From Prevotella sp. (GTDB lineage: Bacteria; Bacteroidota; Bacteroidia; Bacteroidales; Bacteroidaceae), in NCBI GenBank assembly GCA_017474515.1, contig JAFVHN010000020.1, forward strand, positions 1 through 57,809: a DNA stretch of 57,809 bases. Reading direction: 5' to 3'. The position numbers were made by a program, and so were the translations under genes. Each line of letters begins with the position of its first letter. Position 1 is the stretch's first letter. Of this stretch, positions 1 to 57,809 are shown in pieces. The notes under the pieces are model-generated. The model was given only the letters and a program-made list of their open reading frames with translations. It was not told the origin of the DNA and ran no database searches.

Positions 1-536
1 CCTGTGCCGATGGCGTGGATGCGGCCGGCGGGGATGAAGAAGACGTCGCCCTCGGACACGTTGTAGCGCATGATGGCGTCGCAGATGGTGTCGTTGGCCA
101 CCATGGTTTCATATTCCTCGGGGGTGATGGCCTTTTTCAGACCACAGAGGAGGGTGGCGCCGGGGTCGCTGTCCATGACGTACCACATCTCGGTCTTTCC
201 GTGGTCGTAGCCGTGGCGGCGCGCCGTTTCATCGTTGGGATGAACTTGTATGCTGAGGTCCTGATGGGCATCAATGAACTTGATGAGCAGGGGGAACTCG
301 CTGCCGAAGCGCTCGTAGTTGGCCCGGCCCACCAGGTCGCCTTTCAGCTCAGCCACCAGCTGGTTGAGCGTCTTTCCACGGTGCTCGCCGGCAGCCACGA
401 GGGTTTCGCTGCCCTTCACGCCCGACAATTCCCAGCTTTCGCCCACGCGTTCCTGCCGGATGTCAAGGTGCTTGAAGGGTATGATTTTATTGCCGCCCCA
501 CAGGGTGGTCTTTAGTATAGGGGTGAACTTATACAT
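1..536 (-). CDS. manA: Mannose-6-phosphate isomerase, class I (3' part lost at window edge)
   Basis: Interconverts mannose-6-phosphate and fructose-6-phosphate in the cytoplasm with a bound zinc. Reading from the ATG at 534-536 the protein begins MYKFTPILKTTLWGG, matching the start of type I phosphomannose isomerases. The zinc-site motif QVHPND follows near residue 96, then KTEMWYV. About 178 codons are visible; the gene continues past position 1, so the C-terminal half is unseen. It lies 45 nt downstream of trkH on the same strand with no obvious terminator between, so it is probably the last visible gene of the dxs-trk transcript. The opposite-strand open frame here is a shadow. Family assignment is firm; operon membership is inferred. 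Confidence 0.9.
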   Translation of the reverse strand, partial: MYKFTPILKTTLWGGNKIIPFKHLDIRQERVGESWELSGVKGSETLVAAGEHRGKTLNQLVAELKGDLVGRANYERFGSEFPLLIKFIDAHQDLSIQVHPNDETARRHGYDHGKTEMWYVMDSDPGATLLCGLKKAITPEEYETMVANDTICDAIMRYNVSEGDVFFIPAGRIHAIGT

Positions 537-581
537 TTTTATTTTAATTTGTTTTATATTCCGAAGAATCGGATTAACAGA

Positions 582-2039
582 TCAGTTGTCTTTCCAGAAC
601 GAGGGGGTGAAGAGCACCACCACGGTGAATATTTCAAGCCTGCCCATGAGCATGAGGCCAGTGAGCAGCCACTTGGTGACCGCCGATAGCATGCCCCACG
701 AAATGGCAGGTCCCACGTTCAAGTCGAGCGACGGCCCCACGTTGCTGGCACAGCTGATGGCAATGGTCATGGCGTTTTCGCTATCGACGTTCATCATAAT
801 CATGCAGAAATAGGTGAACAGGCATAGCAACATATAGGCGGCCAGGAAGGCCAGGAGCGTCACCTGCGACGAGTAGGGCACCGTGGTTTCGTTCACCTTG
901 ACGGGCAACACGGCACGCGGGTGCAATATGCGCCGTATTTCGTTTTTCAAGATGGTGAACACCATGACCGTGCGTATGCACTTGAATCCGCCACTGGTGG
1001 ACCCTGAGCATCCTCCGAAAAACATGCACATGCACAGGATGACCCATGCCGTACGGTGCCATTCTGCCACGTCGGCGTTGAAGATGCCCGTGGTGGTTAT
1101 GGAAGAAACGACGTGGAACAGGCTCATTCTCAGCGCTTCAGACCATTCATATCCGCTATCGGCAATGAGCAGGGTGGCAATGGCAGCGGTGGCCACGAAA
1201 ATCAAGATAACGTATAGCCGGAACTCCTTGTTGCGAAGGAAACGGAGCAGGCGCCCCTTGAACAGGGTCATGTAGAGCAGTGTGAAACTGGTGCCCGAAA
1301 GGAACATGAACACGATGGCCGTGTAGTCGATGTAGGCGTTTTGAAAGTATCCCGTGCTCTCGTTGTGGGTGGAAAAGCCGCCGGTGGCCGTCGTCGTCAT
1401 GGCGTAGTTCAAACTATCGAAGAGCCCCATGCCGGCAAAGTAGTAGCAGGCTCCGCAAGCCACGGTAAGCAATGAATAGATGCTCCAAATCCATTTTGCC
1501 GTGGTGCCCAGCCTCGGGTGCATCTTTGTGCGGATGGGTCCGGTGGCCTCGGCCGAGAACACCTTCACATTGCCGCCCACCAGCGAGGGAATGACGGCAA
1601 TAGTGAAGAACACAATTCCCAGTCCGCCAATCCATTGCGTCATGGTGCGCCAGAAAAGCAGGCCGTGGGGTAGCCGCTCCACGTCGTCGAGAATGGAGCA
1701 CCCCGTGGTGGTGAAACCGGAAATGGTTTCAAAATAAGCATCGGTGAAATTGGTGATGTAACCGCTGATGATAAAAGGGAAAGAGCCGAACAGGCTGAAC
1801 ACCAGCCATGTAAGCGTCACCAGCAGGTAGGCCTCGCGGCGGCCCAGTGAGTTTTCGGCCTTGCGCCCCAAATAGCGGAAGGTGATGCCTCCCAGCACGG
1901 TGAGGATGACCGAAATAATAAACGCCATGATGTCGTCTTCGCCGAACCATGCCGACATGGCCAGGCACCACGACATCATGGCCGCCTCAATGTATAAAAG
2001 CGCTCCGATGATGCTGAAAATGATATTGAAATTGAGCAT
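582..2039 (-). CDS. trkH: TrkH-family potassium uptake channel subunit
   Basis: Inner-membrane K+ translocating subunit of the Trk system, 485 aa, the usual length. Four pore-loop segments with the selectivity-filter glycines are visible in order: TTTGCS, TTATGGFST, TTTGIFNAD and SNVGPS, separated by hydrophobic helices as expected for the four-fold MPM repeat. Its start codon shares one base with the stop of trkA (TAATG), so the two subunits are probably translationally coupled and made in a fixed ratio. It works with the TrkA regulatory ring encoded immediately upstream. Confidence 0.95.
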   Translation of the reverse strand: MLNFNIIFSIIGALLYIEAAMMSWCLAMSAWFGEDDIMAFIISVILTVLGGITFRYLGRKAENSLGRREAYLLVTLTWLVFSLFGSFPFIISGYITNFTDAYFETISGFTTTGCSILDDVERLPHGLLFWRTMTQWIGGLGIVFFTIAVIPSLVGGNVKVFSAEATGPIRTKMHPRLGTTAKWIWSIYSLLTVACGACYYFAGMGLFDSLNYAMTTTATGGFSTHNESTGYFQNAYIDYTAIVFMFLSGTSFTLLYMTLFKGRLLRFLRNKEFRLYVILIFVATAAIATLLIADSGYEWSEALRMSLFHVVSSITTTGIFNADVAEWHRTAWVILCMCMFFGGCSGSTSGGFKCIRTVMVFTILKNEIRRILHPRAVLPVKVNETTVPYSSQVTLLAFLAAYMLLCLFTYFCMIMMNVDSENAMTIAISCASNVGPSLDLNVGPAISWGMLSAVTKWLLTGLMLMGRLEIFTVVVLFTPSFWKDN

Positions 2040-3382
2040 TACCGGAAGAATTTTTCTATTTTCGACATATTGATGTTATGGCAGAACACCACGACGATGT
2101 CGCCGGCCTCTATTTGCGTGCCGCCCGACACGAGCTGTCCCTCGCCGTGGCGCACCAGTCCGCCGATGGTGGCACCTTTGGGCAGGCCGAGCTCGAAGAC
2201 TTTCTTCCGCGTCACTTTCGAGCCCTGCTGGGCGGTAAACTCCGCCACGTCGGCGTTGGCCGACATGAGGAAGCGGATGTTGTTCACGTCGGCATCCAGC
2301 ATCATCTGGTAGATATAGCTGGCCGCCAGGGCTTTCTTGTTGATGATGGTGCCGATGTCGAGGCTCTCGGCCATGCTCACATAGTCGAAGTTCTCGACCA
2401 TGGCCACCGTCTTTCTTACGCCGAGGCGCTTGGCCGTCAGGCAGGCCAGGATGTTTGTTTCGGCATTGCCGGTGAGGGCCACGAAGGCCTGCGTGTTCTT
2501 GATGCCCTCCTCGTTGAGCAACGACAGGTCGCGTCCGTCGCCGTGGATGACCATCACGCGGTCGGTGTCCACCAGCTCGTTGAGCTTCTCGCAACGGGCC
2601 TCGTCGGCCTCGAAAATCTTCACGTTCATGTATTCGGGAATCATCGCACAGGCCCTTACGGCGGTGGAGCCTCCGCCCATCACCATGACGTTTTTCACAT
2701 CGACATAATGCTCTTTTCCCACGATTTTCCTGATGTAGGGAATGTAGTTGCGGGTGGTCATGAAGTAAGCCAGGTCGTGCAACTGGAGCACATCGTCGCC
2801 CCTGGGGATGATGGTTTCGCCGCCGCGCTTGATGGCCACGATGTGATAGGGCGACTCGGGTTTGCAAAGGTCCTTGAGCGGTTCGTTCAGAATCTCGCTG
2901 GTGCTTCGCAATTTGATGCCGAGCATGACGAGTGCGCCTTCGTGAACGTCCCAACGTTGCCTCACCCACGACATTTTCAACCCGCTGGCAATGTCGCGGG
3001 CAGCCAGGTTTTCGGGGTAAATGATTGACGAGATGCCCACTTTCTCGAAGGTTTCCTTGAGTTTCGGGTCGCAATACTCATTGTTGTCAACCTTTGCCAC
3101 GGTGCGTTTGGCGCCCAAAGCCTTTGCCAGCATGCAGGCGTTCATATTGAGGTTTTCGTCGGGCGTGACGGCAATAAACAGGTCGGCCCCTGCCACCCCC
3201 GCCTCTTTCAACGTCTGAATCTTGGACGTTGAGGCCTGCACGGTCATCAGGTCGTAGTCGCTACTGATGCTTGCCAACCGCTCAATGTCGGAATCGATGA
3301 GCACGGTGTCCTGGTTGTTTCTCGACAGGAGTTTGGCCAGATGGGTGCCGATGGCGTAGGCTCCGGCAATGATAATCTTCAT
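2039..3382 (-). CDS. trkA: TrkA, cytosolic regulatory subunit of Trk potassium uptake
   Basis: Peripheral regulatory protein of the Trk K+ uptake system, 447 aa, with two RCK (TrkA-N plus TrkA-C) modules. The first nucleotide-binding fold begins [19 protein letters not shown] (glycine motif at residues 7-12); the second starts near residue 228 with [15 protein letters not shown]. It binds NAD(H) or ATP/ADP in characterised homologues and gates TrkH. The ATG overlaps the dxs stop by four bases (ATGA), and its stop overlaps the trkH start, placing it in the middle of one polycistronic unit. Family and partner are certain; the nucleotide effector cannot be read from sequence. Confidence 0.95.
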
Positions 3383-5328
3383 GATTGCTCCTTTCTTTTA
3401 ATGGTGTTTGAAAGGTTTTCCACGGCCTCCCTGATGGCTTTCTGGTCAATGCCGGCCAGCTCCTGTAGCTGCGCCACGGTGCCGTGTTCCACAAACTGGT
3501 CGGGCAGTCCGAGCCTTTCCACGCGGATGGCGTAGCCGTGGTCGTTGAGCCATTCCAGCACTGCCGAGCCCAGCCCTCCGTTTCGCACGCCGTCTTCCAC
3601 GGTGACAACGGCCCGGAAGCGTTCGCCCACTTCTTTCATTATATCTTCGTCGAGCGGTTTGAGGAAACGCATGTCGTAGTGTGCGGCCGCAATGCCCTTT
3701 GCCGCCAGCTGGTCGAGAGCCTGGGCGGCACTGTTTCCCACGGGGCCAATGGTGAGCACGGCCACCCCTTCCCCATCGCGCAATTTTCGCCCGGTGCCCA
3801 CTTTCACGGCTTCCAGGGGGCACCGCCAGTCCACCTTCACGCCGCGTCCTCGCGGGTATCTGATGACAAAGGTGCCGCGCCCGGGTTCCTGAGCCGTAAA
3901 CATCAGCCTGCGGAGCTCGTGCTCGTCCATGGGTGAGGAAATGGTAAGATTGGGAATGGGACGAAGAGCGGCCAGGTCGAAGGCCCCGTGGTGGGTGGCC
4001 CCGTCTTCGCCCACCAGTCCGGCGCGGTCTAAGCAGAGCACCACGGGCAGGCCGAGAATGGCCGCGTCGTGGATGATATTGTCGTAGGCGCGCTGGGCAA
4101 AAGCGCTATAGATGTTGCAGAACGGAATGAGCCCTTCCTTGGCCATGCCTGCCGAGAACGTTACGGCGTGCCCTTCGGCAATGCCCACGTCGAAGGCCCT
4201 TTTCGGCATTTCCTGCATCAGGATGTTCATGGAGCAGCCCGTGGGCATGGCAGGCGTAACGCCCACAATGGCAGGGTTCTGCCGTGCCAGTTCAAGAAGG
4301 GTGTGGCCAAAGACGTCTTGGAACTTCGGCGGTTTGTCGCCGGTGTCTTCCACGATGCGCTCGCCGGTGTCGGGGTCGAATTTCCCTGGTGCGTGCCACA
4401 CCGTGACATCCTTCTCGGCCGGGGCATAGCCGTGGCCTTTCTTGGTATGAAGGTGCAGCAACTTGGGGCCGCGCATGTCCTTCAGTTGTCGTAGAATCCT
4501 CACGATTTCCTTTACGTCGTGCCCGTCGAAAGGTCCGAAGTATCGGATGTTCATGCCCTCGAAAATGTTCTGCTGGTGGCTGATGGCCGATTTCAGGGCG
4601 TTGCTCAGGCGTATGATGCCGTTACGGCGCTTTTCGTCGAGCATGCCTTTGCGCCCCAGCCAGCGAGCGGCCTTGAAGCGATATTTGTTATAGGTTTCGT
4701 TGGTGCTCAGGTTGAGCAGGTATTGCTTCATGCCGCCCACCGAGCGGTCTATCGACATATTGTTGTCGTTGAGGATGATAAGCAGGTCGTTGGGCGACGA
4801 CGACACATTGTTAAGCCCCTCGAAGGCCAGGCCGCCCGACATGGCGCCGTCGCCGATGACGGCCACCACCTTGTGCTGGCTGGGTTGGCCGTTCTGCATG
4901 CTCTTCACGCGCTCGGCCACCGCCATGCCCAGTGCCGCCGAGATGCTGTTGGAGGCATGGCCGCAGGTGAAGGTGTCGTATTCGCTCTCCTTGGGCGAGG
5001 GGAAGGGCATGATGCCTCCCAGTTTCCGGTTGGTGCAGAACCGCTCGCGGCGGCCGGTGAGCATCTTGTGGCCATAAGCCTGGTGGCCCACGTCCCATAC
5101 GATGCGGTCTTCGGGCGTGTTGAACACATAGTGCAGGGCCACGGTCAGTTCCACCACGCCCAGGCTCGACGCCAGATGGCCGGGGTTCATCGACACTTGC
5201 CTGACGATGTCCTCGCGCAATTCGTCGCACACCTCGGGAAGGTCGTCAACGGCCAGGGCGCGCAGGTCGGCCGGCCAATGTATGCTGTCAAGGATGGTAT
5301 GATTCGTTTCTTCCACGATGTCGTTCAA
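3379..5328 (-). CDS. dxs: 1-deoxy-D-xylulose-5-phosphate synthase
   Basis: First enzyme of the MEP isoprenoid pathway: condenses pyruvate with glyceraldehyde-3-phosphate, using thiamine diphosphate. The TPP motif runs from GDGAMSGG to LNDNNMS, and the transketolase pyrimidine domain and C-terminal domain follow. The open frame reaches a TTG at 5350-5352 with no ATG before the conserved body. I prefer the TTG at 5326-5328 (about 649 aa), because AAGGGAG, a strong Shine-Dalgarno sequence, sits five bases before it; the upstream TTG has no such site. The stop overlaps the trkA start (ATGA). It lies downstream of a lipoprotein gene with a gap under 100 nt. Function is certain, the start is inferred. 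Confidence 0.95.
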
Positions 5329-5416
5329 GTTTGCTCCCTTATTTGGCTGCAAAAATAGTGAAAAAAAATGAAACTTCAGTCATTCTTTACGAAAAATAAC
5401 ATACGGGCGCCATTTA

Positions 5417-6385
5417 TTAGAAGTAGAAATGCAGCCCGCCCAGAAGGTTGATGCGCTGGTAGCCGTAGTTTTGGTTTTTCTCCAGCTCCACCCCATCGGG
5501 TTTCTTGAAGTTGGTGGTGATGCTGTTGAATTCCAGTCCCAGGCCGATTCTTTTGCTGAGCATATATTGCAGGCCTGCCCCCCAGCGGACGCCAACGCCG
5601 CCCTGTTTCTCCCAGCCTTCGATGCTATAGTGGGCATATCCGATGCCGAGCGACCAGTCGTAGCGCCAGTTCTTCTTTTTCCCGAAGAGTTGGGAATAAA
5701 CCCAATCGGCGCCCACATAGTCGATTTTCAGCGTTCCCAGGCTATTGTAGCCGGTGGCGTTGTGGGCGTAGGTGAAGCCCACGCCGAAGCAGCTTTTCCA
5801 GATGTGCTGGTAGGAAACCATGAAGTCGGTGCCCACGCGCGAATTGTATCTGCCCACGAGCGTTTCCACCGTCGAGACAATAAACCCCGGTCCGGCTTCC
5901 ACCGTCAGGGCGTTGGCCGGTCCACTGGCCTTGTTCACGCGCCGCATCATCAGTTCCGACTGCTGCAACTCGTTCCTGGCCATGGTTGAGAAGTCGAGCG
6001 AGTCGATGTCCACCTTGCCGGTAATGAGCATCGAGCCGATAATTTGGTGGCAGGTGCCGTGCCACAACGAGGGAGTGGTATGCTCCTCAATGCGGAGGGC
6101 GTCGCCGCCCAGTTCGGCGGTCTTCTTGCGGGCCAGCGCCAGCACCTGGTCATATTTACAATGGATCGACGTGCCGCGGTCCACCACGGCAACGCGGCCT
6201 ATGCTCATGGCTCCCTTCGGCACCTGCTGGCCTTCTTCGTAAACCACCACGGCATCGGGCTCCACCGTGGGCGGATACGACATGAGAATGTCGGTGACAA
6301 CGGCGGGCTGGGTGCATGATGCCAGGGCAAAAAGAAGGAGAACGGCGGGAAATGCCAGTACTTTTTCCAAATGTCTTTTGTTCAT
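5417..6385 (-). CDS. Predicted outer-membrane lipoprotein with beta-strand-rich C-terminus
   Basis: 322 aa, not recognised as a named family. Residues 1-24 form a lipoprotein signal peptide ending in the lipobox LASC, so the mature protein should be acylated at that Cys. The middle (about 40-110) is soluble-looking and includes HCKYDQVLALARKKTAELGG, reminiscent of small periplasmic domains that follow lipoboxes. From about residue 160 there are alternating hydrophobic/aromatic strands ending GGLHFYF with a terminal Phe, the pattern of an outer-membrane beta-barrel. It has its own promoter-like sequence at 6428-6459 and is the first gene of the dxs-trkA-trkH-manA direction. Function unknown. 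Confidence 0.8.
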   Translation of the reverse strand: MNKRHLEKVLAFPAVLLLFALASCTQPAVVTDILMSYPPTVEPDAVVVYEEGQQVPKGAMSIGRVAVVDRGTSIHCKYDQVLALARKKTAELGGDALRIEEHTTPSLWHGTCHQIIGSMLITGKVDIDSLDFSTMARNELQQSELMMRRVNKASGPANALTVEAGPGFIVSTVETLVGRYNSRVGTDFMVSYQHIWKSCFGVGFTYAHNATGYNSLGTLKIDYVGADWVYSQLFGKKKNWRYDWSLGIGYAHYSIEGWEKQGGVGVRWGAGLQYMLSKRIGLGLEFNSITTNFKKPDGVELEKNQNYGYQRINLLGGLHFYF

Positions 6386-6427
6386 AATGACTATGCTTTT
6401 CTATTGCCTTGTTATCGAAAAGGCGTG

Positions 6428-6459
6428 CAAAAGTAGGCAAAAAAACTAATATGGGGAAA
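6428..6459 (-). promoter_or_regulatory. Bacteroidota-type promoter for the lipoprotein-dxs-trk operon
   Basis: On the minus strand TACTTTTG (6428-6435) matches the -7 consensus TAnnTTTG; TTTC (6456-6459) lies 20 bp upstream in place of the -33 TTTG. The lipoprotein ATG follows about 42 bp later. Confidence 0.6.
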
Positions 6460-6552
6460 TTTTGCCCATAAAAAAACAAAGGAAAGCAACGGGTTGAGCA
6501 CAGGCCCGAAGTACCAATAAATAGGTAAAAGTGTAAAAATTATGACTTTTTG

Positions 6553-6583
6553 TTTGATAAATCGAAAAAGATATATAACTTTG
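6553..6583 (+). promoter_or_regulatory. Bacteroidota-type promoter for ddh
   Basis: TTTG at 6553-6556, 19 bp spacer, TAACTTTG at 6576-6583: a full match to the Bacteroidota -33/-7 consensus. The ATG at 6626 follows 42 bp later, which also argues against the longer open frame that would begin at 6542, upstream of this promoter. Confidence 0.8.
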
Positions 6584-6625
6584 CAACCCAAATCAGGATA
6601 TTCAATAACAAAAAGACATTTGGAA

Positions 6626-7525
6626 ATGAAGAAAATCAGAGCAGCCGTAGTGGGATACGGCAACATAGGGCGCTTCACCATTGAGGCGTTGCAGGCGTCC
6701 GACGACTTCGAGATTGCCGGCGTGGTGAGAAGGAACGGTGCACAGGACAAGCCCGCCGAACTGGCACCCTACGACGTGGTGAAGGACATTAGCGAACTGA
6801 AAGATGTTGACGTGGCCATTCTTGCCACGCCCACCCGCTCTTGCGAGGAGCATGCGCGCAAAATCCTGCCCCTGGGCATCAATACGGTGGACTCTTTCGA
6901 CATTCACACCAGCATTCGCCAGTACCGCGACACATTGATGGAGCTGAACCGCCAGACAGGCACCGTGAGCATCATAGCCGCCGGCTGGGACCCGGGCAGC
7001 GACAGCATTGTGCGCACCCTGATGCAGAGCCTTGCCCCCAAGGGCCTGAGCTACACCAACTTCGGCCCCGGAATGTCGATGGGCCACTCCGTCTGCGTGC
7101 GCTCCAAGGCCGGCGTCAAGAACGCCCTGTCCATGACCATTCCCCTGGGCGAAGGCATCCACCGCCGCATGGTGTATGTGGAGTTGGAAGACGGTGCCCG
7201 GCTCGAGGATGTAACGGCCGCCATCAAGGCCGACCCCTATTTCGCCAACGACGAGACGCACGTCTTTGCCGTGGAAAGCGTTGACGCGGTGAAGGACATG
7301 GGGCACGGCGTCCATCTGGTGCGCAAGGGCGTGAGCGGAAGAACGCAGAACCAGCGCTTTGAGTTCAACATGAGCATCAACAACCCGGCGCTCACGGCGC
7401 AGGTGCTTGTCAACGTTGCCCGCGCCAGCATGCGCCAGCAACCCGGCTGCTACACAATGATAGAAATTCCCGTCATCGACATGCTCCCCGGCGAGCGTGC
7501 CGACCTCATCGAGCACCTGGTATAA
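6626..7525 (+). CDS. ddh: meso-Diaminopimelate D-dehydrogenase
   Basis: Single-step NADPH-dependent synthesis of meso-2,6-diaminopimelate from tetrahydrodipicolinate and ammonia, feeding lysine and peptidoglycan synthesis. 299 aa, typical length. The N-terminal Rossmann motif is VVGYGNIGRF; family segments include ATPTRSCEEHA, the AAGWDPGSDS loop and the NFGPGMSMGHS substrate region. The open frame extends upstream to 6542, but that start lies before the promoter, so I use ATG 6626 (MKKIRAAVVGYG). The gene is monocistronic: it is followed by a strong hairpin terminator at 7543-7590 and diverges from the lipoprotein gene. Confidence 0.95.
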   Translation: MKKIRAAVVGYGNIGRFTIEALQASDDFEIAGVVRRNGAQDKPAELAPYDVVKDISELKDVDVAILATPTRSCEEHARKILPLGINTVDSFDIHTSIRQYRDTLMELNRQTGTVSIIAAGWDPGSDSIVRTLMQSLAPKGLSYTNFGPGMSMGHSVCVRSKAGVKNALSMTIPLGEGIHRRMVYVELEDGARLEDVTAAIKADPYFANDETHVFAVESVDAVKDMGHGVHLVRKGVSGRTQNQRFEFNMSINNPALTAQVLVNVARASMRQQPGCYTMIEIPVIDMLPGERADLIEHLV

Positions 7526-7542
7526 GAATCCATGGAAACGGG

Positions 7543-7590
7543 GAGTGCCCGGCCTGCGGACAATGTCTGCGGGTCGGGCACTCTGCTTTT
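7543..7590 (+). terminator. Rho-independent terminator of ddh
   Basis: GAGTGCCCG (7543-7551) pairs with CGGGCACTC (7575-7583), and the inner bases continue pairing with a few wobble positions to a very short loop; TGCTTTT follows. Confidence 0.85.
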
Positions 7591-7649
7591 AGCCCAAATC
7601 GGTCATTAGGAGCGTTGAATCATTTAGCGCTGCGCAAGCGCCATATTTT

Positions 7650-7850
7650 GTCAAGATTTTTCATGGTTTTTGGGTTACTCCAAAAGGTTTGACCGCAAAT
7701 TGAGGGGAGAGATTTGCCAATTCTCTCCTCTCAAATTGCCAATTTTCTCCCCGAAATTTGCGGTCAAACTTGGCACTATTTGCAAGCCACTGATACTCAA
7801 CGCCTTACAAAACGGATGAAAAATTGGTAAAATTGTCAAGATTTTTTTAC
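7650..7850. repeat. Dispersed palindromic element, copy 1 (83-bp core at 7687-7769)
   Basis: The core starts GTTTGACCGCAAATT (7687-7701) and ends with its exact complement AATTTGCGGTCAAAC (7755-7769), 83 bp in all. Inside, the word ATTTGCCAATT/AATTGCCAATT occurs twice, separated by TCTCCTCTC-type blocks. TGTCAAGATTTTT flanks the core on both sides in the same direction (about 7650 and 7834). The element lies between convergent genes. Copies 2 and 3 are at 21.6 and 31.0 kb. Confidence 0.85.
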
Positions 7851-7879
7851 CAATTTTATCTGTCTTGTTACCCGTCTCA

Positions 7880-7955
7880 AGATAAAGAAAAAACCCAAAT
7901 CGGTCATAAGACGTACCATCAATCATGGTACGCTTTCCAATGACCGATTTGGGTT
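7880..7955 (-). terminator. Two-tier hairpin terminator of the HhH protein gene
   Basis: AACCCAAATCGGTCAT (7892-7907) and its exact complement (7940-7955) form a 16-bp stem. Inside it CGTACCAT (7912-7919) pairs with ATGGTACG (7925-7932) around a five-base loop. On the minus strand a T-rich run (TTTTTTCTTT) follows, as expected for a terminator of the gene ending at 7973. A third copy of CCCAAATCGGTCAT sits at 7593-7606. Confidence 0.8.
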
Positions 7956-7972
7956 GAGGGTGTAGCCGTGGA

Positions 7973-8383
7973 TTAGTATTCCATGACGGCGGGAAGTTCG
8001 CCGGCTTCGGCAATCATGCGCTCCACCTCTTTCAGAGCGGGCACGCGTCCCACGAGCTTCTTCTCGTTGTTGATTTCCTCGAGTTTCGGTTGCAGGTTCT
8101 CCGGCTTGCGGTGCTTCAGCTCCTTCACGGTGTCCACGCCTGCTGCCTCGAGCAATTCGGCGAATTGCGGGCCAACGCCGTTGATGCGGATGAGGTCGGC
8201 ATGGTTGGTCCATGTAAGGATGAGCTTGGGCGAAATGCCCGTTTCCTCGGCCAATGCCTTTCTGCCGGCGGGTTTGGCGCATTTCTCCAGAAGGATGTCG
8301 GTGTCTTTGACACCTGCTGCGAGCAATTTCTCTGCATACACGGAGCCAATGCCCTCTACGTCGATAATTTTGTAAGCTGCCAT
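7973..8383 (-). CDS. Small helix-hairpin-helix protein (DUF4332-like)
   Basis: 136 aa, no signal peptide. Two helix-hairpin-helix motifs are visible: VEGIGSVYAEKLLAAGV (about 9-25) and INGVGPQFAELLEAAGV (about 65-81), in the arrangement of DUF4332 proteins. Such motifs usually contact the DNA backbone non-specifically, but no function is established for this family here, and no catalytic residues are seen. It ends at a strong hairpin terminator. Upstream (146 bp) lies the TCTAGA array and then the C1 peptidase gene on the same strand. Confidence 0.75.
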   Translation of the reverse strand: MAAYKIIDVEGIGSVYAEKLLAAGVKDTDILLEKCAKPAGRKALAEETGISPKLILTWTNHADLIRINGVGPQFAELLEAAGVDTVKELKHRKPENLQPKLEEINNEKKLVGRVPALKEVERMIAEAGELPAVMEY

Positions 8384-8452
8384 AATGTTTGAATTGTTTT
8401 AAGGATTTAACTTAGGGTTATGGGTTATTGATTTTTATTGTTTTTTTGAGGT

Positions 8453-8529
8453 TCTAGATTTTCTAGAAGCTCTAGATTATCTAGATTTTCTAGAAGTTCT
8501 AGATTTTCCAGATTATCTGGGTGTTCCGG
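8453..8529. repeat. TCTAGA tandem array, 9-bp period
   Basis: TCTAGA hexamers start at 8453, 8462, 8471, 8480, 8489 and 8498, exactly 9 bp apart, followed in phase by decayed units TCCAGA (8507) and TCTGG (8516). The array runs up to the stop codon of the C1 peptidase gene. Each unit is itself palindromic, so the strand can fold in many registers. Confidence 0.9.
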
Positions 8530-9969
8530 TTATTCGTCCATGGTGAAGAGGGGGTCCTCGGGCATCACCATGACAGGTTTCTGGCGGGCCTCATCGAGCA
8601 ACTGCTGGGGCACATATTTCTTATCTACCACCAGTCGGAACATATATTCTCGGAACCAGGGGGCGGTCATGATGAGGCAGCCCTTCTGCCCCCACGATGC
8701 GCCCCAGGAGTTCTCGACCTTCCATTTCGTGGGCTTCCCGTCGGCGTCAAGGTCCACGGCGGTAAGCGTCATGGCGTGGGTGGAACCACTGTCGAAGGTG
8801 CTGATGCGCTGAGCCTTGTCCATGTTAAAAGATGTGGCGAAGAGCGACTCATAGTCGTAGTTGTTCAGGTCGCAATAGCCTCGCGCGCGGTCCAGCTGCT
8901 TGGCCACGTCGTAGCTGCTATAGAGTTTTGTTCCGTCCCTGAGCGAGGCGATGGCCATCTGCTCAATGTCCTCCATGGGCAGGTTGAGATACACCCAGTT
9001 ATGGCCGTCATATACGTGGCGGTCGTATTCCACCTCGTAAGTTTTGTGATAGGGCCGCCGCGGGTCGTTCATCACCATGATGAAAGAGCCGTTGATGGGG
9101 CCGCCCACCACGGTTTCGTAGAACTGCCTCGGTGTGAATGTCTGTGGCGGAGCCAGCGGTTTGCCGCTTTGGTCGCGGAAGGTGTAGGTAAACTGCTTGA
9201 CGGGTTCGCCCAGCGTAAGTGCGAGCATGTTGTAAATATCTGCCAGCATGTCGTTTTTCCGTTTCTGCACGTCGGCGGCCTTCTTTCCGCCGTTCACCAT
9301 TTCGCGCAATTCCAGCCCCTGTTCGCGGAGTTTGCTTTTCACTATTTGCGCCATTTTCGAGGTATTGTCGGCCGAGAATGTCTCGCCCATGGCCTCCTTG
9401 GGCACCAGTCCGTATTTGTCGGCCAGGTCAGCCACGCCGCAAAATGTTCCGCCGTCGCTGATGGGTGCCTTGAAGAAGAACTGAACGCGCTGGTCGTCAA
9501 TGGGTTTCTTTGCCGTGTCGATGATGCCCTGCAGGAAGAGGTTGGCCTTTTCCAGCTGGTCGTAGAAGAAGAGGAAGTCCTGCGACAACTCCAGTTGCAC
9601 GCCGCTGTCCTTGGGTTTGAATCCCGCCAGTGTGTCGGTGCGCTTTGCGAAATTGGCGCGCAAGACGTTGAACCCGCTGAACATCCAGCATCGCCCCGAG
9701 CTCTTCTGGTCGGTGATGCTCTGCGAGGGCGTTTCTATGCTGAAGTGGGTGTCCACCGGCCCCTGGTTCTGGAAATTCTTGGCCAGGTCGTCAATTTTGT
9801 TGGCGGCCAGGGCGTTGAACAGTGCCTTCTGAGCCGGCTTCTGCATTTGCGCCTGCTGCATTTTTTCTACCATCTGCGGCGAAATGCCACCGCCTTGCGT
9901 CTGGGCGTTGATGGCAATGGGTGCCGTCATCAAGAGAGCAACCGCCATTGTTTTCAGGTTTGTCTTCAT
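8530..9969 (-). CDS. Secreted C1-family aminopeptidase, bleomycin-hydrolase type
   Basis: 479-aa papain-fold cysteine peptidase. Residues 1-23 are a signal peptide ending INAQ, so it acts in the periplasm or beyond. Catalytic Cys94 lies in SSGRCWMFS, the His in STHAMT near residue 398, and the Asn in VENSWG near 420, in the order and spacing of the C1B bleomycin hydrolase/PepC group. Characterised members are self-compartmentalising aminopeptidases, usually cytoplasmic; a secreted version is the Bacteroidales pattern. It begins 16 bp after the stop of the surface protein gene, so the two are probably cotranscribed. Confidence 0.88.
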   Translation of the reverse strand: MKTNLKTMAVALLMTAPIAINAQTQGGGISPQMVEKMQQAQMQKPAQKALFNALAANKIDDLAKNFQNQGPVDTHFSIETPSQSITDQKSSGRCWMFSGFNVLRANFAKRTDTLAGFKPKDSGVQLELSQDFLFFYDQLEKANLFLQGIIDTAKKPIDDQRVQFFFKAPISDGGTFCGVADLADKYGLVPKEAMGETFSADNTSKMAQIVKSKLREQGLELREMVNGGKKAADVQKRKNDMLADIYNMLALTLGEPVKQFTYTFRDQSGKPLAPPQTFTPRQFYETVVGGPINGSFIMVMNDPRRPYHKTYEVEYDRHVYDGHNWVYLNLPMEDIEQMAIASLRDGTKLYSSYDVAKQLDRARGYCDLNNYDYESLFATSFNMDKAQRISTFDSGSTHAMTLTAVDLDADGKPTKWKVENSWGASWGQKGCLIMTAPWFREYMFRLVVDKKYVPQQLLDEARQKPVMVMPEDPLFTMDE

Positions 9970-9985
9970 TGTCTATATATTATGT

Positions 9986-11803
9986 TTATTTTACAACGAT
10001 TTTCTTTCCATTATGAATATAGATGCCCGGTTTTTCAGGGCGTTGGCCTATTGTCCGCCCGTCGAGGGAGTGATACTTGTCGTCGGCCGCGGTTCCCTGC
10101 ATTTCGCTGATGTCGGTGGGAATGGGCTCCTGGCTGAAGTGCAGTTTCACGGTGCTATAGTTGCCAATGGGGTCTGAGCCATAAATTTGCATGATGATGC
10201 CGGTGTGTTGTTCGTCGGTGATGTTCCACGTGATGTCGTCGGCCTCTGTGACGCCTTCCGGCACTGTTATATCTTGTTCGGGATTGACGACGAACAGCAA
10301 TTTCCCGTTATAGTCCGAAACGCTGGTTCCCCCAAGTGCAGGAATATATTTTACCGGCCCGTATGCCACTGTTCCCAAAATGGCGACCAATATTTCCTCA
10401 TTGAAGTAATTTATTGGCGTCACGCCCACAGGCAGCGTTACCTTCATCGTCTTGTTGGGCTGAGCCACGTTGAACTTTATCTGAAGGCTCTGACAGTCGG
10501 GATAAGGGTCGAAGCCCAGCATGTTGATGAGGTTAAGATGCATGTTGGCGGTCAACGGTATATTGACGTTGTCGGCCGCGGTGACACCCGGAAACACGTT
10601 GATGTAATACCCTGTGGTGACCAGCAGGTATTTCTCGTTGTCTTTCACGTAGATACCACGCTCTCCTTCCTCAAAGTTCAAAAACCCGAAGTAAAGGGCC
10701 AATTCCAACATCGACGCATCTCTGCCAAATTCATCGACGTACGACATCCGCTTGGTAAACGTGAGGGCCTTGGTTTCTGAGGGCTCCCCACAGAGGAACC
10801 GCAGCGACACGCTTTTGTATTCTTCCAGCGGATCCTCGCCTTCGTATAAATTCCTCATTGCCAGGTGGTCTTCGGGGGAAAGTTCATAGCTGATGCCGTC
10901 GGCTGAGTTGACGCCGGGATAGACGGTCAAACATGGAAATTCTCCCTTCCACCACGCCAGGAGTTTCTTTCCCCCGTGGCTGAAGATGCTATAGTGGGGA
11001 TCTTCTTTCTCTTCGCGGACAAGCTGGTTGGAAACGGTCAGGGCATCCAACATATACCAAAAATAATCAGGTATTTCGCAGACATCCGTCCCCCTTTTCT
11101 TCTGTTCCCAAACAGCGGCCTTGGTTGGTTCCTGCCTTTTTTTAATGGCTACCCATTGCGATTTCACAATGTCGTCGTTGACATCGACCACGGCGCCGTC
11201 GTAGATTTTCGCCCCCTCGGGCGCGACGATTTCCAGCGGTTCCTCTAAGCCGATGCTTGCGTAATCGCAGATGGCTCCGTCGTCTCCGTAGGCATACACC
11301 TGCGTGTCTTCGCCCATGACGGCAAGGATGCAAAGGTCTGATGCGGCGAAGCCCTGCTCTCCGCCCTTTGCTTTCACAAAGGCGCCGTTTTCGATGTAAA
11401 GCCTTGTAAACTTTTCTCTTACCATGACACCCCACTGTCTGCCGTCGATGTCGAGCCGCCCGGGGCCTTCAACGTGCGTCGTCTTTATCACCTGCAATCC
11501 CGCATAGTCGCTCTTGATGGAGTTTTCGCCGAGAAGCTTCACCGTGACACCGCTTTCGCTGATAGAGAGGCCGTGGGAGGAGAGGCCAAAGGCGTTGATA
11601 TCGGCATCGTTGAGCGTCAGCACCTTGGCCACGGGGTCGTAGGTGATGGTTCCGCCCTTCACGCCCGAAATTTGCGACAGGTGGTCGATGTTGCTGCTGG
11701 TAATGCGGGTGCCCGCTATTGTAATATTATAGGTGGTGGTTTGAGCCTGGATGCCCAGGGCGCAGAACAGCACGGCAAACAATGCGATGACTGATTTTTT
11801 CAT
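9986..11803 (-). CDS. Secreted surface protein with GIYI-NGKK-VVK tail
   Basis: 605 aa from ATG 11803 (signal peptide MKKSVIALFAVLFCALGIQAQ); an in-frame ATG at 11824 is equally placed relative to the promoter, while starts further upstream lie before it. Residues about 25-160 look like a right-handed beta-helix or carbohydrate-binding fold (TYNITIAGTRITSSN, VKLLGENSIKSDYAGLQV), like part of the 42.3-kb beta-helix protein. The middle is not recognised. The C-terminus (SLDGRT...GIYIHNGKKIVVK) matches the last strands of type IX secretion sorting domains and recurs in four other proteins in this window. Probably exported to the cell surface; the ligand is unknown. Confidence 0.75.
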   Translation of the reverse strand: MKKSVIALFAVLFCALGIQAQTTTYNITIAGTRITSSNIDHLSQISGVKGGTITYDPVAKVLTLNDADINAFGLSSHGLSISESGVTVKLLGENSIKSDYAGLQVIKTTHVEGPGRLDIDGRQWGVMVREKFTRLYIENGAFVKAKGGEQGFAASDLCILAVMGEDTQVYAYGDDGAICDYASIGLEEPLEIVAPEGAKIYDGAVVDVNDDIVKSQWVAIKKRQEPTKAAVWEQKKRGTDVCEIPDYFWYMLDALTVSNQLVREEKEDPHYSIFSHGGKKLLAWWKGEFPCLTVYPGVNSADGISYELSPEDHLAMRNLYEGEDPLEEYKSVSLRFLCGEPSETKALTFTKRMSYVDEFGRDASMLELALYFGFLNFEEGERGIYVKDNEKYLLVTTGYYINVFPGVTAADNVNIPLTANMHLNLINMLGFDPYPDCQSLQIKFNVAQPNKTMKVTLPVGVTPINYFNEEILVAILGTVAYGPVKYIPALGGTSVSDYNGKLLFVVNPEQDITVPEGVTEADDITWNITDEQHTGIIMQIYGSDPIGNYSTVKLHFSQEPIPTDISEMQGTAADDKYHSLDGRTIGQRPEKPGIYIHNGKKIVVK

Positions 11804-11852
11804 TGAACTGCGTTGATGTGTCATTTTTTTAGTGGTTTTGTAAAGATGTTTG

Positions 11853-11884
11853 CAAAAATAGTCATAATTGGCGATACGGCCAAA
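11853..11884 (-). promoter_or_regulatory. Bacteroidota-type promoter for the surface protein/C1 peptidase operon
   Basis: Minus strand: TTTG (11881-11884), 20 bp spacer, TATTTTTG (11853-11860). It predicts a transcript start near 11847, 44 bp before ATG 11803, and rules out the upstream in-frame starts. Confidence 0.8.
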
Positions 11885-11959
11885 CTTTACGGCGGTTTTT
11901 TTGCAAATGGCGGGCCTTGAGGTGCCATTTCGAGGGAGGCAAACTTCAAAATCGGATTT

Positions 11960-11983
11960 CGTACATTCGCAATGTACGTTTTT
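11960..11983. other. Perfect hairpin with T-run in the surface protein/ruvA divergent gap
   Basis: CGTACATT (11960-11967) and AATGTACG (11971-11978) form an 8-bp stem with a CGC loop, followed by TTTTT. It looks like a small terminator for rightward transcription ahead of ruvA, or an operator. The TACATTCG word recurs at 12091-12098 just upstream of ruvA as a one-mismatch -7 element. The rest of the 312-bp gap shows nothing further. Confidence 0.5.
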
Positions 11984-12115
11984 CCTTCCCGACAGGGCAA
12001 GCCCCCTGCGCTCCCGTTCCCAACGGCGGTGCCCCGCGGTTTTTGTATGCCGTTGCACAATAAAACGGCGGCGACCGCGTTATTGTTTTGTACATTCGAG
12101 AAAAAACGACATATT

Positions 12116-12721
12116 ATGATAGAATATGTGAAGGGTGAAATAGCCAATGTCACCCCCGCCTACGCTGTGATTGAGGCTCACGGCGTGGGCTATGGGCTGA
12201 ACATTTCGCTAAACACCTACACCGCCCTTCAGGGCAAGAAGGAAGGCCGGCTGTGGGTTCATGAGGCCATCCGCGAAGACAGCTATACGCTCTACGGCTT
12301 TGCCACCCACGAGGAGCGCGAAATGTTCCAACTGCTCATCACGGTGAGCGGCGTGGGGGCCGGCACCGCGCGCATGATATTGTCGTCGATGTCGGTGAAG
12401 GAGCTGTGCGACGTCATCTCTACCGGCAACGAAAAGATGCTGAAGGGCGTGAAGGGCATTGGCCTGCGCACCGCCCAGCGCATCATCGTGGACCTGAAGG
12501 ACAAGATTGTGACTGGCGGACTGGCACAGGTGGTGCCCGCCGGAGGCAGCTCGGCGGCACAGCAAGTGAACAGCAGCGTAAGGGACGAGGCCGTAGGGGC
12601 GCTCACCATGCTCGGCTTTGCGCCCGCACCCTCGCACAAGGTGGTGACGGCCATCCTGGCCGCACAGCCCGACCTCCCCGTGGAACAAGTCATCAAACTG
12701 GCTTTGAAGCAAATAAAATAA
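12116..12721 (+). CDS. ruvA: Holliday junction branch migration protein RuvA
   Basis: 201 aa, standard length. RuvA tetramers bind four-way DNA junctions and load the RuvB helicase. Domain I begins [12 protein letters not shown]; domain II carries two helix-hairpin-helix motifs, [15 protein letters not shown] and [13 protein letters not shown]; domain III at the C-terminus (about 150-201) ends LKQIK. The open frame reaches back to 11972, but the family start is clearly ATG 12116. The next gene on the strand is sprA, 146 bp away; ruvA-sprA adjacency is known from other Bacteroidota such as Flavobacterium johnsoniae. Confidence 0.95.
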
Positions 12722-12730
12722 GGGAAAAGG

Positions 12731-12772
12731 GAAGAGTGAAAAGGGAAGAGTGAAAAGAGAAGAGTGAAAAGT
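12731..12772 (+). repeat. 14-bp tandem repeat between ruvA and sprA
   Basis: GAAGAGTGAAAAG plus one variable base occurs three times in exact 14-bp register (12731, 12745, 12759), with decayed sequence to about 12790. Purine-only strand; function unknown. Confidence 0.85.
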
Positions 12773-12867
12773 GAAAAATAAAGAGTGAAGAACGCCGCCC
12801 CCGTTCAGTGTGTTGCGATACCATCGCAACATTAACAACAACCACTCCACCTCAAAAAAAATAACGC

Positions 12868-15800
12868 ATGAAGACCTGGAAACAACTGTTGGCAGCCACC
12901 ATGGTGGCAGCGGCAAGCATTCAAGTGCTGGCCTGGGACTTCATGCCCATGCTCGCCCCCCTTGCCCCGCCACCGGCGAAGGACACCGTGCGCGTGACGG
13001 CACAGCCCGTGGTGGAAGACGACGAGCAAATTCCCGACTCCCTGCTCCACCCCCGCTGGAAGATACAACGCACCCAGCCCGTGGTGGAGGGCGACCTCGA
13101 CCGCATGGCCACCGACTTGGAAATGCCTCAGAACATCAAGCAGGAGGTGGTGTACAACGACACCCTCAACGCCTACATCATGGGCTCGAAGATGGGCAAC
13201 TACTACCTCGGCACGCCATTCATGTGGACCGCAGAGGAATTTGGAAGGTGGAGCGAGCGCCAAATGCGCAACCAGTTCTTCCGAAGCAAGAACTCCGAAA
13301 TCTTCCAGGAGCAGGGCAAGGAGAAATTCTCGTTCACCGACATGCACTTCGACCTGGGACCGGCAGAGAAAATCTTCGGACCCGGCGGCGTGCGCATCAA
13401 GACACAGGGAACGGCAGAGCTGAAGTTCGGTGCCACCATGAAAAACATTGACAACCCGTCGCTCCCCATCCGCAACAGGAAGACCACCACGATGGACTTC
13501 GACGAGAAAATCAACCTCAGCGTGAACGGAAAGGTGGGCGACAAGGTGAACATGAACCTCAACTACAACACCGACGCCACCTTCGACTTCGACTCGCAAA
13601 ACCTGAAACTGAAATACGACGGCAAGGAAGACGAAATCATCAAGCTCGTGGAGGGCGGCAACGTGTCGTTCCCATCCAATTCCTCGCTCGTGAAAGGCGC
13701 CGCAGCACTGTTCGGCATCAGGACCGACCTCCAGTTCGGAAAACTGAAACTTCAGACGGTGATTTCACAGAAGAAGTCGTCGTCGAAAAGCGTTTCGACA
13801 AAAGGCGGCGCACATACCACCGCCTTCGAAATCGATGCCGCCGACTATGAGGAAAACCGCCACTTCTTCCTCGCTCAGTTCTTCCGCGACCGTTACGACG
13901 CCGCCATGCAGACCCTTCCAAACGTCACCACCGGCATCACCATCAACCGCGTGGAAATTTGGGTCACCAACAAGACCAGCAACACCAACAACACGCGCAA
14001 CATCGTGGCACTGACCGACTTGGGCGAACGCAAGGCGAGCAACCCAATATGGCAGTCCACCGGCATCGATGTGCCTGCCAACCAAGCAAATAGCGAATAC
14101 CAGGCACTGGTGAGCACCTACGCCGCCGCCCGCGACGTGGACCAGGTGAACAACACCCTCGACGGCATCGCCGGCTTCGTGGGCGGCACCGACTATGAGA
14201 AACTGGAAAGCGCCAGGCTGCTCAACGCGTCGGAATATACACTCAACAGCGGCCTGGGATATGTGTCGCTGAAAACGGCGCTCCAGACCGACCAGGTGCT
14301 CGCCGTGGCCTACGAATACACCTCTGGCGGAACCGTCTATCAGGTGGGCGAATTTGCCAGCGACATCACCGACGTCAACCAGTGCCTGTTCGTCAAGTCG
14401 CTGAAAAACACCAGCAACAACCCGCAGCAGGGCAACTGGGACCTGATGATGAAAAACGTGTATTACCTGGCCACCAACGTTGAAAAAGACAAATTCCGCC
14501 TCGACGTGAAGTACCAGAGCGACACCACCGGCGTATATCTCTCGTACCTGCCCGAGCCGCTCGTGAAGGACCAGACACTCATCAAGGTGCTCGGCGCCGA
14601 CCGCCTGGACAACAACATGAAGGCCCATCCCAACGGATATTTCGACTATGTGGAAGGCTACACCGTGAGCAACGGCCGCGTGTTCCTGCCCAAGGCCGAA
14701 CCCTTCGGCGAACATATCTTCAAATACCTGACCAGCAAGGGTATCAGCGCAGAAACGGCTGAGAAATACTGCTTCCGCGAACTCTACGACTCCACGAAGA
14801 CGGTGGCCAAGCAGATTGCCGAAAAAGACAAGTTCCAGCTGACAGGACAATACCGCGGAACGTCGGCGCGCGTCATTCCACTCGGCGCCTATAACGTGCC
14901 GCAGGGAAGCGTGGTCGTGACGGCCGGAGGCGTGACGCTCAACGAAGGCTCCGACTACAGCGTGGATTACAGCGCGGGCGAAGTGACCATCCTTAACCAA
15001 AGCATCCTCGACGCCAACACGCCCATCTCGGCATCGTGCGAGAGCCAGAGCGACTATGCTCAGGAGCGCAAAACCATGTTCGGAGTGAACTGGGCCTACG
15101 ATTTCTCGAAGAACTTCCAGCTGAGCGGAACCTTGCAGCACCTCTCGGAACAGGCGCTCACCACCAAGGTCGCCATGGGCAACGAGCCGCTCAACAACAC
15201 GCTATGGGGCGTCAACCTGAACTGGAAGAAACAGAGCCAGTGGCTCACCAACATGCTCGACCTGCTGCCCGGACTGCATTGCACGCAACCCTCGCAGATC
15301 ACATTCGCCGGCGAGTTCGCACAGCTGCTTGCCGGACAAGCCCACGGCATTCAGGACAACGCCTCCTATCTCGACGACTTTGAAAACACCAAGAACACCA
15401 TTGACGTGAGCCAGCCCACGTCGTGGATTATCTCAAGCGTGCCCACCATGTTCCCCGAATATCAGGACAAGACGACGGTGTCGAGCAGCTACAACCGCGC
15501 ACTTTTGGCCTGGTACACCATCGACCCGCTGTTCACGCGCCGCTCGTCGTCGCTCACGCCCAGCCACATCAAGAGCGACCTCAACCAGCTTTCCAACTGG
15601 TATGTGCGCGAAATCTACGTCAACGAGCTTTATCCCAACCGCGACCAAAGCAGCTATAGCGGCGCCACGAGCACCCTGCCCATCCTCAACTTGGCATATT
15701 ATCCCAACGAGCGCGGGCCTTACAACCTGAACACCGGCCTGAACACCGACGGCACACTCACGCAGCCACAGCAGAAATGGGGCGGAATGATGAGGAAACT

Positions 15801-18800
15801 GGACACCAACGACTTCGAGGCCGCAAACATCGAGTATCTGGAGTTCTGGATGCTCGACCCCTTCATCTACACTCGCGAGGAAGGCACCGCGTCGAGACAC
15901 GGCGGAGACTTCTACATCAACCTGGGCGAAATGAGTGAGGACGTGCTGCGCGACGGAAAGAAATTCTACGAGGACGGCATGCCCGTGAACGGCGCCGAAA
16001 GCTTCACAACCACCCAGTGGGGAAAGGTCCCCGTGCAGCCCGCAAAGAACTATGCCTTTGCAACAACCAGTGGCTCGAGGGAACTGCAGGACGTGGGATT
16101 CAACGGACTGACCGACGAAGAGGAACGCAACTTCGGAGCCTACCAGCAGTTCCTCGCCGACATTCAGGGAAAGGTGAGCCAGGCCGTCTATGACAGCATC
16201 TATGCCGACCCGGCCAACGACGACTACCATTATTTCCGCGGCTCCGACTTCGACCAGGTGGAGGCCTCCATCCTGCGACGCTACAAGCGCATCAACATGC
16301 CGCAAGGCAACTCGCCCGACAACGAGAACTCGCCCGAAAGCTACAGCACCGCCTATAAATCGACGCCCGACGTGGAGGACATCAACCAGGACTTCACCCT
16401 CAACGAGTATGAGAAATACTTCCAATACCACGTCAGCATCAGGCCCGAGGACCTGGAGGTGGGCCGCAATTTCATCGTGGACAAACGGCAGACGCGCCGC
16501 AAGCTGAGAAACGGCAACGAGGAGGAAGCCACCTGGTACCAGTTCCGCATTCCCATCGACGACTTCGAGGAGAAAGTGGGCAGCATCAACGACTTCACCA
16601 GCATCCGCTTCATGCGACTGTTCCTCACGGGCTTTGAAAATCCCATCGTGCTCCGCTTCGGAAGCTTCGACCTGGTGCGCGGCGAATGGCGCGTTTACGA
16701 GCAAAACCTCTCGGGCGGCAGCCAGAGCGGAAAACTCGCCGTCAGCGCCGTCAACATTGAGGAAAACAACGACAAGGTGCCCGTCAACTATGTGCTCCCC
16801 CCGGGCATTCGCCGTGAGCAGGACCCCACCCAGCCGCAGTTGGTGGAAAGCAACGAGCAGGCCCTCGACATCGTGGTCACCAACCTCTCGACCAACGAGG
16901 CCAAGGCCGTTTATAAGAACACCACCATCGACATGAGGCAATACAAGCGGCTGGAAATGTTCGTGCATGCCAACGCCATGCAACAGAACGTCACCAACCT
17001 TCAAGACAACCAGCTGGCCGTGTTCATCCGCCTGGGCAGCGACTACAAGAGCAACTACTACGAATATGAAGTGCCGCTGAAGCTCACCCCTCCCGGCAAC
17101 CAGTATAACCGCTATTCGCTGGCCGACTGCCGCGCCGTGTGGCCGCAGGAGAACATGATTGACATCCCCCTCAGCGTGTTCACCGGCCTGAAGAAAGCCA
17201 GGAACCTTGCCAAGGCAGAGGGCAGGGCATCCTACACACAGGTGTTCAGCACCTATATGGACGACAAGCCCAACAACAAGATTAGCATCGTCGGTAATCC
17301 CTCGCTCGGGGAAGTGAAGACCATGATTATCGGCGTAAGAAACCTTTCCGGAGAACTCAAGAGCGGAGAGGTGTGGGTGAACGAACTGAGGCTGAAAGAA
17401 TACAACAACGAAGGCGGATGGGCCGCACAGGGCGTGCTCAACATGCAGCTTTCCGACGTGGGAAGCATCAACCTCAACGGCCGCTACACCACCGAGGGCT
17501 TCGGAGGCATTGAAGAAGGCGTCAGCCAGCGAAGCACCGACAACTTCGGGGCCTACAGCGCCACGGCAACCATTGAGCTGGGCAAGTTCTTCCCCGACAA
17601 GGCCAAGGTGAACGCACCGCTCTATTATTCGGTCACCAAGGAAAAATCGAGCCCGAAATACAATCCCATGGACACCGACATGGAACTGAAGGACGCCCTC
17701 GACGCGGCAGGAAGCCCCCATGAGCGCGACTCACTGGAGAGCATTGCCGTCACCAAGACCACCACTACCAACTTCTCGCTCTCGAATGTCAGGGTGGGCA
17801 TCACCACCAAGCGCCATCCCATGCCCTACGACCCCGGGAACTTCTCGTTCACCTACAGCCATTCACATCGCCACAACAGCGGCGAGACCACCGTCTATGA
17901 GAACGAGGACCAGTGGCGCGGAGGCATGAACTACAGCTACACGCCCGTATATAAGACCTTCGAGCCTTTCAAGAAGTTGCTGGCCAAGCAGAAGAGCAAA
18001 TGGTTTGACATCCTGAAGCGTTTCGGGCTGAACTACCTGCCGCAGAACATTACGTTCAACACCGAAATGACGCGCATTTACAGCGAATTGCAGGAACGCG
18101 ACATGGAAAGCATCGACGGCACGCAGCTCCCCCTGACCTTCAACGAACAGTTCCTCTGGAACCGCGAGTTCTCCCTGCGCTGGGACATCACCCGCAACCT
18201 GCACCTCAACTTCAACAGCGGCACCCATGCCCAGATTGAAGAACCCTACACGCCCATCAACAAAACGCTCTATCCCGACGAATACACGGCGTGGAAAGAC
18301 AGCATCTGGAGCAGCATCAAGCGCATGGGCACGCCCCTCGACTACAACCAGCACTTCACCGCCAGCTACCAGTTGCCGCTGAACCTCATCCCCATTTTCG
18401 ACTGGGTGAACGCCGATGCCAGCTACAACGCCACCTACAACTGGGTGCGCGGCACAGACCTCGAAGACGGCACCTCGCTGGGCAACAGCATCTCGAATAA
18501 CCGCACGCTCAACCTGAACGGCACGTTCAACATGGAAAAGCTCTACAACCACATTCCGTTCCTCAAGAAGACCAACGAGCGGTTCAGCAAATCCACGAAG
18601 AAGCCGACTAGCAACGTAAAGACCGGCATCAAGGGAAAGTCGGGCCAGAAAGGAGCAAAGCTCGACGAAGATGCCGGCAAAAAGGACGACAAAGACGTTA
18701 AGGGCAACGATAAAGGCGACGGCAAAGGCGGCCTCGGGAAACTGGACGACAAGGGTGCCGCCAACGCAAAAGGAGGTAAGTCGAAAGACGACCAGCTGCT

Positions 18801-20550
18801 GCCCAAGAACAAGCGCAGCTATGAGCGCGAAGTGACCCTGCGGCCCGACACCACCGTCACCGTTACGCACTCGAAGAAGAGCAAGCGCCTCATCGTGACG
18901 GCCAAGACCCCCGACGGAAAGCCCGTCAAGGTGAAATACAAGACGGTTGACCAGAACAGCATCCGTATATTAAATAAGGTGGACTCCGCCATGAAGCTCA
19001 AGGTGTCGGTGACGGCCAAGGAACCGCTCGATGAGAAGGCCTGGTACAAGACCGCCCAGGTGGTTGCCCGCGCGCTGATGATGATTCGCACCATCAACGT
19101 GTCGTACCGCGACCAGTATGCCATGTCGCTGCCGGGCTTCATGCCAACCATCGGCAACATGTTCGGCCAGAAGCGCGGCGACCTCCTCTCGCCCGGCCTC
19201 GACTTCGCCTTCGGCATGATTGACGACGACTACATCAACCGCGCCGCCGAGAACAATTGGCTGCTCCATAGCGAAGACGTGTCAACGCCTGCCGCCACCA
19301 ACGGCACGCAAGACCTCCAGCTTCGCATGACCCTGGAGCCGGTGCGCAACCTGAAAATCGACCTCAACGCCACGCGCACCGAGCAACGCGGCAAGCAGGT
19401 GCAATACATGTATAAGGGCATGCCCACCACCCAGAACGGCACGTTCACCATGACCACCACATCGCTCAAGAGCGCCTTCGACGGCATGGGCGATGCCTCC
19501 AACGGCTACTATTCCAAGACCTTTGAACGCTTCTGCCAGTCGCTCGACGGTTTCCAGAGCCGTGTGGAGGCGCAATATGCCGATGCCGCCTATCCCGCCA
19601 TGTCGCCGCTGGCCGGCGAAACGTTCAACCCCGCATACGGCGGCGTGAACAAGTACAGTGCCGACGTCATGGTGCCCGCCTTCCTCTCGGCATATACCGA
19701 CATTGGCGGCAACTCGCTCAACATCTTCCCGGCCCTGAAGAGCCTGCTGCCCAACTGGACATTGCGCTACAGCGGCCTGAGCCAGCTGCCCTGGTTCCGC
19801 GACCACTTCAAGAGCGTCAACATCAACCATAGCTACAAGAGCGTGTATGCCGTGGGAGCCTACACCTCCTACAGCACCTATCAGGAATTTATGAACGGGT
19901 TGGGCTTCATCACCGATGCCACCACGGGCAATCCCACGCCCAGCAGCATGTTCAACGTGTCAACGGTGAGCATCAACGAGGCCTTCTCGCCCCTGCTCGG
20001 CGTAGATGTCACGCTGCTCAACAACATGACGGCCAAGCTGGAATATAAGACCACGCGCGTGCTCACGCTCTCCATGACCAGCATTCAGCTGAACGAGGCA
20101 CTGAGCAAGGACTGGGTGATAGGCATGGGCTACAAAATCAACAACTTCAATTTCTTCGGCATGTCGGGCAACCACAGACGTGTGAAGCAACCGAAGGGCA
20201 AGGGCAACGGCGAAAGTGCCACCGAGGACAACGCCGGCAAGAGCGGCCGCGGCAACATGGGCAACACCGGCGGCAAGAGCACCGTGAACCACGACCTGAA
20301 CCTTCGCCTGGACCTCTCGTTGCGCAACCAGGCCTCCATCATCCGCGACATTGCCTCGATGACCAGCACGGCCAGCAGCGGAAACAAGGCGTTCAAGCTC
20401 TCGTTCATGGCCGACTATACCGTTTCGAAGCTCCTTACCATGAGCTTCTACTTCGACCGGCAGACCACCACGCCGCTGCTTTCCAGCAGCTCTTATCCCA
20501 CTACTACGCAGGACTTCGGCCTTAGCCTGAAGTTCTCGCTTACCAGGTGA
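12868..20550 (+). CDS. sprA: SprA/Sov, outer-membrane translocon of the type IX secretion system
   Basis: 2560 aa with a signal peptide (MKTWKQLLAATMVAAASIQVLA). Homologues form a single-chain giant beta-barrel that passes folded cargo with C-terminal sorting domains across the outer membrane. Family signatures include LKFGATMKNIDNP, FDEKINLSVNGKVGDKVNMNLNYN near residue 210, and the repeated YLDDFENT/NYVLPPGI segments. It is slightly longer than described SprA/Sov proteins; two low-complexity inserts contribute: a Lys/Gly/Asp-rich stretch at about 1908-1976 and a Gly/Lys/Asn stretch at about 2437-2470, each between strand-rich regions. Codon use is strongly C-ending. It lies downstream of ruvA with a 14-bp tandem repeat between and ends at the CCTAGG array. 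Very sure of family. Confidence 0.96.
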   Translation: MKTWKQLLAATMVAAASIQVLAWDFMPMLAPLAPPPAKDTVRVTAQPVVEDDEQIPDSLLHPRWKIQRTQPVVEGDLDRMATDLEMPQNIKQEVVYNDTLNAYIMGSKMGNYYLGTPFMWTAEEFGRWSERQMRNQFFRSKNSEIFQEQGKEKFSFTDMHFDLGPAEKIFGPGGVRIKTQGTAELKFGATMKNIDNPSLPIRNRKTTTMDFDEKINLSVNGKVGDKVNMNLNYNTDATFDFDSQNLKLKYDGKEDEIIKLVEGGNVSFPSNSSLVKGAAALFGIRTDLQFGKLKLQTVISQKKSSSKSVSTKGGAHTTAFEIDAADYEENRHFFLAQFFRDRYDAAMQTLPNVTTGITINRVEIWVTNKTSNTNNTRNIVALTDLGERKASNPIWQSTGIDVPANQANSEYQALVSTYAAARDVDQVNNTLDGIAGFVGGTDYEKLESARLLNASEYTLNSGLGYVSLKTALQTDQVLAVAYEYTSGGTVYQVGEFASDITDVNQCLFVKSLKNTSNNPQQGNWDLMMKNVYYLATNVEKDKFRLDVKYQSDTTGVYLSYLPEPLVKDQTLIKVLGADRLDNNMKAHPNGYFDYVEGYTVSNGRVFLPKAEPFGEHIFKYLTSKGISAETAEKYCFRELYDSTKTVAKQIAEKDKFQLTGQYRGTSARVIPLGAYNVPQGSVVVTAGGVTLNEGSDYSVDYSAGEVTILNQSILDANTPISASCESQSDYAQERKTMFGVNWAYDFSKNFQLSGTLQHLSEQALTTKVAMGNEPLNNTLWGVNLNWKKQSQWLTNMLDLLPGLHCTQPSQITFAGEFAQLLAGQAHGIQDNASYLDDFENTKNTIDVSQPTSWIISSVPTMFPEYQDKTTVSSSYNRALLAWYTIDPLFTRRSSSLTPSHIKSDLNQLSNWYVREIYVNELYPNRDQSSYSGATSTLPILNLAYYPNERGPYNLNTGLNTDGTLTQPQQKWGGMMRKLDTNDFEAANIEYLEFWMLDPFIYTREEGTASRHGGDFYINLGEMSEDVLRDGKKFYEDGMPVNGAESFTTTQWGKVPVQPAKNYAFATTSGSRELQDVGFNGLTDEEERNFGAYQQFLADIQGKVSQAVYDSIYADPANDDYHYFRGSDFDQVEASILRRYKRINMPQGNSPDNENSPESYSTAYKSTPDVEDINQDFTLNEYEKYFQYHVSIRPEDLEVGRNFIVDKRQTRRKLRNGNEEEATWYQFRIPIDDFEEKVGSINDFTSIRFMRLFLTGFENPIVLRFGSFDLVRGEWRVYEQNLSGGSQSGKLAVSAVNIEENNDKVPVNYVLPPGIRREQDPTQPQLVESNEQALDIVVTNLSTNEAKAVYKNTTIDMRQYKRLEMFVHANAMQQNVTNLQDNQLAVFIRLGSDYKSNYYEYEVPLKLTPPGNQYNRYSLADCRAVWPQENMIDIPLSVFTGLKKARNLAKAEGRASYTQVFSTYMDDKPNNKISIVGNPSLGEVKTMIIGVRNLSGELKSGEVWVNELRLKEYNNEGGWAAQGVLNMQLSDVGSINLNGRYTTEGFGGIEEGVSQRSTDNFGAYSATATIELGKFFPDKAKVNAPLYYSVTKEKSSPKYNPMDTDMELKDALDAAGSPHERDSLESIAVTKTTTTNFSLSNVRVGITTKRHPMPYDPGNFSFTYSHSHRHNSGETTVYENEDQWRGGMNYSYTPVYKTFEPFKKLLAKQKSKWFDILKRFGLNYLPQNITFNTEMTRIYSELQERDMESIDGTQLPLTFNEQFLWNREFSLRWDITRNLHLNFNSGTHAQIEEPYTPINKTLYPDEYTAWKDSIWSSIKRMGTPLDYNQHFTASYQLPLNLIPIFDWVNADASYNATYNWVRGTDLEDGTSLGNSISNNRTLNLNGTFNMEKLYNHIPFLKKTNERFSKSTKKPTSNVKTGIKGKSGQKGAKLDEDAGKKDDKDVKGNDKGDGKGGLGKLDDKGAANAKGGKSKDDQLLPKNKRSYEREVTLRPDTTVTVTHSKKSKRLIVTAKTPDGKPVKVKYKTVDQNSIRILNKVDSAMKLKVSVTAKEPLDEKAWYKTAQVVARALMMIRTINVSYRDQYAMSLPGFMPTIGNMFGQKRGDLLSPGLDFAFGMIDDDYINRAAENNWLLHSEDVSTPAATNGTQDLQLRMTLEPVRNLKIDLNATRTEQRGKQVQYMYKGMPTTQNGTFTMTTTSLKSAFDGMGDASNGYYSKTFERFCQSLDGFQSRVEAQYADAAYPAMSPLAGETFNPAYGGVNKYSADVMVPAFLSAYTDIGGNSLNIFPALKSLLPNWTLRYSGLSQLPWFRDHFKSVNINHSYKSVYAVGAYTSYSTYQEFMNGLGFITDATTGNPTPSSMFNVSTVSINEAFSPLLGVDVTLLNNMTAKLEYKTTRVLTLSMTSIQLNEALSKDWVIGMGYKINNFNFFGMSGNHRRVKQPKGKGNGESATEDNAGKSGRGNMGNTGGKSTVNHDLNLRLDLSLRNQASIIRDIASMTSTASSGNKAFKLSFMADYTVSKLLTMSFYFDRQTTTPLLSSSSYPTTTQDFGLSLKFSLTR

Positions 20551-20650
20551 TTATAGGTTTTTCCTAGGAAGTCCTAGGGTTCCCTAGGAAGTCCTAGGTA
20601 TTCCTAGGAGAGCCTAGGGTTTCCTAGAAAGTCCCAGGGCTTCCTATAAT
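20550..20650. repeat. CCTAGG tandem array, 10-bp period, between convergent genes
   Basis: Ten units start every 10 bp from 20552 to 20642; six inner ones contain intact CCTAGG. The ends are complementary: ATTATAGG (20550-20557) and CCTATAAT (20643-20650), so the whole 101 bp is an imperfect inverted repeat filling the gap between the sprA stop and the stop of the opposing gene. It probably acts as a shared terminator; that is inferred. Confidence 0.9.
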
Positions 20651-21387
20651 TACTCCCAATATTCCAGGGCTCTCACCTCGATTTCATAAGTATATTCTAT
20701 CGTTCCGGGGTCATCGTCGTCGGCCTCGCAACGAGAGAATGTCTTGGTGTGGATTTCGCGCTCGGTCCAGTTGCCTTGGCTGTCGGACTTGGTGTAGCGG
20801 TAGGTGATTTCATATTTGTAGAAATCGGCCTCGGCCTGCTCCTCCCTCACCATCCTTGCGGGCCACAACTTGTCGCCCTCGTAGTAGAGGGTGTCTTCCG
20901 ACAATGCCTCCCAGTACGACGTTGAAAGTGTAATCAGGCGGCCCTGGACATCATAGCCGAACGTGGAGTGCCACTGGGTGTAGTCCTCCTCGTCTTCCTG
21001 ACAGTCGTAGGTGGCCACGCGTCCGTTGGCGTCGCGCGTCATCTTGGCAAACTCGCTGTTGCCTTTCACGAAATTCCCCTTCTTGTCATACACATAGATG
21101 TTGTCCATCTGGTCGAGCGTGACACGCCCGTTCTCGTCGAAAGTGCACATCAGAATCGGATGGTCGCTCTTCTCGTCGCCCCTCACCAGCCCCGATTCCC
21201 CGGGCCAGGCTTCGAAGAGGGTGGAAGTAACGCTTTTCACCTTTCCCGAGAGTCCCCACGAGCGGGCGTCGATGGGATTATAACCCTTTGTCACCGCCTT
21301 CGGGGCCGGCGGATTGCCATTGGCGGCGCAAAAAGCGGGAATGAGCGCGGCCATCAGCATAGTCAGTAATTTGTTGTTCATAATCAT
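20650..21387 (-). CDS. Small secreted protein of unknown function
   Basis: 245 aa with a signal peptide ending about residue 22 (IPAFCAANG). ATG 21381 is an equally good start. After the leader there are short repeats resembling the YD/RHS style used in many Bacteroidales secreted proteins: CTFDENGRVT, YVYDKKGNFVK, RDANGRVATYD, GYDVQGRLITL, YRYTKSDSQGNW. The C-terminus is acidic. No enzymatic motif is seen. It converges on sprA and has its own promoter-like sequence, so it is probably a single-gene unit. Confidence 0.75.
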   Translation of the reverse strand: MIMNNKLLTMLMAALIPAFCAANGNPPAPKAVTKGYNPIDARSWGLSGKVKSVTSTLFEAWPGESGLVRGDEKSDHPILMCTFDENGRVTLDQMDNIYVYDKKGNFVKGNSEFAKMTRDANGRVATYDCQEDEEDYTQWHSTFGYDVQGRLITLSTSYWEALSEDTLYYEGDKLWPARMVREEQAEADFYKYEITYRYTKSDSQGNWTEREIHTKTFSRCEADDDDPGTIEYTYEIEVRALEYWE

Positions 21388-21406
21388 ATAGGTTTGTTTT
21401 CAAGTG

Positions 21407-21414
21407 CAAATATA
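21407..21414 (-). promoter_or_regulatory. -7 element for the secreted protein gene
   Basis: Minus strand TATATTTG matches TAnnTTTG, 20 bp before the ATG at 21387. The -33 element is weak (CTTG, 17 bp upstream). Confidence 0.55.
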
Positions 21415-21529
21415 TGAAAAAAAGATGAATGCAAGGCCTTTGGCTCTCCTTTTTTTTCGTTTTGTACAAAAAAAGGCATGAAGGGCCGCGCCATATTGAA
21501 CCCTGCTTACAGTTTTTCACCTCCTGAAA

Positions 21530-21745
21530 ATCAGTAAAAATAATTTACAAAACCAGCCATTTCAGCGCACGTCCCGTAAATCGCTGAATTTCAGCGATTT
21601 GAAAATCGCGCCAAGTTTGACCGCAAATTGAGGGGAGAAATCTTCAAGTTTTCTCCTCTCAATCTTCAAAATCTCTCCTCGAAATTTGCGGTCAAACTCC
21701 AAGAGGGGTGCTTTTGGTTATGAAAAATTTTTACATTTTCATCCG
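21530..21745. repeat. Dispersed palindromic element, copy 2, inverted (83-bp core at 21615-21697)
   Basis: Same terminal 15-mers as copy 1 and the same core length of 83 bp. The inner words here are ATCTTCAA (twice). The flanks match the flanks of copy 3 only in reverse complement (for example TTATGAAAAATTTTTACA on the right), so the whole roughly 200-bp unit is inverted relative to copies 1 and 3. It sits between divergent genes. Confidence 0.8.
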
Positions 21746-21814
21746 CTTCCAATGTCTCAAAAAGCCCCAAAAGACATAAAATGCAGAAAAATTGAAAATT
21801 TTATGCTTAAAAAT

Positions 21815-21845
21815 TTTGCGGATTGAAAGAAAACTCCTACTTTTG
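21815..21845 (+). promoter_or_regulatory. Promoter of the trp operon
   Basis: TTTG (21815-21818), 19 bp, TACTTTTG (21838-21845): an exact fit to the Bacteroidota consensus. Transcription should start near 21850, giving a leader of about 250 nt before trpB. Confidence 0.8.
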
Positions 21846-21948
21846 CACCCGATTTAAAACACTCAAAGGCCGTGCAGCCGCCTGTGCCCCGGAAAAAGGA
21901 GCCCAAAGCCCTTCAGCGCAAGCCCTGCACCCCGTAAAATCCAGAGAT

Positions 21949-22005
21949 ATGACAATGACAGCAAACTTTTGGTGGTGGCAGCGCTCAAGATTCCAACAAT
22001 CGTGA
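21949..22005 (+). CDS. trpL: trp operon leader peptide (Trp-Trp-Trp)
   Basis: An 18-codon frame encodes MTMTANFWWWQRSRFQQS, with three consecutive TGG codons at 21970-21978. Trp is the rarest amino acid, so a WWW run in a short frame between the trp promoter and a terminator hairpin fits a leader peptide whose translation senses charged tRNA-Trp. A second in-frame ATG at 21955 is possible. The longer frame beginning at 21823 starts before the predicted transcript start and is not used. Together with the hairpin at 22047-22084 it forms a candidate attenuator. The antiterminator pairing was not clear by eye. Confidence 0.8.
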   Translation: MTMTANFWWWQRSRFQQS

Positions 22006-22046
22006 GGAGACAGCCCATGCCTGAAAGTTTTGCTTCAGAAATAACG

Positions 22047-22084
22047 AGAGGCCCGTCGTACTTGCGACGGGCCTCTAACTTTTA
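22047..22084 (+). terminator. trp attenuator terminator hairpin
   Basis: AGAGGCCCGTCG (22047-22058) and CGACGGGCCTCT (22065-22076) form a perfect 12-bp GC-rich stem with a TACTTG loop, followed by AACTTTTAAT. It ends 15 bp before trpB ATG, and about 42 nt separates it from the leader stop codon. An intrinsic terminator in this position only makes sense if it is conditional. Confidence 0.85.
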
Positions 22085-22098
22085 ATACCCATAGCGAC

Positions 22099-23313
22099 AT
22101 GAAAAAAAATTACGATGTTGACGAAAAAGGCTTCTACGGCGAATTTGGCGGCACCTACGTGCCCGAAATCCTCTACCGTTGCGTCCATGAGTTGCAAGAT
22201 GCCTACCTGCCGATTATTGAGTCGGAGGCGTTCAAGCAGGAGTATCACCAGCTGCTGAAAGACTACGTCGGCCGCCCCTCGCCCCTCTACCATGCCAGGC
22301 GCATGAGCGAGCGCTACGGTTGCCGCCTCTACCTGAAGCGCGAGGACCTCAACCACACCGGTGCCCACAAAATCAACAACACCATCGGCCAGATATTGCT
22401 GGCCCGGCAGATGGGCAAGACGCGCATCATTGCCGAGACCGGAGCCGGCCAGCACGGCGTGGCCACCGCCACCGTGTGCGCCCTGATGGGCATGCGTTGC
22501 GAGGTGTTCATGGGCGCCACCGACGTGGAGCGCCAGCACACCAACGTGGAGCGCATGAAGATGCTGGGTGCCGAGGTGCACCCCGTGACCACGGGAAACA
22601 TGACGCTTAGCGATGCCTGCTCGGCCGCCATCCGCGACTGGTGCTGCCATCCCGCCGACACCTACTACCTGGTGGGCTCGACCATGGGGCCGCATCCCTA
22701 TCCCGACCTGGTGGCACGCCTCCAGAGCGTCATCTCAGAGGAAATAAAATGGCAGGTGGAGGAGCAGACCGGGCGCAACCATCCCGACTACCTCATCGCC
22801 TGCATCGGCGGAGGCAGCAACGCCGCCGGAACCATCTACCACTACGCCGACGACGAGCGCGTGAAGATTGTGCTTGCCGAGGCCGGCGGGCAGGGCTGGC
22901 AAACCAGCCGCACCGCCGCCACGTTGCACCGCGGCTCGGTGGGCATCCTGCACGGCGCCAAGATGCTGGTGATGCAAGACGACGACGGGCAGATAGAAGA
23001 GGCCTTCACCATCAGCGCCGGACTCGACTACCCGGGCGTGGGGCCCATGCACTGCCACATGGCGCAGGCCGGCCGCACCACGGTGCTCGCCATCAACGAC
23101 GACGAGGCCATCAGGGCTGGCTACGAGCTGACAAAGCTTGAGGGCATCATTCCCGCCATAGAGTCGGCACATGCCCTGGCCGTGCTCAGCAAGCTCACTT
23201 TCAAGCCCGACGACGTGGTGGTGCTCACCATCAGCGGCAGGGGCGACAAAGATGTTGAGACCTACCTGAAAATGAAGCACCTGGCCGACGCGCCCGCCAT
23301 GAACCCTGATTGA
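22099..23313 (+). CDS. trpB: Tryptophan synthase beta subunit
   Basis: PLP enzyme joining indole and serine to tryptophan; partner of TrpA. 404 aa, of the standard TrpB1 type. The PLP lysine lies in LNHTGAHKINNT (near residue 92); the phosphate-binding glycine loop is CIGGGSNAAG, and AETGAGQHGVATA is present. It is the first structural gene, placed apart from trpA at the far end of the operon; B-E-G-D-C-F-A is the usual Bacteroidota order. Two small GC-rich hairpins lie in the 88-bp gap after it. Confidence 0.97.
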   Translation: MKKNYDVDEKGFYGEFGGTYVPEILYRCVHELQDAYLPIIESEAFKQEYHQLLKDYVGRPSPLYHARRMSERYGCRLYLKREDLNHTGAHKINNTIGQILLARQMGKTRIIAETGAGQHGVATATVCALMGMRCEVFMGATDVERQHTNVERMKMLGAEVHPVTTGNMTLSDACSAAIRDWCCHPADTYYLVGSTMGPHPYPDLVARLQSVISEEIKWQVEEQTGRNHPDYLIACIGGGSNAAGTIYHYADDERVKIVLAEAGGQGWQTSRTAATLHRGSVGILHGAKMLVMQDDDGQIEEAFTISAGLDYPGVGPMHCHMAQAGRTTVLAINDDEAIRAGYELTKLEGIIPAIESAHALAVLSKLTFKPDDVVVLTISGRGDKDVETYLKMKHLADAPAMNPD

Positions 23314-23316
23314 AGA

Positions 23317-23359
23317 AACGGCCCGCCGGCCGTTCCGTACACCGCGTTATCAACGCGGT
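23317..23359 (+). other. Tandem mRNA hairpins between trpB and trpE
   Basis: AACGGCC/GGCCGTT (23317-23334, loop CGCC) and ACCGCGTT/AACGCGGT (23341-23359, loop ATC) are perfect stems with no T-run after either. Such hairpins can stabilise or process mRNA, so trpB and trpEGDCFA levels may differ; not shown. Confidence 0.55.
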
Positions 23360-23401
23360 CCCACCCATCCCCATTCATCCCTTCAACCCCCATCCCCCAC
23401 A

Positions 23402-24802
23402 ATGAAAAAATATATCACTTCCACCCGCACCATCCTTGCCGACCTCTACACGCCGGTGGGTGTCTATATGCGGCTTCGCGACCTCCATGCCCTCAGTGCC
23501 CTCATGGAGAGCAGCGACTACCACGCCCCCGGGCACGCACGTTCGTTCATCGGCATCCACCCCCTGGCCAGCGTGGCCATCGGTCACGGCACCGCCACCG
23601 TTACGTTGCCCGACGGCACCATTGTGAAACACCAGATGGACCGCACCTACACCGCCGACAAGGCCATTGCCGAGCTCACCTCGCGCGTGGCGGTGAGCGG
23701 CGACGGCGCCGACGTCTGCGGGCTCTTCGGCTATACGGCCTTCAACGCCGTGAGGTATTTCGAGGGCATCGACGTGAAAGACGAGACGCAGGAAGTGGGC
23801 GACGCGCCCGACCTGATGTATGTGATGTACAAGGTCGTCATCGTGTTCGACCACCACAACAACCGCCTGAAAATAGTGGCCCTTGGCGAAACGCGCGAGG
23901 AGGCCGAAGGCGAAGTGGCCGACATCATGCGCGCACTGGGCAAGGCCGCCGTAACCGTCTATGGCTTCAAGGCCGTAGGCGATGTGCGAAGCACCTTGAC
24001 CGACGACGAGCACCGCGCCAACATCCGCCGCGGCATTGCCCACTGCCTGAGGGGCGACGTGTTCCAAATTGTGCTCAGCCGCCGCTTCATCCAGAACTAC
24101 GAGGGCGACGACTTCCGCCTCTACCGCGCCCTGCGCAGCATCAATCCCTCGCCCTATCTTTTCTACTTCGACTTCGGCGCCTTCCGCATCTTCGGCTCGT
24201 CGCCCGAGACCCATTGCCGCATTGAGGGCCGCCGCGCGTCCATCGACCCCATTGCCGGCACGGCGCGGCGCACGGGCAACGACGACGCCGACCGCCAGGC
24301 GGCAGAGCGGCTGCTGGCCGACCCGAAGGAAAATGCCGAGCACGTCATGCTGGTGGACCTGGCCAGAAACGACCTCTCGCGCAACTGCCACGACGTGGGC
24401 CTCGACTTCTTCAAGGAGTTGCAGGCCTATAGCCACGTCGTTCACTTAGTGAGCCGGGTGAGCGGAACGCTCGACGACGGCGCCGACCCGGTGAAGGCGT
24501 TCATCGACACCTTCCCCGCCGGAACGCTCTCGGGAGCGCCGAAAGTGCGCGCCATGCAGCTCATTTCGCAATACGAACCCCATAGCCGCGGAGCCTACGG
24601 CGGTTGCATTGGCATCATCGGCCTCGACGGCTCGCTCAACCAGGCCATCACCATCCGCTCGTTCGTGGCACGCAACGGCGAACTGTGGTTCCAGGCCGGC
24701 GGCGGCATCGTGGCCAAGAGCAACGTGGAAAACGAGATGCAGGAGGTGAGCAACAAGCTCGGAGCACTGCGCCGCGCCATTCAGGCCGCCGAGGAGATGT
24801 AG
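23402..24802 (+). CDS. trpE: Anthranilate synthase component I
   Basis: Converts chorismate to anthranilate with ammonia supplied by TrpG. 466 aa, typical. The N-terminal Trp-binding motif (LxES type) is seen as ALMESSDY near residue 35, so feedback inhibition by tryptophan is expected. The chorismate-binding domain shows FQIVLSRRF, FGSSPETH, DPIAGTARR, DLARNDLSRNC, PAGTLSGAPKVRAM and GCIGIIGLDG. The gene after it is trpG, 36 bp downstream. Confidence 0.97.
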   Translation: MKKYITSTRTILADLYTPVGVYMRLRDLHALSALMESSDYHAPGHARSFIGIHPLASVAIGHGTATVTLPDGTIVKHQMDRTYTADKAIAELTSRVAVSGDGADVCGLFGYTAFNAVRYFEGIDVKDETQEVGDAPDLMYVMYKVVIVFDHHNNRLKIVALGETREEAEGEVADIMRALGKAAVTVYGFKAVGDVRSTLTDDEHRANIRRGIAHCLRGDVFQIVLSRRFIQNYEGDDFRLYRALRSINPSPYLFYFDFGAFRIFGSSPETHCRIEGRRASIDPIAGTARRTGNDDADRQAAERLLADPKENAEHVMLVDLARNDLSRNCHDVGLDFFKELQAYSHVVHLVSRVSGTLDDGADPVKAFIDTFPAGTLSGAPKVRAMQLISQYEPHSRGAYGGCIGIIGLDGSLNQAITIRSFVARNGELWFQAGGGIVAKSNVENEMQEVSNKLGALRRAIQAAEEM

Positions 24803-24838
24803 CATCAACCAGAAGTTTTTTCCAAGAAAAGAAGCAAA

Positions 24839-25414
24839 ATGAAAACGGTCATCATTGATAATTACGACTCGTTCACCTACAATCTGAGTCATGTAGTGAA
24901 GGAACTGGGCGCCGAGGTGACGGTGCTGCGCAACGACCAGTTCGACATGGCGGCGCTGGCCGCCTTCGACAACATCATCCTCTCGCCGGGGCCGGGCATC
25001 CCCTCGGAAGCGGGCCTCATGCCGCTGGTCATCAAGGAATATGCCGAAAGGAAGCCCATTCTCGGCGTGTGCCTGGGGCACCAGGCCATCGGCGAGGCCT
25101 TCGGTGCCACGCTCGAAAACCTCGACGAGGTGTTCCACGGCGTGGCCACGCCCTGCCACATCCTTCGCGGAGCCATCTTCCAGGGCCTGCCCAACGACAT
25201 CACCGTGGGGCGATATCACTCGTGGGTGGTGTCGAAAAAGGACTTCCCAAAGTGTCTGGAAATCACCGCCGAAAGCGACGAAGGGCTGATTATGGCGTTG
25301 CAACACCGCCGGCTGCCCGTCTATGGCATTCAGTTCCACCCCGAATCGGTGCTCACACCCCAGGGGAAAACCATTATCGCCAACTTCCTCAACCTGGGCG
25401 GAAAACATAACTGA
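24839..25414 (+). CDS. trpG: Anthranilate synthase glutaminase component II
   Basis: Class I glutamine amidotransferase, 191 aa, releasing ammonia for TrpE. Nucleophile Cys lies in GVCLGHQAIGEAFG (near residue 78), the oxyanion loop is SPGPGIPSEAG, and the His-x-Glu pair is FHPESVLTPQG. It is a separate protein rather than fused to TrpD as in enteric bacteria, and an 87-bp gap separates it from trpD. A dual role with p-aminobenzoate synthase (PabA) is possible, since such amidotransferases are sometimes shared; the operon position favours TrpG. Confidence 0.95.
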   Translation: MKTVIIDNYDSFTYNLSHVVKELGAEVTVLRNDQFDMAALAAFDNIILSPGPGIPSEAGLMPLVIKEYAERKPILGVCLGHQAIGEAFGATLENLDEVFHGVATPCHILRGAIFQGLPNDITVGRYHSWVVSKKDFPKCLEITAESDEGLIMALQHRRLPVYGIQFHPESVLTPQGKTIIANFLNLGGKHN

Positions 25415-25501
25415 ACGCCGCGTTCGGAGTGATTATCGCAATCCCCGAACACCTTTACTCACGAATTACATAGAAGTAGAATAAAAACAATATACAAGAA
25501 A

Positions 25502-26500
25502 ATGAAAGAAACACTTGAAAAACTCCTGCGCCATGAGGAACTCTCGCGGCAGGAAATGAAAAACATTCTCGTGGGCATCACGCAAGGCGCATTCCCCGAT
25601 GAACAGATTACGGCCCTGCTCACTTGCCTCCAGATGCGCGGCGTCACCGTTGACGAGCTGCTCGGATTTCGCGACGGCATATTGGAAACAGGGCGCCCGG
25701 TGCTGCTCACCGCCGACCGCTACATCGACGTGGTGGGCACCGGCGGCGACCGCAAAAACACTTTCAACATCTCAACAACGTCATGTTTCGTCATTGCCGG
25801 TGCAGGCTACAAGGTGGCCAAGCACGGCAATTATGCCGCCACGAGCGTAAGCGGAGCATCGAATGTCATTGAGCACCACGGCATTAAGTTCAGTGCCGAC
25901 CCCGACCAGCTGAACCGAAGCCTCAACGAAGCCGGCATCGTTTACCTTCATGCGCAGCTTTTTGCCACGGCCATGAAGTTCGTGGGGCCCATCCGCAAGG
26001 CGCTGCAATTCCCCACCATCTTCAACCTGCTGGGGCCGCTGGTCAATCCCAGCCAGCCGCCGTGCCAGTTGCTCGGCGTGGCCAATCTCGACCAGATGCG
26101 CCTCTACAACAATGTTTTCCAGAAGCTGGGCACCGACTATGCCATCGTCAATAGCATCGACGGCTACGACGAAATATCGCTGACCGGCCCGTTCAAAGTC
26201 ACCACCAATAGCTATGAACGCCTGTTCAGTCCGCGCGATTTGGGTTTTGCCCCTGCCACGCCCGAGGAACTGGTGGGCGGAGCCACCGAGGAAGAGGCGG
26301 CCCAGATTTTCGACAGCGTGCTGGAAAACCGCGCCCTGCCCGCTCAGAAAAACATTGTTTTGGCCAACGCCGCCTTTGGCATCCAGGTGCTGGAAAAAGG
26401 AAAGAAGAGCCTCGAGGAGTGCATTGACATGGCCCGCGAGAGCATTGACAGTGGGGCGGCTTTGCGCACGTTCAGGAAATTTGCTGAAATCAACTCATAG
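25502..26500 (+). CDS. trpD: Anthranilate phosphoribosyltransferase
   Basis: Transfers phosphoribose from PRPP to anthranilate. 332 aa. The glycine-rich PRPP loop is VVGTGGDRKNTFNIST near residue 80, followed by KHGNYAATSVSGASNVIE. The central FNLLGPLVNPSQP signature and the C-terminal alpha/beta domain are intact. The following trpC begins two bases after the stop, indicating tight coupling. Confidence 0.97.
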   Translation: MKETLEKLLRHEELSRQEMKNILVGITQGAFPDEQITALLTCLQMRGVTVDELLGFRDGILETGRPVLLTADRYIDVVGTGGDRKNTFNISTTSCFVIAGAGYKVAKHGNYAATSVSGASNVIEHHGIKFSADPDQLNRSLNEAGIVYLHAQLFATAMKFVGPIRKALQFPTIFNLLGPLVNPSQPPCQLLGVANLDQMRLYNNVFQKLGTDYAIVNSIDGYDEISLTGPFKVTTNSYERLFSPRDLGFAPATPEELVGGATEEEAAQIFDSVLENRALPAQKNIVLANAAFGIQVLEKGKKSLEECIDMARESIDSGAALRTFRKFAEINS

Positions 26501-26502
26501 CC

Positions 26503-27291
26503 ATGAAAGACATCCTTCAGGAAATTGTGGACCACAAGCGCGGAGAGGTGGAACTTAGCAAGCGGTTGTTGCCGTTTGCCGACCTCTGCCGCCGCGTGGA
26601 GGCCCTGCCTTCTTCCGACATTCCCTCCATGTCGGAAGCACTTACGTCTTCGGCCACCGGCATCATTGCCGAGTTCAAGCGCAAGTCGCCGTCGAAAGGA
26701 TGGATTAACCAGGAAGCGCAGGCCGGCGAGGTTCCCCTGGCCTATCAGCAAAACGGGGCCGCCGCATTGTCGGTGCTCACCGATGAAAAGTTCTTCGGCG
26801 GCAACGACGATTTCATAACAACGGCCCGGCAAAGTGGCGTCACCCTGCCCGTTCTCTACAAGAATTTCATCATTGACGAGTATCAGCTCTACCAAGCCCG
26901 CCTTTGCGGAGCCTCCGCCGTTTTGCTCATTGCCGCCTGCCTCCCGCTCCGCGATTGTGGGCGGCTCATGAAAACGGCGCACTCGCTGGGCTTGGAAGTG
27001 CTCCTTGAAATGCACTCCGAGCAAGAGCTCGACTACGCCGCCCTGGAGCCCGACCTCTGCGGCATCAACAACCGCAACCTCGGTTCGTTCGTCACCGACG
27101 TGGAAAACTCCTTCCGCCTGGCCTCACTCCTGCCCAAGGATGCCGTGAAAGTCAGCGAGAGCGGCATCAGCCGTCCCGCCACCGTAAAGGCACTCCGCCA
27201 GGCCGGGTTCCGCGGTTTCCTCATCGGCGAAAGCTTCATGAAGACCGCCAATCCCGGCGCCGCCCTCCACGATTTTATTTCCGAGCTATGA
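26503..27291 (+). CDS. trpC: Indole-3-glycerol-phosphate synthase
   Basis: Ring closure of carboxyphenylaminodeoxyribulose phosphate to indole-3-glycerol phosphate. 262 aa TIM barrel. Visible motifs are EFKRKSPSKG (catalytic Lys), VLTDEKFFGG, LYKNFIIDEYQ, INNRNL and VSESGI. Not fused to TrpF, unlike Escherichia coli. Its stop overlaps the trpF start (ATGA). Confidence 0.97.
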   Translation: MKDILQEIVDHKRGEVELSKRLLPFADLCRRVEALPSSDIPSMSEALTSSATGIIAEFKRKSPSKGWINQEAQAGEVPLAYQQNGAAALSVLTDEKFFGGNDDFITTARQSGVTLPVLYKNFIIDEYQLYQARLCGASAVLLIAACLPLRDCGRLMKTAHSLGLEVLLEMHSEQELDYAALEPDLCGINNRNLGSFVTDVENSFRLASLLPKDAVKVSESGISRPATVKALRQAGFRGFLIGESFMKTANPGAALHDFISEL

Positions 27292-27905
27292 TAGTGAAGG
27301 TTTGCGGCATGCGCCAAGCCGAGAACATCCGCCGCGTGGAGGCGCTGGGCATCGACTGGATGGGCTTTATTTTCTGGCCGCGGTCCAGCCGCTTTGTCAG
27401 CGCGGTTCCCGACTACCTGCCTCAACGGGCACGGCGCGTCGGCGTGTTTGTGGATGCTGAGATAAAGGACATTGTGCGCCATATCCGTGACTTCGGCCTG
27501 AACGCCATACAGTTACACGGGCACGAAAGCGCCGACTACATGAAGCGGTTGCGCGAGAAATGTGGCGGCGTCAGCATCATCAAGGCCGTTTCGGTGGCAG
27601 GGCGCGATGACATCGCGCCATTCATGACCAGCGGCGGGGTGGCCGATTACCTGCTCTTCGACACGAAATGCCCGACAATGGGCGGAAGCGGACAGCAATT
27701 CGACTGGACCGTGCTTGAAGCCTACGACGGCACCGCCCCCTTCCTTCTCAGCGGCGGCATCGGTCCCGGCGACGCCGCGCTTGTAAAAGCCTTCCGCCAT
27801 CCCCGTTGCATCGGCATCGACCTCAACTCGCGTTTCGAACTCGCGCCCGGCTTGAAAGATGCCGACGCCCTTGCCGCCTTCCTCCAAGAATTGCAAAACC
27901 CTTAA
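27288..27905 (+). CDS. trpF: Phosphoribosylanthranilate isomerase
   Basis: Amadori rearrangement of phosphoribosylanthranilate. 205 aa TIM barrel. The N-terminal catalytic Cys is in VKVCGMR (Cys6), the catalytic Asp in LLFDTK, with QLHGHE and the phosphate-binding FLLSGGIGPGDA and GIDLNSRFE segments. The ATG overlaps the trpC stop by four bases. Confidence 0.97.
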   Translation: MIVKVCGMRQAENIRRVEALGIDWMGFIFWPRSSRFVSAVPDYLPQRARRVGVFVDAEIKDIVRHIRDFGLNAIQLHGHESADYMKRLREKCGGVSIIKAVSVAGRDDIAPFMTSGGVADYLLFDTKCPTMGGSGQQFDWTVLEAYDGTAPFLLSGGIGPGDAALVKAFRHPRCIGIDLNSRFELAPGLKDADALAAFLQELQNP

Positions 27906-27926
27906 CCCCATTCAACCCAAGGAAAC

Positions 27927-28709
27927 ATGAACAAAATCAACCAGCTCTTCGCCGAAAGGCCCCGCGACAAGAAATTCCTCAGCCTTTATTTCTGCGCCGG
28001 TTGTCCCACGCTCGACGGCACCGCCGACGTCATCAAGACCCTGGAACGCCGCGGCATCGACTTCATCGAGGTGGGCATCCCCTTCAGCGACCCTTTGGCC
28101 GACGGACCCGTCATACAATCGGCGGCCACGCAGGCGCTGAAGAACGGCATGTCGCTGCGCCTGCTTTTCAAGCAATTGCGAGCCATCCGCCACGAGGTTC
28201 ACATCCCGCTCATTCTCATGGGCTACCTCAACCCCATCCTCCATTACGGCCTGGAGGCGTTTTTCAAAAGTTGCGCCGAATGTGGAGTCAGCGGAGCCAT
28301 CATCCCCGACCTGCCCTTCGACGACTACATGCAGACGGTGAAGCCCCTTGCCGACCAATACGGTCTGCGCGTCATCATGCTCATCACGCCCGAGACGAGC
28401 GCCGACCGCATCCGCCTTATCGACGCCTCCACCGACGGTTTCATCTACATGGTCAGTTCCGCCGCCATCACCGGTGCACAAAAGAGTTTCGACGAGCAGA
28501 AGCAGGAATATTTCCGGCGCATCGATGCCATGCAACTGCGCAACCCCCGCATGATTGGCTTCGGCATCAGCAACAGGCAGACCCTTCAGGCCGCCAATGC
28601 CAATGCCGCCGGAGCCATCATCGGTTCCAAGTTCGTAACCCTTCTCAACGAGGCCGAAGGCGATGCCGACGCCGCCCTCGACCGCCTTTTTGAGGACCTC
28701 CGGAAATAA
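27927..28709 (+). CDS. trpA: Tryptophan synthase alpha subunit
   Basis: Cleaves indole-3-glycerol phosphate to indole, which is passed to TrpB. 260 aa. The catalytic pair is Glu48 and Asp59 within the FIEVGIPFSDPLADGP stretch; MGYLNPILHYG and the phosphate-binding FGISNRQT segment are present. Last gene of the operon, 21 bp after trpF. I see no clear hairpin terminator in the 161 bp before the metal ATPase gene, which has its own promoter-like and operator-like sites. Confidence 0.97.
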   Translation: MNKINQLFAERPRDKKFLSLYFCAGCPTLDGTADVIKTLERRGIDFIEVGIPFSDPLADGPVIQSAATQALKNGMSLRLLFKQLRAIRHEVHIPLILMGYLNPILHYGLEAFFKSCAECGVSGAIIPDLPFDDYMQTVKPLADQYGLRVIMLITPETSADRIRLIDASTDGFIYMVSSAAITGAQKSFDEQKQEYFRRIDAMQLRNPRMIGFGISNRQTLQAANANAAGAIIGSKFVTLLNEAEGDADAALDRLFEDLRK

Positions 28710-28770
28710 TCTTCCAAACCCCGTTCTTCGGCATTTGCAAACAAAACGCCCAATCGGGAACAAAGAAAGT

Positions 28771-28822
28771 TGCAACCCGGTTGCAGAAACACGCCCAGGC
28801 GCGTTCTTGCAACCGGGTTGCA
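28771..28822 (+). promoter_or_regulatory. Twin palindromic operators of the metal ATPase gene
   Basis: TGCAACC-C-GGTTGCA (28771-28785) and TGCAACC-G-GGTTGCA (28808-28822) are both perfect 7+1+7 palindromes and differ only in the central base; their centres are 37 bp apart. The second ends 12 bp before the -7 element at 28835, so a bound repressor would cover the -33 region. Confidence 0.75.
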
Positions 28823-28834
28823 CTTTTATTGCCG

Positions 28835-28842
28835 TAACTTTG
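28835..28842 (+). promoter_or_regulatory. -7 element of the metal ATPase gene
   Basis: TAACTTTG matches TAnnTTTG, 28 bp before ATG 28871. There is no good -33 TTTG at 19-20 bp; that position is occupied by the second palindrome. Confidence 0.65.
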
Positions 28843-28870
28843 CACCCGAAATCAAGAAACAGTAAGTATT

Positions 28871-30865
<1,995 letters not shown>

Positions 30866-30922
30866 ACGAGGGCATCATGGCCGTCGAAAATCCTACGACC
30901 GGATGTTCACATCAGGCGAAAC

Positions 30923-31131
30923 ATTTTGTCAAGATTTTTCATAAGATTTCTTATAGCAAAAATAGTTTGACCGCAAATTTCGGGGAGAGATCTTGAAGAT
31001 TTCGAGGAGAGATCTTGAAGATTTCTCCCCGAAATTTGCGGTCAAACCAAGGGGTATTTTCAAGCCATTGAAAATCAACAACTTACAAAATCGGCGAAAA
31101 ATGGCCGGTTTTGTCAAAATTTTTCATAAAA
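30923..31131. repeat. Dispersed palindromic element, copy 3 (83-bp core at 30965-31047)
   Basis: The same 15-bp ends and 83-bp core as copies 1 and 2. The inner word GATCTTGAAGATTTC occurs twice. TTTTGTCAAGATTTTTCATAA (about 30924) and TTTTGTCAAAATTTTTCATAA (about 31110) bound it as direct repeats. It lies between convergent genes (metal ATPase and EamA transporter). Confidence 0.85.
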
Positions 31132-31191
31132 ACTACCCACCTTTTTCGGCACCTTCTGGCCATCGTCGGGACAACTTTTTCGCGGCCGGGT

Positions 31192-32145
31192 TCAGGCGTT
31201 GTCGCGGCCTTGTCCGGAGGCCCTTTCCATGTCGCGGCGCGACTTGCTCTTGGTCACCAGCCACACGCCGGCAAACACCAGCACGATGGCCACCGCCTGG
31301 CTCCATTTCAGCACGCCCAGGCCGGTGAGCAGGCTCACCGTAACGGCCACGATGGGCTGCACATAGTTATAGACCGACACCACGGTGGGCCTGAGCGTGT
31401 GCTGCCCTATCATGGTGAGGATGTATGCCACGAAAGTGCCCATCACCACCACATATCCCACTTCCACCCAAGTCTTTACGGGCACGGCCGAGGGCTCTAT
31501 CTCGGTGAGGTGCCCCGCCGTGAAGGGCAGCAGCATGACGGTTGCCCAGAGGAACATCCACTTGTTGACGGTAAAGACGTCGTAGGTGCGGATGAGGCGG
31601 TTGAACAACGACAAATAGAGGGCAAACGACAACTGGGCGCCCAGGCACAGCAAGTCGCCGCGAAGGTCGCCCACGCGGTCGCTGGCATGGGCGGCACTGG
31701 TAAGGATGAGAATGAGCGCTCCGCCCATGCCCAGGGCCACGCCCAGGGCCTTCTTCCCCGTAATGGGCTCGCGCAGGATGAGCGCCGAGAGGAACATGGC
31801 AAAAATGGGCATGCTCGTGGTGCAGATGCTGGCATTCACCGGCGAGGTGATGCTCAGGCCGATGGTGTAGCAACACTGGTTGGTGATAAGGCCGAACAGG
31901 GCGGCTCCGGCAAAGCGCAGACGGTCGCGAAGCGGAACCCTCCGGCGCGCCATGAAAAGCGAGCTGAGCCAGAACAGCGCACAACCGCCCAGCACGCGGA
32001 GCGCCACCAGGTGAAGGCCGTCGATGCCGTGGGTCATGGCATCCTTGCCCACAGGAGCCATGAGGCCCCAGATGGCACAGGCCGTGAACAGCGAAAGGTG
32101 GGCCACCAGCGGGCGCGAAGTCTTGGATGAGGAATGAAAAACCAT
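31192..32145 (-). CDS. EamA/DMT-family transporter (paralogue 1)
   Basis: 317 aa from ATG 32145; the frame is open to 32292, but that would precede the promoter-like sequence. Ten predicted membrane helices in two EamA halves: AIWGLMAPVGKDA opens the first, and NYVQPIVAVTVSLL lies in the second near the end. The family exports amino acids, purines or other metabolites; the substrate cannot be read. The C-terminus is basic (KSKSRRDMERASG). It diverges from the ATPase/DUF4435 genes and is clearly related to the EamA protein at 34.3 kb (compare KWMFLWATVMLLPF with KWIFLVSSVAVLPF). Confidence 0.88.
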   Translation of the reverse strand: MVFHSSSKTSRPLVAHLSLFTACAIWGLMAPVGKDAMTHGIDGLHLVALRVLGGCALFWLSSLFMARRRVPLRDRLRFAGAALFGLITNQCCYTIGLSITSPVNASICTTSMPIFAMFLSALILREPITGKKALGVALGMGGALILILTSAAHASDRVGDLRGDLLCLGAQLSFALYLSLFNRLIRTYDVFTVNKWMFLWATVMLLPFTAGHLTEIEPSAVPVKTWVEVGYVVVMGTFVAYILTMIGQHTLRPTVVSVYNYVQPIVAVTVSLLTGLGVLKWSQAVAIVLVFAGVWLVTKSKSRRDMERASGQGRDNA

Positions 32146-32165
32146 GAAACGCGTGTTAATGGCCG

Positions 32166-32173
32166 CAAAGGTA
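32166..32173 (-). promoter_or_regulatory. -7 element of EamA transporter 1
   Basis: Minus strand TACCTTTG matches TAnnTTTG, 21 bp before ATG 32145; no good -33 at the expected distance. It supports the shorter start. Confidence 0.55.
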
Positions 32174-32192
32174 CAAAAAAAAAGCACAAACT

Positions 32193-32224
32193 GTTGCACC
32201 AATGAAAAATAATGCCTATTTTTG
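32193..32224 (+). promoter_or_regulatory. Promoter of the ATPase/DUF4435 operon
   Basis: GTTG (32193-32196, one mismatch to TTTG), 20 bp, TATTTTTG (32217-32224). Transcription would start near 32230, leaving a leader of about 80 nt. Confidence 0.6.
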
Positions 32225-32310
32225 CATGAAAATGTCAGCATGCGGACCGTTGGGCCGTCTGGGGCCGCCCCCGTTGTGCACCGTCGCCGCAAAAAGAAAA
32301 GCTACTGATT

Positions 32311-33114
32311 ATGAAATACGCCGACTACATTGAACAGATAGAAATCGACTCCCTGTGGAGCGGAAAGCGCCACGTGGTGTGGGACCTCGACCGCAAGGTG
32401 AACATCCTGAGCGGCATCAACGGCGTGGGAAAGAGCACCATATTAAATAAGGTGGTGAAAAGCGTCAGCCAGAACGGCGACATCGTCAACCACCTGCTGA
32501 AGGGTGTACACCTGAAGACGCACCCCGCCGACGCCACCCACGTCAGGTTCGACGTCATACGCTCTTTCGACCATGTGCTCATGAATGCCGACACCATTGG
32601 GAAAGTGGACCTCAGCCTGGCCACCGAACTCGACTGGCAGCTCTACAAACTCCAGCGGAAATACCTGGACTACCAGGTGAACATCGGCAACAAAATCATT
32701 GCCGAACTGCAACGGGGCAACGCCCAAGCCGCCCACGAGCTGAGCCGGAGCAAGGCAAAATTCCAGGACCTCGTGGACGACCTGTTCAAGGAAACGGGAA
32801 AGAAAATCGTGAGGACGGAGAACGAGATACGCTTCTCGCAAATCGGCGAGACGCTCGTGCCCTACCAGTTGTCGAGCGGCGAAAAGCAAATGCTGGTCAT
32901 CTTGCTCACCGTGCTCGTGGAAAACGAGCTGCCCTACGTGCTCTTCATGGACGAGCCGGAAGTGAGCTTGCACGTGGACTGGCAGCAACGGCTCATCGAC
33001 CTCATACTGGACCTGAACCCAAACGTGCAGGTCATTCTCACCACCCACTCGCCCGCGGTCATCATGAACGGATGGATGGACAAAGTGACCGAGGTTTCGG
33101 ACATCACCACCTGA
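32311..33114 (+). CDS. Compact ABC/OLD-type AAA ATPase, partner of DUF4435 protein
   Basis: 267 aa soluble ATPase. Walker A is GINGVGKST (35-43), the ABC-like signature LSSGEKQ is near 187-193, Walker B VLFMDEPE is at 210-217 (catalytic Glu215), and the H-loop TTHSP is at 244-248. Residues about 110-170 form a Lys/Glu-rich helical insert. This is the AAA_15/AAA_21 layout of OLD-like and SMC-like ATPases, but shorter than OLD or AriA proteins because it has little inserted between Walker A and the signature. The DUF4435 gene follows after 37 bp. ATPase plus separate TOPRIM protein is the arrangement of the PARIS anti-phage system; whether this pair is defensive is not known. Confidence 0.85.
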   Translation: MKYADYIEQIEIDSLWSGKRHVVWDLDRKVNILSGINGVGKSTILNKVVKSVSQNGDIVNHLLKGVHLKTHPADATHVRFDVIRSFDHVLMNADTIGKVDLSLATELDWQLYKLQRKYLDYQVNIGNKIIAELQRGNAQAAHELSRSKAKFQDLVDDLFKETGKKIVRTENEIRFSQIGETLVPYQLSSGEKQMLVILLTVLVENELPYVLFMDEPEVSLHVDWQQRLIDLILDLNPNVQVILTTHSPAVIMNGWMDKVTEVSDITT

Positions 33115-33151
33115 CCTTTCCCCATCCTTCAACACCTCACCCCGCACCATC

Positions 33152-34276
33152 ATGGGCAGCAGACTGAAAGACAACATCACCTCGGGATACATGGAGGCGG
33201 CCAACCGGCTGAACTCCAAGAAATCGCGCCGCCGCATCGCCGCCTACGTGGAGAGCTACGACGACGTGTTCTTCTGGCGCACCGTGCTCAGCCCCCTTGA
33301 AGACAACACGCGCTTCTTCGAGGTCATGCTCCCCAGCCACCACCGGCTGGAAAGGGGCAAGAAGTCGGTGCTTATGAACCTGTTGGCAAAAAAGGCCGGG
33401 CGCGACCTCATCTGTTGCGTCGATGCCGACTACGACTACCTCCTGAAGGGCGTCACCGAAACCAGCCGCAAGATGAGGGACAACCCCTATGTCTTCCACA
33501 CTTACGCCTATTCCATAGAAAACCTGCAATGCTATGCGCCCTCGCTACATAACGTGGCGGTGGCCGTGACGCTCAACGACCGGCCACTGCTCGACTTCCG
33601 CGAGTTCCTCACGCAGTTCTCCGAGGCCATTTTCCCACTTTTCGTGTGGAGCATCTGGCACTACCGCCGGAACATATACAACGAGTTCACCATTTCCGAC
33701 TTCTGCAAAGTCATTGAACTGGGCGGCTTTTCGCTCGACGACCCGCAGGCCTGCATCAAGCACGTCAGGAGGAAATGCTATGTGCGCGTGGGAGACTTCC
33801 AGCGGAAACATCCCGACGCCAAGGAGAGTTACCTGGAACTGAAGCGCGAGCTACAGGAGGAAATGGGCGTCACGCCGCAAACCACCTATCTCTACATTCA
33901 AGGTCACCACCTCTTCAACAAGGTGGTGACACCCGTCATGGCCAAGGTTTGCAAGGTGCTGGTCCAGCAACGCGAGCACGAAATAAGGAAGCAGTCGGTA
34001 CACTCCACGCAAATGCGCAACGAGTTGTCGTGCTATAGCCACAGCACCCAGGACATTGAGCAGATGCTGAAAAAGAACATGGGCTACATGGCCTCCGACG
34101 AATATCGCCTCATTCAGGCCGACGTGATGCGCTTCCTCAGCCGGCCCGCCTCCGTGCCCGTTGCCGCCAAGGCCTCGCACCCCGCCGAAAAAGCACCCAT
34201 GGAAAAGCCCGCCGCGACCGCCGAAACGCCGTCGCACCCCATCCCCGAAATTCAAAAAACCATCATCACCAAATGA
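33152..34276 (+). CDS. DUF4435 protein with TOPRIM-type acidic motif
   Basis: 374 aa, no signal peptide. The TOPRIM pattern is complete: an acidic Glu34 in AAYVESYDDVFFW and Asp91-x-Asp93-x-Asp95 in CCVDADYDYLL, which would bind two metal ions as in OLD nucleases, primases and topoisomerases. A helical region (about 125-310) follows, including YSIENLQCYAPS, a segment typical of DUF4435. The last 40 residues are Pro/Ala/Lys-rich and probably disordered. It is encoded with an ATPase and overlaps the next gene (EamA transporter 2) by four bases (ATGA). In PARIS, AriB is a DUF4435 nuclease that cleaves tRNA; the activity here is only inferred. Confidence 0.85.
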   Translation: MGSRLKDNITSGYMEAANRLNSKKSRRRIAAYVESYDDVFFWRTVLSPLEDNTRFFEVMLPSHHRLERGKKSVLMNLLAKKAGRDLICCVDADYDYLLKGVTETSRKMRDNPYVFHTYAYSIENLQCYAPSLHNVAVAVTLNDRPLLDFREFLTQFSEAIFPLFVWSIWHYRRNIYNEFTISDFCKVIELGGFSLDDPQACIKHVRRKCYVRVGDFQRKHPDAKESYLELKRELQEEMGVTPQTTYLYIQGHHLFNKVVTPVMAKVCKVLVQQREHEIRKQSVHSTQMRNELSCYSHSTQDIEQMLKKNMGYMASDEYRLIQADVMRFLSRPASVPVAAKASHPAEKAPMEKPAATAETPSHPIPEIQKTIITK

Positions 34277-35166
34277 AAACAAGCAACAACATGAGCGCCC
34301 ATGCCGCCATCCTGTCGGCAAACGTCATCTTCGGGCTGGGCGTGCCCGTCACCAAATTCTTGCTCGACGACTGGGTAACCCCCATGACCTACATGGCCAC
34401 GCGATGCGTGGGGGCCACCATTATCTTCTGGCTCGTCAGCCTCTTCCTGCCCCGCGAGCATGTGGAGCGCCGCGACCTGATGGTCATCATGGCCGGCGGA
34501 CTGCTCGGGTTTGTCATTTCGCAAACCCTCACGGCCTGGGCTTTGCAATACACCACGCCCGTCTATTTCTCGCTCATTGCCACACTTACGCCCATTGCCA
34601 CCATGCTCCTGGCGGCACTGTTCCTGGGCGAGCGCATCACGGGCATCAAGTCGGTAGGCGTCTTTCTTGCCATTCTCGGCGCGGCACTCATGGTGTTCGT
34701 GGGATGGCAGGGCGGAGCCGGCCGCAACGACCTGCTGGGCATCGTGCTCGCATTGCTGAGCCTGCTCACCTGGGCCGTCTATCTCATCATCACGCGCAAG
34801 GTGTCGCAGCGCTACACCGCCGTCACGCAGATGAAGTGGATTTTCCTCGTCTCGTCGGTCGCCGTGCTGCCTTTCGCATGGAAAGAATTTCCGCAGACTG
34901 CCCTCTTCGGCGGACAATGTGCCTGGGACGGCGCGCTGGCCATGGCCTTCATCGTGGTCTTTGCCACCGTGCTCGGCTATTTCACCATTCCCTATGCCAT
35001 GAAATTCCTGCGCGCCACCACGGTGAGCATCTACACCAACATTCAGCCGGTGGTGGCATCGCTCGTGGCCATCGCCATAGGGCAGGACATCATGACCTGG
35101 GACAAGCCCGTGGCGGCCGTGCTCGTACTCTTGGGCGCATGGCTGGTGACACGCGAAAAAGCATAG
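34273..35166 (+). CDS. EamA/DMT-family transporter (paralogue 2)
   Basis: 297-aa inner-membrane protein with about ten helices in two EamA repeats; NVIFGLGVPVTKFLL begins repeat 1 and NIQPVVASLVAIAIGQD lies near the end of repeat 2. Substrate unknown. Its start codon overlaps the DUF4435 stop (ATGA), so translation of the transporter depends on the DUF4435 gene. nadB follows 51 bp later on the same strand. Confidence 0.9.
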   Translation: MKTSNNMSAHAAILSANVIFGLGVPVTKFLLDDWVTPMTYMATRCVGATIIFWLVSLFLPREHVERRDLMVIMAGGLLGFVISQTLTAWALQYTTPVYFSLIATLTPIATMLLAALFLGERITGIKSVGVFLAILGAALMVFVGWQGGAGRNDLLGIVLALLSLLTWAVYLIITRKVSQRYTAVTQMKWIFLVSSVAVLPFAWKEFPQTALFGGQCAWDGALAMAFIVVFATVLGYFTIPYAMKFLRATTVSIYTNIQPVVASLVAIAIGQDIMTWDKPVAAVLVLLGAWLVTREKA

Positions 35167-35217
35167 CGGCAAAGGCCGTTCAGAATAAGACAATAAGAAC
35201 CTAACATACTCAGAACC

Positions 35218-36813
35218 ATGAGATTTGAATACGATTTCCTCATCATCGGCGCAGGTGTCGCCGGAATGAGCTATGCGCTGAAAGTGGCGCGAGAGAAGAA
35301 AGGAAAGGTGTGCATCATCTGCAAGACAAGCCTCGACGAAGCCAACACCAGCTTCGCCCAGGGAGGCGTGGCCTCGGTGACCAACCTGAAAGTAGATAAT
35401 TTCGACAAGCACATCGAAGACACGATGATTGCCGGCGACTACATCTCGGACCGGAAGGCCGTGGAGCAGGTGGTGAGAAATGCCCCCGCGCAGATTGAGG
35501 AACTGGTGAAATGGGGCGTCAACTTCGACCGCAACGCCGACGGCTCCTTCGACTTGCACCGCGAGGGCGGACACTCCGAGTTCCGCATCCTGCACCATGC
35601 CGACGACACCGGTGCCGAGATACAACGCGGCCTGATGGCCGCCGTGAGGGCCTGCCCCGACATCATCGTGAAGGAGAACCACTTTGCCGTGGAAATCATC
35701 ACCCAGCACCACCTCGGCGCAAGGGTCACCCGCCGCACGCCTTACATCTACTGCTACGGCGCATATGTGCTCAACCCCGACACCCAGAAAGTGGACACCT
35801 ACCTCTCGAAAGTCACGCTGATGTGTACCGGAGGCTGCGGTGCCGTCTATCAAACAACCACCAACCCCGTCATTGCCACCGGCGACGGCGAGGCAATGGT
35901 CTATCGCGCCAAGGGCACCGTGCAGGACATGGAGTTCGTGCAATTCCACCCCACCGCCCTCTATTCGCCGGGCGAGACGCACCCCGCCTTCCTCATCACC
36001 GAGGCCATGCGCGGCTATGGCGGCATACTGAGGCTGCCCAACGGCGAGTCGTTCATGGAGAAATACGACGAGCGCCTGTCGCTAGCACCGCGCGACATCG
36101 TGGCACGCGCCATCGACAAGGAGATGAAGACCTACGGCATCGACCACGTCTGCCTCGACGTCACTCACAAAGACGCGGCCGAAACGCGCCACCACTTCCC
36201 AAACATCTACCAGAAATGCCTGTCGCTGGGCATCGACATCACCACCGACTACATTCCCGTGCGCCCGGCGGCACACTATATGTGCGGCGGCATCAAGGTT
36301 GACCTCAACGGCTGCAGCAGCATAGAGCGCCTCTACGCCATCGGCGAATGTTCGTGCACGGGCCTCCACGGCGGCAACCGACTGGCCAGCAACTCGCTCA
36401 TTGAGGCCGTGGTGTATGCCGAGGCAGCGGCACGCCACTCGCTCGAACACGTTGACCTCTACGACTATAACGAGAAAGTGCCCGACTGGAACGACGAGGG
36501 AACCATGACCAACGAAGAGCAGGTGCTCATCACACAGTCGGTGAAGGAGGTGGGCGAGATTATGTCGAACTACGTCGGCATCGTGCGCAGCGACCTGCGC
36601 CTGCACCGCGCCTGGAACCGCCTCGACATGCTCTACGAGGAAACCGAAAACCTCTTCAAGCGCGTCCGTGCCACACGCGACATCTGCGAGCTCCGCAACA
36701 TGATCAACGTGGGATACCTTATCACGCGCTTCGCCCTGGAGCGCAAGGAAAGCCGCGGACTCCACTTCACCATCGACTATCCCGTACACGCCTACGACAA
36801 ACAGTCGCAATAA
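35218..36813 (+). CDS. nadB: L-aspartate oxidase
   Basis: FAD enzyme oxidising aspartate to iminoaspartate, first step of de novo NAD synthesis. 531 aa. The FAD-binding motif is IIGAGVAGMSYALKVA (10-25), and NTSFAQGGVASV, the catalytic-region HREGGHSEFRILHHADDTG, PAAHYMCGGIKVDLNG and HGGNRLASNSLIEAV follow. The C-terminal three-helix domain is present. NadA and NadC, its usual partners, are not in this window. It could share a transcript with the ATPase/DUF4435/EamA genes (51-bp gap, no terminator), and is followed by a strong hairpin. Confidence 0.95.
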   Translation: MRFEYDFLIIGAGVAGMSYALKVAREKKGKVCIICKTSLDEANTSFAQGGVASVTNLKVDNFDKHIEDTMIAGDYISDRKAVEQVVRNAPAQIEELVKWGVNFDRNADGSFDLHREGGHSEFRILHHADDTGAEIQRGLMAAVRACPDIIVKENHFAVEIITQHHLGARVTRRTPYIYCYGAYVLNPDTQKVDTYLSKVTLMCTGGCGAVYQTTTNPVIATGDGEAMVYRAKGTVQDMEFVQFHPTALYSPGETHPAFLITEAMRGYGGILRLPNGESFMEKYDERLSLAPRDIVARAIDKEMKTYGIDHVCLDVTHKDAAETRHHFPNIYQKCLSLGIDITTDYIPVRPAAHYMCGGIKVDLNGCSSIERLYAIGECSCTGLHGGNRLASNSLIEAVVYAEAAARHSLEHVDLYDYNEKVPDWNDEGTMTNEEQVLITQSVKEVGEIMSNYVGIVRSDLRLHRAWNRLDMLYEETENLFKRVRATRDICELRNMINVGYLITRFALERKESRGLHFTIDYPVHAYDKQSQ

Positions 36814-36837
36814 CCGGACAAATTTCCATTTCGTAAA

Positions 36838-36886
36838 AGGTTTGGCCGCAATTTCCCCCATGGAATTTGCGGCCAAACTTTTTTGG
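36838..36886 (+). terminator. nadB terminator, compact relative of the dispersed element
   Basis: GTTTGGCCGCAA... (from 36840) pairs with ...TTGCGGCCAAAC (to 36878): a 17-bp stem with one mismatch and a CCCAT loop, followed by TTTTTTGG. Compared with the 15-bp ends of the dispersed element (GTTTGACCGCAAATT) both arms changed, A to G on the left and T to C on the right, which keeps the pair. The core spacer is missing. Confidence 0.85.
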
Positions 36887-36943
36887 AGGTGAAAGCAACA
36901 AAAATTCCCGGCCCAAAATTATATGTTTTTCAAAAAAAATGAG

Positions 36944-36951
36944 TAAATTTG
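36944..36951 (+). promoter_or_regulatory. -7 element of the first C10 protease gene
   Basis: TAAATTTG matches TAnnTTTG; the best -33 is TATG 18 bp upstream. The transcript would start near 36957, about 145 nt before ATG 37103, so the longer frame beginning at 36962 would leave almost no leader and lacks a signal peptide. Confidence 0.55.
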
Positions 36952-37102
36952 CAGCCGCTTTGTGTGCGCCCACTGTTTTTTGCCTTCCTTGAGGCCGTGC
37001 GGCGCATTCCGGCCCTCTTGTCCGAACAACGTAGGAACCCTTCGGCAGGCCGTAAAAAGAGCGAAAAGAGATAACAACTGTTCCACCCCTTTTAATCGTT
37101 TT

Positions 37103-39571
37103 ATGAGAAACTGGAAGACAATGATGATGACCATGGCATGCCTCTTTGCGGTTGCCATGTCGGTGGCCGCTCCCCGCGACAAGGCCGCCATGCAGTCGGC
37201 AGCACAACGTGTGCTCACCCTGCGCGCCGCGGGTCACAATGCTCCCCAGATGAAGGAATTGAAGACCTTCAGCGAAAACCCCGCCTACAGCATTTTCGGC
37301 TATGAGCAGGGCGGTTTTGCCGTCGTGTCGGCCGACGACCTGCTGCCCGAGGTGCTGGGCTATTCCGAAAAGAAGTTCAACAACGGAAGCGTGAACCCCA
37401 ATTTCCAATGGTGGCTCACCAGCGTGGAGAAAGCCGCCGCCTACCTGGTGGAGAACAACATTCCCGCCACCACGGTGGCCCCCGACCCCACGCGGTTCGA
37501 CCCCGACGTGCCGGGACTGCTGACCACCACCTGGGGCCAGCAGGAGCCCTATAACAACATGTGCCCCTACGGCACCAGCAGCGGCCAGCACGACTGGCAG
37601 GACTACGGCGGCGGCGACGGACGCTGCGTGACGGGATGCGTGGCCACCGCCATGGCGCAAATCCTCAACTACCACGCCTTCCCGCCCAAGGGCCAGGGCA
37701 CGCACTCCGTAAAGGTGGGCGGACAAACCTATACCGTTGACTTCGGCGAGGGCGAATACGACTATGCCAACATGCTCGACTCCTACGCCGGCGAATACAC
37801 CGAGGAAGAGGGCCGCGCCGTGGCACGGCTCATGTACCACTGTGGCGTAGCCGCCGACATGGAATACGCCACCGACGGCTCGGGAACGCAAGTCTTCAAC
37901 TGCCTGAACGGCCTCCACCGCAACTTCGGCTTCGGCAGCGAGGTGAAGAGCGTCGCACGCGACAACTATGGCGAAAAAGCCTGGATGGACATGATTTTCG
38001 GCGAGCTCACCGAGGGCCGTCCCATCCTCTACGTTGGCGTCGACTATTCAATCTTTGCCGGCCACGCCTTTGTGTTCGACGGCTACGATGCCACCGGCAA
38101 GGTGCGCGTGAACTGGGGCTGGAACGGCGACGACGACGGCTTCTACGAGGTGGCACTGCTCAACCCCCCGGGCTTGAAATTCAATGCCGGACAGGAAATG
38201 ATTACCGGCATCCAGGCTCCCGACGAACAATTCCTGAACGCCACGCTCGATGTCACTCCCGGCCAGCTCTCATCGCTCATCAGCCCCGATGACCGAAACA
38301 AATACGGCACGCTCACCATCAACGGCACGCTCAACGGCGACGACCTCAGCGTGCTGCGCCAGATGTCGGGCAACGACGACCAGGGCAAGAACACCCGCGG
38401 ACGGCTCGCCGTGCTCGACCTCACCAACGCCCGCCTGGTGAGCGGCGGCAGCGCCTTCCTCACCCTTCACGACCGCCAGTATGCCATGTCCGCCGGCGAC
38501 TGCCTGCCCGCCATGGCCTTCTATGGCTGCAAGCGCCTCACCACGCTGAAGTTGCCCGCCACGCTGAAAGCCGTGGGCAACGGCGCCTTCGCCGACTGCC
38601 AGCGCCTTACCACGCTCGTCGTGAGCCAGCCGGTCACCGCCGCCTTCGAATATGACGACGGCATCTTCTACACCCCCGGCCGCAAGGAAATCATCACCGT
38701 GGCACCCATGCGCACCAATGAGCTCACCATCGGCCGCGACCTCGTCAGGCTTCACGACTACGCCCTGGCCGGGTGCACCAAGCTGTCGGGCATCAGGACA
38801 TTGTCCTACCAGCCCATCGAGGCCGGCGACAACACCTTCCACGGCATCGCGGGCCATGTGCGCCTCTACTACCCCATTGGCACCGCCGACGCCTACAAGC
38901 AGTCAGCAGCCTGGGCACCGTTCTTTGAAAAAGCAAGCATGCTGCAGGAGATAGGCACGCTCATCAAGGCGCGCAACAAAGCTCGCTATTACGGCGACCC
39001 CAACCCCATCCTGGGATACGTCATGTCGGGCGACTTCGTAACGGGAACGCCCGAAATCATCTGCGAGGCCCGTCAGGACTCCCCCGCCGGCAAATACACC
39101 ATCCACCTGGAGCGCGGCACCATCGATGCCGACATCCTCGTCTTGGAAGACGGCTTCCTGGCCGTCGCACAGGCTCCGCTCACCGTGAGCATCGCCGATG
39201 CCCAGCGCGGCGTACATGAGGCCGACCCGCAGTTCCACCTCTCCTTCAGCGGCTTCAAGCTCAACGACGACGAGAGCGCCATTCGCGTCATGCCAACCGT
39301 CACCACCACGGCCACCTACGGCAGTCCCGCCGGCACCTACGCCTACAAGCTGGAGGGCGGCGAGGCCGACAACTATTTCTTCAAATACGACGGCAAGGGC
39401 GTCTTCACCATCGTGGACAACATGCCCACGGCCATCACTCCCCAGCCTTCCGACACCCATTACGACATCACCACACTCAGCGGCACCGTGGTTCGCCGCA
39501 ACGCCCCCACCACCGCCAACCTCCCCAAAGGCATCTATATTATAAATAGGAAGAAAGTGGTGGTAAAATAA
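37103..39571 (+). CDS. Secreted C10-family cysteine protease (streptopain type), paralogue 1
   Basis: 822 aa. Signal peptide MRNWKTMMMTMACLFAVAMSVAA, then a pro-region and the papain-like C10 domain: catalytic Cys179 in VTGCVATAMAQ and His321 in GHAFVFDGYD, followed by VNWGWNGDDDGFYEV. After the protease come a BspA-like leucine-rich segment (FYGCKRLTTLKLPATLKAVGNGAF), then two MBG-like beta repeats (YYGDPNPILGYVMSGDF and the TYGSPAGTYAY part), and the tail LPKGIYIINRKKVVVK. C10 proteases include streptococcal SpeB and Porphyromonas PrtT. Probably exported by the type IX system and self-processed. The second paralogue follows 177 bp later. Confidence 0.92.
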   Translation: MRNWKTMMMTMACLFAVAMSVAAPRDKAAMQSAAQRVLTLRAAGHNAPQMKELKTFSENPAYSIFGYEQGGFAVVSADDLLPEVLGYSEKKFNNGSVNPNFQWWLTSVEKAAAYLVENNIPATTVAPDPTRFDPDVPGLLTTTWGQQEPYNNMCPYGTSSGQHDWQDYGGGDGRCVTGCVATAMAQILNYHAFPPKGQGTHSVKVGGQTYTVDFGEGEYDYANMLDSYAGEYTEEEGRAVARLMYHCGVAADMEYATDGSGTQVFNCLNGLHRNFGFGSEVKSVARDNYGEKAWMDMIFGELTEGRPILYVGVDYSIFAGHAFVFDGYDATGKVRVNWGWNGDDDGFYEVALLNPPGLKFNAGQEMITGIQAPDEQFLNATLDVTPGQLSSLISPDDRNKYGTLTINGTLNGDDLSVLRQMSGNDDQGKNTRGRLAVLDLTNARLVSGGSAFLTLHDRQYAMSAGDCLPAMAFYGCKRLTTLKLPATLKAVGNGAFADCQRLTTLVVSQPVTAAFEYDDGIFYTPGRKEIITVAPMRTNELTIGRDLVRLHDYALAGCTKLSGIRTLSYQPIEAGDNTFHGIAGHVRLYYPIGTADAYKQSAAWAPFFEKASMLQEIGTLIKARNKARYYGDPNPILGYVMSGDFVTGTPEIICEARQDSPAGKYTIHLERGTIDADILVLEDGFLAVAQAPLTVSIADAQRGVHEADPQFHLSFSGFKLNDDESAIRVMPTVTTTATYGSPAGTYAYKLEGGEADNYFFKYDGKGVFTIVDNMPTAITPQPSDTHYDITTLSGTVVRRNAPTTANLPKGIYIINRKKVVVK

Positions 39572-39580
39572 AGCCCCCCC

Positions 39581-39647
39581 TCTAATCCCCCAATCGGTTT
39601 ACTCTCCCCTCCTTACGGGAGGGGCCGGGGGTGGGCCACTAAACTCC
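39581..39647 (-). repeat. 67-bp inverted repeat, left copy
   Basis: Identical over 67 bp, in reverse complement, to 48414-48480. It includes CCCCTCC/GGAGGGG and the AATCCCCC/GGGGGATTAGA word that recurs singly at 46.2-46.3 and 48.5-48.8 kb. It begins just after the stop of C10 protease 1. Confidence 0.9.
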
Positions 39648-39748
39648 TTTGCTCCAAGTACTCCTTAGAAAAAACTTAGAATAAAACCGTAGAAATAACC
39701 CCTTAGAGAAGCATAGAAAATCATTCTCCAAAGAAAAAACATTAGAAC

Positions 39749-42256
39749 ATGACGCGTTACATCATTACTTTCGCCCTGTCGCTGGCCGCCTCCTTGGCAA
39801 TAGCTGCGCCGCGCACCCGCACCCAGATGGAAAGCGAGGCCCGCCAGGCCCTCCAGCACTCTTCCCTCAACATGCGCAAGGCCCCTGCCCGCATCCAGGA
39901 GCTCGCCGTCACCCCCACCTACGCCATCTACGGCATGAAAGACGCCCCCGGCTTTGCCGTCATCGCCGCCGACGATGTTGCTCCTGCCGTCCTTGGCGTT
40001 TCGTCGCAGCGCTATAACGCCGACAACCAGAATTTCCGCTGGTGGCTCAACGCCGTGAGCAATGTCGTCGCAGAGGCCGCCAGAATGGGCCAGCCCCTCC
40101 GCGTCGTCACCCCCGACAACTACGACGTCCCCACGGACGTGGAACCCCTCATGACCACCTTGTGGGACCAAGACGAGCCTTATAACAACTACTGCCCCAG
40201 CGGCAGCTATATGCGCTGCGTCACCGGCTGTGTGGCCACCGCCGTGGCGCAAGTCCTCAACTACCACAAGATGCCGGAGCACGGCATCGGCTCCCACACA
40301 ATCTACTACCCCTACCAGAACACCAGCGGTGTGGCTGTCACTGCCGATTTCGAAAACCACTACTATGACTGGGACAACATGCTCGACGTCTATTCCTACG
40401 GCCACTACAACGCCGCCCAGGCCCATGCCGTCGCCGAGCTCATGCGCGACTGCGGCGTGGCCTCCGAAATGCGCTACGGCACCTCCTTCGAGGGCGGCAG
40501 CGGCACCTATTCGCAGGATGCTGCCGAGGGTCTCCGCCTCTATTTCGGCATCACCGACGCCCAGTGCGTGGAGCGCAACAACTACTCCGACGCCGACTGG
40601 ATGGAGATGGTCTATGGCGAGCTCAGCCAGAACGGGCCCCTCTACTACGGCGGTGACGACTACACCGGCGGCCACGCCTTCGTCCTCCACGGCTACCGCG
40701 CCGACGGCAAGGTCTATGTCAACTGGGGATGGAGCGGCGACGACGACGGCTACTACGACATCTCGCTCCTCAACCCCTCCAGCTACCAGTTCAAGTTCAA
40801 CCAGGACATGATTATCGGCGTGGCCTCCGAGCCCCACGACCTCCTTTCCGAGACCTTCCAGCTGTCAGCCCCCGGCACCCTTCCGCAGCTCCTTGCCGAC
40901 ACCGACCCCACCCTTGTCGGTAGCCTGAAGGTCATCGGCCAGATCAACTCCGCCGACCTCGACCTCCTCCGCCAGATGGCGGGCTGCGACCGCCAGGGCC
41001 AGCGCACCAAGGGCCACCTCTCCGCCCTCGACCTCTCCGAGGCCACCTTCGTCAGCGGCGGCGGCACCTTCCTCACCCGCGACGGACAGTCCTTCGCCAC
41101 CACCGACGGCGACCTGCCGCCCTGCGCCTTCTACGGCTGCCGCCGCCTGCAGCGCCTCGTGCTCCCGCAGTCCGGCATCCGCCATTTCGGCGACGGCGCC
41201 CTCGCCCTCTGCTCGGGGCTGAAAGAGGTCACCGTCACCCCCGCCGCCGATGCCGACTTCCTTATCGACGACCAGGTGGTGTGGACCGCCGACCAGACGC
41301 AGGTCATCGCCGTGCTCCCCACGCGCTCCGGCACTCTCGACATCCCCAAGGGCACTGCCCAGCTCCACGACTATGCCCTTGCCGGCTGTGCCAAGGTCAG
41401 CAAGGTCATCCTCCCCGCCACCGTCACCCGTCTGGGTGCCGAGTGCTTCAACGGCTGCTCCGCCCTCACCGAGCTGCGCACCAAGCACCGCGCGGTGCCC
41501 CTGCTCGGCGGCTACGACGTCTTCAAGGGCGTCAACGTCGCCTCCTGCAAGCTCTATGTCCTCAGCGACATGAGGCACACCTTCGAGAATGCCGCCCAGT
41601 GGAACGTCTTTGCGCAAAATAACAACATCGTCGAGTACGGCACCACCGTCAAGGTGCGCAATGCCGTGCGCAACTATGGCGACGCCAACCCCGCGCTCAA
41701 CTACGTCATCGTGGGCGACATGGTGGAGGGCACCCCCGAACTGTCCTGCGAGGCCGACGCCACGTCGCCGGTCGGCAAATACACCATCACCATCACCCCC
41801 GGCACCATCCAGGCCGACGAGAGCGTGGAGTTCCTCGACGGCTATCTCATCATTCGCAAGATACCCCTCACGGTGAGCGTCGCCGACGCCTCGCGCCACC
41901 CGCGGCAGGCCGACCCCGAGTTCGTTGTCACCTATAGCGGCTTCGTCAACGGCGACGATGCCTCGTGCATCACCGTGCCGCCCACCGTCACCACCACGGC
42001 CACTGCCGACAGTCCCGCCGGCACCTACCAGTATGTGGTCAGCGGCGGCCAGGCCCTCAACTACACGTTCCGCTACGACGGCCTCGGCATCTTCACCATC
42101 CTTTCTGAAGCCACCGGCCTCGACGCCCTCACCGCCGGCCAGCCCAGCGATGTTTACAACCTCCAGGGCACCCTCGTGCGCAGCCGCGCCACCACCCTCA
42201 GCGGCCTCACCCCCGGCATCTATATCGTCAACGGGCGGAAAGTCGTGGTGAAATAA
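39749..42256 (+). CDS. Secreted C10-family cysteine protease, paralogue 2
   Basis: 835 aa, same domain order as paralogue 1: signal peptide (MTRYIITFALSLAASLAIAA), pro-region, protease with Cys161 in VTGCVATAVAQ and His309 in GHAFVLHGY, VNWGWSGDDDGYYDI, leucine-rich segment (FYGCRRLQRLVLPQSGIRHFG), two MBG-like repeats (NYGDANPALNYVIVGDM; TADSPAGTYQYVVSGG), tail TPGIYIVNGRKVVVK. The catalytic cores are clearly related but the C-terminal halves have diverged, so this is an old tandem duplication. Codon use is almost wholly C-ending. The two enzymes may differ in target; nothing here says which. Confidence 0.92.
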   Translation: MTRYIITFALSLAASLAIAAPRTRTQMESEARQALQHSSLNMRKAPARIQELAVTPTYAIYGMKDAPGFAVIAADDVAPAVLGVSSQRYNADNQNFRWWLNAVSNVVAEAARMGQPLRVVTPDNYDVPTDVEPLMTTLWDQDEPYNNYCPSGSYMRCVTGCVATAVAQVLNYHKMPEHGIGSHTIYYPYQNTSGVAVTADFENHYYDWDNMLDVYSYGHYNAAQAHAVAELMRDCGVASEMRYGTSFEGGSGTYSQDAAEGLRLYFGITDAQCVERNNYSDADWMEMVYGELSQNGPLYYGGDDYTGGHAFVLHGYRADGKVYVNWGWSGDDDGYYDISLLNPSSYQFKFNQDMIIGVASEPHDLLSETFQLSAPGTLPQLLADTDPTLVGSLKVIGQINSADLDLLRQMAGCDRQGQRTKGHLSALDLSEATFVSGGGTFLTRDGQSFATTDGDLPPCAFYGCRRLQRLVLPQSGIRHFGDGALALCSGLKEVTVTPAADADFLIDDQVVWTADQTQVIAVLPTRSGTLDIPKGTAQLHDYALAGCAKVSKVILPATVTRLGAECFNGCSALTELRTKHRAVPLLGGYDVFKGVNVASCKLYVLSDMRHTFENAAQWNVFAQNNNIVEYGTTVKVRNAVRNYGDANPALNYVIVGDMVEGTPELSCEADATSPVGKYTITITPGTIQADESVEFLDGYLIIRKIPLTVSVADASRHPRQADPEFVVTYSGFVNGDDASCITVPPTVTTTATADSPAGTYQYVVSGGQALNYTFRYDGLGIFTILSEATGLDALTAGQPSDVYNLQGTLVRSRATTLSGLTPGIYIVNGRKVVVK

Positions 42257-42336
42257 CCGCCGTCCCCTCCCCTGTTTATGATTTATTTCATGAAAGTGCT
42301 GTTGAATATAGGGAAAATAAATACAATAACAATCAC

Positions 42337-45300
42337 AAGAAAGAAAAACTATTTTTCACCATCGCCATGCTCCTTGCCTCAGTGCAGGGAACATGGGCAC
42401 AGACATGGACGGAGGTCAGCTCGGCAAGTGCGCTGAATTCAGCCATCACCGACGGTGCACACATTCGTCTGACTCGTGACATCACCCTTGGCTCATATCT
42501 GAAAATCGATGATGGCAGCACCCAGAACGTCACCATCGACCTGAACGGCCACGAGCTGCTGCGCAGCGACCTCGGCAGTGCTGATACAAACGGTCACGTC
42601 ATTGAACTGTTCGGCGACGACGATGCCCTGACGCTCAGTAACGGAACGCTCTCCGGCGGCTGGGCCATCAACGGCGGCGGCATCTGCAATTTCGGCCATC
42701 TGACGCTCAACAATGTCACCATCACCGGCTGCAAGGCTGAAAACGACGGTGCCATCTATAACAAGGCGGGAGCCACGCTCACCATCACGGGCGGCAGCAT
42801 CACCAACTGCCTCAGCAGTGCCGGCGGCGGTGCCATCGTGAATCATGGCACGGCCACCATCAGCGGCTGCACCATGAGCGGAAACACGGCCACCACCCGT
42901 GGCGGTGCCATCTGGAGCGACAGTGGCCTGACCATTGAAAACACCACCATCAGCAACAACACGTCGAAGGAAGCCGGCGGCATCTATCTCACCTCCAGCG
43001 CCATGCTCAACCTGGGTGGCACCAGCACCATCAGCGGAAACGCTTCCACCGAGCACGGCGGCGGCGGCATCGACAACTATGACACGGTGGTCATCACCGG
43101 CAACGTCACCATTACCGGCAACAGCTGCCACGGCAACGGCGCCGGCATCTGGACCAACGGCACCCTGCGGATGGCTGGCAACATACAGATTAAGAACAAC
43201 ACCGGCGACGACCTCTACCTGAAGAAGGGCAGCGTCGTCGATGTCACCGGTGCCCTCACCGGTGGTGCCGCCAGCATCATGGTCCGCATGGAGGGCAGCC
43301 GTGGCAAGCTCACCAGCGGCTACACATCCTCCGGCACGTCCGTGCAGCCCTTCGCAGCGCTCCAGGACGACATCAACAAGGTGTCGATCGAGGACGACGG
43401 AGAGTGCTACCTCTTGCTGGGATACTACGAATGTTCCTGGGACGTGGAAAACCAAAAGGTGAATCGCACCCTTACTTGGATCGACCGCCACGTGGCCGTT
43501 GACAATCTCTGCTCGGCGAAGTACGCCAGCGGCGGCGGCCTCGACGGCGACAACTATGTCTTTGTGGTTGACGGCACCGCGACGATACCCAACGGGCTCA
43601 CCGTGGCGGGCCATAGCAAGGTCATCCTCTTCGACGGCTCCAGCCTCACGGTCGGCGACCATGGCATCAAGGTCAATCGCGATGCCTCGCTGCGCATCTA
43701 TGGCCAAAAGGAGGGCACGGGCAAGCTGATAGCCACCGGCGACTACGAAAGACCCGCCATCGGCGGCGAGCAGTGGGATGCCCGCCCGGGAGGCATCGAG
43801 ATTCATGGCGGCTATGTGGAGGCCCACGGCGGAGAATCGGCCACCGGCATCGGCGGAGCAGCCTTCTCCCCTGGCGGCTTTCTCATCATCTATGGCGGCA
43901 CGGTGAAAGCCTACGGCGGCGACGACAGTGCCGCCATCGGCTGTGGATACAAGAACACGGAGGTTGGCGACATCACCATTTTTGGTGGCGACGTCTATGC
44001 CGAGGGCGGTGCAAACGGCGCCGGCATCGGCACCGGCCATACAAAAGGTAATAACCATAAAGTAGATGGCGTGCTCACCGTCTATGGAGGCACGGTCAAT
44101 GCCGTGGGCGGCTATAGCTCTGCCGGTATCGGCGGAGGAGATGGCAGGGGAGGTTTCACTGTCAACGTCCACGGCGGCAAGGTATATGCATGGGGAGGAA
44201 GCAATGGTGCCGGCATCGGCAGTGGTTATAATGCAAAGTCAAACCTCGACGACCATCAAGAAAACACCTTCGGCGGCGTTCTTACCGTCACGGGCGGCAT
44301 CGTTGATGCCGAAGGAGGAAGAAATGGCGCCGGCATCGGCGGCGGATACGACAGCAGTGGCGGCGGCGGCGGCGTCAGCGGCGGAACCGTCCGTGCCACT
44401 GGCGGCAACAACGCTGCCGGCATCGGCGGCGGTTCATCGCCCTACTTCGGTCGCAACACCCACGGCGGCACGGTCACCGTCACCGGCGGCACGGTCATTG
44501 CCAAAGGCATCGGCTGGGGCGCTGGCATCGGCGGCGGTGCGAATACCAAGGGCGCCACGGTCGTCATCAAGGGGGCACGGTGACTGCCATCGCCGGCGAC
44601 GACGCCGGCGAGAAGAACGGCTCGGCCTTCGGCAGCGAGGAGGGCGACGGGTCCCTCGGCACGCTCACCATCGGCGACCAGATGATGGTGCACGCCGGCC
44701 AGGACGTCTATGACGCCCCCGACCATCTCTTCCCCTACGACCAGCGCGTGCCCGCCTGCTTCTATCGCCCCTTCGCCGAGATAAAGGCTTGCAACCACCA
44801 GGACGCCACCTACACCGTGAGCGGCCCTGAGGCCACCGACACCCATACGCTGGCCTGCCTCGACCGTACCGAGGAGCAGCACTCCTTCGGCAACGCCACC
44901 ACCTGCACCGTCTGCGGTGTCAGCGGCGCCGTCAGCACCATCAGCATCTACCTGCCCGAGAAGGAGGGCGACAACTATACCGACGGCCACTACGGCTCCT
45001 CGCCGGTCACGCTGACCTTCGTCAAGGGCAACACCATCGCCCTGCCCGCTCCCCCCGTCAGCCACCTTCCCAACGGCATCACCTTCGCCGGCTGGGCCGT
45101 GGGCACCCCCGGCAGCCTCGGCATCACCTCCTATTGGAAGGGCAGCGACGAGACCGTCCTCGAGGCCGGCACCGACTACACCGTCAGCGCCGATGTCAGC
45201 CTCACCGCCCGCTACGCCGGCATTGAGGTCAGCCTGGCCGATGCCGCCGACAACAGGGAAGTCCTCTTCCAGAGCGACGGCCAGACGGCGCAGCGCGTCA

Positions 45301-45965
45301 CCCTCACCGGCCGCACCCTCCACAAAGACGGCCAGTGGAGCACCCTCTGCCTGCCCTTCGACCTGCCCTTCAGCGGCAGCCCGCTCGACGGTGACGGCGT
45401 GGACGTGCGCACGCTGCGCAGCTCATCATTCCGGAACGGCACACTGACGCTGTATTTCACCGAGGCAGGAGCCGTGACGCTGATAGAGGCCGGCAAGCCC
45501 TACCTCATCAGGTGGGACAACACCGGTGGGACGCTCACCGAGGCCGACCTCGTTTTCAGTGGCGTCACCATCCACAACAACGTGGCCGATGCCGCTACCG
45601 ACCATATCGCCCTCATCGGCACCTATTCGCCCCTCGTCATCTACCAGGACGGCACGGACCATACCAACCTCTACCTCGCTGCCGACGCTCTCTGGCCGCC
45701 CACGTCCCCCGATTTCACGGTGAACGCCTGCCGCGCCTACTTCCAGCTGAGGGACGGGCTCACCGCCGGTGAGCCCTCCACGTCGCAGCAGACGCAGGTC
45801 CACACATTCGTCCTGAACTTCGACGGCCTACCGACGGCCATCAGCACCCTCCCCGCCGACACCGCCGCCCGCGCCATCTACACCCTCGACGGCCGCCGGC
45901 TGGACACCATGCCCACCCAGCGCGGCCTCTATATCGTGAATGGAAAGAAAGTAGTGATTAAATAA
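42337..45965 (+). pseudogene. Broken beta-helix surface protein (lost start codon, one-base frameshift)
   Basis: Two frames, 42367-44583 and 44580-45965, make one protein of about 1,200 aa. The first part is a right-handed beta-helix: repeats such as GGAIVNHGTATISGCTMSGN and then GGxVxAxGGxxxAGIGGG, as in BspA-like and adhesin passengers. The second holds a CxxC motif (TCTVCGVSG), a beta-sandwich and the tail QRGLYIVNGKKVVIK. At 44571-44575 a run of five G replaces six; one more G joins VVIKG to GTVTAIAGDD. At the 5' end the natural signal peptide would read from AAG (42337) as xKEKLFFTIAMLLASVQGTWAQ; an ATG there is missing, and the first ATG (42367) cuts off the basic n-region. Sequencing error remains possible. 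Confidence 0.75.
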
Positions 45966-46052
45966 GGAGGGCGCAGCAAAGAAGACGACAAACGGAACGC
46001 GCCATGCGCACCGTGCTGGTGCACTATGACGATCGCAGCATCCTACACCACA

Positions 46053-46092
46053 AAATTCCTGGGCACCCCTTGTTGCCCAGGAATTTTTTTTG
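46053..46092 (+). terminator. Terminator after the beta-helix gene
   Basis: AAATTCCTGGGCA (46053-46065) and TGCCCAGGAATTT (46074-46086) form a perfect 13-bp stem with an 8-base loop, followed by a T8 run (the stem's T bases included). Confidence 0.9.
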
Positions 46093-46204
46093 AGAGAAAA
46101 CCCCATAATCCGCGGAATTTAGGGATACCACTCTTTCACCCATCCCCCCTCCATAAGGCAGGAACAGCAGCCGCCCCCCTTTTTTTCATTCTTTCATTCT
46201 TTCC

Positions 46205-46320
46205 ATCTTTCACCTCCCCCCAAGGGGGAATAAGAGGGGTGCCCTTTCCCTTTCCTCCCCCCTTTGGGGGGATTAGAGGGGGGCTTTTACCCCTTTGGCG
46301 GGATTAGAGGGGGGCTCTTT
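46205..46320 (+). repeat. Cluster of GGGGGATTAGAGGGGG repeats
   Basis: Three units of the form CCCCCnnnGGGGG-ATTAGAGGGGGGCT occur at about 46206, 46255 and 46290, between the beta-helix terminator and the next promoter. The same word occurs in the 67-bp inverted repeats and at 48.5-48.8 kb. Confidence 0.8.
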
Positions 46321-46343
46321 ATAAAAACAAAAACCAGAAATCA

Positions 46344-46375
46344 TTTGGCAGGAACAGGAAAAAGTCGTACATTTG
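46344..46375 (+). promoter_or_regulatory. Promoter of the 46.4-kb secreted protein
   Basis: TTTG (46344-46347), 20 bp, TACATTTG (46368-46375). It predicts a start near 46380 and therefore ATG 46403, not 46373, as the initiation codon. Confidence 0.8.
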
Positions 46376-46402
46376 CAACAATTAACAACAATTTTCACCC
46401 CA

Positions 46403-47530
46403 ATGACCACAAAATCCTTCTTTTTGCTGACAATGATTCTGGCCGGGAGCATGGCCGGACAGGTACAGGCGCAAGGTGTCTATAAGATGATTAGCTCTCT
46501 GGATGAGATAGACGCTGGTGCGACTTATATTATCTATGGCTATAACCAGAGTGCGGTGTCCACGAAGGCTTTGCGGGGCGTTGCCGACGGCAGCTACCTG
46601 CTGGCGACGGACTTTGCGAAGGCGCAGGTGGACGAGGCGACATGGACGATCACCATCCCGCCGTCGTCGGCGGCGGCGGACATGCCGGCGGAGCTGCGGC
46701 TGGTGCCGGTGGACGAGGCCGACGGCGTGTATGGGGTGCGGCTGAAAGACGAAGAGCGGTTTCTCTATAACCTGTCGGGTGACGAGCTGCGGCTGACGGA
46801 GATGGCGCCGGGGGAGAACAGCGCCATTCAATGGCGGATGGTGGAGAGCCCGCGGGTGAACGGGGTGGTGGTGAACAACGTGCGGAACGAGGACCGCTAT
46901 ATCTTCAACTCGTCGAACAAGTTCCGGTGCTCTGACAAGGCGCTGAACGCGGGGAACAACCGCGGGGTGCTGTGCAAGAAGGTGGAGGAGCGGGTGACGA
47001 TAGGCTCCGGGGGCTTTGCGGCGTATGTGACGAAGCATGACATCAGCTTCGCGCGGTCGCACGGCATCAGGGCGTATATAGTGACGGGGGCGTCGGCAGC
47101 GGGGGCGGTGATGGCGGCCGTTGACGCGGCGGCGGCGGGGACGGCGGTCATCATAAGGGGCACGCCGGGCGACCATGTGCTGACAATGGCGGACGGCGCG
47201 GCACCGGAGGCGGTGGGGAACATGCTGCAGCAGGGCGGGGCGACGGGCGACGGCCGCACGGTATTTGCCTTGGGGAGCAGGAACGGGAACATCGGGTTTT
47301 TCCGCGTGCAGAACGGTGTGGCGGTGGATGGCGACAGGCCGTTCCTGGTGATTGGCGGACTGGGGGAGGGCGTTGTTTTTGTGCCGTTTATCTTCGAAGG
47401 GGGGAGCGCGACGGGCGTGACGGCGGTGGCGGCGGGCACGCCATCGGCGCTGCACCACGGCATTGACGGCCGGCGGGCATCGGGCCGCGGGGTGGTCATC
47501 GGCGGCGGGCGCAAGACAGTGGTGCGGTAA
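46403..47530 (+). CDS. Secreted protein of unknown function with G-rich codon use
   Basis: 375 aa from ATG 46403, signal peptide ending GQVQAQG. No family recognised. The first half (about 30-200) resembles a beta-rich ricin-like or Ig-like ligand domain (YLLATDFAKAQVDEATWTI, FLYNLSGDELRLTEM, YIFNSSNKFRCSDKALN); the second half is rich in Gly and Ala. The end, GIDGRRASG...GGRKTVVR, looks like a decayed GIYI-NGKK-VVK tail. Unlike its neighbours, it prefers G-ending codons (GCG, GGG, GTG, ACG) over C-ending ones, as if it evolved elsewhere. It converges with the ABC ATPase gene with only five bases between stops. Confidence 0.75.
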   Translation: MTTKSFFLLTMILAGSMAGQVQAQGVYKMISSLDEIDAGATYIIYGYNQSAVSTKALRGVADGSYLLATDFAKAQVDEATWTITIPPSSAAADMPAELRLVPVDEADGVYGVRLKDEERFLYNLSGDELRLTEMAPGENSAIQWRMVESPRVNGVVVNNVRNEDRYIFNSSNKFRCSDKALNAGNNRGVLCKKVEERVTIGSGGFAAYVTKHDISFARSHGIRAYIVTGASAAGAVMAAVDAAAAGTAVIIRGTPGDHVLTMADGAAPEAVGNMLQQGGATGDGRTVFALGSRNGNIGFFRVQNGVAVDGDRPFLVIGGLGEGVVFVPFIFEGGSATGVTAVAAGTPSALHHGIDGRRASGRGVVIGGGRKTVVR

Positions 47531-47535
47531 GGGGG

Positions 47536-48336
47536 CTATGCCTCCTGCGGCGCGGTGACATGGATGGTGAGCGTCTGGGGGTTGAAGAGAAGGCCGGGGC
47601 GGTTGAGGAAGGCGGCGAGGGAACCGTCGTCGGCGAGCTGCCGCGGGGTGCCGATGGCGACGGGCTGCGCGGGAAGCATGAGCCAGAGGCGGTCGGCGGT
47701 CTGCAGGGCGAGCTCCATGTCGTGGGTGGAGAGGAGAATGGTCTTGCCGGCCTGGTGGGCGAGGCGGCGGAGGAGCTGGAGCATATCGGCCTTGGACGGG
47801 TAGTCGAGGAAGGCGGTGGGCTCGTCGAGGAGGATGACGGGCGTTTGCTGTGCGAGGGCCTTGGCAATCATCATCTTCTGCCGCTCGCCGTCGCTGAGGG
47901 TGTGGACCATGCGGGTGGCGAGGTGGGGGATGCCGACCATGGCGATGCTGTCGTTGACGATGTCTTTATCGGCCTTGGTGAGGCGTCCGAAGAAGCCGGT
48001 ATAGGGAGAGCGTCCGAGGGCGACGAGCTCCTCGACGGTCATGTTCTGCACGTCGGGTTTGCCAGTGAGGACGACGCCGATGAGCCGTGACAGCTGGCGG
48101 TCGGTGAGGGTGGTGACGCTTCGCGGATTTCCGGGGAGCTGGTCGATGAGAATGTCTCCGGCAAGGGGGGGCTGGAAGGCGCTGAGGGTGCGTAGGAGGG
48201 TGCTCTTGCCGGCGCCGTTAGGGCCGATGAGGCATGTGAGCTCGCCGGGGAGGACCTGTGCGGTGATGGCGGTGGCGACCGTCTTGCGGTTGTTCTTCTG
48301 GCGGTAGCCGATGGTGAGATTCTCTAATCGCAGCAT
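47536..48336 (-). CDS. ABC transporter ATP-binding protein, FecE/BtuD/HmuV type
   Basis: 266 aa. Walker A is GPNGAGKSTLL, Q-loop region LTGKPDVQNMTV, signature LSDGERQKMMIAKAL, Walker B VILLDEPTAFLD, H-loop STHD. Sequence style, including GRSPYTGFFGRL, fits ATPases of iron-siderophore, haem or cobalamin importers, which pair with a BtuC/FecD-type permease and a binding protein. Neither is adjacent here: the neighbours are repeats and an unrelated protein, so this is an orphan or its operon lies elsewhere. Substrate unknown. Confidence 0.88.
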   Translation of the reverse strand: MLRLENLTIGYRQKNNRKTVATAITAQVLPGELTCLIGPNGAGKSTLLRTLSAFQPPLAGDILIDQLPGNPRSVTTLTDRQLSRLIGVVLTGKPDVQNMTVEELVALGRSPYTGFFGRLTKADKDIVNDSIAMVGIPHLATRMVHTLSDGERQKMMIAKALAQQTPVILLDEPTAFLDYPSKADMLQLLRRLAHQAGKTILLSTHDMELALQTADRLWLMLPAQPVAIGTPRQLADDGSLAAFLNRPGLLFNPQTLTIHVTAPQEA

Positions 48337-48413
48337 TTTCTATGGAGGGGTTTTTCCAAGGGGTTTTATTTCTAATTTCCAAAGGGGGTTATTTCTAAGG
48401 AGTAAAGGAGCTG

Positions 48414-48480
48414 AGGAGTTTAGTGGCCCACCCCCGGCCCCTCCCGTAAGGAGGGGAGAGTAAACCGATTGGGGGATTAG
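48414..48480 (+). repeat. 67-bp inverted repeat, right copy
   Basis: Exact reverse complement of 39581-39647. It lies 78 bp upstream of the ABC ATPase start and begins a repeat-rich stretch. Confidence 0.9.
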
Positions 48481-48800
48481 AAGGGGGCTTTCACTTTTTC
48501 ACATTTTCACCTTTTCATTTTTCCCTCGCCTGTTCTTCCCCCCAAGGGGGGATTAGATGGGGGCCTTACCTTTTTTTCTAAGGAGAATGGGAGTAAAGGA
48601 GTTTTTCACTTATTTACTTTTTCACCTTTTTCATTTTTCCCTCACCTTTTCTTCCCCCCCAAGGGGGGATTAGAGGGGGCCTTCACTTTTCCCTGCCCTT
48701 TCTTCCCCCTTTGGGGTATTTGTTATGAGGGAGGAGTTTTGAGTTTTGAGTTTTGAATGCCGTACGTCTTCCCCCCTTTGGGGGGATTAGAGGGGGTCCA
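48481..48800. repeat. Repeat-rich gap: GGGGGATTAGA words and T/C-rich TTTTCACnTTTT tracts
   Basis: Three further copies of CCCCCnnnGGGGGATTAGAnGGGGG start near 48537, 48654 and 48773 (plus a decayed one near 48704), separated by runs such as TTTTTCACCTTTTCATTTTTCCCTC that are repeated. No gene is seen between 48337 and 48800. The last copy abuts the stop codon of the S41 protease. Confidence 0.8.
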
Positions 48801-49784
48801 TTATTTCACCAGTGCGCGGGCTGTTTCGATGATGGTGTCGCGGGCTTTGGGGAAGTCGTCGGGAGAGAGGGCGGCGGGGACGTGGGGTGCGATGCCGTCC
48901 TCGGTGCTGCGGCGGTTGACGTCGTACATTGGGCATGCCGAGAAGCGCACCGTCCATCCGTTGGGCAGTCCGCTGGTGTAGGGGAGCCCTGCGCCGCCGC
49001 CGGTATGGTCGCCGACGATGGTGGCCAGGGGGCAGCATTTCATGTATTTCACGAACTCGTTGGCGGCGGAGAACACCTGGCGGTTGGTGAGCACGAAGAC
49101 CGGCTTGTGCCATCGCACGCCCTTGGCGGGTTTGATGCGCTGCTCCCTCATGGGCGAGAAGTCGCCGTGTCCGTCGCCCGTCTTATGCTGCATATACCCC
49201 ACGATCGTCTCCTGGTCGAAGAAGCGTGCGGCCAGTTTCTCGGCCATGGAGAGGAGTCCGCCGCCATTGTCGCGGATGTCGATGATGACGGCGCGGCAGG
49301 GTGCCAGCGAGAGGAACACCTGGTCGAGGTTGCCGTCGCCGACCTCTGACGAGAAGGAGGGGTAGCGCAGGTATCCGATGTTGTCGTCGAGCACCTTGTA
49401 CTGCAGGGCGGCGGCGATGTGGTAGTCGGTGCCCAAATAGTGGTTGACGAGCGAGTCGGAGAAATTGGCCGGGTAGTCTTCGTGCCACGACCAGTTGCGC
49501 CCGAGGTCGAAGCTGCTGTAGAGGTTGACGTGCCCGTCGCGCAGCTCGGAGAGCATATTGGCGAGCACCTCGAAGAGCTGTCGCTGGCTGAGGCTGCCGG
49601 CGGTCTGCGGGGCATAGCGGTCGTGGACCTCCTGCCAGTCGATGTGTTTCTCGTTGAAGAAACAATAGTGGCGGTCCATAATCTGCCAGAGGGCCTCGAA
49701 ATTGCCGTCGGGGGTGTTGGGGTATTCCTCTTCATCGACACACGATACGAGCGTCAGGAGCAAGAGGAGGAGGAGGTTTCTCAT
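48801..49784 (-). CDS. S41-family (tail-specific type) serine protease lipoprotein
   Basis: 327 aa from ATG 49784; the frame is open to 50408 but that extension overlaps the upstream gene and lacks sense. Signal peptide MRNLLLLLLLTLVSC with lipobox LVSC. The S41 catalytic domain shows GYLRYPSFSSE, VIIDIRDNGGGLLS and the nucleophile Ser in QVFSAANEFV, with HTGGGAGLP after it. There is no PDZ domain between, so it is the short Bacteroidales type. It follows the DUF3316 gene by about 50 bp on the same strand. Confidence 0.88.
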   Translation of the reverse strand: MRNLLLLLLLTLVSCVDEEEYPNTPDGNFEALWQIMDRHYCFFNEKHIDWQEVHDRYAPQTAGSLSQRQLFEVLANMLSELRDGHVNLYSSFDLGRNWSWHEDYPANFSDSLVNHYLGTDYHIAAALQYKVLDDNIGYLRYPSFSSEVGDGNLDQVFLSLAPCRAVIIDIRDNGGGLLSMAEKLAARFFDQETIVGYMQHKTGDGHGDFSPMREQRIKPAKGVRWHKPVFVLTNRQVFSAANEFVKYMKCCPLATIVGDHTGGGAGLPYTSGLPNGWTVRFSACPMYDVNRRSTEDGIAPHVPAALSPDDFPKARDTIIETARALVK

Positions 49785-49837
49785 TTTTTTGGAAAAAAAA
49801 TTCGAGTTATGAGTTATGGGGTATGAGTTATGAGTGG

Positions 49838-50632
49838 TTAAAAGGATTTCGACACGCCGATGGCGAGGAGGTGGGACCAGGTGTGGTATTTCAGGTTGTT
49901 GGCCTCGGCCTGCTCGATGTCGACGAGGTATGCCAGGCGTAGGGCGAACCTGCGGAGGTGGAGGTCGGCGGAGAGCTGTGCGCGCAGGGAGGGCGCGGAG
50001 AATATGGTGACGGGCACGATGTTGTGGTCGTAGTTGCCCCGCGAGAAAATCTCGTAGTACGACTGTCCGTAGTTGGGGCTGAAGAGCATTCCTGCCAGCG
50101 GCACGCCGATTTCGGAGCGCAGGGTGACGGTGCGGTGGAGCACGCGCAGGTCGTGGGCTGCCGCCATGCTGACGGCGGCGTTGAGGTAGATTTTTGCCTG
50201 TGCGGGGTTGTTGCCTCCGAGGGTGGTATAGGTGACCCCTGCCCCGCCCTCCACCTGCGGCCCTATTTCCAGCAGCCATCCACGGGGAGCCAGGAAAGTG
50301 CGGCGCAGGGCCTTGGCGTAGGAAATCATTCCGCCGAGGTAGTCGCTGTTGTCGGCGCGCGGCGAGGCGAACATCAGCGACACCATGGTATTGGTCTGCC
50401 ACCCCCACCGCGGCATGCGCAGGCTGGGGGCGTAGGTCTGGTTGATGAATCGCAGTTCGCCGCCCGTGTATTTCTCCTGGCTGAGGTAGGTGTCGAGCAT
50501 GTTGACGGTGCCTACGGCCAGCGCCTTCACGTTCTCGGGAGGCCGCGGCGACAGGCTGTCGGCGGCCTTCTGTGCGGCGGCGGTGATGGCGAAGGCGGCG
50601 CAGAGGGCGAGCAGCAGGCGTCTATTCTTCAT
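49838..50632 (-). CDS. DUF3316-like outer-membrane protein
   Basis: 264 aa. Signal peptide MKNRRLLLALCAAFAITAAAQ, then beta-strand-rich sequence typical of the DUF3316 family of Bacteroidales: GGELRFINQTYAPSLRMPRWGWQTNTMVSL, EIGPQVEGGAGVTYTTLGGNN, and a C-terminus ending IGVSKSF with a terminal Phe, as for outer-membrane barrels. Function unknown. Its ATG overlaps the end of the topoisomerase gene by eleven bases, so it is translated from the same mRNA. In the 54-bp gap to the S41 gene, the words GAGTTAT and GAGTTATGGGGTAT recur. Confidence 0.8.
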   Translation of the reverse strand: MKNRRLLLALCAAFAITAAAQKAADSLSPRPPENVKALAVGTVNMLDTYLSQEKYTGGELRFINQTYAPSLRMPRWGWQTNTMVSLMFASPRADNSDYLGGMISYAKALRRTFLAPRGWLLEIGPQVEGGAGVTYTTLGGNNPAQAKIYLNAAVSMAAAHDLRVLHRTVTLRSEIGVPLAGMLFSPNYGQSYYEIFSRGNYDHNIVPVTIFSAPSLRAQLSADLHLRRFALRLAYLVDIEQAEANNLKYHTWSHLLAIGVSKSF

Positions 50633-53312
50633 CGGGGAAAAGGTTGAGCTGTCCGGTTATCTCGTCGCGCACTTTCCATTCGCTCTTCCCGGCGTCGGGG
50701 TCGAGGTTGTCGGGCTGTTCGCCGTCGGCGGGCTGGGCGTCATCGGCGGCGGGCTCCGGCGGCTCGGGGAAGCGCAGGGGCTCGAGTTCCTCCACGGCCT
50801 TCACGCTCCAGGTGGTGAGGCGCTTTCCCTTGGCCTTGAAGCCCTTGACGCCCACGAACGACTCGCAGTCCACCTCCATGGGGTCGCGGAACTCGTCGTT
50901 GCCGCCCATGGTGATGCGTATGCGCGGGAAAGGCTGGTCGGAGAGGAGCAGGAGCTGGCTGTTCTTGTTGTCGCCGAGGAACGACTGGCGCTTCTTTGCC
51001 ATCTCCATGAGGAATCGCTTGAGGTAGGGATATCCCTGCATGTCGGCATCGTAGAGCACCGCCGTCCACACCTTTTCGGGCTCGTATTTCTCTATGCGCA
51101 GGATGTTGTCCTCGTAGTGGTTGTTGAGGTCGAAGTTGGTGAAATAGTATTCGCCGGTGGTGAGCACCACGAGGAGCTGGTCGCCGTCGTTGAACTCTCC
51201 GAGGAAGGTGCCGTGCTCGTCGTAGTTGAGCCTTTTGACGTCGGGGTCGAACCACACCTTCCTTCCGCCCAGTGTGCTGTGACCGTGGCTCTTCAGCGAA
51301 ATGCGGCTGATGGTGAGCTTGGTGAGCAGGTTGCCCATGGCGGCGCGTCCCTTGATTTTCACCTCGCGGAAGTCTTTCTCCATGAACAGTCGCTTGAGCC
51401 TTGCCGTGGGCTCCAGGGTGACCTTGATGACCTCGGCCTCGCCGTTGGGGTTGGCGGTGAAATACACGACGCGGCTGCCCTCGGTGCCCTGGGTGACGTC
51501 GTAGTCGCGGTCGCGGGTGATGCTGGTGACGTTGAAGCGTTTGATGTAGTAGGGCCCTTTCTTGCCGTCGCGGTACACGACGTTGTAGATGGTGCGCTTG
51601 TCGTTTTTCTTGAACACCGCCACGTGGATGATGTTCTTCCCCACGAAAATTTTCTCGGCCACGCGTATGACCTTGTATTTTCCGTCGCGGTAGAAGATGA
51701 TGATGTCGTCGATGTCGGAGCAGTTGCACACGAACTCGTCTTTCTTCATTCCCGTGCCGATGAAGCCCTCCTGGCGGTTGATGTATAGTTTCTTGTTGGC
51801 TTCCACGACCTTGGCGGCCTCTATGGTGTCGAAGTTGCGGATTTCGGTGCGCCGCGGGTGGTCGCCGCCGTATTTGTCGAGCAGGTGGCGGAACCAGTCG
51901 GTGGTCACCTCCACCATGTTTGCCAGCATGCGGCCAATCTCGTCGAGCTGGTCCTTGATACGCAGCATCTGCTCCTCGGCCTTGTCGGCATTGTATTTGA
52001 TGATGCGCTGCATCTTGATGTCGAGCAGGCGCATGATGTCGTCCTTGGTCACCTCGCGCAGCATGTCGGGATAGAATGGCGTGAGGCGCTCGTCGATGTA
52101 TTCGCAAGCCTCGTCGTTCGAGCGTGCGTTCTCGAAGGGCTTGCCTTTGTAGATGCGCTCCTCGATGAAGAGTTTCTCGAGCGAGCAGAAATGCAGCTGC
52201 TCCATGAGCTCGTGGCGCTGTATTTCCAGTTCGCGGCGTATGAGCGCCATGGTGTGGTCCACCGAGTGGCGCAGCACGTCGCTCACGGTGAGGAATTGCG
52301 GCTTCTGGTCCTCAATGACGCAGCAGTTGGGCGAGATGTTGATTTCGCAGTCGGTGAAAGCGTAGAGGGCGTCGATGGTCTTGTCGCTGCTCACGCCGGG
52401 GGCCAGGTGCACCTGTATCTCCACGTTGGCGGCGGTGAGGTCTTCCACGTGCTTCACCTTCACCTTGTCTTTCTCCACGGCCCTGAGGATGCTCTCGATG
52501 AGCGTCTCGGCGGTCTTCGAGAAAGGCAGGTCGCGGATGACCAGCGTCTTCTGGTCCAGCTTCTCAATCTTCGCCCGCACCTTGAGCACGCCGCCGCGCT
52601 GGCCGTCGTTGTAGCGGCTCACGTCGATGCTGCCGCCGGTGGGGAAGTCGGGGTAGAGGTGAAATTCCTCGCCGGCCAGGTAGCTGATGGCGGCCTGGCA
52701 AATCTCGCAGAAGTTGTGGGGCAGCACCTTCGACGTGAGGCCCACGGCAATGCCTTCGGCACCCTGTGCCAGCAGCAGCGGGAACTTCACGGGCAAGGTG
52801 ATGGGCTCCTTGTTGCGGCCGTCGTATGACATCTGCCACTCGGTGGTCTTGGGGTTGAACACCACCTCGAGGGCAAATTTCGTGAGCCGCGCCTCAATGT
52901 ATCGCGGGGCGGCCGCCGGCGAGCCGGTGAGAATGTTTCCCCAGTTGCCCTGGCAGTCGATGAGCAAGTCCTTCTGCCCCATCTGCACCAGGGCGTCGCC
53001 GATGGAGGCATCGCCGTGGGGGTGGAACTGCATGGTGTGCCCAACGATGTTGGCAACCTTGTTATAGCGCCCGTCGTCCATGCGCTTCATGGAGTGCAGG
53101 ATGCGGCGCTGCACGGGTTTCAGGCCGTCCTCGATATAAGGCACGGCACGCTCCAGGATGACGTAGGAGGCGTAATCGAGAAACCAATTCTGGTACATGC
53201 CGCTCAGGTGGTGAACGGCAGAAGCGTCAAAACGGTCCACGGGCTTATAGTCTGAATGGTCGTCCACGGGCAGCCCCTCGCCCGGGTCCTTGGTTCTTAT
53301 TTCCTCGTCCAT
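50622..53312 (-). CDS. parC: Type IIA topoisomerase subunit A (gyrase/topoisomerase IV), ParC type
   Basis: 896 aa. Breaks and rejoins DNA through a catalytic Tyr (Tyr138, AAAPRYIEARL). The quinolone-determining region reads HPHGDASIGDALVQM, so Ser is at the position whose change confers resistance. The N-terminal winged-helix region begins RAVPYIEDGLKPVQRRIL; the coiled-coil tower and a divergent C-terminal region (about 560-850) follow; the last 40 residues are acidic. I call it ParC because the C-terminal beta-pinwheel lacks a clear GyrA box QRRGGKG; a second GyrA-like copy is possible. Its own promoter is at 53331-53362. Confidence 0.88.
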   Translation of the reverse strand: MDEEIRTKDPGEGLPVDDHSDYKPVDRFDASAVHHLSGMYQNWFLDYASYVILERAVPYIEDGLKPVQRRILHSMKRMDDGRYNKVANIVGHTMQFHPHGDASIGDALVQMGQKDLLIDCQGNWGNILTGSPAAAPRYIEARLTKFALEVVFNPKTTEWQMSYDGRNKEPITLPVKFPLLLAQGAEGIAVGLTSKVLPHNFCEICQAAISYLAGEEFHLYPDFPTGGSIDVSRYNDGQRGGVLKVRAKIEKLDQKTLVIRDLPFSKTAETLIESILRAVEKDKVKVKHVEDLTAANVEIQVHLAPGVSSDKTIDALYAFTDCEINISPNCCVIEDQKPQFLTVSDVLRHSVDHTMALIRRELEIQRHELMEQLHFCSLEKLFIEERIYKGKPFENARSNDEACEYIDERLTPFYPDMLREVTKDDIMRLLDIKMQRIIKYNADKAEEQMLRIKDQLDEIGRMLANMVEVTTDWFRHLLDKYGGDHPRRTEIRNFDTIEAAKVVEANKKLYINRQEGFIGTGMKKDEFVCNCSDIDDIIIFYRDGKYKVIRVAEKIFVGKNIIHVAVFKKNDKRTIYNVVYRDGKKGPYYIKRFNVTSITRDRDYDVTQGTEGSRVVYFTANPNGEAEVIKVTLEPTARLKRLFMEKDFREVKIKGRAAMGNLLTKLTISRISLKSHGHSTLGGRKVWFDPDVKRLNYDEHGTFLGEFNDGDQLLVVLTTGEYYFTNFDLNNHYEDNILRIEKYEPEKVWTAVLYDADMQGYPYLKRFLMEMAKKRQSFLGDNKNSQLLLLSDQPFPRIRITMGGNDEFRDPMEVDCESFVGVKGFKAKGKRLTTWSVKAVEELEPLRFPEPPEPAADDAQPADGEQPDNLDPDAGKSEWKVRDEITGQLNLFPDEE

Positions 53313-53330
53313 AGGTGTTCAATCAACTTG

Positions 53331-53362
53331 CAAAAATACAAAAATCCCCGCGAAAACCGAAA
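53331..53362 (-). promoter_or_regulatory. Promoter of the topoisomerase operon
   Basis: Minus strand TTTC (53359-53362, one mismatch), 20 bp, TATTTTTG (53331-53338), ending 18 bp before the ATG. Nothing else was seen between 53363 and 53535. Confidence 0.65.
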
Positions 53363-53535
53363 TTTCCCGCCATTTATTAGCGTTTTTTCATTTTTCCCAC
53401 AGGCTTTTCGAGCTTTTCGAACGGATATGTCGGAAACTCAGGGACGCGATGTGTCGCGCCTGCAATCGCAGACATGGAGGGATGTAAACAAATCATATGT
53501 GCTGGCAGACGTGACCGTGACGTCCTTACTTGGAA

Positions 53536-55395
53536 TTAAAGAGCGAGACGAAAGCCACAGTACTTACCAAATGGATCACTGTCACAGCGATAAGTTATAC
53601 GACATTCATCATCATCAGTACAGCAGCCTCCACGGTTCACCCGGGTAGTTCCTGACGATGGTCCTTCAGGATTTGTCTGGGGCACTGAACTATACTCGCC
53701 ATACCAGTCGTTGCACCACTCACGCACGTTGCCACTCATATCATAGATGCCAAGTTCGTTAGGGAGTTTCATGCCAACTTCATGGGTTGTTACTTTTTCA
53801 CAAATCATTATAGGCCTATCCTCGTAGTCTGCTGTCCACCACGCCACGCTTTCCAAGTCATCGCTTCCGGCAAATAATGTGTGGTGGCTTTTGTTGCCGC
53901 CCCGCGCGGCAAATTCCCATTCTGCCTCTGTGGGCAGACGGAAAGACAGGCCTGTTATCTTATTTAGTTTACGGATGAACTTCTGGCAGTCTTCCCAACT
54001 GATATTATCCATAGGTAGTTTTTCTCCTTCATTTCTTAAAGAGTTGCGGTTGTTCTCCTTCGAGAACTTCACAAAAGAGCGCAGTTTTTCTCCTTTAATT
54101 CTAAATGAGTTACTGTTCATAACAGAAGACCAAAGTTCTTTTGTAACTTGGGTTTCACCAATCATATAGGATGACAATGTAACTTCATGGACAGGCTGGC
54201 ATCTGCCCCAAAACCCCCATTCTTCTTCTGGTGTTTCCCCCATCATAAACGTTCCGCCTTCCACATAGACCATGTTGAAGCTCACGCCGTTGACGGTGAA
54301 CGTTTTAATCCTCGGAGTTTCGGGAGAAACATTCTTTGGTTGGGGCTTTGGATTTTGAGTTGCGTTCGCATTATTTTCGGTTCCGTGCTCCTGCTTCACA
54401 ACTGTTGCGTTGTCATCCTCAATAACTTCCGTCGAGGGCAGCTGGAATTCCGTTGCTAACTCCAGTTCTGGCAAAGGCTCCTCGCTGATTTCTTCTGATG
54501 CTGATATTTGGGGCAGAAGCCGAAGAAACTCCGAGGCATCTGTGGGACGGTCATTGGGGTTGGGTTTCATGCAACGGTGGATGAGCAGCCACAGGTTTTC
54601 GGGAATGGTGGAAGGTCGATCAGCGGGCAACACCTTATTTATATTAAAAGAGGCCTTGCCGGGGCTTTTGCCCGTGAGCAGGAAATAAAGGGTGGCCGCG
54701 AGAGCGTAAACGTCAGTCTGCGGGGAAAAACTCTCTACACTGTCGGTAGCCTGTTCCAAGGGGGCGTACCCCTCGCTGGTACCCATGAAGAGAACGTCAC
54801 TGGTGTGGCGGTTGTCCTTGCCGTAGTGCTTGGCAATGCCGAAGTCGATGAGCACCGCCTGTCCCTCCGCACCGAGCATCACGTTGCCGGGCTTCACGTC
54901 AAAGTGGCAAAGCTTATGGTTGTGCATGTACTGTAAGGCGCTGGCCACCTCGGAAATACGTCTCGTGGCCTTGGAAGCGGGCAGGGGACCGTTCTTTAAG
55001 ACATAACCCTCCAGGCTGCCGCCGGGCAAGAAATCCATGACGATGTATTCAGTGTCGTTCTCGCTGAACAGGTCGATGACGTGGACAATGTTGTCGTGCC
55101 TCATTTGCGAGAGATTAGTGGCCTCCTTGCGGAACTTTTTCAGGCCGCGCTCCACGGTGTCGTCGAACTTGCGCGAAACAACGGTCATTGTGCGCCCGTT
55201 GCTGTCTCGGTCACAGCATGTTCCTATGAAGAACTCCTTCACCACCACGTCGGCCTGCGTGGTCACGGTGCCCAAGCCGCGCTTCACCTCCACACGCATG
55301 GTGGCCAGGTAGGTGATGCCCATGCCGCCCTGTCCCAGTTTCTTCTTGATGACATATTCGCCGCCTTTAAGAGAGGTGCCGTTTCTTAGTTCCAT
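53536..55395 (-). CDS. Ser/Thr protein kinase fused to a formylglycine-generating-enzyme-like domain
   Basis: 619 aa. Kinase: glycine loop GQGGMG (21-26), Lys53 in VVVKEFF, Glu91 of helix C, catalytic loop HFDVKPGN (164-171; Phe replaces Arg of HRD), DFG 184-186, MGTSEGYAPLEQ activation segment. A linker (about 300-370) rich in Glu/Asn/Pro has no membrane helix. From about 375 a SUMF1/EgtB/PvdO-like domain follows: FNMVYVEGGTFMMGE, ETQVTKELW, PMDNISWEDC, FRLPTEAEWEFAARGG, DMSGNVREWCNDW. The usual RGGSW end reads RGGCCTDDDECRITYR here. The FGE half is AT-richer than the kinase half. Substrates are unknown. Confidence 0.9.
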   Translation of the reverse strand: MELRNGTSLKGGEYVIKKKLGQGGMGITYLATMRVEVKRGLGTVTTQADVVVKEFFIGTCCDRDSNGRTMTVVSRKFDDTVERGLKKFRKEATNLSQMRHDNIVHVIDLFSENDTEYIVMDFLPGGSLEGYVLKNGPLPASKATRRISEVASALQYMHNHKLCHFDVKPGNVMLGAEGQAVLIDFGIAKHYGKDNRHTSDVLFMGTSEGYAPLEQATDSVESFSPQTDVYALAATLYFLLTGKSPGKASFNINKVLPADRPSTIPENLWLLIHRCMKPNPNDRPTDASEFLRLLPQISASEEISEEPLPELELATEFQLPSTEVIEDDNATVVKQEHGTENNANATQNPKPQPKNVSPETPRIKTFTVNGVSFNMVYVEGGTFMMGETPEEEWGFWGRCQPVHEVTLSSYMIGETQVTKELWSSVMNSNSFRIKGEKLRSFVKFSKENNRNSLRNEGEKLPMDNISWEDCQKFIRKLNKITGLSFRLPTEAEWEFAARGGNKSHHTLFAGSDDLESVAWWTADYEDRPIMICEKVTTHEVGMKLPNELGIYDMSGNVREWCNDWYGEYSSVPQTNPEGPSSGTTRVNRGGCCTDDDECRITYRCDSDPFGKYCGFRLAL

Positions 55396-55415
55396 ATTCT
55401 ATTAGTTTGTCGGTG

Positions 55416-55447
55416 CAAAAATACGAAAAAAAAGGAGAATTGGCAAA
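55416..55447 (-). promoter_or_regulatory. Promoter of the kinase gene
   Basis: Minus strand TTTG (55444-55447), 20 bp, TATTTTTG (55416-55423), ending 20 bp before the ATG. Confidence 0.8.
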
Positions 55448-55604
55448 AGAATACCAATTTTTCTTCTACAGCCTTTTCACACATCTCCTTAAAATACCAT
55501 AAAGTCCGTAGAAAAACGAGCGCACTCTCCTTAGAGAATAAATCTCCATGGAAAAAACCATTTCCCCTAATAAAACATGTTTTTGGGTGTTGTCCGCCGC
55601 CGTT

Positions 55605-55724
55605 CTGCCGAATTTGCAATTCGGCAGTGGCGAGTATCAGCATTTGCAATGCGCAATAAGCGTCACCGCCTTTTCTTCGGATTATAAATCCTTATACTCA
55701 CGTTTGGCGAATTGCAAATTCGCC
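55605..55724. repeat. Hairpins with a TGC/GCA loop, palindromes around TTTGCAA
   Basis: Three palindromes share a TGC or GCA loop: 55605-55627 (10-bp arms CTGCCGAATT/AATTCGGCAG), 55640-55652 (GCATT/AATGC) and 55706-55724 (GGCGAATT/AATTCGCC). A related TGCAA-A-TTGCA lies at 56026-56036. They sit upstream of the kinase promoter and next to the TGATAC array. A separate inverted repeat, GAAACATG (55742-55749)/CATGTTTC (55770-55777), follows. Confidence 0.75.
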
Positions 55725-55793
55725 GGAACAGGTTTTTGCACGAAACATGCAGTTCTCGTCGTGTTTTTACATGTTTCAAAAACCATTGTTCAA

Positions 55794-56002
55794 TGGAACT
55801 CGCAGTATCAACATTTTTTTTAGTCTGATACTGTCAGTATCAAAATATTTTTTCCCTGATACTGTCAGTATCAAAATTTTTATAGGCGTGATACAAAGAG
55901 TATCAAGATTTTTTATTGCGTGATACAAGGAGTATCACCGCATGATACTGTGAGTATCATTGAATGATACAGTGAGTATCTTTGCATGATACTCGGAATA
56001 AC
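55794..56002. repeat. Array of TGATAC-N5-GTATCA palindromes with regular spacing
   Basis: Full units of 17 bp start at 55826, 55857, 55889, 55921 and 55943; near-full or degenerate units start at 55794, 55965 and 55987. Steps are 32, 31, 32, 32, 22, 22 and 22 bp, that is about three or two helical turns, so all units face the same side of the helix. The five centre bases vary (TGTCA, TGTCA, AAAGA, AAGGA, TGTGA, AGTGA), and AT-rich spacers (ATTTTTT) fill the gaps. No open frame crosses it. Confidence 0.85.
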
Positions 56003-56040
56003 TTATTAGAGAAAATGCTGTAAGTTGCAAATTGCACGGC

Positions 56041-57447
56041 TCATTTTGCAGTGCCGACGAGGGTTTTCATCCAGTTGCCCCGCAACAGACGCAGGAGGAA
56101 GATGCCCCCGCGGAAGGTCAGCTCCACAGCCATGGCGAACCACACCCCGCGCAGCCCATAGTCGCGCGCCAGCCACGCCGCCAGGGTGAGGCGCACCAGC
56201 CACATGGAGCACAGGTTCATGATGGCGGGCTTCAACGTGTCGCCGGCTCCCACGAACACGCTATAGCACACGATGGAGGCCGCGAACATCGGCTCGGCAA
56301 ACGCCTCGATGCGAAGGCAGAAGGCCCCCAGCCCGCAAATCTCGGCCACCGGCGTCATCAGCGCCATCAGTTCATAGGCCGACACATACATCACCAGTCC
56401 CATCAGCGCCATGACAATCATCCCCGACGCCACCGTCATGCGTGCAAACGAGCGGCACAGGTCGCCGCGCCGTGCCCCCATGCTCTGGCCAATCAGCGTG
56501 GTGGCCGCCTCGCCGATGCCGTAGCCCGGCATGTAGCAAAGGCTCTCGGCAGTGATGGCAAAGGTGTTGGCGGCGATGGAGATGTTGCCCAGCGGCGCCA
56601 CAATCATGGTGCTCACGATTTGCGCACCGCTCATCAGAATGGACTGGCAGGCCATGGGGATGCTGATTTTCAAGGCATTGCGCACATAGTTCCACTGCCA
56701 GGCGAACCGTTCGCCCAAACGGCCGCGGAGCGAGAGCATGTCGCTGCGGAAAATGGCAAAGTAGGCCTGCACCACCGCACCGATGACGACGGCCATGCCC
56801 GTGCCCAGGGCCACGCCCAGCACGCCGAGGTGGAACACAAAGATGAGGATGAAGTTGAAACACACGTCGAGCACGCACATCAGCACGCTCATGATGCTCG
56901 GGATGCGCATGTTGCCCGAACATTTCAGCATGGCCCCCGAGAGCCCGCTCAGCTGGAAGAAGGGCATGACGAGCATGAAAACGCCGAAATAAATGGAGGC
57001 GTCGTGCGCAATGTCGGCACCGCCGCCCAGCCAGAACGGCAGGCGACCGCTGATGAGGAGTCCCACCACGCCGACCACCGCGCTGAACAGCAACGCGCAC
57101 ACCAGGGCATGGCGGAACACGCTCCGCGCCCGCGAAAAGTCGTTGGCGCCGATGAAATGGGCCACTTGCACCGAAAAGCCCATCGACATGGCACTGGTCA
57201 GGCTGCCGCACAGCCATGTGCTCGACTCCACCAGCCCGCAGGCCGCCGCCGCCTCCACGCCGATGCGCCCCACCATGGCCTGGTCGATGAAAAACATCAT
57301 CACGCTGGTGATTTGCGCCAGGATGGAGGGAATGCTCAGCTGGAAAATGAGGTTCAGCTTCTGACCGCGCGTCATCGGGCGGCCCGCGCGTATCATCTCA
57401 AGCAGCAGGTCGCTCGTCTTCGCTCGTTTCGTCTTGGGGGATGTCAT
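56041..57447 (-). CDS. MATE-family multidrug/Na+ efflux transporter
   Basis: 468 aa from ATG 57447 (MTSPKTKRAKTSDLL); the frame is open to 57501, but that lies inside the promoter. Twelve membrane helices in two MatE repeats: IPSILAQITSVMMFFIDQAMVG opens repeat 1, and ISIPMACQSILMSGAQIVSTMIV opens repeat 2. GQSMGARRGD is the typical loop between helices. MATE proteins use Na+ or H+ gradients to expel organic cations and drugs; the substrate is unknown. The gene has its own promoter and ends 38 bp from the palindrome array. Confidence 0.9.
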   Translation of the reverse strand: MTSPKTKRAKTSDLLLEMIRAGRPMTRGQKLNLIFQLSIPSILAQITSVMMFFIDQAMVGRIGVEAAAACGLVESSTWLCGSLTSAMSMGFSVQVAHFIGANDFSRARSVFRHALVCALLFSAVVGVVGLLISGRLPFWLGGGADIAHDASIYFGVFMLVMPFFQLSGLSGAMLKCSGNMRIPSIMSVLMCVLDVCFNFILIFVFHLGVLGVALGTGMAVVIGAVVQAYFAIFRSDMLSLRGRLGERFAWQWNYVRNALKISIPMACQSILMSGAQIVSTMIVAPLGNISIAANTFAITAESLCYMPGYGIGEAATTLIGQSMGARRGDLCRSFARMTVASGMIVMALMGLVMYVSAYELMALMTPVAEICGLGAFCLRIEAFAEPMFAASIVCYSVFVGAGDTLKPAIMNLCSMWLVRLTLAAWLARDYGLRGVWFAMAVELTFRGGIFLLRLLRGNWMKTLVGTAK

Positions 57448-57470
57448 CGGGGATGGTGTCTTTTGGACGG

Positions 57471-57502
57471 CAAAGTTACTTATAATTCCGCAGAAAGCCA
57501 AA
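57471..57502 (-). promoter_or_regulatory. Promoter of the MATE gene
   Basis: Minus strand TTTG (57499-57502), 20 bp, TAACTTTG (57471-57478): full consensus. ATG 57447 follows 24 bp later. Confidence 0.8.
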
Positions 57503-57546
57503 CTTTTTGCGTTAAACGAATGCCGGACGCTTTATAATTGATTCAT

Positions 57547-57580
57547 GGAGTTACAGGAGTTCAGGAGTTACAGGAGTTCA
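57547..57580 (+). repeat. 17-bp tandem duplication
   Basis: GGAGTTACAGGAGTTCA is present twice in direct succession. Function unknown. Confidence 0.85.
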
Positions 57581-57665
57581 GACAATAGATCTGAAGGCTC
57601 CCTTTTCGTCAGTTTACAATGGCGCAGCTTGTCTTTAGGTGTTTAGAAGAAAAATGAGGAATAAC

Positions 57666-57712
57666 AGCAAACGAGGGCAAACACCGGCCGTCGGTGTCTG
57701 CCCTCGTTTGCT
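57666..57712 (-). terminator. Terminator of the right-edge gene
   Basis: AGCAAACGAGGGCA-A-ACACCG pairs with CGGTGT-C-TGCCCTCGTTTGCT across a GCCGT loop, a 20-bp stem with one mismatch. It lies just downstream of the stop at 57733. The T-run after it is modest on either strand. Confidence 0.8.
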
Positions 57713-57732
57713 CTTTGTTTCGCCTGTGGCCG

Positions 57733-57809
57733 TCATTTCACCACGACCTTCCTGGTGCTTCCATCGGCCTGCCTTACTATGTTCACGCCGCGTCGCTTGC
57801 CGCTCAATC
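57733..57809 (-). CDS. C-terminal tail of a secreted protein (5' part beyond window)
   Basis: Only the last 25 codons are visible. They read LSGKRRGVNIVRQADG...RKVVVK and stop at 57733-57735. This is the same kind of C-terminal ending as on the C10 proteases and the surface protein, so the gene probably encodes another exported protein. Nothing more can be said. Confidence 0.65.
   Translation of the reverse strand, partial: LSGKRRGVNIVRQADGSTRKVVVK

Follow-up and report, generated by a model that had tools for sequence, protein, structure and literature searches.

Helically phased repeats served by a small, cooperative DNA-binding protein that is encoded adjacent to them are known from iterons, from parC and parS and from multi-operator arrays (ParR, TubR and the omega repressor). 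In REPIN-RAYT systems, as outlined by their authors, the RAYTs, a kind of tyrosine transposase, have REP doublets as their substrate (Bertels & Rainey 2011, PMC3116915). Rickettsia palindromic elements are summarised as about 150 bp in length, with a conserved peptide, and as occurring both in frame within protein genes and at other places (PMC10969869). The BrickBuilt MITE of Porphyromonas gingivalis is summarised as a 23-nt tandem repeat with 19 genome copies, a leader, a tail and IS5-family-like terminal inverted repeats (PMC4596501). A 188-bp repeat of Prevotella, as outlined in its source, is different from the arrays considered here (PMC4755523). The array described below is read, at a probability of roughly 0.7, as a platform for several dimers of a DUF6078 protein, whose cognate gene would be the one on contig C104 of the same genome (G000).

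The window (the whole stretch of DNA analysed, 57,809 nucleotides) contains an array of dyads of the type TGATAC-N5-GTATCA (Table 1). The eight 17-bp sites, five of them perfect, that had been described in a sequence-only reading of this DNA were recovered, and their spacings of 32, 31, 32, 32, 22, 22 and 22 bp were reproduced exactly; Tandem Repeats Finder gave periods of 31/32 bp first and of 22 bp after. When the window was scanned for 11-bp-stepped palindromes without regard to their sequence, the array was the peak (29 of 30 pairs), the sole other place with a score of at least 21 being position 30985 (score 24), a 22-bp repeat of different sequence within a long inverted repeat. Sites with up to three mismatches numbered 17 in the whole window against 10.3 expected, which is not significant alone. 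The array is confirmed as real: its exact sites and its phasing stand out, whereas the loose site count does not.

Two kinds of dyad are present, divergent (TGATAC-N5-GTATCA) and convergent (GTATCA-N5-TGATAC). Because the convergent arrangement is a second dyad, the 22-bp part of the array is an unbroken alternation of half-sites at every 11 bp; spacer and centre both measure 5 bp there, and the half-sites therefore flip orientation every 11 bp. In the 31/32-bp part the convergent dyad alone is longer, the excess being close to one turn of the helix. Divergent centres are 5 bp in six of six cases, and convergent centres are 15, 14, 15 and 15 bp and then 5 bp three times. The spacers, described earlier as AT-rich, fit that description up to the fifth site, where they measure 14-15 bp and are T-rich on the forward strand, but not among the last ones, where they are 5 bp. 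The array was rightly called unlike CRISPR, as it consists of inverted dyads mostly 5 bp apart and not of direct repeats with long unique spacers.

Table 1. Coordinates in the window of the dyad array, its sites and the flanking genes.
Feature	Position	Strand	Remarks
Ser/Thr kinase gene with C-terminal FGE-sulfatase domain (PF00069 + PF03781)	53536..55395	-	start codon ~400 bp from array
Dyad array, eight TGATAC-N5-GTATCA-type sites, half-site GTATCA	55794..56003	no strand	site scan and 11-bp palindrome scan
Imperfect dyad, kinase-proximal end	55794..55810	no strand	2 mismatches
Perfect dyad 1	55826..55842	no strand	TGATACTGTCAGTATCA
Perfect dyad 2	55857..55873	no strand	TGATACTGTCAGTATCA
Perfect dyad 3	55889..55905	no strand	
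Perfect dyad 4	55921..55937	no strand	start of 22-bp spacing
Perfect dyad 5	55943..55959	no strand	
Imperfect dyads, MATE-proximal end	55965..56003	no strand	1 mismatch (55965) and 3 mismatches (55987)
MATE-family transporter gene (PF01554)	56041..57501	-	stop codon ~37 bp from array

The kinase promoter had been placed about 350 bp away; measured from the start codon of the kinase gene, at 55395 on the minus strand, the distance is somewhat larger. A DNA stretch elsewhere in the source genome (C41:675-1346) is 75% identical to part of the kinase gene. A half-site reported at 55634-55639 is present in the sequence (GAGTATCA, 55632-55639) but is part of a separate imperfect palindrome of 131 bp (55600-55733) of the GAATTTGCAATTCGCC / GAGTATAAGG type. 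About 80% identical copies of this palindrome were found on five other contigs of the source genome (C48, C88, C107, C22 and C92) and weaker ones in relatives; it is classed as REP- or MITE-like.

The source genome comprises 3.51 Mb in 118 contigs and is 88% complete. The genome-wide scan that had been proposed for the 17-mer yielded nine exact forward-strand copies, clustered as five (window) and three (C104:73435-73495) with one alone (C100), versus none for the reversed control; with one mismatch allowed the counts were 15 versus 4. A mutated dyad was seen on contig C66. The three copies on C104 belong to an array about 40 bp 3' of a gene of the DUF6078 family (2945-3397 of locus L005). This array has four dyads (exact ones at 3436-3496 of L005, a one-mismatch dyad extending to 3518), and its half-sites, TGATAC/GTATCA in six of the six listed, are those of the window array. 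Because its neighbours are the MATE and kinase genes, with no adjoining DUF6078 gene, the window array is named a satellite. The source genome encodes two DUF6078 proteins, on C104 and C53; directly 3' of the C53 gene (L089, oriented 3457-3531) lies a 22-bp repeat which differs in sequence from the GTATCA array. Three further 22-bp tandem repeats occur in the window (7712-7761, 21639-21680 and 30977-31025, the last scoring 24 in the 11-bp scan), have the words GGAGAGAT and TCTCTCC in common and are possibly arrays of another DUF6078-like protein.

Among 59 relatives the exact 17-mer was found in 18, once each apart from two that carry it twice at distant places, and there were no clusters of the exact GTATCA half-site pair; in one of these relatives (locus L021, genome G003) the exact 17-mer is set among dyads with other half-sites. 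Absence from near relatives, named in the sequence-only reading as a point against the array, is found for clusters of the exact half-site but not for the architecture, which is widespread across the genus in versions with other half-sites.

For a gene-blind discovery, one genome per species was scanned for three consecutive half-sites (18 fixed bases, 257 billion bases). The scan returned 15 stretches, with a chance expectation of about four by arithmetic estimate; seven were in Bacteroidales, and in most of these seven the alternation visibly continues. A DUF6078 gene adjoins three of the seven (L037, L039 and L042), and the family is encoded by four of the five Bacteroidales genomes behind the stretches versus none of the eight other genomes (p = 0.007). 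The DUF6078 proteins at C104, L037 and L039 are only 27-29% identical.

DUF6078 (PF19555) proteins are about 145 amino acids long. All 38 aligned proteins matched PF19555, the best E-value among 20 other families being 0.016, with none of them a transposase; four Cys, a single Gly and the initiating Met never vary across the alignment. Profile searches (Pfam, NCBIfam, PHROG, PADLOC and PDB) gave no support for an HTH or a metal site, and no match to a nuclease, HUH or recombinase family. An AlphaFold model built from two sequences was unusable (mean pLDDT 41.6). The protein may have a metal site and an HTH, to judge from a motif which by eye is taken to resemble the latter. A literature search in one open-access collection returned nothing on DUF6078, on PF19555 or on Bacteroides with BT4734.

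PF19555 is present in 24 of 60 relatives, all of the window's genus; within that genus, 35 of 60 genomes carry it. Of 53 matches in a first set, 50 were examined (three short fragments were dropped), one of them (L106) without 3' sequence. A palindrome score of at least 20 of 30 was reached within the 3' 400 bp of 27 of 49 genes versus the 5' 400 bp of 3 of 49; 20 shuffles per 3' flank gave best scores of 15-21. A fresh set of 20 of 22 new matches (G066:C3 and a G062 fragment were left out; L155 has only 20 bp of 3' sequence) contained 10 genes with such a score in the 3' 400 bp, plus one with an array near 5' (L166) and two far 5' (L158 and L162). The whole first-set loci (186,938 bases) held 35 arrays scoring at least 21 versus 0.33 in Markov shuffles, and 29 comparison loci of relatives (96,218 bases) held two, both in L021 of a DUF6078-bearing genome. 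When the step was varied over 70 loci at a threshold of 22, 11 bp gave 41 arrays and steps of 8, 9, 10, 12, 13, 14, 15, 17 and 20 bp gave 0-1. Tandem Repeats Finder, which takes no account of palindromes, reported 66 repeats with a period of 21-23 bp in the 54.6 kb around DUF6078 genes versus 17 in 187 kb further off, with no similar rise near the genes for periods of 15-20 or 24-30 bp. As the strict 11-bp scan misses imperfect arrays (C53 of the source genome, L169 of Bacteroides cutis), repeat-finder counts were therefore added; by either method an array accompanies 54 of 70 DUF6078 loci, nearly all within 400 bp, five being counted through arrays more than 400 bp 5'. Among the remaining 16 loci are fragments of genes, loci at contig ends and some whose arrays lie further off.

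Beyond the genus, plasmid and phage records supplied eight DUF6078 loci, five of which scored at least 20 in the 3' 600 bp, namely Parabacteroides distasonis (L121), Treponema saccharophilum plasmid pTS1 (L124) and three gut 'phage' scaffolds (L125, L127 and L128); scores were lower at Bacteroides finegoldii (L122), at a further copy in P. distasonis (L123) and at scaffold L126. On the spirochaete plasmid (L124, 1922-2480) the DUF6078 gene is followed 3' by a GTTTCA repeat (score 21, versus 19 on the 5' side), which suggests horizontal transfer as a gene-array unit outside Bacteroidota. B. cutis has four DUF6078 genes, whose 3' repeats read by eye as GTGCCA, GTTCYC, GTTTCC and ATACC, the last alone passing the strict scan. 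A viral origin was considered and rejected: the exact 17-mer occurs in 14 stretches of IMG/VR, in single copy each, and the three-half-site pattern in two. Three scans of IMG/VR with short-peptide patterns, a weak test, did not find DUF6078. Five phage records contain the family; the four inspected are unverified gut scaffolds, and these records may represent bacterial DNA. A viral contig retrieved through the array pattern (L057) has palindromes stepped by 11 bp at about 340-470 and at 11500 (scores 21-22).

Half-sites were extracted by strict criteria from 41 of 64 full-length DUF6078 genes, the other 23 giving none. The words include GTATCA, GTYTCA, GTCCCA, RTTCCC, TTACCR and GTACCA, and further TTTTCT, GTTTCT, GTACGT, TGCCCA and GTGCAR. 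Protein identity and half-site similarity were correlated (Mantel rho 0.29, 0 of 1000 permutations), also among 32 representatives below 60% identity (rho 0.23, 11 of 2000 permutations), a signal that may come in part from common ancestry of gene and flank. By region, the correlation was 0.33 for C-terminal residues 93-125 and 0.20-0.21 elsewhere. This contrast between protein regions, together with a specificity switch, is a stronger point than the overall correlation. The switch was seen in a subset picked post hoc, 11 proteins with GxG[ST]YY: the seven in which Arg is next have mostly TACC (base 5 = C), and the four with Leu, Cys or His, from three lineages, show A at that base in every listed half-site (p = 0.003, or 0.008 after merging two near-identical rows). 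Exceptions are TACA in two of six half-sites of L061 and one of six of L062; outside the subset, L081 combines Arg with A at this base, and the YYE clade does not follow the rule cleanly. At the level of sequence, the half-site is specific to the paralogue and co-varies with DUF6078, most of all with the C-terminal YYRY segment.

Dyad spacing was counted in 46 of 48 arrays, two having too few pairs (L124 and L035). The divergent centre is 5 bp in 133 of 138 dyads (otherwise 3, 4 or 14 bp), the convergent centre in 154 of 172 (otherwise 6, 7, 14, 15 or 17 bp); the difference has p = 0.028, with counts that lack independence because related arrays contribute to them. A fixed divergent and a variable convergent centre are clearest in the window array. 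This pattern argues for a model in which the divergent dyad would hold a dimer and the convergent gap would be a stretchable contact between dimers.

A pattern for RTTCCC arrays was found in 12 of 60 genomes of the genus, with up to 43 forward matches (G035), and the reversed control gave 0 in 60. DUF6078 is encoded by 11 of these 12 genomes versus 24 of the 48 others (p = 0.01). All genomes with a gene-linked RTTCCC-type array (G018, G020, G025, G031, G033, G035 and G074) have additional places elsewhere, as does G007, whose linked array has the related word GTTYCC; the places number at least 12 in G035 and at least 10 in G020, gene-linked ones included. Arrays are dispersed through genomes which encode a paralogue with the matching half-site. 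Arrays without a matching DUF6078 gene were found in G075 (RTTCCC, no DUF6078) and in the goat-rumen genome RGIG3537, and G013 and G006 have RTTCCC matches, but DUF6078 genes only of other words; assembly gaps possibly lie behind the missing matches. In G031 (C105:1262-1515) a DUF6078 remnant of 43 residues lies beside an RTTCCC array, which may have outlived its gene.

Among 20 satellites retrieved (10 from G035, 9 from G020 and 1 from G007), six lie in frame within conserved genes (GH106, a PG_1098-like methyltransferase, ABC-F, GH97, an acyltransferase and RsmF). Some of the 20 lie between convergent genes and two 5' of BT4734-like genes, and the neighbours of others are in mixed orientations. 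Comparison with homologues places the satellites of RsmF and of the methyltransferase in a linker of variable length that has other sequence in most species, and both were likely inserted; for each gene one other species seems, by eye, to retain a decayed array copy. Set against L223-L235 and L237-L249, the linkers of RsmF (L148) and the methyltransferase (L137) differ in length, several species hold different short repeats there, and these linkers are possible hot spots for in-frame insertion of tandem DNA. One intergenic satellite occupies the same site in G020 and G013, with arms intact and spacers changed, and is absent from eight other species. From these comparisons it follows that satellites come and go, that some at least are inherited and that promoter control is unlikely as their general role.

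Genes next to DUF6078 were scanned at 39 loci (38 of 47 called, plus P. distasonis), and previous genes at 37 of 48. Among the next genes 10 match BT4734-like_N and 10 VapE-like, and 5 of the 37 previous genes match VapE-like; in L093 and L096 a gene of the VapE/BT4734 kind precedes DUF6078 and the array lies 5' of DUF6078. In P. distasonis an array lies between the gene for the DUF6078 protein WP_011966740.1 and a BT4734 gene. An array-bearing DUF6078 locus usually lacks a neighbour of this kind. At 22 of 30 BT4734 loci there is no array scoring at least 20; since most BT4734 genes lack an array, VapE/BT4734 is regarded as a frequent client and not as the partner of the arrays. No ParA/ParM or Rep partner was present among the Pfam matches listed for DUF6078 neighbours.

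Linkage of gene and array, fixed geometry, paralogue-specific words, their co-variation with the protein and dispersal of the arrays are all established from the sequences. Direct recognition of the array by DUF6078 is considered highly probable, and the placement of its dimers on one face of the DNA probable. A dimer would bind the divergent dyad TGxxAC-N5-GTxxCA, through the C-terminal YYRY segment as a putative reading helix and with the four Cys as candidate ligands of a metal; adjacent dimers would touch across the convergent dyad, which would tolerate 5, 6 or 14-15 bp so that all dimers stay on one face. The stiff, cooperative nucleoprotein stretch expected to result might control its own neighbourhood, in a minority of cases a VapE/BT4734 primase-helicase gene, and bound satellites might mark dispersed places of the chromosome. 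As to function, local control or chromosome organisation is given about an even chance, with selfish spread ranked next. On a wider view, which could equally well hold or fail, DUF6078 and its arrays would make up a system of protein-DNA pairs, so far unrecognised in Bacteroidales and with a readable specificity code, in which each paralogue has its own 6-bp word, an array stepped by 11 bp beside its gene, satellites elsewhere and a filament of dimers on one face. Words would diversify through the short C-terminal reading segment, so that several systems could coexist in one cell without crosstalk, as may be the case for the four DUF6078 genes of B. cutis.

The arrays could instead be a selfish palindromic repeat, small mobile DNA whose spread is aided by DUF6078 as that of REPINs is by RAYT, binding then serving dispersal. 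The scatter of satellites with the paralogue's half-site over G035 and G020, the six in-frame copies inside conserved genes and the 45-bp flanks of 19 arrays, which have no 12-mer common to three or more, would suit such an origin. DUF6078, however, matches none of the nuclease, HUH or recombinase families, no terminal repeats or target duplications were seen (at homologous sites too diverged to show or exclude them), and the satellite kept by G020 and G013 has held its site while its spacers diverged; selfish spread is accordingly considered unlikely, if worth bearing in mind. A replication module, with the arrays as iterons, DUF6078 as initiator and VapE/BT4734 as helicase-primase of a decayed or integrated satellite replicon, would account for the VapE-like and BT4734-like neighbours and for the 5' arrays of L093 and L096. 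It is improbable in view of the many array-bearing loci without such a neighbour, the BT4734 loci without arrays and the dispersed, gene-less satellites, which do not suit origins.

A cooperative repressor had been suggested in the sequence-only reading, besides a nucleoid organiser or a partition/replication-type site, with a protein that could bind all sites on one face. The one-face binder fits the data and has a strong candidate in DUF6078, but a role as repressor of the kinase gene is not supported: the phased dyads do lie 5' of the kinase gene, yet the array sits just 3' of the MATE gene, none of the MATE homologues in 11 relatives has a 3' array (best palindrome scores 14-18), and other arrays lie between convergent genes or inside genes, all of which makes an operator array for cooperative repression or activation of the kinase or other neighbours very improbable. 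Slightly less credit still is given to a role in RNA, as hairpins that terminate or stabilise transcripts or as RNA bound by DUF6078. The minus-strand transcript folds at -72.4 kcal/mol (z -9.2 versus shuffles) and arrays lie mostly 3' of the DUF6078 gene, but good folding is expected of any palindrome array, the exact 11-bp step of both dyads is a constraint of the DNA helix and not of RNA, satellites have no fixed strand or position, and a search of 55400-56200 against Rfam gave a single, weak match (E 0.41). Least probable of all is a neutral minisatellite, in which slippage yields 22-bp repeats and the palindromes are meaningless; near-identical units in some arrays (L133) and the imperfect units at both ends of the window array recall slippage, whereas conserved arms with variable centres, paired arm changes (L028, L063 and L064), the tie to one gene family and co-variation with the DUF6078 C-terminus do not.

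With the reading as a DUF6078 platform, most genes of a family without assigned function carry a predicted binding site alongside, and dozens of natural gene-array pairs form a data set for a protein-DNA recognition code. A class of 22-bp repeats found in these genomes, partly within proteins, is also accounted for by the pairing. Should the arrays organise or regulate the chromosome, they would represent a new kind of nucleoprotein structure for bacteria of a major gut phylum; should they spread, they would be a repeat system served by a protein without recognisable transposase identity.

Unlike iteron and partition arrays, DUF6078 arrays are chromosomal, have one word per paralogue and are accompanied by dispersed satellites. 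As in REPIN-RAYT systems in the outline cited, one gene is tied to its own palindromic repeat, repeats are lineage-specific and copies are dispersed; in contrast to them, DUF6078 has no transposase domain match and its repeats form phased arrays stepped by 11 bp (PMC3116915). In-frame, intragenic palindromic copies are a likeness to the Rickettsia palindromic elements as summarised, which differ from 22-bp arrays paired with a gene family (PMC10969869). BrickBuilt is likewise a short tandem repeat of Bacteroidales in many places, but in the summary cited it is described without a partner gene or palindromes (PMC4596501). With the transposase of REPIN-RAYT missing and no clear place among the other systems, the pairing of DUF6078 with its arrays is therefore rated a new kind, for each single ingredient of which there are precedents.
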